From the NCBI GenBank assembly GCA_947626555.1, contig CANQSP010000011.1, positions 1 to 39,321 of the forward strand: a stretch of 39,321 bases of DNA, written 5' to 3'. Positions within the stretch are counted from its first letter, which is position 1; each line of letters starts with the position of its first letter. A program made the position numbers and the translations under genes. Source of the DNA: an uncultured Clostridia bacterium. GTDB lineage: Bacteria > Bacillota > Clostridia > TANB77 > CAG-508. Below the pieces are notes generated by a model. That model worked only from the letters and a program-made list of their open reading frames with translations. It did not search any database and was not told the DNA's origin. This document shows, piece after piece, positions 1 to 39,321 of this stretch.

Positions 1-141
1 TTTATTAATAATATTAATATATGTATATAAAAGAGAAAAAAAGATGAAATTTTATAATAAAAACTGGTAATTATAACCTTTAATTATGAGAATATTATGA
101 AATATTGTAAGTTGTTTAGAGTGTAAATATTACTCAATTAT

Positions 142-193
142 AAAGAGGCATCTTCTTATTAGACAAAAAAGTTTAATAAGAAGATGTCTCTTT
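142..193. terminator. Inverted repeat, possible terminator of the gene left of the window
   Basis: aaagaggcatcttcttatta ... taataagaagatgtctcttt; no strong T-run afterwards. Confidence 0.45.
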
Positions 194-503
194 AAATAAT
201 GTAAAAATAAAGAAAGAAATTTCAATAAAAATGCTATATCCGTAAGATTATTTTTATTTTTGAACTTAAATAATGCAAAAAATATTACAAAATAAAAGTC
301 AAAAAGATAAATAAATGTAAAAAATGGTCAAAAATATACTTCCGTAGTCAAACATCAAAAAGTGCCGAAAAATAGCGAAAATACTTGTTTACAAGTAATG
401 CAAAAGTATGTAAAAATATATAAAGTAATAAAAATCTTGGAACAAGGAGAGAAGCGTTGGATTTTTTTCTACGTTCGTTAAAGATAAAGTGGAGGTTTTA
501 CAA

Positions 504-3500
504 ATGAAAGAAAGAAACAAAGTGGCAAATGAAGAAGTAAATATGCAAGGAGAAACAAATATGCAAGAGAAAGGCAAGATAAGAAAAAAAGAAAAAATGT
601 TCGCGGGGGGGGGTACGGATTAGTACCAAAACTACTATTACCAATAATGGTAGTGTTAATATTGTTAGGCACAATAATAACTGCAATATTTAATAAACCA
701 CAAAACTTCAAAACGAGCCTAAATCCAGAACTAGCAAGAGCAATGGAATACCAAAAAGTAGAGAAAGGACAAGAAGCAGTAACAGTAGACCCAGAACAAT
801 ACCCAGACTATGCAAATGGTATATATCCATATGTTCAATTTGACGCGTTCTTTCTAAGAGATTTAGATAGTGATGGGGATGCAGATGGAGTAAGAGGAAC
901 ATGTAATGAAGTAGGAAAAGAAGATACACTTTACATAGAATTAAGACAACTAACAAATGGATACATAAAAGATGGAGCAACAATAACGATAAATGGACAA
1001 GCAGGAAAAGAGAGAAACTTTTATTTAGAAACCGCCATAGTAAAAGATAGTGAGATAAAAGAAAATAGTATAGGAAATAATGTAAACACAATAACATTAA
1101 ATCAAATAGGCAATGGAGGAAACGGAGTACAAAAGCTATTAACAGGAATAGTAAAAAGTGGAGACTATACATATAATTCAAGGAAAACAGAGGCCATAGG
1201 AAATAACATAGAAAATTATAGTAAAGAAAACACAATAACATTCAAAGGAATACATGTAAGAGATGATGGAGATGGAAGAACAACAGAAATACCAATAGAG
1301 AAAACAGTAAAATTCACAGTAGACTGGTATGGAGACGTAAAAACAGAAATACCAGAGCGTATAAATTATTTAGACAATATAAGACAAAATGGAGATATAG
1401 AACACGCAATAGATGAAGAAAATAATGAAATAAATTTAGAATTCACAGTAGGAGTAGAAGAAGTAAATAATAAATTAATATTAAGTAAATCATACATAGA
1501 AGGAGAGTTACCACAATTAAGTGGATATGACCCAAAGAAAGTAGAAATAACAGGAATAAATGTAAAATATACATATGATAAAGACACAAGAAGATTCACA
1601 GCAGAAAGGCAAGTAGTATTAGATGATGAGAAAAATTTAACAGAGCAAGTAAAAAATGTAACAACAGTAGCATATGATGGAACAGATTCATCAGATACAA
1701 ATAAAAGGTATAATAAGTATACAATAAAAGTAACATATGATATAGAAGCATACAAAGCATTAGGAGAAGATGAAGAAGGACATAATGCAACAATAGAATA
1801 CAGAGTACCGATAAAAGCATATTATGAAGGTTACAACAATAAGAATAATCAATTTGGAAGTCCTAAAAAATCAAATACAGCACAAAACACATTTGTAATA
1901 ACATTTAGAAAAATAGAAGGAGAATTAGCAAGGTTTGATGTATATGTAGGAGAATATATAAGCAAACCAACATATAGATATGTAGTATCAAAGCAAAAGC
2001 CACTTAAAATATATAATGAAGTATCAGAAGGGGAGCAAGAAGACTATTACACTGTAGAATGGTATGCGGTAATGGGAACAGCAGAAAATAAGAAAGTAAT
2101 AATGAAAGAAAGTAAAGATAATGCATTAGAATATACATCAGATCAATTTTTAAAAACAGACAATAATAAAGAAAGCATGGAAGAAGTATCAAGTTTTGTA
2201 GGAATATACTTTAGCGACCCAATAAACATGTTAGGAGAAGAAGGAGAAATAAAGGTATACGATGATGAAACCAATATATTACTTGCAACATTTAATAAAG
2301 ATAATTGGAGTAAATATATGCAAAATACCCCATATAAGTACGAATTACCAGTAAAACACATAAGAATAGAAACGAGTAATGTAAATAAAGATAGTTATTT
2401 AAATGTATATCATATAAAAGAAATAAATGACGAAGCAATAATAAACCAATATTCAAAAGAAGATTTTGAACAGTTAAAACAAATACAATCAACATTAGTG
2501 GGATATTTAAAAGATACAGATCCAGAAACAGAGAATGAACTTATTAATACAGATACAAACTATGCATATTATGAAGCACCAGTATCAGTAGCAAATGTAA
2601 GAATAAATAAAACAGCAATATCAACACAAGAAACAGAAGAAAATTTTGAAATACAAATAGAAACAGAAGCAAATGAACAATATAATGAAGTAAAATGGAC
2701 AAATGGTGCATTTTTATTAAAGCTGCCAGAAGATATAGTAGATGTAGAGATAGATAAAGTAAGTATAAATAATAATCAAGTTGCATTAGTAAGTTATGAA
2801 GAATACGAAGAAGAAATATTAAATGGAAAAGGACAAAATGAAATATGTAGATTTATAAAAGTAAACACAGAAAATGAAAAAGAAGCAAGTTACACAATAA
2901 CAATAAATTGTAAATTAACACCAGACCCAAGAATACCAACAAAAACAGAAAATATAGAATTGTATGCATATAATGAGAACAATCCAAATTATTATTACTC
3001 TGATAAAGATACATATGATGTAAATGATAACCTAAACGAAACAGAGCAAGTAAATAAAAGAGAGGTAGCACTAAGTTTGGTATCACCAAACTCATTATTA
3101 ACAAGTCAAGTAGCAAGTAACTATGATACAAAAGGAAGTACAGCAGTAGCACCACAAAAAGCAATAGTATCAAGAGACCAACAAAAAGCAACAGTAACAA
3201 TAGAAATAAATAATAATTATTTAAATGCCGTAAGTCAAGTAAAAATATTAGGAAAAATACCAAAGAAAGAAAACACATATGTAATAAATGGAACAAATAT
3301 GGGTTCAGTTTTTGATGCAGAATTAACAAAACCAATAACGTTGCCAGAAGAATTACAAGAAGGAACAAAAATATACTATTCATATGAAGATAAAGTAACA
3401 AAAGAAATAAATGATGGAGCAAGTAATTGGATGTCTGAAGACACAGAAGGAATAGATTATACAAAGGTAAAAAGCTTCTTAATAGATTTACAGGAAAGGC

Positions 3501-6500
3501 AATTAGCTCATGAAGAAAAGCATGAAATAAGTTATGAAATAAAACTACCAGGAGGATTAAAATATAACGAAGTAAGTTATAGCCATCATGCAATATATTT
3601 TAGTTTGGAAACAGAGCATGGAAGATATAAAACACAAACAGAGCCAAATAAATTAGGATTTATGGTAGCAAAACGATATGATTTAGAATTGACAAAATAT
3701 CAATTAGGAACAGAGCAAGTGGTACCAGGAGCAACATATAGTGTGCAAGAGATAGAAGATGTAGAAAGTAACGAACAAACTCAAAGTGTCATTGAGCAGA
3801 AAGAAGCAAAAACAAGAGTAACATTAGTAGATGGAAAATTCACACTAAAAGATTTATATTTAGATAGAACATATATAGTAAAAGAAATAAAAAGTCCAGG
3901 GCAATATGAATTAAATAAAGATGAAATAAAATTTAAAGTTACAGAGACAGAAGAAGGGTTACAAGTAGAAAATTTAAATAATATAGAAGTGGGTAACACA
4001 ACAGGAAATCAAAAAGCAACTGTGAAAAAATTAGAAATGCAAAAAGTAGAAAATGCAGATGATAAAAGTAATAAAGATAAGTTAGTGCTAGAAGTACAAG
4101 ATGAAGTAAAAGCAAATTTAACAATTACAAAAGTAGAAAAGTTAGAAACAACAATTGCAGGACCAGAATTCCAAGGAAGTCAATCACAAGTGATAGAAAA
4201 TGAGATACCAGTAGTAGGAGCACGTTTTAAATTAACAGGAGGAGACTTACCTGAAACAGGAAAAGTAATAAATTCAGATAATAAAGGAAAATTAAATATA
4301 AAAGGATTAAAAATAGGAGAAGAATACACTTTAGAAGAAGTAAAAGCTGAAGGGTATTATTTAGCAAGCCCTGTAAAATTTAAAATAGTACATGAAGCAG
4401 GACAAGATTATAAAATACAAATGATAGAACGAGAAGAAACAGTAGGAGCAGAAGAAAGTTCAATAAGAAAAGATACAGTAACATTAACAAAAGATGAAAA
4501 TAATATACCAATAGCAAGCTTCACAATGGAAGATGAGAAAATACCAAGATACACATTAGAAATAATAAAGAGAGAAAAAGTGACAGAAACAATAGTAGAA
4601 GAAAGTGCAAAAGAAATTCAAAAACAATTAGAAGAGCAAGCAGGAGCGCAAGAAGTAGCAGAGCCATCAGAGCAGGGAATAACATATATACAAGGGGTAA
4701 AATTTAGGTTATACAAAGGAACAAAACAAATAGGAGAATATGAAACAGATGGAAGTGGAAAAATAACAATAGGAGATTTGTATGCATACGAAGAAGAAAG
4801 AAAAATAGATCAAACATATACCTTAAAAGAAATATTTGCACCAGAAGGATATTCAAAAGTAAAGGATATAACATTTAAAGTAGAGAAAACAGAAGATGGA
4901 TTACAATTCCAAGAAACATTAGAAGAAGGAAAAACAGCTAAAGAATTTGAAGTAGTAGATAATGTAATAAAATTGACAGTAGAAGATAATCCATCATTTA
5001 GATTAATAAAAGAAGATGCAGAAACCAAAACTCCAATAGCAAATGTAAAATTTGCAATATATAATGTAGATAATGGAGAAGAGCCGGCAACAAATAGTGG
5101 AGGTGAAATAATAGGAGATAGGGAGACAATAAATGGAAAGGAATACTACACAGTAAAAACGAATTTGCAAGGAGAGATAACAGCAGATTTAACAGAAGGA
5201 CTATATAAAGCTGTAGAATTAGATGCACCAGAAAAATATGATATAGAAAATAAAGTGTATTATTTTGGTATAGGAGCATCAAGGGAAGGAATAAAAGACG
5301 TAAAAATAGACTGGGGAAAAGGAGCAGGAGGAACAGATTATGATTATATAAATTCAGTAGCAGAAACAAATGATGGAGGAATAATAGCAGGAGGGTATTT
5401 CAAAAGTATTAGTATCAATTTAGGAGAAGGAGTAAACGGAGAAGATATAGAAGTAAAAAATAACGGAAGCAATGATGGACTAATAATAAAATACAATGAA
5501 GAAGGCAAAGTAGACTGGGCAAAAGGAGCAGGAGGAACAGGTGATGATCAAATAGAATCAGTAGCATCAACAAGTGACGGAGGATATATCGCAGGAGGCT
5601 ATTTCAGTAGTAGTATCAATTTGGGAGAAGGAGTAAACGGAGAAGATGTAGAAGTAAAAAATAACGGAAGCAATGATGGACTAATAATAAAATACAATGA
5701 GTTAGGGCAAGTAGAATGGGCAAAAGTAGTAGGAGGAAATTCTCAGGATTATATACAATCAATAGCTACAACAAGTGACGGAGGATATATAGCAGGAGGG
5801 TATTTCAAGAGTTCAACTATCAATTTAGGAGAAAGAGTAAACGAAGGAGATGTAGAAGTAAAAAATAACGGAAGCAATGATGCACTAATAATAAAATACA
5901 ATGAGTTAGGGCAAGTAGACTGGGCAAAAGTAATAGGAGGAACAGATGATGATGAAATATTATCAATAGCTACAACAAGAGACGGAGGCTGTATAGCAGG
6001 AGGGTATTTCAAGAGTTCAACTATCAATTTAGGAAAAGGAGTAAACGGAGAAGAAGTAGTAGTAAATAATGGAAATAAGGATGGATTAATAATAAAATAT
6101 AATGAAGAAGGCAAAGTAGAATGGACAAAAGTAGTAGGAGGAGAAGATGGGGATGAAATATTGTCAGTAGCATCAACAAATGATGGAGGCTATATAGCAG
6201 GAGGATATTTTGTGAGTAAAAGTATCAATTTAGGAGAAGGAGTAAACGGAAGAGATGTAGAAGTAAAAAATAACAAACTTAATGATGGACTAATAATCAA
6301 ATACAATGAAAAAGGTAAAGTAGACTGGGCAAAAGTAGTAGGGGGAGATACATTTGATTATATAAAATCAGTAGCTACGACAAGTGATGGAGGCTATATA
6401 GCAGGAGGGTATTTTGTAAGTGAAAGTATCAATTTAGGAGAAGGAGCAAACGAAGAAGTAGTAGTAGGTAGTAATGGACATTATGATGGACTAATAATAA

Positions 6501-9500
6501 AATACAATGAAGAAGGCAAAGTAGATTGGGCAAAAGTAGTAGGAGGAACAAGTGATGATGAAATAAGGTCAGTAGCATCAACAAGTGATGGAGGAATAAT
6601 AGCAGGCGGGGATTTCCAAAGTGAAATTATCAAGTTAGAAGGAGTAAACGGAAGAGATGTAGAAATAAAAAATAATGGAAGTGCTAATATGTTAATAATA
6701 AAATATTCTTCAATAGAAAAACCACAAATAGTAACAAAGCAGGCAAAAGTATTAGGAGGAAATTATCAGGATTATATACAATCAGTAGCTACAACAAGTG
6801 ACGGAGGCTATATAGCAGGAGGGTATTTTAATACAAATAGTATCAATTTAGGAGAAGGAGTAAACGGAGAAGACATAATAGTAAATGCAAAAGGGAACAA
6901 TGATGGACTAATAATCAAATACAATGAAGAAGGTAAGGTGGAATGGGCAAAAGTAGTAGGAGGAAAGAGTCCAGATAAAATACAATCAGTAGTATCAACA
7001 AGTGATGGAGGAATAATAGCAGGAGGGTATTTCTATTCAGATAGTATCAATTTAGGAGAAGGAGTAAACGGAGGAAATGTAGAAGTAAAAAATAACGGAA
7101 ATTATGATGGAATAATAATAAAATACAATAAGGAAGGAAAAGTAGAATGGGCAAAAGTAGTAGGAGGAACAGATGCTGATTATATAGAATCAGTAGCATC
7201 AACAAGTGACGGAGAAATAATAGCAGGAGGGTATTTCTATTCAGATAGTATCAATTTAGGAGAAGGAGTAAATGGAGAAGACATAATAGTAAATGCAAAA
7301 GGGAACAATGATGGACTAATAATCAAATACAATGAAGAAGGCAAAGTAGATTGGGCAAAAGTAGTAGGAGGAACAAGTTATGATGAAATAAGTTCAGTAG
7401 CTTCAACAGCAGACGGAGGCTATATAGCAGGAGTGAGATTCAATAGTAGTATTATCACGTTAGAAGGATTAAATGGAAAAGAAGTAGAAGTAAAAAATAA
7501 CGGAAATAGTGATGGACTAATAATCAAATATAATGGAGAAGGTAAGGTAGAATGGGCAAAGGTAGTAGGAGAAAAATATACAGATGAAATAACATCAGTA
7601 GCAACAACAAGTGACGGAGGCTATGTAGCAGGAGGAAATTTCAATAGTAGTAGTATCACGTTAGAAGGAGTAAATGGAGAAGAAGTACAAGTAAAAAGAA
7701 ACGGAATTTCTAACGGACTAATAATAAAATACAATGAAGAAGGGCAAGTAGAATGGGCAAAAGGAGTAGGAGGAACAAGTGATGATGAAATAAACTCAGT
7801 AGCTGAAGCAATAGACGGAGGAATAATAGCAGGAGGGTGTTTAAAATCTGATAGTATTAATGTAGGAGAAGGAGTAGTAGTAAAAAATAACGGAAGTGAT
7901 GATGGACTAATAATCAAATACAATCCAAAAGGATTAGTAGAATGGGCAAAAGTAGTAGGAGGAACAGATGATGATGAAATATTGTCAGTAGCTTCAACCA
8001 GCGACGGAAGTGTTATAGCAGGAGGGTACTTTGAGAGTGATGTAATAAAATTGGATAACGACCATACATTAACTAATAATGGCTCATATGATGGAATGAT
8101 AATAAAAATAAATGAAGAAATGGGAGTACCAGAAGTACAAGAATTAAAAGTAGAAAATGAATTAAAAGAATTTAAAATAACAACAGATGTAGAAGAAATA
8201 GCAGGAGTAAAAGGAGGAAAAATATCAGGGGAAGGTTTAAACCCATATGAAAAAGTAAAATATGATGGCGAAAGCACAAAACCAATAACAATAACACCAG
8301 AAGAAGGATATGAATTAGTAAAAGTAACAGAAAATGGAATTATACAAGAAATAAGTAAGCTTACCCAAAGTGAAGACAAAAAAACATATACCTATCCACA
8401 ATTTACAGGAATGAAAGAAGATAGACATATAGTAGTAACGTTTGCAAAAACAGACGAAAAAGTTATAATAAATAAAACAGATAAAAATGGAAAACCATTA
8501 GCAGGAGCAAAGTTTAGAATAGAACAAATAGAAGAAAGACAACCACCAGAAGGAGTAATAGGAGATATAGCAAATAATAATGGACAGATATACTATTATG
8601 CAGATAAACAAGAAGGAAAAGAAATATATGGCTTATTAGGAAAAATAGAAAAGAATGGTAATCAAACAGGAATTACAATAACAGAACAAAAAGTAGAACA
8701 AGAAGGAATATTAGGAGAGAAGATAGATGATACAGGTGATGACAAATATTGGTTTGTAGAAACAATTAATGATGACGGAACAAAATATTATGAACCTACA
8801 AATGGGAAAAAATATCAAGAAGCACATGATGGAAGTGGAAATAAGATAAATACAACAGCACATTCATATTTTGAAATAGATTTAAGGAATTTTGATAGAG
8901 ATGTAGTAGTAAAAATAAATGCAGAAGCATCAAGTGAAAGTTATGATTATGGATATGCAACAATAACAAGAACAGAAGAAATGCCACAATTACAATATAG
9001 TAATAGTGTAAGCAATGGTCAATTTATGAGAATATCAGGAACAGCATCGGGTACATATACATCACAAGTATTACTTGCAGGAAATAAGTATTATTTACAT
9101 TTAGGGTATGAAAAAGATTCGATTCAAGACTCAAATGATGACAGAATTAAAGTAAATAGCATAGAGTTATACGAAGCAACCTGTGAGACATATTATTTTG
9201 AAGAAAGTGGAGAAGGATATGTATCAAATAATAAAGAAAAGACCAATACAGTAGCAAATTCATACATACCAATAGACTTAAGAGATAGAGGACAAGATGA
9301 GCATATAGCAGTAGTATTAAATGCTCAAATATCAAGTTATATATTTAATTATGGATATGCTACAATAACAAATACAACAACAGCACCATCATATAGTAGT
9401 TCAACAGGAAGATTTATATATATTTCGGAAAATCAAGATGCAAAAGATTATGAAATGACATTACAAGGAGGAAATTTATATTATTTACATTTAGGCTATA

Positions 9501-11998
9501 GAAATTATTCTAGTTCAGGTTCATATGATAATATATTTAAAATAAACTATATAAAAACATATGAAACAAAAGAGGTGCAGTTTAATTTTGAAGAAAAAGA
9601 TGAGACAATAGAACAAGGAGGGGCACAAGCACGAGAACTAGTAAGCAATAAATATGTATCAACAAATAAAGGGCAGGCAAATACGGAAGCAAATTCATAT
9701 ATACCAATAAATTTAGAAGGAAAAACAGGAAAATATAATATAACAGTAAATGCAGAAATATCAAGTCAAAGTGGTGGAGATTATGGCTATGCAACAATAA
9801 CAGAAAATAACATAGATAGAGTAACATACAGTGATAATACAGATGATAAGAAAAGATTTATATATATATCAGGAACACAAACAGCTACAAATTATACAAT
9901 AGAAGTAGGTGGGGGAAAAGAATATCGATTACATTTAGGATATTATAAAAATGCAACAACAGATTTAGGAAATGACGAATTTATAGTAAATAGTGTAGAA
10001 GTAACATTAAGTGACAGTGAATTATTATTTGTAGATGAAATAGAAACAGATGCAAATGGTCAAATATTCTTAAATTTATCACAAGGAAAGTATAATATAA
10101 CAGAAACAGAAGCACCAGAAGGATATGAAATAGCAAATCCAACAGTTGTATATGATACAAGAACAGCAAAAAAAAGAGAAATAACAATACAAAATAATAA
10201 AAGACCAAAATTAATAGTACATCACTATGTAAAAGGAACAGATGAACCAGAACAGGAACCAACTAGGGTAGCAGAAGATGAAGAATATATAGGAAGTAGC
10301 CAAGTAGAAGATGGAAAATATCAAGAGTATGAAACAAAACCAAAAATGAACTTGAGTGAATATGAATTAGATTATGTTTTACAAGAAGACGGACAAAAAG
10401 AATATAAAATGCCAGAAAAATGGAAAGGAACATATGATCCAGAAAATGTAGATGAAAACGGAGAAATAGTAGTAACGTATTATTATGTAGCAAGGAAAGT
10501 GCCATTAACAGTACATCATTACATACAAGGAACAACAACAAGAGTACCATTAGCTAAAGGAGGAGAGGCACAAGATGAAAAGGCAGAAGGAGATTTAAAT
10601 GAGCAATATCCAACTCATATGTTATCAGAAGAGCAAATAGATGAAAAATATGAACAAGTAGAAGGACAAGAAGATATAACGGCAACATTTGCATATCCAG
10701 AAGTAGAGGTAATATACTACTATAAACCAGTGGAAAGAGAATTAATAATAAATAAATATGCAGAAGATGTAAAAACACCATTAGCAGAAGCAAAATTTGA
10801 AATAAAAGAGAAAGGAAGTTTAGAAGAAGGAGAAATATATACAACCGACGAAAAAGGAAAAATAACTGTGAAATTGCCAGTGGGAGAATATGAAATTACA
10901 GAGGTAGAAGCACCAGATGGCTATCAAGTAAAGAAAGAAGCAATACCAAATGTAACAATAACAAGAGAGACACAAGAGGTAACGCAGGTAAATGTAACAA
11001 ATGAACAATATGTAGCAGAAGTAATAGTAAATCACTATATATATAACAAAAAATTAGAAAATCCATATACAACACAAAAAGTAACATTGTCAAGTGGAGA
11101 GCAAGCATCAGAGCAAATAATAACGGGACACATAGGAGATATATATGGAACGAGGGCGATAGAAAATCTAGCAGAGGGCTACGAATTATATGAAGAACCA
11201 GATAATAGCGGAGGAATAATGTCAAAAGAGCCAGAACATGTAAATTACTATTATATTTCAGAAGCAGTGATAAAGGAAGATAGCATAACAAAAGACGGAA
11301 CACAAATAATAACATCAAAAGATGAAGCAGTACATTATGAAATAAAATATACAGCAAAAGTAAGCTATTATGAAGGAAATGCGACTGTTACAATAACAGA
11401 TACGTTGCCATATAACTTAGACCAAGAAGCAATGAAAAAAATTGAAGGAGTAGATGATTCTCAAGTTGATTGGTTAGAAAAACTTTTAAATGGAGGAACA
11501 TATGATGATAACGCAAAAACAATAACTTGGACAGAAACATATAATAATATAAATACAGCAGAAGAAGATAATTTAGAAAAAGAAATAGCAATAGAAAAAG
11601 ATATAACAGTAATTTATAGTGGAATAAGCACAGCACAAACAAGTACAGAAATTACAAATAAAGTAAAAGGAAAAATAGAATTAGATGCAACAGACAAAAC
11701 AAAAGAAACAGAAGAAGTAACACACACTACTACAACAAAATTTGTAAAAGATGTAAAAGTAACAAAGAAATGGGAGCATGGAGCAAACATATATGAAAGG
11801 CCAAGCAAAGTAAAGGTGGTACTAAAGAAAGGAACAGAACAAGTAGGACAACAAGTACTAGATGCAGCCAATAATTGGACATATACATTTGAAGGATTAC
11901 CTAAGTATGATGAGTCGACAGGAGAAGAAATAGAATATATTGTAGAGGAGCAAGAGGTAGAAGGAGAAAGTTTAGATTACTATAAAAGAGCAGTATAG
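504..11998 (+). CDS. Giant Cna_B/SpaA-repeat surface protein with beta-propeller and MucBP-like repeats; the frame is interrupted at a 9-G tract (605-613), so the annotated ORF starts at 647
   Basis: SD ggagg (491-495) and ATG 504 encode MKERNKVANEEVNMQGETNMQEKGKIRKKEKMFAGG. One extra G would join this to YGLVPKLLLPIMVVLILLGTIITAIF (TM) and the 3783-aa ORF. Cna_B signatures include KPLAGAKFRIEQ, YNITETEAPEGYEIANP and VTKKWEHG..RPSKVKVVLKKG; MucBP-like LIVHHYVKGT. Confidence 0.85.
605..613 (+). repeat. Poly-G homopolymer tract (9 G) in the 5' coding region of the giant adhesin
   Basis: tcgcGGGGGGGGGtacgg; frame 504 ends at TAG 621-623, while the frame after the tract is open to 11998. Confidence 0.9.
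5300..8119 (+). repeat. 14 tandem ~65-70-aa beta-propeller-type repeats (7 + linker + 7)
   Basis: Repeating (V)(D/E)WAKVVGGTxxDxIxSVATTSDGGYIAGGYF..SINLGEGVNGEDVEVKNNGxxDGLIIKYNEEGK; 14 copies counted; linker SSIEKPQIVTK at 6707-6739 between copies 7 and 8. Confidence 0.85.
8848..10011 (+). repeat. Three copies of a ~110-aa predicted beta-sandwich module
   Basis: TxANSYIPIDL...VNAEISS..YGYATIT....RFIYISGT....YYLHLGY....D.I.VNSIE, starting near 8848, 9239 and 9678. Confidence 0.75.
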
Positions 11999-12028
11999 GG
12001 ACGGTTCTAAAAATCCGGAATATAGGGA

Positions 12029-12064
12029 CGGACATTAGCGTTAAAAAACAAACACTAATGTCCG
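12029..12064 (+). terminator. Hairpin after the adhesin, part of a GGGACGG repeat
   Basis: cggacattag...ctaatgtccg; GGGACGG occurs at 11998 and 12024. Confidence 0.5.
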
Positions 12065-12161
12065 TTATTATATTTTAAAAAACAAACATGAAGCATACTT
12101 TTTATGCATAAGATATATAAAAAAATGCTGAATAATAGCAAAAAATGGGGGAAAGTTTTTG

Positions 12162-12190
12162 TTGACAAAGTTATTTACATATGATATAAA
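12162..12190 (+). promoter_or_regulatory. Sigma-A-type promoter upstream of the Rpn nuclease gene
   Basis: TTGACA - 17 nt - TATAAA. Confidence 0.6.
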
Positions 12191-12458
12191 GTATACATAA
12201 AAACTTAATTAAAATCTATTAATTTTCAAATTTTAGCACTAAAATAAGCTAAAAATCTAAAAAATTAAAGGTGCAACATTAGTTTATTTAATATTAAATT
12301 CCATAAAAATTAAAAATCTAAAAAAATTCCAAAAGATTCAGAAATAAAAGAAAAAATAAAAAAAAGAGAGTAAAATAGTTTTTTATAGTATATACACCTA
12401 TAAATAAAGTTTGACTTATAAAGCGGAAAATATTATAATAAAAGGAGGAAAGAAAAAA

Positions 12459-13508
12459 ATGAAAATATTAACGTATGAAGAGTGTTTACAATATATAAAC
12501 TCAAAAAACGAGATGCAGTTACATGAAGATAATGAAGAATATCATTATGATGAAAAATTAGATAACACACACGATAAAATATTTAGAGATTTACTATCAG
12601 ATGAAGAAGAAGCAGTAAAATTTATGAATAAGTTCTTTAAAGGCAAAAAGCAATTAAAAAAAGATGACTTAGAAAAATATAGTAATAGCTACATAACAAA
12701 GGAATATAAAAATAGAGAATCAGATATAGTATACAAAATAAAAAATACAAATACATTTATATTAATAGAACACCAATCGTATGTAAATACATTGATGCCA
12801 TATAGAATGTTAGAATATTCAGTAGAAATAATGAGGAGTGCAATGAATCAAGGAAAAGTGAAAAGTAACAAATATAAATGCCCAGAAGTAGTATTAATAG
12901 TTTTATATACAGGAAATGAAAAATGGAATGTAGAAAAAGAGTATAAAAGAATAACAGATAATGTTTTTAACTATGAAACGAATGGAACAAATAGTATATA
13001 TAATTTAATAGATATACACAACTATACGAAAGAAGAGTTAATAAATGGAAAAAGCATAGCAGAAAAAGCAATGGCAATAGAGAAATGTAAAACAGAAGAA
13101 GAATTAATAGAAACATTAGAAAAAGTAATAAGTGTAACAAAAGATGAAAAAAACGAAGAAAAATTAAGAAGAATAATACAGTATATATTAAGTTCGATAA
13201 TAGGAAAAGAGCAGGTAGAAATATTATTAAGTAAAATGAAGAAGGAGGAAAATGCTATGGCAGGAATGTTAATAACAAATTTAATGGAAGAGAGAAGAAA
13301 ATTAATAGCAGAGAGTGAAAAACGTGGAGAAGATCGTGGAATTAAAGTTGGTGAAAAACGTGGCGAAAAGCGTGGAATCAAAGTTGGAGTCATAAATGTA
13401 GCAAAAGAATTACTAAAAGAAGAAATGCCAATAGAAAAAATAATGAAGGCGACGAAGCTAAAAGAAGAAGAAATAGAAAAACTAAAAGAAGAACTTACTG
13501 GTGCATAA
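12459..13508 (+). CDS. Rpn family recombination-promoting nuclease / PD-(D/E)XK nuclease family transposase
   Basis: HDKIFRDLLSDEEEAVKFMNKFF; RESDIVYKIKNTNTFILIEHQSYVNTLMPYRMLEYSVEIM; SD aaaggagg before ATG 12459; C-terminal RGIKVGEKRG repeats. Confidence 0.85.
   Translation: MKILTYEECLQYINSKNEMQLHEDNEEYHYDEKLDNTHDKIFRDLLSDEEEAVKFMNKFFKGKKQLKKDDLEKYSNSYITKEYKNRESDIVYKIKNTNTFILIEHQSYVNTLMPYRMLEYSVEIMRSAMNQGKVKSNKYKCPEVVLIVLYTGNEKWNVEKEYKRITDNVFNYETNGTNSIYNLIDIHNYTKEELINGKSIAEKAMAIEKCKTEEELIETLEKVISVTKDEKNEEKLRRIIQYILSSIIGKEQVEILLSKMKKEENAMAGMLITNLMEERRKLIAESEKRGEDRGIKVGEKRGEKRGIKVGVINVAKELLKEEMPIEKIMKATKLKEEEIEKLKEELTGA
13317..13388 (+). repeat. Two tandem 36-bp units encoding a 12-aa repeat
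   Basis: gaaaaacgtggagaagatcgtggaattaaagttggt / gaaaaacgtggcgaaaagcgtggaatcaaagttgga. Confidence 0.9.
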
Positions 13509-13519
13509 TAATTAATTGA

Positions 13520-13660
13520 CAGACTATAATAAGTAACATTATGCTTAATGAACCAGATAAAGAACTAGAAAGACGTGGCTTGCAGTATGTTCGTTATGTG
13601 GACGAATGTGTAATATTTACAAAATCAAAGAAATCAGCAGAAAGAGTAATTCATAAATAA
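13520..13660 (+). pseudogene. Remnant of a group II intron reverse transcriptase/maturase
   Basis: Translation QTIISNIMLNEPDKELERRGLQYVRYVDECVIFTKSKKSAERVIHK*, resembling LtrA-type SNIMLNELDKELERRG...RYADD. Confidence 0.8.
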
Positions 13661-13715
13661 GAATTAGTGTCCTTTTTACAAAGTTCGACATATTATATAG
13701 TATAGGTTTTAAGAG

Positions 13716-14600
13716 GTGGTACTTGTGCGAGCTTTAAAAAAAGGAGATATAGTAGGGAGAATATCATACAACAAAGATATTGTATTTGAAATAAAAAGCA
13801 TAATAAATATAAGTAATGATAAAAAAATAGCAATATTAAAAGGGATAACAGAAAGAATAGAAGCAGATAGTTACTTAGATGACTTAGAATTAATGGACAA
13901 GAGGGATATAGAAGTAAAAGTACGAACATTAGATGTTAAAATGCAATCAAGAATAAATGAATGTTTAGAAAAATCAGGTCAATGCATAAGTAAAGCTAAG
14001 AAATGGCTAGGATTAGATAACAAAGAAAATCGAAGTTCAAAGATAGTATATACAGGTAAAATATTACATTTAGATGGAGATAAGAGATATGCTGAAAAAT
14101 CAGTGAGATATTATAGAAGCTTAGGCTTAAATGCTATAGTAAGAAGTATATCAGAAAATAGACAATCTATGGTTGTAGAAAATCTTCTGGACAAATATAA
14201 TCCAGATATTCTTGTTATTACTGGACATGATGGGATGATAAAAAAGCAAACTGCCTATAATGACATATATAATTATAGAAATTCAAAATATTTTATAAAT
14301 ACAGTAAGTGTTGCAAGAGAATGGTGCAAAAGTAATAGAAAAGATTTATCTATTTTTGCTGGTGCTTGCCAAAGTTATTATGAAGCAATAATATTAGCAG
14401 GAGCCAATTTTGCATCATCTCCCGCTAGAATAATGATAGATTTTATAGATCCACTTATAGTAGCTGAAAGAATTGCTACAACAGAAAATACTAAATATTT
14501 AACTATAAATGATATAGAAGAAGAATTAAGGGATGGAAAAAATGGAGTAAGTGGAGTTGGAACAATGGGAAAGAAAAAGATTTTGGGAAGTTCAGATTGA
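13716..14600 (+). CDS. yabG: Sporulation-specific peptidase YabG (start may be GTG at 13725)
   Basis: GKILHLDGDKRYAEKSVRYYRSLGLNAIV..NPDILVITGHDG..FAGACQSYYEAIILAGANFASSPARIMI; veg follows directly. Confidence 0.9.
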   Translation: MVLVRALKKGDIVGRISYNKDIVFEIKSIINISNDKKIAILKGITERIEADSYLDDLELMDKRDIEVKVRTLDVKMQSRINECLEKSGQCISKAKKWLGLDNKENRSSKIVYTGKILHLDGDKRYAEKSVRYYRSLGLNAIVRSISENRQSMVVENLLDKYNPDILVITGHDGMIKKQTAYNDIYNYRNSKYFINTVSVAREWCKSNRKDLSIFAGACQSYYEAIILAGANFASSPARIMIDFIDPLIVAERIATTENTKYLTINDIEEELRDGKNGVSGVGTMGKKKILGSSD

Positions 14601-14728
14601 CTTAAACTATAAGGGACGGGGTTAAATAGTTTAGCTAAAATATATAATATTTATGTTTTGCAATTTAGATTTTGCAATTCAACAATTATAAGCTAAACTA
14701 TTTAACCCCGTCCCTTATAGTTTAAGTC
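14599..14728. repeat. Perfect 38-bp inverted-repeat element (GGGACGGGG family)
   Basis: gacttaaactataagggacggggttaaatagtttagct (14599-14636) and its exact reverse complement (14691-14728). Confidence 0.9.
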
Positions 14729-14892
14729 GTTTTTTAGAACTTAGTAACATAGAAGTAATATAATCGTAACACAAATGTAACAAAACCGAAAAAACCTGCA
14801 AACAGCGGAGAACAAGCCTTGAAGGAAGATTTTGTCATTGACTTTTAATGTAGAAAATGTTAGAATAAAATCAGATTTTAAAAGTAGGTGAT

Positions 14893-15177
14893 ATGATGAT
14901 TTGTAAAAGCGATATAGTAAATTTGAAAACAGGTATTGATGAAATGATAGGACAAAAAATTATTGTAAAAGGCTCTTTAGGAAGAAACAAATCGTTCGAA
15001 AAGGAAGCCATAATTGAAAAAGCTTATCCAAATATCTTTGTAGTAAAATATGAAGAAAACGAAAGAAATGTTACTTACAGTTACACAGATGTACTAACTA
15101 GAACAGTTGAGGTTCAAGTATTTGATGGGCAAAATTATAGTCCATTAATACCACCACCAGTGGCAGTAGTAAAATAA
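14893..15177 (+). CDS. veg: Veg family protein
   Basis: DIVNLKTGIDEMIGQKIIVKGSLGRNKSFEKEAIIEKAYPNIFVVKYEE; next to yabG. Confidence 0.88.
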   Translation: MMICKSDIVNLKTGIDEMIGQKIIVKGSLGRNKSFEKEAIIEKAYPNIFVVKYEENERNVTYSYTDVLTRTVEVQVFDGQNYSPLIPPPVAVVK

Positions 15178-15207
15178 GATGTACTAAAGTTAAAAGAAAA
15201 AATACAT

Positions 15208-15340
15208 AAGTTAAAGCATAAAATTTACTTAAGTTAAAACATAAAAGTTACTTAAGAAAAATTAATAAAGAGCTAAAGAATAATTTGAAAGTGCAAAAGA
15301 ATAATTCAAGATAGCCAAAGAATAATTTGTAGTAAGCAAA
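15208..15340. repeat. Two adjoining degenerate tandem repeats (23-bp x2, then 21-bp x3)
   Basis: aagttaaagcataaaatttactt/aagttaaaacataaaagttactt; AAAGAATAATT at 15275, 15296 and 15317 (21-nt period). Confidence 0.7.
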
Positions 15341-15383
15341 AGTAAAAATTAAATAATATACAAAAGTAACAATGTATTAAAAC

Positions 15384-15416
15384 AAAAAATTCACGACAAA
15401 GTCGTGAATTTTTTTT
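15384..15416 (+). terminator. Intrinsic terminator after veg
   Basis: aaaaaattcacgac aaa gtcgtgaattttttt. Confidence 0.85.
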
Positions 15417-15620
15417 ACTTAAATTAAGAAATGGAACTCAATTATTCTTTTATTGATATCTAAACTATATATAATCTATAAAATTTTAATAGAAAGCAGA
15501 TAAAAATATGTAAATTAAATTAATTTTATAAAAATCCAATAGAAATTATAAATAGATAGGAATTTTTTTGTACAATACGCAATATACATTAAATAATTAA
15601 AATGATAGGAGGTAAACAGT

Positions 15621-17147
15621 ATGTCAGTACAGACAGAAAAAGATATGCTTTGCATAAACCAAATAATAGGACAGAAATCTCAAACAATTATGGTTGAAAC
15701 AGATTGTGTAGTTCCAGATATAAAGCCTGATATATTAAATACAGTAAATACAACAGGTACGATATGCGTGTATAAAAAAGAGGTGATGGATGGAAAGGTA
15801 AAAATTGAAGGTACTATAAACACATATGTAATATATATAGCAGATAATGAAAATGCAGAGATAAGAAGTTTAAATACAAATGTTGATTTTTCAAATGTTA
15901 TAGAGGTTGAAAATGCCAAAGAAGGAATGATATTAGAAGAAAATTGTAAGCTAAAATTAATAGAATGTAGGGTCTTGAATGGAAGAAAAGTAAATATAAA
16001 AGCTGTAGTAGATGTCGACTTAAAAGTATCTTCAAATGAAAATATGGAATTTGTAAGGCAAATATCTGAAATAAATGATATTCAATTATTAAATGAGCAA
16101 ATGCAAATAAATTCTTTACTAGGAAGTGGAAATACAATTGTATATGCAAAAGATACTTTGATGCTAGATGATGTTGATGATTTAGCAGAAATCATGAAGG
16201 TAAACGTGGATATAAAAAATAAAGATACGAAAATAAGTTATAATAAAGTCTTGGTAAAAGCAGATGCATCTGTTAAAATAATGTATTTAACTACAGATGG
16301 AAGGGTAAATAATATTTCAAATTTAATACCTATTATGGGATTTATAGATGTTCCAAATATTACAGATGATAATTTGTGTGATGTAAAGTACGAGATAAAA
16401 AATTTAGTCATAAAACCAAATGGAGTTGAAGAGCACTCTGTATACGCAGAAGTGGAAATAGCAGTAAATTGTAATGTATATGAGACTAAAGAGTTAAATA
16501 TTATACAGGACTTATATAGTCCAACAGTAAATTTAGCTTATAAACAAAAAATGATACAGGCCATGTCTCAAAAAACAATATTAAAAGACTTGTGCCCTAT
16601 AAGAGAAACACAATTTGTATCTGAAATAGGAAATAATAAAATTTATGATGTAGATATAGCTTGTACTACACTAAATAGAAACATTCTTAAAGATAAAATT
16701 ATGTATGATGGTGAATTAGAGTTAAAATTTGCTTATGCACAGGATAACAATAAATTAGGTGTAAAATCTATTAATCTTCCATTTAATTATAGTATGGAAT
16801 GTAGTGGAGTTAATTCAAATTCCCAAGTGGATACGCAAATGGAAATTAGTTCACAGGATTTTGTAGTGTTACCAGATGGAAGCATTGATATAAAAATAGA
16901 TATAGATTTTATAGCAGATATTTCTAACAATAGAAGTATTAATGTTATAGAACAAATTGATGTAGAAGAAAATAGAAACAATGAAAGGTTTAGCATAGTT
17001 ATATATTTTGTAAAACCAGGAGATACTTTGTGGAAAATAGCTAAAGAATTTAAAAGTACAGTTTCTAATATAGCAAAATTAAATGACATAGAAAACGAAA
17101 ATAAAATAAATGTAGGGGAACAGTTATTTATACCAATGTTTAGATGA
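15621..17147 (+). CDS. sipL: DUF3794/SPOCS and LysM protein, SipL-like spore morphogenesis protein
   Basis: Repeated SPOCS-type segments (VPDIKPDILN..GTICVYKKEVMDGKVKIEGTIN) plus C-terminal LysM IYFVKPGDTLWKIAKEFKSTVSNIAKLND..NVGEQLFIP. Confidence 0.78.
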   Translation: MSVQTEKDMLCINQIIGQKSQTIMVETDCVVPDIKPDILNTVNTTGTICVYKKEVMDGKVKIEGTINTYVIYIADNENAEIRSLNTNVDFSNVIEVENAKEGMILEENCKLKLIECRVLNGRKVNIKAVVDVDLKVSSNENMEFVRQISEINDIQLLNEQMQINSLLGSGNTIVYAKDTLMLDDVDDLAEIMKVNVDIKNKDTKISYNKVLVKADASVKIMYLTTDGRVNNISNLIPIMGFIDVPNITDDNLCDVKYEIKNLVIKPNGVEEHSVYAEVEIAVNCNVYETKELNIIQDLYSPTVNLAYKQKMIQAMSQKTILKDLCPIRETQFVSEIGNNKIYDVDIACTTLNRNILKDKIMYDGELELKFAYAQDNNKLGVKSINLPFNYSMECSGVNSNSQVDTQMEISSQDFVVLPDGSIDIKIDIDFIADISNNRSINVIEQIDVEENRNNERFSIVIYFVKPGDTLWKIAKEFKSTVSNIAKLNDIENENKINVGEQLFIPMFR

Positions 17148-17151
17148 TTAT

Positions 17152-17862
17152 ATGGATAAGATTTATTCACGAAAACGCATAAGATTACCGAGAATTAATG
17201 TGTCTTTTTATAAGAAAAATAATAAAAATGCTAAACTAGTTAAAGTAATTGCAATAATAGTTATTGCAATGGTTACAGCTAATTTAATAATTAAAAGTAT
17301 AAATCCTATAATAGAAAAAAATTGTGAAAATATTGCTAAAAGTGTTGCGACAAAAGTTTCAAATGAACAAGCAACTATAGTAATGTCAAAGTATAAATAT
17401 GATGATTTGTGTAATATTTCAAAGGATACAAATGGAAATATTACTATGATAAGTGCCAATATTATAACTGTTAATGAAATTATTTCTGATATAGCAGTAA
17501 AAATACAAGATGAATTAAATAATGATAGTAATGGAAGTTTTAATATGAGATTAGGTGCTTTTACAGGAATGAAGCTTTTATCTGGTTTAGGACCTAATAT
17601 AAACATAAAGATGTCTACTATAGGAAATTTAGATACAAATTTAAAGTCTGAATTTTTTTCAGCAGGTGTAAATCAAACATTACATAGAATATATTTAGAA
17701 GTAAAGTGCAGAGTTGCGATTCTTACACCTTTTGAAACGATGGAAGAGGAGATATTAAATCAAGTATTACTTTCAGAAGCTGTTATTGTTGGAACTACTC
17801 CAAATACTTATTACAATTTGGAAGGAATGGGGGAGAATAATTTAATTGATGTAGTAGAATAA
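17152..17862 (+). CDS. yunB: Sporulation protein YunB
   Basis: N-terminal TM; RLGAFTGMKLLSGLGPNINIKMSTIGNLDTNLKSEFFSAGVNQTLHRIYLEVKCRVAILTP..VIVGTTPNTYYNLEG. Confidence 0.85.
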   Translation: MDKIYSRKRIRLPRINVSFYKKNNKNAKLVKVIAIIVIAMVTANLIIKSINPIIEKNCENIAKSVATKVSNEQATIVMSKYKYDDLCNISKDTNGNITMISANIITVNEIISDIAVKIQDELNNDSNGSFNMRLGAFTGMKLLSGLGPNINIKMSTIGNLDTNLKSEFFSAGVNQTLHRIYLEVKCRVAILTPFETMEEEILNQVLLSEAVIVGTTPNTYYNLEGMGENNLIDVVE

Positions 17863-17941
17863 TTAGTTTATAAAACAAGGTAATAAAATAATTGTTTATA
17901 TTTCTTGAAATATGTAGATATGGAAAGTAATGGTAAAATAC

Positions 17942-17970
17942 TAGACATTTACATAAAAAGATGATATAAT
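17942..17970 (+). promoter_or_regulatory. Promoter of the 18020 ORF
   Basis: TAGACA - 17 nt - TATAAT. Confidence 0.6.
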
Positions 17971-18019
17971 ATATATGTAATGTTTTGTAACAAAAAGAAA
18001 AAACAGGAGGAATAAAACA

Positions 18020-18427
18020 ATGATGACAATGGGGATGAAAGAGGCAGAAAGCAAAGTTGCGGAGCTCCGGAAGTTATATTGGGCTCTAAAAAAAGAGCTG
18101 AAGAAAAATGGAGCTGTTTCTATTCAGCAACATCTGGCTGAGGACAATTGGCTGGTAAATCTTTATAATGCCAACGTGGCATTGAGGATTGACAACCAGT
18201 TGATTGACAATAGCCTGCGAACCGAAACAGAAACACCGCAGGTGATTTTGTATCTGCTCTGCCTCATTAGCAAAATGCCGGAGATTCCGGTAAAGCTCGA
18301 GGTGCAGCTTTCCTACACCGGCGACTTCAACGATGTATATAAGACGTTGTTGGAAAGTCATAGGAGTGGCATACACAATCCGTTTATCATTACCGCTTTC
18401 TATGCGGCATTGCAGAATGCGGAATAG
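18020..18427 (+). CDS. Hypothetical protein, compositional outlier
   Basis: SD aggagg; GC-rich codons (ctc cgg, ctg cga acc, gag att ccg, acc ggc gac ttc) unlike neighbours; own promoter and terminator; family not recognised. Confidence 0.7.
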   Translation: MMTMGMKEAESKVAELRKLYWALKKELKKNGAVSIQQHLAEDNWLVNLYNANVALRIDNQLIDNSLRTETETPQVILYLLCLISKMPEIPVKLEVQLSYTGDFNDVYKTLLESHRSGIHNPFIITAFYAALQNAE

Positions 18428-18466
18428 CGGAGTAGGGGAGTGGAAAAAGGCAAAACATTTCTTTTG

Positions 18467-18497
18467 AAGCTGGGAGGTAATTTTCTCCCAGCTTTTT
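18467..18497 (+). terminator. Intrinsic terminator of the 18020 ORF
   Basis: aagctgggaggtaattttctcccagcttttt. Confidence 0.9.
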
Positions 18498-18564
18498 CAA
18501 TTTCCAAAGCTAATTTTTAGCTACAAGTTAGAAAATATTTTATTTGTGCAACGTAAAAACAAAA

Positions 18565-18600
18565 CAAAAAATCAGTAATATAAATATTACTGACTTTTTG
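18565..18600 (-). terminator. Terminator of rplM-rpsI
   Basis: caaaaagtcagtaatatttatattactgatttttt on the minus strand. Confidence 0.85.
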
Positions 18601-18648
18601 TTGCAATTTACAATTTTTAAAGTAAATTGAAATTGGAATTTCATAAGA

Positions 18649-19065
18649 TTATCTTTTGCTGAATTGAGGAGCTTTTCTTGATTTTTTAAGACCATATTTC
18701 TTTCTTTCTTTCATACGTGGATCTCTTGTAAGATATCCATTAGCTTTAAGAATTGGTCTAAATTCTCCGTTTGCTTCATTTAATGCTCTTGCTATTCCGT
18801 GACGGATTGCACCAGCTTGACCAGTGAATCCACCACCAACTACTTTTGCAATAACATCATATTTTGATAATGTATTTGTTGCTGTAAGTGGTTGCTTAAC
18901 TATAACCTTTAGAACTTCAGTTCCAAAGTATTCATCTATATTTTTACCGTTGACTGTAATTGTTCCTTTACCTTCAACTAATCTTACTCTAGCGATAGAT
19001 TTTTTTCTTCTACCAGTACCATAGAAAACAATTTTTTCTGATTTTGTTCTAGCCATTATTTTACC
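18649..19065 (-). CDS. rpsI: 30S ribosomal protein S9 (annotated ORF start upstream at 19071)
   Basis: [28 protein letters not shown]...[24 protein letters not shown]. Confidence 0.95.
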
Positions 19066-19493
19066 TCCCATACTTCTGGTTTTTGAGCAATATTTTCATG
19101 CTCGCTACCAGCATAAACTCTTAATTTTTTAATCATTTGTCTTCCTAGACTATTATGTGGAAGCATTCCTTTGACTGCTCTAAATACAGCTTCTTCTGGT
19201 TTGTTTTCCATCATTACTCTTGCAGAAGTTTCACTCATTCCACCGATATAACCAGAAAAATGTCTATAAACTTTTTGCTCTAATTTCTTTCCTGTTAAAA
19301 CAGCATCTTTGCAATTTAAAATGATAACGTGGTCACCAACATCCATGTTAGGTGTATATTCTGGTTTATGTTTTCCTCTTAATAATTTTGCAGCTTCTGT
19401 AGCTACTCTACCTATTGGTTTGTTAGCGGCATCAATTATATACCATTTTCTTTTGATTTCTTCTTTTTTTACACTATATGTAGTATTATTCAT
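19056..19493 (-). CDS. rplM: 50S ribosomal protein L13
   Basis: [63 protein letters not shown]. Confidence 0.95.
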
Positions 19494-19799
19494 GGTAATA
19501 AATACCCTCCATTCATATTAAAATTAATTATTTATCTGAAACCTCTGACAAAGCCACCGGGGAGAAGCCTTAACAAAGATTAGATTGCTATATGATGCAT
19601 TATATATTAAGTAACATATGATTCTGTTATATGACTTTTTTAAAATTAAGTTTCTTAAAATTTATATAAAAAGTTAACAGAAAATTAAATTCATACATTT
19701 CAATAATGCGATATTATTTTAATACAAAAAGTAAAAAAAGTCAAGAAAATTTTGAAAAATACTTGACTTTTTATGAAAATTAAGTTATTATATAGCATG

Positions 19800-19955
19800 T
19801 CGAGCAAAGAAGAAGCTATCCACTTCTCACCTTATCTTATGGAAAAAGGTTAATATAAAGGCTTTTTAGGGTATTTAGGAAAAAACTCTAAAATTGTATG
19901 TCTATATATTTAGGTGGATTGGCGAGAAGTCAATCTTTTTTGTTTGCAAAAGAGA
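19800..19955 (+). ncRNA. L20/infC leader (autoregulatory 5' UTR of infC-rpmI-rplT)
   Basis: Long leader; acttctcacc (near 19821) can pair with ggcgagaagt just before the attenuator-like gattggcgagaagtcaatctttttt; position upstream of infC. Confidence 0.65.
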
Positions 19956-19972
19956 ATATGGAGGTGTTTTAA

Positions 19973-20497
19973 ATAAAACAAGATTTACCTATTAATGAAG
20001 AAATTAGAGCAAAAGAGGTTCAAATAATTGATAATGAGGGAAACAAAGTAGGCCCAATATCAATAAACGAAGCATTAGATTTAGCATATGAACAAAAGCT
20101 AGACTTAGTACTTGTGGCACCAAACGCAGATATACCAGTGTGCAAGTTAATGAATTATGGAAAATATAAATTTGAACAAGCTAAGAAGGAAAAAGAAGCA
20201 AAGAAAAAACAAAAAACTTTTGAAGTAAAAGAAATAAGAATTACACCTAATATTGAAGAGCATGACTTTGGTTTCAAAACAAAAAATGCAAAAAAATTTA
20301 TAGAAGATGGAAACAAAGTAAAAGTAACTGTTCGCTTTAGAGGTAGAGAATTAAACTACTTAAAATTGGGAGAAGATGCATTAAATAAATTTATAGAAGA
20401 ATTAGCAGATGTTGCAACTCCTGAGAAAAGGCCAGTATTAGAAGGTAAAAATATGTTTATTATATTAGCTAAAAAAGTTGAAAGCAAGGCTAATTAA
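19973..20497 (+). CDS. infC: Translation initiation factor IF-3, start codon ATA
   Basis: ATA 19973 directly follows in-frame TAA and sits 6 nt after SD GGAGGTG; encodes (M)KQDLPINEEIRAKEVQIIDNEGNKVGPISINEALDLAYEQKLDLVLVAPNADIPVCKLMNYGKYKFEQ. Confidence 0.93.
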   Translation: MKQDLPINEEIRAKEVQIIDNEGNKVGPISINEALDLAYEQKLDLVLVAPNADIPVCKLMNYGKYKFEQAKKEKEAKKKQKTFEVKEIRITPNIEEHDFGFKTKNAKKFIEDGNKVKVTVRFRGRELNYLKLGEDALNKFIEELADVATPEKRPVLEGKNMFIILAKKVESKAN

Positions 20498-20538
20498 AAT
20501 AATATAAGCAATTTATTAGAAAGATAGGAGGAAGAATT

Positions 20539-20742
20539 ATGCCAAAATTAAAAACAAACAAAGCTGCAAAGAAAAGATATTCTTATACAGCTACAGGAAA
20601 AGTAAAAAGAACAAAAGCAAATAGAAGACATCTTTTAGCAAATAAAACTCCAAGAGCAAAATCAAGAGGAAAAATACAAGATGCATATGCTGATAAAACA
20701 TGTGAAGCAGCAATTAAAAAAATGTTACCATATGGTAATTAG
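20539..20742 (+). CDS. rpmI: 50S ribosomal protein L35
   Basis: [37 protein letters not shown]. Confidence 0.95.
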
Positions 20743-20773
20743 AAATCGAAGAAGATTAAGGAAGGTGATATAA

Positions 20774-21121
20774 ATGGCAAGAGTAAAAACAGCAATAGCT
20801 ACACGTAAAAAACATAAAAAAATATTAAAAAGAGCAAAAGGTTACTATGGAGCAAAGCATTACAGATTTAGGCAAGCAAAACAAGCTGTTATGAAATCTG
20901 GAATGTATGCATATGTAGGAAGAAAAGATAAAAAGAGTAATTTTAGAAAATTATGGATTGCAAGAATAAATGCAGCTGCAAGAGAAAATGGAACAACTTA
21001 TAGTAAACTAATAGCTGGTTTAAAGAAAGCAAATGTTGTAGTAAATAGAAAAATGTTAGCAGAAATTGCAGTAACAGATAAAAATGCATTTTCAGAAATT
21101 GTAAAAGTTGCAACAAAATAA
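20774..21121 (+). CDS. rplT: 50S ribosomal protein L20
   Basis: [54 protein letters not shown]. Confidence 0.95.
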
Positions 21122-21168
21122 ATTAAAAATACCAAGTAAAAGAAAGTACTTTAAATATTAATATAAAG

Positions 21169-21216
21169 AGAACCCTATTTATTAGACAATAAGTTTAATA
21201 AATGGGGTTCTTTTTA
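21169..21216 (+). terminator. Terminator after rplT
   Basis: agaaccctatttatta...taataaatggggttcttttt. Confidence 0.85.
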
Positions 21217-21234
21217 TAATTGATATTTTAATAA

Positions 21235-21699
21235 TTATTGTGCAGTATTAGTTGGAGTTCCAGCTGGAGAACCTACATATTCAGCTTTTCCGAATCCAAG
21301 AATTAGATAGAATATTGTTCCTAAAAGACATAATCCAACTGTAAAACCAATATCTTTACCAAATGATTTTGATAAATTGTAGTTTAGATAAATAGTCATA
21401 CCAATAACTGCAATCCATCCAACATATGGAATAATAGCTGCTAAATATACTAAAACAAATAATGGTGAAATTCCGCTAATTTTGAATAATGTTATAATGT
21501 TATATACTGGAATTATTGATTTCCATCCTGCTTCACCAGCTTTTGTAAATATTTTCCACATAGCAACTATTTGAAGTACGGCAACGACTAATAATATAAT
21601 TAAGTATATTATAAGCATTGATCCTATAGCAGCTAGCCCAACACTTGCACCTGTTAGTGAATCATAATCATAACCATAACCATAACCATAATTATACAT
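21235..21699 (-). CDS. DUF5684-like membrane protein
   Basis: Multi-TM; AGEAGWKSIIPVYNIITLFKISG; Tyr/Gly-rich N-terminus. Confidence 0.65.
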   Translation of the reverse strand: MYNYGYGYGYDYDSLTGASVGLAAIGSMLIIYLIILLVVAVLQIVAMWKIFTKAGEAGWKSIIPVYNIITLFKISGISPLFVLVYLAAIIPYVGWIAVIGMTIYLNYNLSKSFGKDIGFTVGLCLLGTIFYLILGFGKAEYVGSPAGTPTNTAQ

Positions 21700-21862
21700 A
21701 TCTTTAGTCCCCTTTCATTAATTTTTATATACTAATTTTTACACTTTTCGACATTGATGTCAATAATTAATAGAATATTTATCACGAATTTAATTGAAAA
21801 TATTATATAACTTTCATTTTTATTACTTTTGTGTTAAAATAATAAAAGTAAGTGAGGGAAAA

Positions 21863-23659
21863 ATGTTTAATATAGAAGAGGAATTGAAGAAATTGCCCGA
21901 CAAGCCGGGTGTATATATAATGCATGATAAAAACGATAAAATTATATATGTGGGGAAAGCTATATCGCTAAAAAATAGAGTAAGGCAGTACTTTAGAAAA
22001 ACTAATAAAACTAAAAGAATAGAAAATATGGTATCTTTAATAGATCATTTTGAATACATTGTGGTAGATAACGAAGCGGAGGCACTTATATTAGAGTGTA
22101 ATTTAATAAAGAAGAACAGACCAAAGTTCAATGTACTATTAAAAGATGATAAAACATATCCATATATAAAAATAAATGTCAAAGATGATTTTCCTACTAT
22201 ATATATTACAAGAAGAATCTTAAACGATGGTGCTAAATATTTTGGACCATATGCAAATGCTGGAGCGGCAAAAGAAATGGTTGACTTTTTAAAAGAAAAG
22301 TTTAAAATTCGTTCATGTAAAAGTTTTAAATATAAAGACAGACCATGTTTAAATTATCATATAAAAAAGTGCTTTGGACCTTGTATGGGATATATTTCAA
22401 AAGAAGATTATAGAAAACAAATTAATGAAATAATAGCACTTTTAGATGGAAAGACAGATAAAATATTTAAGCAAATAGATATGGAGATGCAAGAAGCTTC
22501 TAAAAATATGCAATATGAAAAAGCAGCATATTTAAGAGATAAAAAAATAGCTATAGAAAGAATTTCAGAGAAACAAAAAGTTTCAAATATTACAGAAAAT
22601 GATATAGATGTTATAGGCATAGCAAGGAATAATATAGAGGTTTGCATAGAAATATTTTTTGTTAGAAAAACAAAAATGGTAGGTAGAGAACATTACTTTT
22701 TTGATAATTTAAATGATGAAGATGACAATCAAATTTTATCAGAATTTGTAAAACAGTATTATATAGGAAATTTAATTATTCCGAATAAAATAATGTTAAG
22801 GGAAGAAATAGAGGAACAAGAGTTAATAGAAAGTGAACTTTCAAAACAAGCAGGTAGAAAGGTGCAGATTAAAACTCCTCAAAAGGGTGAAAAATTAAAA
22901 TTAGTGGAAATGGCAGAAAATAATGCAAAAATAACTTTGGATAATAAACAGAAAGATAAATATGAGGTTTTAAATGAATTAAAAGAAGTTTTAAAATTAG
23001 AAAAAATGCCAAGAAAAATAGAATGTTATGATATTTCAAATATATCTGGAAATTTCACAGTTGCAGGAATGTGTGTAATGCAAGATGGAATTATAAAGAA
23101 AAATATGTCAAGAAGATTTAGAATAAAAACTATAATTGGTCAAGATGATCCAGCTTGTATGAAAGAAGTAATTACAAGAAGGATAAAGCATTCAATAGAA
23201 GATTCTAATGGAAGTTTTGGAAGGCTTCCAGATGTAATATTTGTAGATGGAGGAATTACACAAATAAATGCAGCGTTAGAAGTAATACAAGAATACAGGA
23301 ATCAAGGGTTTGACGTAAAAATACCTATATTTGGTATGGTAAAAAATGATAAGCATCAAACTAGAGCTTTAATGACGCCTAAAAGAGAAGAATTAAAAAT
23401 ATCAGATAAACTATTAAATTTAGTAACTTTATTTCAAGATTCGGTTCACGATACAGCTATTGGTTATCACAAAAAGTTAAGAGAAAATGAAATAACTAAG
23501 TCGGAATTGGATCAAATAGAAGGAATTGGAGATGTTAAAAAGAGGTTGCTATTAAAGAAGTTTGGAAGTGTAGAAAAAATAAAAGAGGCAGATATTGATG
23601 AGATTATGAAGGTTAAAGGAATAAATAGAAGTTTAGCAGAAAAGTTAAAAAATATGTAG
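21863..23659 (+). CDS. uvrC: UvrABC system protein C
   Basis: MFNIEEELKKLPDKPGVYIMHDKNDKIIYVGKAISLKNRVRQYF; C-terminal HhH. Confidence 0.96.
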   Translation: MFNIEEELKKLPDKPGVYIMHDKNDKIIYVGKAISLKNRVRQYFRKTNKTKRIENMVSLIDHFEYIVVDNEAEALILECNLIKKNRPKFNVLLKDDKTYPYIKINVKDDFPTIYITRRILNDGAKYFGPYANAGAAKEMVDFLKEKFKIRSCKSFKYKDRPCLNYHIKKCFGPCMGYISKEDYRKQINEIIALLDGKTDKIFKQIDMEMQEASKNMQYEKAAYLRDKKIAIERISEKQKVSNITENDIDVIGIARNNIEVCIEIFFVRKTKMVGREHYFFDNLNDEDDNQILSEFVKQYYIGNLIIPNKIMLREEIEEQELIESELSKQAGRKVQIKTPQKGEKLKLVEMAENNAKITLDNKQKDKYEVLNELKEVLKLEKMPRKIECYDISNISGNFTVAGMCVMQDGIIKKNMSRRFRIKTIIGQDDPACMKEVITRRIKHSIEDSNGSFGRLPDVIFVDGGITQINAALEVIQEYRNQGFDVKIPIFGMVKNDKHQTRALMTPKREELKISDKLLNLVTLFQDSVHDTAIGYHKKLRENEITKSELDQIEGIGDVKKRLLLKKFGSVEKIKEADIDEIMKVKGINRSLAEKLKNM

Positions 23660-23670
23660 AAATATAATAT

Positions 23671-23706
23671 AAGACTTGTTATACCAAATGGGTAAAACAA
23701 GTCTTT
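23671..23706 (+). terminator. Terminator after uvrC
   Basis: aagacttgtt...aacaagtctt. Confidence 0.7.
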
Positions 23707-23830
23707 AATGTTTCTTTGTAATGTGTAAACATATTGGGTAAGTTTACAATAAACTTTGTGTTTGATGTAAGATTGCAATATAGAATTGCAATGTTTAACT
23801 TAAGTGAGCGAAGGCTTAGATTAACTGAAG

Positions 23831-24097
23831 TTATTTGAGTCTGAAATACCTTTTTCTTCTGGGAGCAATTAAGTTGCGTAAACTCGAAAAGAAACATTTA
23901 ACATACCAACTAAAGCGATTTTTGAGCGAAATGCTATGACAAGTACATGTGGATTTCGCTTCAATGGTAGCACCGGGCTCAATGTAAAAGCCAACAAGAA
24001 AGTCATAAGGCTTGCAATAACCCATTCTTGAAAATGGCTTGAACTTTAAATACCGGCATTTTTTGCCTTTGTAGATACAATAATTTTTGTTTTCCAT
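23831..24097 (-). CDS. Hypothetical small Cys/Arg-rich protein
   Basis: SD aggagg 9 nt before ATG; MENKNYCIYKGKKCRYLKFKPFSRMGYCKPYDF; codon usage differs from neighbours. Confidence 0.5.
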   Translation of the reverse strand: MENKNYCIYKGKKCRYLKFKPFSRMGYCKPYDFLVGFYIEPGATIEAKSTCTCHSISLKNRFSWYVKCFFSSLRNLIAPRRKRYFRLK

Positions 24098-24218
24098 GGG
24101 CAAATTCCTCCTAAAAAATTTGTGTAAATATTATACAATATAAATTAAAAAAAGTAAAGTAAATCTATTGTAATTTAAAGAAAAAAAAGGTATAATAAAA
24201 ACCATATTTTACAAGGAG

Positions 24219-24515
24219 ATGATTGGTATGAAAGTAAGTAGAGAAGAAATTTTACATATTGCAAAACTTGCAAATTTAAATTTAAAGGAAGAAGAAGTAG
24301 ACACTTATTTATTACATTTGCAAGATATTTTAAATTTTGCAAATATAGTAAATAATGCACCAGTAGAAGGTTTGCAAGAGACAATAGCAGCTAATGATAA
24401 TTGTAATGTATTTAGAAAGGATGAAATAGAGGTTTTTGAAGATAATGAAGCATTGTTACAAAATGCACCTGAACAAGAAAGAAATATGTTCAAAATACCA
24501 AAAGTAATACAATAA
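24219..24515 (+). CDS. gatC: Asp-tRNA(Asn)/Glu-tRNA(Gln) amidotransferase subunit C
   Basis: VSREEILHIAKLANLNLKEEEVDTYLLHLQDILNF; precedes gatA. Confidence 0.92.
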   Translation: MIGMKVSREEILHIAKLANLNLKEEEVDTYLLHLQDILNFANIVNNAPVEGLQETIAANDNCNVFRKDEIEVFEDNEALLQNAPEQERNMFKIPKVIQ

Positions 24516-24663
24516 ATTGCAAAAAGTTAAGAATATAGTTTGGTGCAGTAATTTAAAAATATAATGAAATATGTTTTTAAATTAAGGCAATGAATTTAGA
24601 AAAAATATATCAGTATAGAGAAAACTTAATAATGAAATGGTAGATAGGAGGCATAAGTATAGT

Positions 24664-26133
24664 ATGGAAATTACAGAACTTACGGTACACGAATTAAAAG
24701 AAAAACTAGATAAAAAAGAGTTAACTATAACTCAAATTACAAAAGCCTATGTAAATAGAATGAAAGAAAAAGAAAAAGACGTACAAGCCTTTGTAAATAC
24801 ATTAGAAGATGAGGCATTAAGCAAGGCAGAGGAATTAGAAAATAAAGTAAAAAGCGGAGAAGTAAAGGGAGACTATGTAGGTATTCCAATAGGTATAAAA
24901 GATAACATTTGCACAAAAGGAGTAAAAACAACTTGTAGTTCAAAAATGTTAGAGAATTTTGTTGCACCATATGATGCGACAGTAGTAGAAAAATTAAATG
25001 CAGAAGGTTTAATTAATTTGGGAAAATTAAACATGGATGAATTTGCTATGGGAGCTTCAACAGAGTATTCAGCATTTAAGAGTACAAGAAATCCATGGAA
25101 TTTAAACACAGTTCCAGGAGGTTCATCTGGTGGTAGTGCTGCAGCGGTAGCAAGTAATATGGTACCTTGGGCATTAGGCTCAGATACAGGAGGTTCAATA
25201 CGTCAACCTTCAGCTTTTTGTGGAGTTGTTGGTTTAAAGCCAACTTATGGTTTAGTATCAAGGTATGGCTTAGTAGCATTTGCATCATCTTTGGACCAAA
25301 TAGGTCCAATTACAAAAGATGTTGAAGATACTGCAATATTATTAAATATGATTACAGGTCATGATAGAAGAGATACAACATCAGAAAATATAGAGAAAAA
25401 AGACTATACTAAGGCATTAAAAAATGATGTAAAGGGTATGAAGATAGGACTTCCAAAAGAGTATTTTGGGGAAGGCATAAATAGTGAAGTAAAAGAAAAA
25501 TTATATGAAGCAATAGAAAAGTATAAAGAATTAGGAGCAGAAGTAGAAGAATTTTCATTAAATATAGCAGACTATGCATTAGCTACATATTATATTATTG
25601 CCTGTGCTGAAGCAAGTTCAAATTTAGGAAGATTTGATGGAATTCGTTATGGATATAGAACTAGTAATTTTTCAAGTTTAAAAGATATATACAGAAATTC
25701 TAGAAGTGAAGGATTTGGAGCAGAGGTTAAAAGGAGAATAATACTTGGAACCTATGTGCTTTCATCTGGTTATTATGATGCATATTACAAAAAAGCTCAA
25801 CAAGTTAGAACATTAGTAAAGAAAGAGTTTGATAAAGCATTTGAAAAGTATGATGTACTACTTACTCCAACTGCACCTAATGTTGCATTTGAAATTGGTA
25901 CAAAATCAAATAATCCATTAGAAATGTATTTGGCAGATATTTGCACAGTTTCTGTAAATATAGCAGGACTTCCTGGAATATCTATTCCATGTGGAGTTAA
26001 TTCAGAAGGTATGCCAATAGGAATGCAACTAATTGGTCCAAAATTTGGAGAAGAAGATTTATTAAATGCAGCATATACATATGAACAAGCTGTTAAGTTT
26101 AGAGAAAAATATAAACCAGAATTTAAAAAATAA
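24664..26133 (+). CDS. gatA: Glutamyl-tRNA(Gln) amidotransferase subunit A
   Basis: [39 protein letters not shown]-type amidase signature; SD aggagg before ATG 24664. Confidence 0.96.
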
Positions 26134-26204
26134 TAGTTTATATTTTCAATAATATGTGAGCATATAAATAAACTAAGAATGCTTTAGAAAGGAATGATAG
26201 TAAA

Positions 26205-27644
26205 ATGGCAAAAGAAGATTATGAAATGGTAATTGGTTTAGAGGTTCACGCAGAGCTTTCAACAAAAACAAAAATATTTTGTAGTTGTCCTACTGAATTT
26301 GGTGCAGAACCTAACAAGCATACATGCCCAGTATGTATGGCAATGCCAGGAACGCTACCAGTATTAAATGAAAAAGTAGTAGAGTATGCAGTTAAGGCAG
26401 GTCTTGCTACAAATTGTGAAATCTCAAGAAATAGTAAAAATGATAGAAAAAATTATTTTTATCCAGACCTTCCAAAATCATATCAAATTTCACAATTTGA
26501 TATGCCTCTTTGTGAACATGGTTATGTAGAAATAGATAAAGAAGATGGAGAAAAGAAAAAAATAAGATTAACACGTATCCATATAGAAGAAGATGCTGGA
26601 AAATTAAATCATAATGAATTTGGAGGAGGTAGCTTAGTAGATTTAAACAGAGCAGGAGTTCCACTTATAGAAATAGTTTCTGAACCAGATTTAAGAAGTC
26701 CAGAAGAAGTAGATAAATATTTAAGGAAAATAAAATCAATACTTGAATATATAGAAGTTTCAGATTGTAAAATGCAAGAAGGTTCACTTCGTGCAGACGT
26801 AAACGTTTCTGTAAGAAAAAAGGGGGCTACAGAGTTTGGAACACGTACAGAAATGAAAAATATGAACTCTTTTAGGTCTATTGCAAGAGCTATAGAATAT
26901 GAAGCAGAAAGACAAATTGAAGTTATTGAAGAAGGTGAAAAGATAGAGCAAGAAACTTTACGTTGGGATGATGTATCTGGAAGAACATTTTCTATGAGAG
27001 ATAAAGAAGATGCACAGGATTATAGATATTTCCCAGACCCAGATTTAGTTGCAATTCGCCTATCAGAAGAATATATAGAAGATATAAAAAAGAATTTGCC
27101 AGAATTACCAGAAAGCAGAAGAGCAAGATATATTTCAGAATATAATATAACAGAAAAAGATAGCAATTTATTAACTGCATCAAAATATTTATCAAATATG
27201 TTTGAAGCTGCAGAAAAAATATGTAAAGAACCAAAAGCTGTTGCAAATTGGTTGTTATCAGATGTTTCAAGAATATTAAATGAAAAGGAATTGGAACCAG
27301 AATCTATACCATTTACAGCAGAGCAACTTGCAAAAATGATACAATTAATTAGTAAAGGAACAATTAGTTCTGCAATAGCAAAAAAAGTTTTAGAAGAACT
27401 ATTTGAAAATCCAAAAGATCCAGAAGAAATAATCAAAGAAAAAGGTTGGATTCAAATTTCAGATGAGGGAGCAATAAAGGAAGTAGTGTTAAAAATACTA
27501 GAAGCAAATCCTCAATCTATTGCAGATTATAAAGCAGGTAAAGATAGAGCATTAGGATTTTTAGTAGGTCAAGCTATGAAAGAAACTAAAGGAAAAGCAA
27601 ATCCTCAAATGCTTAACAAGATGTTTTTAGAGCAGTTAAAGTAA
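26205..27644 (+). CDS. gatB: Asp-tRNA(Asn)/Glu-tRNA(Gln) amidotransferase subunit B
   Basis: YEMVIGLEVHAELSTKTKIFCSCPTEFG..NTHTCPVCMAMPGTLP-type signature. Confidence 0.96.
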   Translation: MAKEDYEMVIGLEVHAELSTKTKIFCSCPTEFGAEPNKHTCPVCMAMPGTLPVLNEKVVEYAVKAGLATNCEISRNSKNDRKNYFYPDLPKSYQISQFDMPLCEHGYVEIDKEDGEKKKIRLTRIHIEEDAGKLNHNEFGGGSLVDLNRAGVPLIEIVSEPDLRSPEEVDKYLRKIKSILEYIEVSDCKMQEGSLRADVNVSVRKKGATEFGTRTEMKNMNSFRSIARAIEYEAERQIEVIEEGEKIEQETLRWDDVSGRTFSMRDKEDAQDYRYFPDPDLVAIRLSEEYIEDIKKNLPELPESRRARYISEYNITEKDSNLLTASKYLSNMFEAAEKICKEPKAVANWLLSDVSRILNEKELEPESIPFTAEQLAKMIQLISKGTISSAIAKKVLEELFENPKDPEEIIKEKGWIQISDEGAIKEVVLKILEANPQSIADYKAGKDRALGFLVGQAMKETKGKANPQMLNKMFLEQLK

Positions 27645-27645
27645 T

Positions 27646-27953
27646 GAAGATTAGGTGGTTAAATTAATAGGCGTGGTTAAACTAACAGGGACGGGGTTAA
27701 ATAGTTTAGCAAAAGAGTATCTACATTATATGCAAAACATGAATATTATATATTTTGAAGTGATTCGTGGGGACCGTTTTAGAAAATGTTACGAACGTAA
27801 GTGAGTTACATTTTCTTAAATGGGGCAACGTAAAAATATATAATATTCATGTTTTGCATACAGTTATATAATTTTACTTTTGCTAAACTATTTAACCCCG
27901 TCCCTGTTAGTTTAACCACGCCCTCTTAGTTTAATCACGCTCATCTTATTTTA
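27646..27953. repeat. Long nested inverted-repeat element (GGGACGGGG family); 46-bp perfect arms at 27670-27715 and 27877-27922
   Basis: GGCGTGGTTAAACTAACAGGGACGGGGTTAAATAGTTTAGCAAAAG and exact reverse complement; inner perfect 27-bp IR 27730-27756/27833-27859; imperfect outer extension. Confidence 0.9.
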
Positions 27954-27962
27954 ACATCAATA

Positions 27963-28223
27963 TTAATTTACCTCTTTTTTTAGTTTATCAAAACCAATTC
28001 CACAGATAATAAATGCTACAGAAAACATTAAACTAGATTTAAATAAAGAATATCCTATGTAAAATAGAATTGGCATACTATAAATGAAATTATATGTAAA
28101 TAATATAAATACAGAAAATAAGCAAAATATAAAACAAAAAGTTAATCCTGATTTTACTAACTTTGAAATATCTTTATCAAAGTGCTTAATAGAGTTCAAT
28201 AATCCATTAATATCATTTTTCAT
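27963..28223 (-). CDS. Hypothetical membrane protein
   Basis: Two hydrophobic segments; 86 aa. Confidence 0.5.
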   Translation of the reverse strand: MKNDINGLLNSIKHFDKDISKLVKSGLTFCFIFCLFSVFILFTYNFIYSMPILFYIGYSLFKSSLMFSVAFIICGIGFDKLKKEVN

Positions 28224-28474
28224 TAAAATCCCAGCTTTCTATAAAAATAATATAAAATAATATAGAACTATATATATTAATATTAACATAATATTAAACC
28301 AAAAATCAAAGGTAATTGTTGGCAAAAAATAAAGAGATATTGTATGATATGGATAATTCAATAAGTCAGATAATATATTTAATAAAATATTTGAATTTAT
28401 GTAAATAATATGATATAATTCTGCTATAAATAATTATATAAATCTACCCTGTAGGGAAAGAAAGGAGCTTTAAA

Positions 28475-28798
28475 ATGGATAGGCGGAAAAAAGTAATGTG
28501 TAAAAGAGTAATAGTAGTAGGGATAACTATTATAATTATTGCAATTCTTTTCTTTATTTTTGCTCTAAAAGGGCAGTCTACAAGTGAATTAATCGATTTT
28601 TTTGGTTATTCGGCTGTAACAACTTTTTTTACATTAATAGTAGCAGACTTGTGGTTGGGGGAGAATTCAGCGAATGCATTTGATATGCCTAGTTTTTATT
28701 TTGAAGACTCTCCAATTAATGTTATTGTTCAACCTTTTTTTGCATTTTTTTTAGTAATGTTTTGCATTATGAAGGCTATAGTAGTATTAGTTGGTTAA
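28475..28798 (+). CDS. Hypothetical membrane protein
   Basis: SD aaaggagc; three hydrophobic segments; 107 aa. Confidence 0.6.
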   Translation: MDRRKKVMCKRVIVVGITIIIIAILFFIFALKGQSTSELIDFFGYSAVTTFFTLIVADLWLGENSANAFDMPSFYFEDSPINVIVQPFFAFFLVMFCIMKAIVVLVG

Positions 28799-28840
28799 AA
28801 AAGTATCTCAAGAGTAATACTAGTGATACTGTAAAATTAT

Positions 28841-28882
28841 AAAAACACTTCAATAACTATTATATAGTATTGAAGTGTTTTT
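28841..28882. terminator. Bidirectional terminator
   Basis: aaaaacacttcaata...tattgaagtgttttt between convergent genes. Confidence 0.85.
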
Positions 28883-28917
28883 ACATAATAAAAAACTGTG
28901 CACAATTTTTCATTATA

Positions 28918-29184
28918 TTATGCATTAATTGCATTTAATTTTTTAGCTAAGTTAGATTTTTTTCTAGCAGCTGTATTTTTTACTATAACACCTTTTGTGC
29001 AAGCTTGGTCTATTTTTTTAGTAGCTTCTACAAATAATTTTTTTGCATCTTCTACATTACCTGCTTCTATAGCTTGTTCAAACTTTTTAACAGATGTTTT
29101 ATAGCTTGACTTAACCATATTATTTCTTAATGTTTTCTTTTCAATTACATTAACTCTTTTTATAGCTGATTTAATATTTGGCAT
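28918..29184 (-). CDS. rpsT: 30S ribosomal protein S20
   Basis: [39 protein letters not shown]. Confidence 0.95.
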
Positions 29185-29474
29185 TTTTGCACCTCCCTTT
29201 AGGTTACTAATATAGCAAATAAAATTCTACCATAAATTAATAAATTTTGCAAGATATTCATGCAAAAAAACGTACAAATGAGTAAAAAAATTAAAATATA
29301 ATAAAAATGACATATAAATTAATGCTAAAAGTTAGGAAATGATTAATAAAAAAGTTAAAATAATAAAAAAAGTTAAAAAAATTGCAAAAATATTTGAAAA
29401 AATGTTATAAACAATATATAATGTAAATACATTAAAAAGAAACGCGAAAGAACAAAATGAAAGGAGCGATTTTT

Positions 29475-30011
29475 ATGAATATAAAAATAACAGGAAAGGA
29501 ACTTAAAGCAACAGATGCGATAAAAGACTATATTGAAAGAAAAAGCGAAAGATTAGTAAAATATTTTGGAGAAGATCTTGATGTAACTGCTACAATAAAA
29601 TCAGAAGGAAAAGAGCAAGTTGCCGAATTACATGTAATAGGTGCTGGAAATGTTTATAGAGCTGTAACAGCGCATAAAGACTTATATGCATCAATAGATA
29701 AAGATATTGATATATTAGAGGGTCAAATAAGGAAAACAAAAACTAAAAATGATAAGCAAAATATGACAGAGTCAATAAGAACAAAAGAAATATCAGGAAT
29801 TATGGGTTCTGAGCCAGAAATTGAGAATGAAATAATAAAAACTCTTTATTATGAAATAAAACCAATGGCACCAGAAGATGCAAAATTACAATTACAAAGT
29901 AAACCTCAAAATACATTCCTAGCATTTATAAATATAGATACAGAAAAAGTAAATGTTATTTATAAACTAAAGGATAACAAGAATTATGGATTAGTAGAGC
30001 CAGAGGCTTAG
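29475..30011 (+). CDS. hpf: Ribosome hibernation promoting factor (long form)
   Basis: MNIKITGKELKATDAIKDYIERKSERLVKYF; C-terminal domain FLAFINIDTEKVNVIYKLKDNKNYGLVEP. Confidence 0.92.
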   Translation: MNIKITGKELKATDAIKDYIERKSERLVKYFGEDLDVTATIKSEGKEQVAELHVIGAGNVYRAVTAHKDLYASIDKDIDILEGQIRKTKTKNDKQNMTESIRTKEISGIMGSEPEIENEIIKTLYYEIKPMAPEDAKLQLQSKPQNTFLAFINIDTEKVNVIYKLKDNKNYGLVEPEA

Positions 30012-30196
30012 AACTATAACAAAATAAAATAAAACAAGAATACCCAAAATCAAATGAAAATGAGAGCATTTTACTATATAAGTGGTATAATGTTCTCTTT
30101 TTATGATTTTTTATAAAATTAGTATAAAAATTTATGAGATATTTTATATTTATTATATGTGACTTGCAAGAAAAAAGGAAAGGAATGTAATTTATT

Positions 30197-30715
30197 ATGG
30201 AAGCAATTATTTTTATTGGAATTATTTTATTTATCATTTTAATAATAGTATTAATACAGTATAATAAGTTGATTAAATTAAGAAATAAAGTAAAACAAGC
30301 AGAATCTGCAATAGATGTATATTTAACGCAAAGATTTGATTTGATTCCTAATCTTGTAAGGGTGGTAAAAGAATATACTAATCATGAAGAAACAATATTA
30401 ACCAAGATTACAGAACTAAGGGAAAAATATTTAAAGGAAAAAAATATGAAAGATGGTCAAAAGTTAAATAATGAATGTAATCAATTATTGGTAGTTATTG
30501 AAAATTATCCTGATTTGAAAGCAAGTGAACAATATTTGAATTTACAAAAATCCTTAACTAAAATGGAAAACCAGCTACAAGCCGCAAGAAGAGTATATAA
30601 TGTAGAAGTTACTGAGTACAATACAGCAATTAATGTATTTCCAAGGAATATTATAGGAAAGCTTTTAGGATTTAGAGAAGCAGATTTATTTGAAGCAAAT
30701 TTACCTAACAATTAG
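30197..30715 (+). CDS. LemA family protein
   Basis: N-terminal TM; YNKLIKLRNKVKQAESAIDVYLTQRFDLIPNLVRVVKEYTNHE; R.YN..V..YN..I..FP. Confidence 0.92.
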   Translation: MEAIIFIGIILFIILIIVLIQYNKLIKLRNKVKQAESAIDVYLTQRFDLIPNLVRVVKEYTNHEETILTKITELREKYLKEKNMKDGQKLNNECNQLLVVIENYPDLKASEQYLNLQKSLTKMENQLQAARRVYNVEVTEYNTAINVFPRNIIGKLLGFREADLFEANLPNN

Positions 30716-30754
30716 AAACATAAAAATAAATTTTTAGAATAGAAAGAGAAAAAA

Positions 30755-31621
30755 ATGGATAATAATTTTGAAGAAATTTATCAGAAAATAATTAGTGAAC
30801 TAAATAAAGAAGATGTGGAAAAACTTAAAACTAAGAAAATTGAATCAAAATATATATTGATAATAGCAATAATTTCATTAGTAACATGCACATTTCCATT
30901 GTTTATAATTTTATTACCAATTTTATTAATATCTTCTGTATCAAAGCAAACGTCTAATAACAATATTTTTTTTAAGCAAAACATTATAAAGAAAATGATA
31001 CAATATTATAATAGTAGTTTTATATATAATTCTGCAATTGGAATACATACTGGGGAGTATAGTAAAACATGGCAAGAAAAATATAATAGGTACCATGCAG
31101 AAGATGATATAAATGGCATATTAAAAAATAATTGCAGGTTTGAGATGTCTGATGTAAGTGCACAATATGTTACATATGATTCAGAAGATAGGGAACAGGT
31201 AAAGACAGTATTTAGTGGAATTTTTGCAAGGATAGAGCTACCTAAAAATTTTATAGATGAATTGTATATATGTGGAAAATCTAAAGATATAGAAAATCTG
31301 GAAAGAGTAAAAATGGACTCTAGCGAGTTTGAAAAAAATTTTAGAGTGTATGCATCTAATAAAATTATAACATTTCAATTATTAACGATGGATATTATGC
31401 AGTCATTAATAGAGTATAAACAAAACAATAATATAGAGTTTGAAATTTGTATAAAAGGAAATCTTTTGTATATTAGATATTGGACTGGAGATATTTTTGA
31501 ATTAGGCATGGGAAAAGAGATTACTGACCATGATATAATTCAAAAATACTATAATATTTTAGATTTTACTGTAAAACTTTCTGAAAGACTTTCAGATATT
31601 ATTCTGGAAATTCAATTATAA
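30755..31621 (+). CDS. DUF3137-like protein downstream of lemA
   Basis: Central TM pair; KYNRYHAEDDINGILKNNCRFEMSDVSAQY..FSGIFARIELPKNF. Confidence 0.7.
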   Translation: MDNNFEEIYQKIISELNKEDVEKLKTKKIESKYILIIAIISLVTCTFPLFIILLPILLISSVSKQTSNNNIFFKQNIIKKMIQYYNSSFIYNSAIGIHTGEYSKTWQEKYNRYHAEDDINGILKNNCRFEMSDVSAQYVTYDSEDREQVKTVFSGIFARIELPKNFIDELYICGKSKDIENLERVKMDSSEFEKNFRVYASNKIITFQLLTMDIMQSLIEYKQNNNIEFEICIKGNLLYIRYWTGDIFELGMGKEITDHDIIQKYYNILDFTVKLSERLSDIILEIQL

Positions 31622-31652
31622 TTATCTTTTAATGTTATACTAAAATAAAGAG

Positions 31653-31690
31653 AAGATGGGTTTATCAAATTATAAAACCCATCTTTTTAT
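31653..31690. terminator. Bidirectional terminator
   Basis: aagatgggttt...aaacccatcttttt. Confidence 0.8.
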
Positions 31691-31705
31691 ATATTTAGGT
31701 CAAAA

Positions 31706-31900
31706 CTATTTCATTTGGCTTTCAGCTTGTTGTATTAATTTTCTAACCATATTTCCACCTATTCTTCCAGCATCTCTAGAAGATATATTTCCATTATAAC
31801 CATCTTTTAAAGTTACACCAACTTCACTAGCTACTTCATATTTGAATTTATTTAAAGCTTCTCTTGCTTCTGGAACTACTTTAGAATTTGAATTTGTCAT
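31706..31900 (-). CDS. Alpha/beta-type small acid-soluble spore protein
   Basis: MTNSNSKVVPEAREALNKFKYEVASEVGVTLKDGYNGNISSRDAGRIGGNMVRKLI; SD ggaggtg. Confidence 0.95.
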   Translation of the reverse strand: MTNSNSKVVPEAREALNKFKYEVASEVGVTLKDGYNGNISSRDAGRIGGNMVRKLIQQAESQMK

Positions 31901-32191
31901 TGTTTTCACCTCCAAAAATAAGATTTGAAAATTTTTGTTTTCAATACATATAATGTTCAAAAAAAGTATAAAATAAACTGGTAATATATTCAAAAATTTT
32001 TTAATTTAACTTTAGTAGAATTAGTATTTATATAAATTATTGAATATTAGTTGATTTTTTTATGATAGAATGTATATTAAAGATGAATTAAATGTGAAAT
32101 ATTTGAAAAAAATATTGACAAAAATGAAATTGTAGATATAATATATAAAAATCAAAAATAAATAACATCAAGACAAGGAGGGATAGTAGTA

Positions 32192-32671
32192 ATGGAAGAA
32201 AACAAGGAAGTACTATTAACACAGGAGGGTTATGATAAACTTGAACAAGAGTTAGATTACTTAAGAACTACTAAAAGAGCAGAAGTTGCAGAAAGGATAA
32301 AGATAGCTTTAGGTTTTGGGGATTTATCAGAGAATTCAGAATATGATGAAGCAAAAACAGCTCAAGCAGAAAATGAGGCAAAAATAGCAGATTTAGAAAA
32401 TAAAATAAGATATGCAAAAATTATAGATGAAGCCGAAATAGACACGAAAACAGTTCAAGTTGGAAATGTGGTTAAAGTTTATGATATGGAATTTGACGAA
32501 GAGCAAACATACACTATCGTTGGCTCAACAGAAGTTGATTTATCACAAAATAAAATTTCAAACGAATCTCCTATTGGCGCAGCATTATTAGGTGCAAAGA
32601 AAAATCAAATAGTAGAAGTTCAAGCACCAGCTGGCGTTATGAAATTTAAAATTTTATCAATAACAAAATAA
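32192..32671 (+). CDS. greA: Transcription elongation factor GreA
   Basis: LTQEGYDKLEQELDYLRTTKRAEVAERIKIALGFGDLSENSEYDEAKTAQAENEAKI. Confidence 0.95.
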   Translation: MEENKEVLLTQEGYDKLEQELDYLRTTKRAEVAERIKIALGFGDLSENSEYDEAKTAQAENEAKIADLENKIRYAKIIDEAEIDTKTVQVGNVVKVYDMEFDEEQTYTIVGSTEVDLSQNKISNESPIGAALLGAKKNQIVEVQAPAGVMKFKILSITK

Positions 32672-32692
32672 TGAAAATATAATTAAAAATGA

Positions 32693-32726
32693 AAAACTCC
32701 AGTTTTGCTTATAAACTGGAGTTTAG
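32693..32726 (+). terminator. Terminator after greA
   Basis: aaaaactccagtttt...aaactggagttt. Confidence 0.75.
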
Positions 32727-32731
32727 TTATT

Positions 32732-33712
32732 TTAATCTTTTTTATCTTCATCAGAATTTTCTTCTTCATCATTTTTATTATGTTCTTTGTGCTTTTTATC
32801 ATCAGACATAACTTCTTTAATTGCACCTAGACTTCCAAGAGCAGATGTTGCTTCAAATGGTATAAATACTTTGTTAGATTCACCATTTGCAACTTCTTTT
32901 AAAGCTTCTAAAGATTTTAGTTGTACTAATCTATCATCTGGCTTAGATTTCATCATAGCAGAGTAAACATCTTCAATTTCTTTAGCTTTGGCTTCAGCTA
33001 CTCTCCTAATGGCTTCTGCTTCACCGGCGGCAGTTCTTATTCTTGCTTCTCTTTTAGCTTCTGCTTCTAATATTGCAGCAGCTTTTTTACCTTCTGCAAG
33101 TGTTATTTCAGATTGCTTTTTACCTTCAGCTTCTAAGATTAAAGCTCTTTTATTTCTTTCTGCATTCATTTCTTTTTCCATTGCATCTCGTATATCTGCT
33201 GGAGGTGTAATGTCTTTTATTTCAACTCTATCTATTTTGCAACCCCATTGGAATGTTGAGTCATCTAAACTTGCTTTTAGTGAAACGTTAATTTCATCTC
33301 TTGAACTAAATGTTTCATCTAGTAACATCTTTCCAACTATATCACGTATAGTTGTAAGAGATAAATATTCAAGTCCCTTTCTTAAAGATTGAATTTCATA
33401 AACTGCTTTTGCAGGATCTATTATTCTATAGAAAACAACAGTATCTATTGTTATTGTGACATTGTCCTTAGTAATAACCTCTTGAGGAGGTATATCTAAA
33501 GTTTGTTGTTTTAAACTTACTACGCTACGAATATGATCTATAAATGGAATGATGAATGTAAGACCAGCATCTGCGACTTTATGAAATTTACCAAGCCTTT
33601 CTATAATATATACTTCTGATTGTTTTACTACTTTTATTGATTTGAAAATAAGAAAAACCAATAGAGCAATTATTAGTAACGTGATTGCAATTGATATAAT
33701 TGTTTCTACCAT
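32732..33712 (-). CDS. SPFH/Band 7 (stomatin/slipin-like) protein
   Basis: N-terminal TM; VVKQSEVYIIERLGKFHKVADAGLTFIIPFIDHIRSVVSLKQQTLDIPPQEVITKDNVTITIDTVVFYRI. Confidence 0.93.
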   Translation of the reverse strand: MVETIISIAITLLIIALLVFLIFKSIKVVKQSEVYIIERLGKFHKVADAGLTFIIPFIDHIRSVVSLKQQTLDIPPQEVITKDNVTITIDTVVFYRIIDPAKAVYEIQSLRKGLEYLSLTTIRDIVGKMLLDETFSSRDEINVSLKASLDDSTFQWGCKIDRVEIKDITPPADIRDAMEKEMNAERNKRALILEAEGKKQSEITLAEGKKAAAILEAEAKREARIRTAAGEAEAIRRVAEAKAKEIEDVYSAMMKSKPDDRLVQLKSLEALKEVANGESNKVFIPFEATSALGSLGAIKEVMSDDKKHKEHNKNDEEENSDEDKKD

Positions 33713-33870
33713 AATTATATTCCTCCTAATATTTTCTAAAACTTTATAACAATACCATTATATCATACTTTTAGCATAAATGGAAGTATTTTTGAAAATT
33801 TTTATGTTCACTTTAAATGCAAGCTATTACTTTAAATTTAAATGGTATAAAATAATTATTGTAGTTCATA

Positions 33871-33901
33871 GCAAAGGACTCCTATTTTAGGAGCCCTTTG
33901 C
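33871..33901 (-). terminator. Hairpin after the 33923 ORF
   Basis: gcaaaggactcctattttaggagccctttgc. Confidence 0.6.
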
Positions 33902-33922
33902 ATTAAATCATAGGAAACCACT

Positions 33923-34189
33923 CTAGGCAAGGCAGGTCATTCTGATTTCATCGAGGAGCATTTTGTAGTTATGGATAAAAATAACGTGAGCTTTATACTC
34001 CTCCGCCATTGTATCCAGGTCTGGAGAATCGGTTGTAATTCTTTTGCCGGTAATGCCAAGCTCGGCCAAAAGTTTATCCGGAATTTCCTTACCTTCCTGC
34101 AAGTATCCGTGTGCTTCTACCAACTGGTTATGCCGTTTTTTCTGGAACTCGTCTACTCTGTTTGTGCTCTGACTACTAAGTCTGTTCAT
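33923..34189 (-). CDS. Hypothetical 88-aa protein, compositional outlier
   Basis: SD aaggggg; minus-strand promoter TTGCAT-17-TATAAT; GC-richer codons than neighbours; family not recognised. Confidence 0.65.
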   Translation of the reverse strand: MNRLSSQSTNRVDEFQKKRHNQLVEAHGYLQEGKEIPDKLLAELGITGKRITTDSPDLDTMAEEYKAHVIFIHNYKMLLDEIRMTCLA

Positions 34190-34364
34190 TGGTGTTTTCC
34201 CCCTTAAATTTGGATGACCATTAAGGTCAATATACGGTTACAATACAGCGATTATAACATAAATTTACATAAAATGCAACAAAAAAAGAAAAAACTATTT
34301 AAAAATAGTAAAAAATATGTTAAAATGTATTAGATTTTTAGATTATAAGATGGTAGGTGTAAAT

Positions 34365-35691
34365 ATGAGCAAAAAAGTCGCGTTTTGTACTTTGCGGTTG
34401 TAAAGTAAATCAATATGAAACTAATGCAATGATAGAGCAGTTTATGCAAAATAATTATGAATTAGTAGATTTTAATGAAAAAGCAGACATATATGTAATA
34501 AATACTTGTACTGTAACAAATATAGCAGATAGAAAGTCTAGACAAATGTTAAGAAAGGTAAAAGAGATTAATAAAGATGCAGTATTAGTAGCATGTGGTT
34601 GCTATGCACAAGTCGCGAAGGAAGAATTAGAAAAAATAGAAGAAATCAATTTAATATGTGGAGTGAATGAAAAAAATAAAATAGTACAATATGTAGAAGA
34701 ATATATTGCTCAAAATTCTAAAAATATTAATAACCAGAAAGTTAATAAAAAAATAACGAAAATAACAGATGTAATGCAACAAAAAGAATTCTTAGATTTT
34801 GGTCAAGCGACTTATACAGAAAAAACAAGAGCTGTTATTAAAATTCAAGATGGCTGTGATAGATTCTGCACATATTGCATAATTCCATATGCAAGAGGAA
34901 GAGTTAGAAGTAGAAAAATTGAAAGTATAGTAAGTGAAGTAGAAAAAATAGCTAAGCAAGGAATTAAAGAAATAGTAATTACAGGAATACATATAGCATC
35001 TTATGGAAAAGATTTTAGCAATGGAATTTCTTTAATAGATTTATTGGAAAAGTTAAATGAAGTTGAAGGAATAGAAAGAATTCGCTTAGGCTCATTAGAA
35101 CCTACTATAATAAATGAAGAATTTTTAAATAGACTAACAAAATTAGAAAAAATATGTGATCATTTTCATTTATCACTTCAAAGTGGATGTGATGAGACTT
35201 TAAAAAGAATGAATAGAAAATATACAACAAAGGAATTTGAGAAAGTTACGGAGCTACTAAGAAAATTTTATCCGAATGTATCATTAACTACTGATGTTAT
35301 TGTTGGTTTCCCTGGAGAAACAGAAAGTGAGTTTGAAGAAACATATAAATTTTTGGAAAAAATTAATTTTTATAAAATGCATATTTTCAAATATTCACAG
35401 AGAAAGGGCACGAAAGCTGCAGTAATGCCGAATCAGATAGATGGTAATAAAAAAGAAGAAAGAAGTAGAAAGTTAATTGAATTATCAAATAGAAATGAAA
35501 TGAATTACAATAATCAAGAAATTGGAAAAGAATTAAATGTATTATGGGAAGAAAAAGAAGGAAATTATATAAAAGGTCATACTAGCAATTATAAAGTAGT
35601 AAAAATGCCATATAAACCAATAGAAAATACAATTACAAAAGTAAAAATAGATAAAACTGAAAATTTAGAACTCATAGGAACTGGTAATTGA
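34365..35691 (+). CDS. mtaB: tRNA t6A37 methylthiotransferase MtaB (radical SAM), frameshifted near the N-terminus
   Basis: ATG 34365 reads MSKKVAFCTL then stops; omitting C at 34395 gives TLGCKVNQYETNAM joined to the ORF; radical-SAM DGCDRFCTYCIIPYARGRVRSR. Confidence 0.85.
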
Positions 35692-35698
35692 ATATTGT

Positions 35699-35776
35699 AA
35701 CAGTTGTATATTGTAGCAATTAAGTATTGAAACAACTGTATATTGTAGCAATTATGTATTGAAACAACTGGATATT
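35699..35776. repeat. 32-bp direct tandem repeat (about 2.4 copies)
   Basis: aacagttgtatattgtagcaattaagtattga / aacaactgtatattgtagcaattatgtattga / aacaactggatatt. Confidence 0.85.
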
Positions 35777-36021
35777 AAACGGATTAACAATTAGATACAA
35801 TATTTAAATATAGTATAAATTAGTTAAATATTAGCAAAAAGTATTAGTTGCAAAATAAGAAATATTGTAATATAATAGGCTTTGTTAATGGTTAAAATAG
35901 GAATATTAATGGCATTGAAATATACATTGAGAATATTAAAAATAATATTAGAATTATTAATAATAATTTAAAAATGTAATTGCATAGTTAATATCAAAAA
36001 GGAAAGGTAAGGTAATAGAAA

Positions 36022-37785
36022 ATGGCAAATGTAAATTTAAAAGATTTATATATAAATTTTTTTATAAGTAAGGGGCATGTTCAAATACCATCAGCGCCAG
36101 TAGTTCCAGAGAATGATCCAAGCGTATTATTTAATACAGCTGGAATGCAACCATTAGTACCATATTTAATGGGGCAAAAGCATCCACTAGGAACAAGGCT
36201 TTGCGATTATCAAAAATGTGTAAGAACAAACGATTTAGATTCAATAGGAGATAAAACACATCATACTTTTTTTGAGATGCTAGGAAACTGGAGTTTAGGA
36301 GATTATTTTAAAAAAGAATCTATAAGTTGGAGTTTTGAATTTTTAACAAAAGTTTTAAATATACCAGTAGAAAAGTTAGCAGTAACAGTATTTGAGGGTG
36401 ATGAAACTATCCCAAGAGATGAGGAATCAGCAGGAGTTTGGAAGAGCTTAGGCATACCTGAAGAAAGAATTAGTTATTTAAATAAAGATAACAATTTCTG
36501 GATTGCAGGAGAGACAGGACCTTGTGGACCAGACACAGAAATATTTTATTGGAGAAGTAATGATCCTGTTCCAGAAAAACATAATCCAGATGATGAAAGA
36601 TGGGTAGAGATTTGGAACAACGTATTTATGCAATATGAAAAATTTGCAGATGGAACAGTAAAAGAACTTCCAAAGAAAAACGTAGATACAGGGATGGGTG
36701 TTGAAAGAACAGTTGCAATATTAGAAGGTGTAGACGATAATTACCTAACTTCTATATGGAAAGATGTTATAGATAAAATAGAAGAAATGTCAAATACAAC
36801 CTATGAAAAGGATGCAAAAAGTATAAGAATTATTGCAGATCATATTAGAACGGCAGTATTTATATCTGGAGATAATTCTGGAATAAAACCTTCTAATACA
36901 GATCAAGGCTATATATTAAGAAGATTAATTAGAAGAATGATACGTCATGCTAAAAAAATAGGTATAGACTTAAATAGCGGTTTTGAGAGAATATTGGCAG
37001 AAATGATAATAGAAAAATATGAAAAATATTATGATGAATTAGCAAAGAATAAAGAAGTAATATTAGATGTACTAACAAACGAATTGAACAAATTTAATAG
37101 AACCTTAGAAAAAGGTCTAAAAGAATTTGAAAAAATTGTATCAAATTTAGATTCAAAAATATTAAATAAGGATTTAGCATTTAAATTATATGATACATAT
37201 GGTTTCCCTTTAGAGTTAACAGTGGAACTTGCACAGGAGCAAGGAATAGAAGTAGATAAGGAAGGGTTTAACGAAAAATTTAAAGAACATCAAGAAAAAT
37301 CAAGAGCTGGTTCAGAACAAAGATTTAAAGGAGGATTAGCTGGAAATGGAGAAATAGAAACCAGATACCATACAGCTACTCATTTATTAAATGCAGCTTT
37401 AAAGCAAGTAGTTGATAAAAACATTCATCAAAGAGGTTCAAATATTACAACAGAGAGAATGAGATTTGACTTTAACTGTGATCATAAATTAACAGAAGAG
37501 GAAAAACAAAAAGTAGAAGATTTAGTAAATGAATGGATAAAACAATCTATTCCTGTAACAGTAGAAGAAATGAAGAAAGAAGATGCTATAAAATCTGGTG
37601 CAGAATGTATGTTTATAGAGAAATATCCAGATATAGTTACAGTATATTCAATAGGAAATTTTTCAAAAGAATTATGTGGTGGACCTCATGTAAAAAATAC
37701 AGAAGAGCTTGGTACTTTTAAAATTAAGAAAGAAGAAGCAAGTTCAGCAGGAATAAGAAGAATTAAGGCAGTACTTATAAAATAG
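36022..37785 (+). CDS. alaS: Alanine--tRNA ligase, compact form lacking C-Ala
   Basis: FFISKGHVQIPSAPVVPENDPSVLFNTAGMQPLVPYLMG; editing motifs HTATH and CGGPH; ends GIRRIKAVLIK at 587 aa. Confidence 0.9.
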   Translation: MANVNLKDLYINFFISKGHVQIPSAPVVPENDPSVLFNTAGMQPLVPYLMGQKHPLGTRLCDYQKCVRTNDLDSIGDKTHHTFFEMLGNWSLGDYFKKESISWSFEFLTKVLNIPVEKLAVTVFEGDETIPRDEESAGVWKSLGIPEERISYLNKDNNFWIAGETGPCGPDTEIFYWRSNDPVPEKHNPDDERWVEIWNNVFMQYEKFADGTVKELPKKNVDTGMGVERTVAILEGVDDNYLTSIWKDVIDKIEEMSNTTYEKDAKSIRIIADHIRTAVFISGDNSGIKPSNTDQGYILRRLIRRMIRHAKKIGIDLNSGFERILAEMIIEKYEKYYDELAKNKEVILDVLTNELNKFNRTLEKGLKEFEKIVSNLDSKILNKDLAFKLYDTYGFPLELTVELAQEQGIEVDKEGFNEKFKEHQEKSRAGSEQRFKGGLAGNGEIETRYHTATHLLNAALKQVVDKNIHQRGSNITTERMRFDFNCDHKLTEEEKQKVEDLVNEWIKQSIPVTVEEMKKEDAIKSGAECMFIEKYPDIVTVYSIGNFSKELCGGPHVKNTEELGTFKIKKEEASSAGIRRIKAVLIK

Positions 37786-37854
37786 TTAAATTTTAAATGG
37801 AAAAAAGTATAGAAACTAATGCAAATGTCACAAATTGAAAGGAAAGGTGTTAGA

Positions 37855-38202
37855 ATGGAAGATTGTATTTTTTGTAAAATTGTAAAAGGTGAAATACCAT
37901 CAGAAAAAGTTTATGAAGATGATGAATTAGTAGCTTTTAAGGATATTAATCCAGTTGCTCCAATTCACATTTTAGTAATTCCTAAAAGGCATATATCAAT
38001 GTTAACAGATTTAAAAGAAAGTGATGAGTTGCTAATAGGTAAAATTTTTACAACTATAAATAAAATTGCAAAGGAACAAGGCTTTATGGAACAAGGATAT
38101 AGAGTTATTGCAAATTGTGGAAAAGATTCAGGACAAGAAGTTATGCATATTCATTTTCATATACTTGGAGGAAAGAAATTAGGAGCTAAAATTGTTGGAT
38201 AA
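37855..38202 (+). CDS. HIT family (HinT-like) nucleotide hydrolase
   Basis: MEDCIFCKIVKGEIPSEKVYEDDELVAFKDINPVAPIHILVIPK..HIHFHILGG. Confidence 0.95.
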   Translation: MEDCIFCKIVKGEIPSEKVYEDDELVAFKDINPVAPIHILVIPKRHISMLTDLKESDELLIGKIFTTINKIAKEQGFMEQGYRVIANCGKDSGQEVMHIHFHILGGKKLGAKIVG

Positions 38203-38426
38203 AATTAATTTGTTTAGTAATTATTAACAAATTAAATTCAATCTTTATATTCCATACAAGAGTAGTTTTACGAGCATATAAAATAGTTATATAGAAATAT
38301 AAAAAAATAGTAGAAAAACTGTAAGAAATGTGTTATAATGATTATAGTGGTAGTTTTATGTAGTTATCACGAATTATTCAAGAGCTGTAATAAAAAATGA
38401 TAAATTTCACATAGGAGGGAAATATT

Positions 38427-39146
38427 ATGTTTGAAAGCAGGTATGGAAAATTTCTTACAATATTATTAATAATAGTTATTGTAGCAATTGTTGGGTTATT
38501 AGGATTTTTAGTTGTTAATTTAATAATCAACGCAAGTGATGATAATGAGGGAACAGAAGATGCAGAAAGGTTTATTAGTCAAGTAACAAATAAAGTAAAT
38601 CAAAATAAAGAAAATACAGCAGAAGTGAATGAGGTTGATAACAGTGTAGCAATACCTAACATAGAAGATAATACTCAACCACCAGCTCCTAGTGGTGGTA
38701 GTGGTTCATCAAGTGGTGGTTCAACATATGAATTTGAAGGATTTACTGCTATTGGTGCCATAGAAATACCTAGAACAGGGTTGACAAAAACAATATTAAA
38801 TGAAGTAACAGGTCAATCAATAAAAAAAGCAGTAGCTGTTTTATATCCATCAAATTTACAATTATTAAATGAACCAGGTAATGTAACAATAGTAGGACAT
38901 AATTATAGAAATGGTACATTCTTTTCAAATAACAAAAATATTCAAGAGGGAGATAAAATATATATAACAGATATTAAAGGTAGAAGAGTAGAATATACTG
39001 TATATAGAAAATATTTTACAACAGCAGAGGACTCAGATTTTATGATGAGAGATACAAATGGCAGAAGAGAAATTTCATTATCTACTTGTACCGAAGATGT
39101 TAAACAAAGACTAGTAATATGGGCATCAGCAGACCCAGGATATTAA
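38427..39146 (+). CDS. Sortase family protein
   Basis: N-terminal TM; IGAIEIPRTGL..VTIVGHNYRNGTFFSN..GDKIYITD..ISLSTCTEDVKQRLVIWA (His, TLxTC-type Cys, Arg). Confidence 0.88.
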   Translation: MFESRYGKFLTILLIIVIVAIVGLLGFLVVNLIINASDDNEGTEDAERFISQVTNKVNQNKENTAEVNEVDNSVAIPNIEDNTQPPAPSGGSGSSSGGSTYEFEGFTAIGAIEIPRTGLTKTILNEVTGQSIKKAVAVLYPSNLQLLNEPGNVTIVGHNYRNGTFFSNNKNIQEGDKIYITDIKGRRVEYTVYRKYFTTAEDSDFMMRDTNGRREISLSTCTEDVKQRLVIWASADPGY

Positions 39147-39159
39147 TTTATAAAAAATA

Positions 39160-39198
39160 AAAATTCTTATTCTAAGTAATTAGAGTAAGAATTTTTTT
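39160..39198 (+). terminator. Terminator after the sortase gene
   Basis: aaattcttattcta...tagagtaagaattttttt. Confidence 0.85.
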
Positions 39199-39321
39199 GT
39201 TCAATAAAGTGAAAAAAATGATAGGAAATACTAAAAATATAATAAAATATAGGTTTAAAATAGATATGTCACACATAAATAGAAAATAAAATATTGAAAG
39301 AGAACGACTCATATGATATTG

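Follow-up and report, generated by a model that had tools for sequence, protein, structure and literature searches.

A nine-G tract as a probable slipped-strand ON/OFF switch for a giant surface protein in uncultured gut Clostridia

Why should a giant surface-protein gene lie out of frame with its own start signals, the two reading frames being separated by a run of nine G? The question arises from a 39,321-nucleotide stretch of DNA (the window) of an uncultured Clostridia bacterium, for which a preliminary description, made from the sequence, had proposed a phase-variable contingency locus. Direct reading confirms the layout given there at the base level, all on the forward strand. A Shine–Dalgarno (SD) sequence, ggagg, at 491–495 stands 8 bases 5′ of ATG 504–506, a start that is similar in the joined homologues G012:C18 and G014:C68. 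It opens a Lys/Glu-rich leader of 39 amino acids (504–623; MKERNKVANEEVNMQGETNMQEKGKIRKKEKMFAGGGTD*), which at its codon 34, inside the 5′ coding region, runs into exactly nine G (605–613, written GGGGGGGGG) and at the present tract length ends with TAG 621–623. The adjacent frame (614–11998, first residues YGLVPKLLLPIMVVLILLGTIITAIF) has no stop in 3795 codons and supplies, just 3′ of the tract, a signal anchor or membrane segment (LLLPIMVVLILLGTIITAIF, 632–691), the sole strongly hydrophobic stretch of the giant protein. In one of the three tract-length classes, leader and body are joined into one protein, whose computed length of 3831 amino acids agrees with the earlier figure of about 3831. 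No ATG, GTG, or TTG is found in the body frame of the window sequence ahead of ATG 647, which lies within the membrane segment and, as had been pointed out, has no SD.

The tract thus sits where a charged leader meets the signal anchor of a giant SpaA/Cna_B protein. SpaA matches (193 bits, six stretches) and a Cna_B match (54.8 bits) are both above the curated cut-offs, and delta-60-like repeats are weakly recognizable. The N-terminal domain is encoded at 830–1921 and the C-terminal Cna_B domain at 11753–11965 (residues 3717–3787 of P0002); a terminator-like inverted repeat with 11-base perfect arms follows past the stop codon (12028–12065). Neither an LPXTG wall-sorting signal nor a hydrophobic segment is present at the C-terminus, the only similar motif being an internal LPETG at residue 1215. 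The product should therefore be called a SpaA/Cna_B-domain protein that is only a putative sortase substrate; an adhesin role is suggested by its domain content. A sortase-domain protein is nevertheless encoded within the window, at 38427–39146. Directly 3′ of the giant gene lies a PF04754 gene (YhgA-like putative transposase, 12411–13508), and DNA related to this region is also found downstream of the tract locus G012:C27.

A run of nine G had been described as exceptional in such AT-rich DNA, and the numbers bear this out. The window contains 18% G and 11% C; computed from its own G-to-G frequency, the 39 kb window is expected to hold 0.009 runs of at least nine G and the 1.45 Mb genome 0.32. 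The genome has exactly three runs of at least eight G, of 9, 9, and 10 G, and all three share the context AARAATGTTYGYS-Gn, with a short leader that has an SD on one side and a surface gene on the other; put otherwise, AARAATGTTCGYS followed by G marks the 5′ end of surface-protein loci in all three cases. Among family genomes, any run of at least nine G is present in only 15 of 118, and in no inspected genome other than the window's own does such a run stand in the element context. The shared context argues that the window tract is not a chance run or a lone assembly slip. Most other runs of at least eight G in the genus were rejected as examples of the same switch, being without the leader/anchor layout, phage-like, or artefacts of long G runs. 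One contig (G025:C1, L136–L138) bears about ten runs of at least eight G, several of them spaced by about 1.5 kb and some located about 30–40 codons into phage-tail-like proteins, possibly representing phage poly-G switching. In G051:C83 (L169), a G9 tract lies where two glycosyltransferase-like frames meet (Alg14/Alg13-like by eye).

The common context is a 15-base element, GAAAAAATGTTCGCG, at 591–605 of the window, which ends on the tract's first G. With a tract of at least seven G, it is found in four of 27 genus genomes (the genomes of the loci labelled G000, G012, G014, and G019) and in none of 366 other family genomes sampled. When the tract was not required, the element occurred 13 times in the four genomes, with at least seven G following in 12 of the 13, while its reversed control occurred in them not once. 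The bases are near-invariant among the 13 loci, and the conservation appears to go beyond the protein. At all 13 loci, G or C is the last base of the Val or Ala codon preceding the glycines, as compared to 88% A-ending Val/Ala codons in the window gene; the Phe codon is TTC at 11 of 13, against 28% TTC in that gene; and the tract glycines are all GGG. Such codon choice argues for conservation of the flank as DNA and against a mere protein motif. At two of the loci, G000:C5 and G012:C74, the element lies in a short ORF that no membrane segment follows in frame, and the next gene has a separate start; at G000:C5 this gene is FGE-like.

Across 85,462 species genomes, a scan returned the element in Lapin-007 bin5, Lapin-008 bin42, and SRR15730535 bin.30, along with a 2.8-kb contig of Lapin-019 bin41 and matches due to chance; L022, L025, L027, L028, L031, and L033 were discarded as chance or artefact. 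Viral contigs gave no match to the element. Going by their names, the three Lapin bins are rabbit-gut metagenome-assembled genomes (MAGs), so that a rabbit origin is likely. The window organism is apparently a gut commensal and no known pathogen.

If the tract is a switch, its length should differ among relatives, and the preliminary description had called for this comparison. Tract lengths of 7, 8, 9, 10, and 11 G, compared between species and paralogues only, were found at element loci, with no single fixed length. Ten loci can be scored for their state, all in MAGs, where homopolymer lengths can be wrong: three are joined, or ON (G012:C18, G014:C68, G014:C57), and seven are split, or OFF (the window, G000:C53, G012:C27, G012:C75, G014:C112, G019:C27, G019:C40). 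The joined loci have unlike tracts of 7, 8, and 9 G, and three of ten fits the one third predicted for random slippage length. Two orthologues, G014:C57 (ON) and G012:C27 (OFF), are 83% identical over 1.2 kb and stand in opposite states. Of two near-identical copies in G019, C40 has G9 and is split, while C22 has GGGGTGGGGA, an interrupted tract of in-frame length, and is joined, as would be expected of a fixed-ON form. In 406 compared codons, a single site distinguishes the C40 and C22 bodies; their upstream parts diverge more, a pattern that points to gene conversion.

Paralogues free of a tract indicate what the joined form looks like. The N-terminal domain is present in nine copies in the window genome, nine in G014, ten in G019, and five in G012. 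In about twenty tract-free paralogues across the genus, the SD, charged leader, and anchor all lie in one frame, showing that the joined form is normal. The dN/dS ratio of the window body against two intact paralogues is 0.41 and 0.31, and that of intact against intact is 0.36; the window body thus seems to evolve under the same constraint as intact genes, where a long-silent gene would look otherwise. In five adhesin paralogues (L122, L124, L125, L127, L129), found in G000 and G014, the leader is out of frame with the membrane segment but no long G run is present, so splitting has other causes too; these five are possible silent donors, cases of frameshifting, or decaying copies.

Taken together, the length differences and both states in relatives, the one-frame tract-free paralogues, and the interrupted in-frame duplicate uphold the earlier proposal of a contingency locus, and the G9 tract is very probably a slipped-strand ON/OFF switch acting on translation of the giant protein. 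The simplest objection is that the assembly is in error and the real tract is fixed at the in-frame length, the gene being always on. The window genome is, indeed, a single MAG of 75.9% completeness, and G tracts are hard to sequence: in Bifidobacterium breve, their lengths differed from the database record (PMC9187656). Such an error would, however, have to arise independently at seven of the ten homologous loci in four assemblies, while the joined loci have 7, 8, and 9 G; with one length wrong, the interrupted fixed-ON copy and the length variation among relatives would still stand. We consider this explanation highly improbable. The other way to read through a fixed tract is programmed ribosomal frameshifting or transcriptional slippage, by which the full protein would be made constantly in small amounts with no DNA switching. 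Homopolymers can promote both processes, and a hairpin is predicted 3′ of the window tract (z −2.7). Yet the required shift is not the same at all loci, and the three joined ones require no shift; hairpins are present at joined loci but absent from the split loci G014:C112 and G000:C53. Across the compared loci there is neither one shift direction nor a conserved stimulatory signal, as programmed frameshifting would call for. Hairpin-stimulated frameshifting was rejected, the folds being not conserved and not following the split state, and a fixed signal leaves the lengths of 7–11 unexplained. Frameshifting and transcriptional slippage are both very unlikely as the sole explanation; transcriptional slippage is possible in addition to DNA switching.

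Two further accounts can be weighed. Translation might begin at ATG 647, 3′ of the tract, which would leave the leader irrelevant or make it a regulatory upstream ORF. This codon is in frame and only 23 bases past the leader stop, but apart from having no SD, it would yield a protein without the charged n-region and with a truncated membrane segment. The split loci G014:C112, G019:C27, and G019:C40 have their first in-frame ATG only past that segment, so the option is not conserved, and the leader is part of the intact paralogues. A fixed nine-G tract with expression from 647, one of two outcomes named beforehand as overturning the proposal, is thus very unlikely; the other, all relatives fixed at 10 G, is unlikely too, since relatives vary in tract length. 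Finally, the gene could be a decaying pseudogene whose frame was broken once. One locus, G019:C50, where the run has shrunk to G4 and the frame is split, resembles such decay; in the window, however, 3795 codons without a stop and dN/dS values like those of intact paralogues speak against it, and other species have a tract at the same position in both states. Decay of the window gene can be given next to no credence.

According to the preferred slipped-strand switch, the leader would be translated from ATG 504 by means of its own SD into the G run, where at nine G its frame stops just past the tract, while one of three length classes would fuse leader and body into the full protein. Polymerase slippage would gain or lose Gs at high frequency, so that about one length in three is ON; cells in the OFF state would make only the 39-residue peptide and no surface protein, and the assembly presumably captured an OFF majority. 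Slippage as the source of the length variation, switching within a population, and the surface phenotype are what we infer from this arrangement. MutS is present in the window genome, so slippage would not be aided by its loss, and mismatch-repair loss was set aside as a cause. Since only some of the nine adhesin paralogues are switched, the switches may serve to diversify the surface coat cell by cell.

The tract may also mark a site of exchange. The leaders diverge upstream of about −18. G000:C53 and G014:C68 are similar from −150 to +3 and dissimilar after, whereas G012:C27 and G014:C57 are similar from −36 onward and dissimilar before. From these two pairs of related loci, it looks as if leaders and bodies can be exchanged close to the tract, which is to be taken as a lead. 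The 15-base element, for its part, may determine how often the tract slips or direct recombination.

Several known systems resemble this locus. The closest is that of B. breve UCC2003, where the sortase-dependent pilus genes bbr_0113 and bbr_1889 undergo measured slippage, with ON forms enriched in the mouse gut (PMC9187656). As in the window, a G tract of a gut Gram-positive bacterium separates a short leader from a large surface-protein ORF that has no start of its own, and the tract length decides fusion. B. breve differs in being an actinobacterium with an LPXTG pilin at the head of a sortase operon and one or two such loci; the part of the report available to us describes no common upstream DNA element or body exchange (PMC9187656). 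Gardnerella, likewise host-associated and Gram-positive, has many G/C tracts of at least eight bases, some at possible adhesins, and length variation has been demonstrated for one; most of its tracts, however, are upstream of genes, the phylum is another, and so, as far as tested, is the protein family (PMC11287997). In the Firmicute Listeria monocytogenes, a 5′ homopolymer of the surface-protein gene inlA toggles between a tiny peptide and the full protein, but the tract is poly(A) and concerns one gene (PMC2831843). Invertible switches of Clostridioides difficile, e.g., cwpV, likewise make cell-surface proteins of Clostridia phase-variable; they act by DNA inversion and not by homopolymer slippage (PMC2784873). 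Given the precedents in B. breve, Gardnerella, and Listeria inlA, the proposed switch would be of a known kind. In the limited literature searched, no report of poly-G phase variation in these Clostridia was found, nor a description of the lineage, the protein size, or a DNA element common to the tracts of different genes.

Why genomes rich in phase-variable loci seem confined to pathogens is a question raised in a 2025 review, which suggests database bias (PMC11868660). The present case is multi-locus and concerns giant surface proteins of uncultured, apparently commensal gut Clostridia. Annotation of single assemblies is predicted to cut such genes short or overlook them, and the conserved flank offers a handle to find and count these switches directly in metagenomic reads.

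A second tract type, GTAAGRAAATC-G9, was noticed in G019 only, at two loci, L069 (G019:C12, 6029–6037) and L070 (G019:C17, 9213–9221, reverse strand). Both have an SD-led leader with the membrane segment in the other frame, and both are split.

FGE-fold-like surface proteins are encoded at L063 (G012:C27), L140 (G014:C57), L070 (G019:C17), and L009 (G000:C5, 10391–11713), some of them behind a poly-G tract. G019 also carries a diversity-generating retroelement with a reverse transcriptase and a 136-base template repeat (L176, G019:C43, 1065–1205; L121, G019:C46; L180, G019:C28). Its variable copy upstream of an adhesin paralogue has 25 differing sites, 22 of them at template A, and a second template/variable pair at L180 has 21 of 23 differences at A. 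The 3′ ends of the FGE-fold-like genes resemble the G019 template repeat, differing mostly at A (22 of 36 for G012:C27). By this resemblance, some switch-bearing loci appear to encode FGE-fold proteins related to retroelement targets, and the same FGE-fold genes may be subject to both ON/OFF slippage and hypermutation. A wider picture is proposed tentatively and is rather doubtful in its full extent: a gut Clostridia lineage, most of whose named members come from rabbits, might use the 15-base element and poly-G as a standard cassette placed between leader and anchor in different surface genes, with leader/body recombination nearby, so that cells combine ON/OFF slippage, swapping of giant adhesins, and retroelement hypermutation of FGE-fold proteins.
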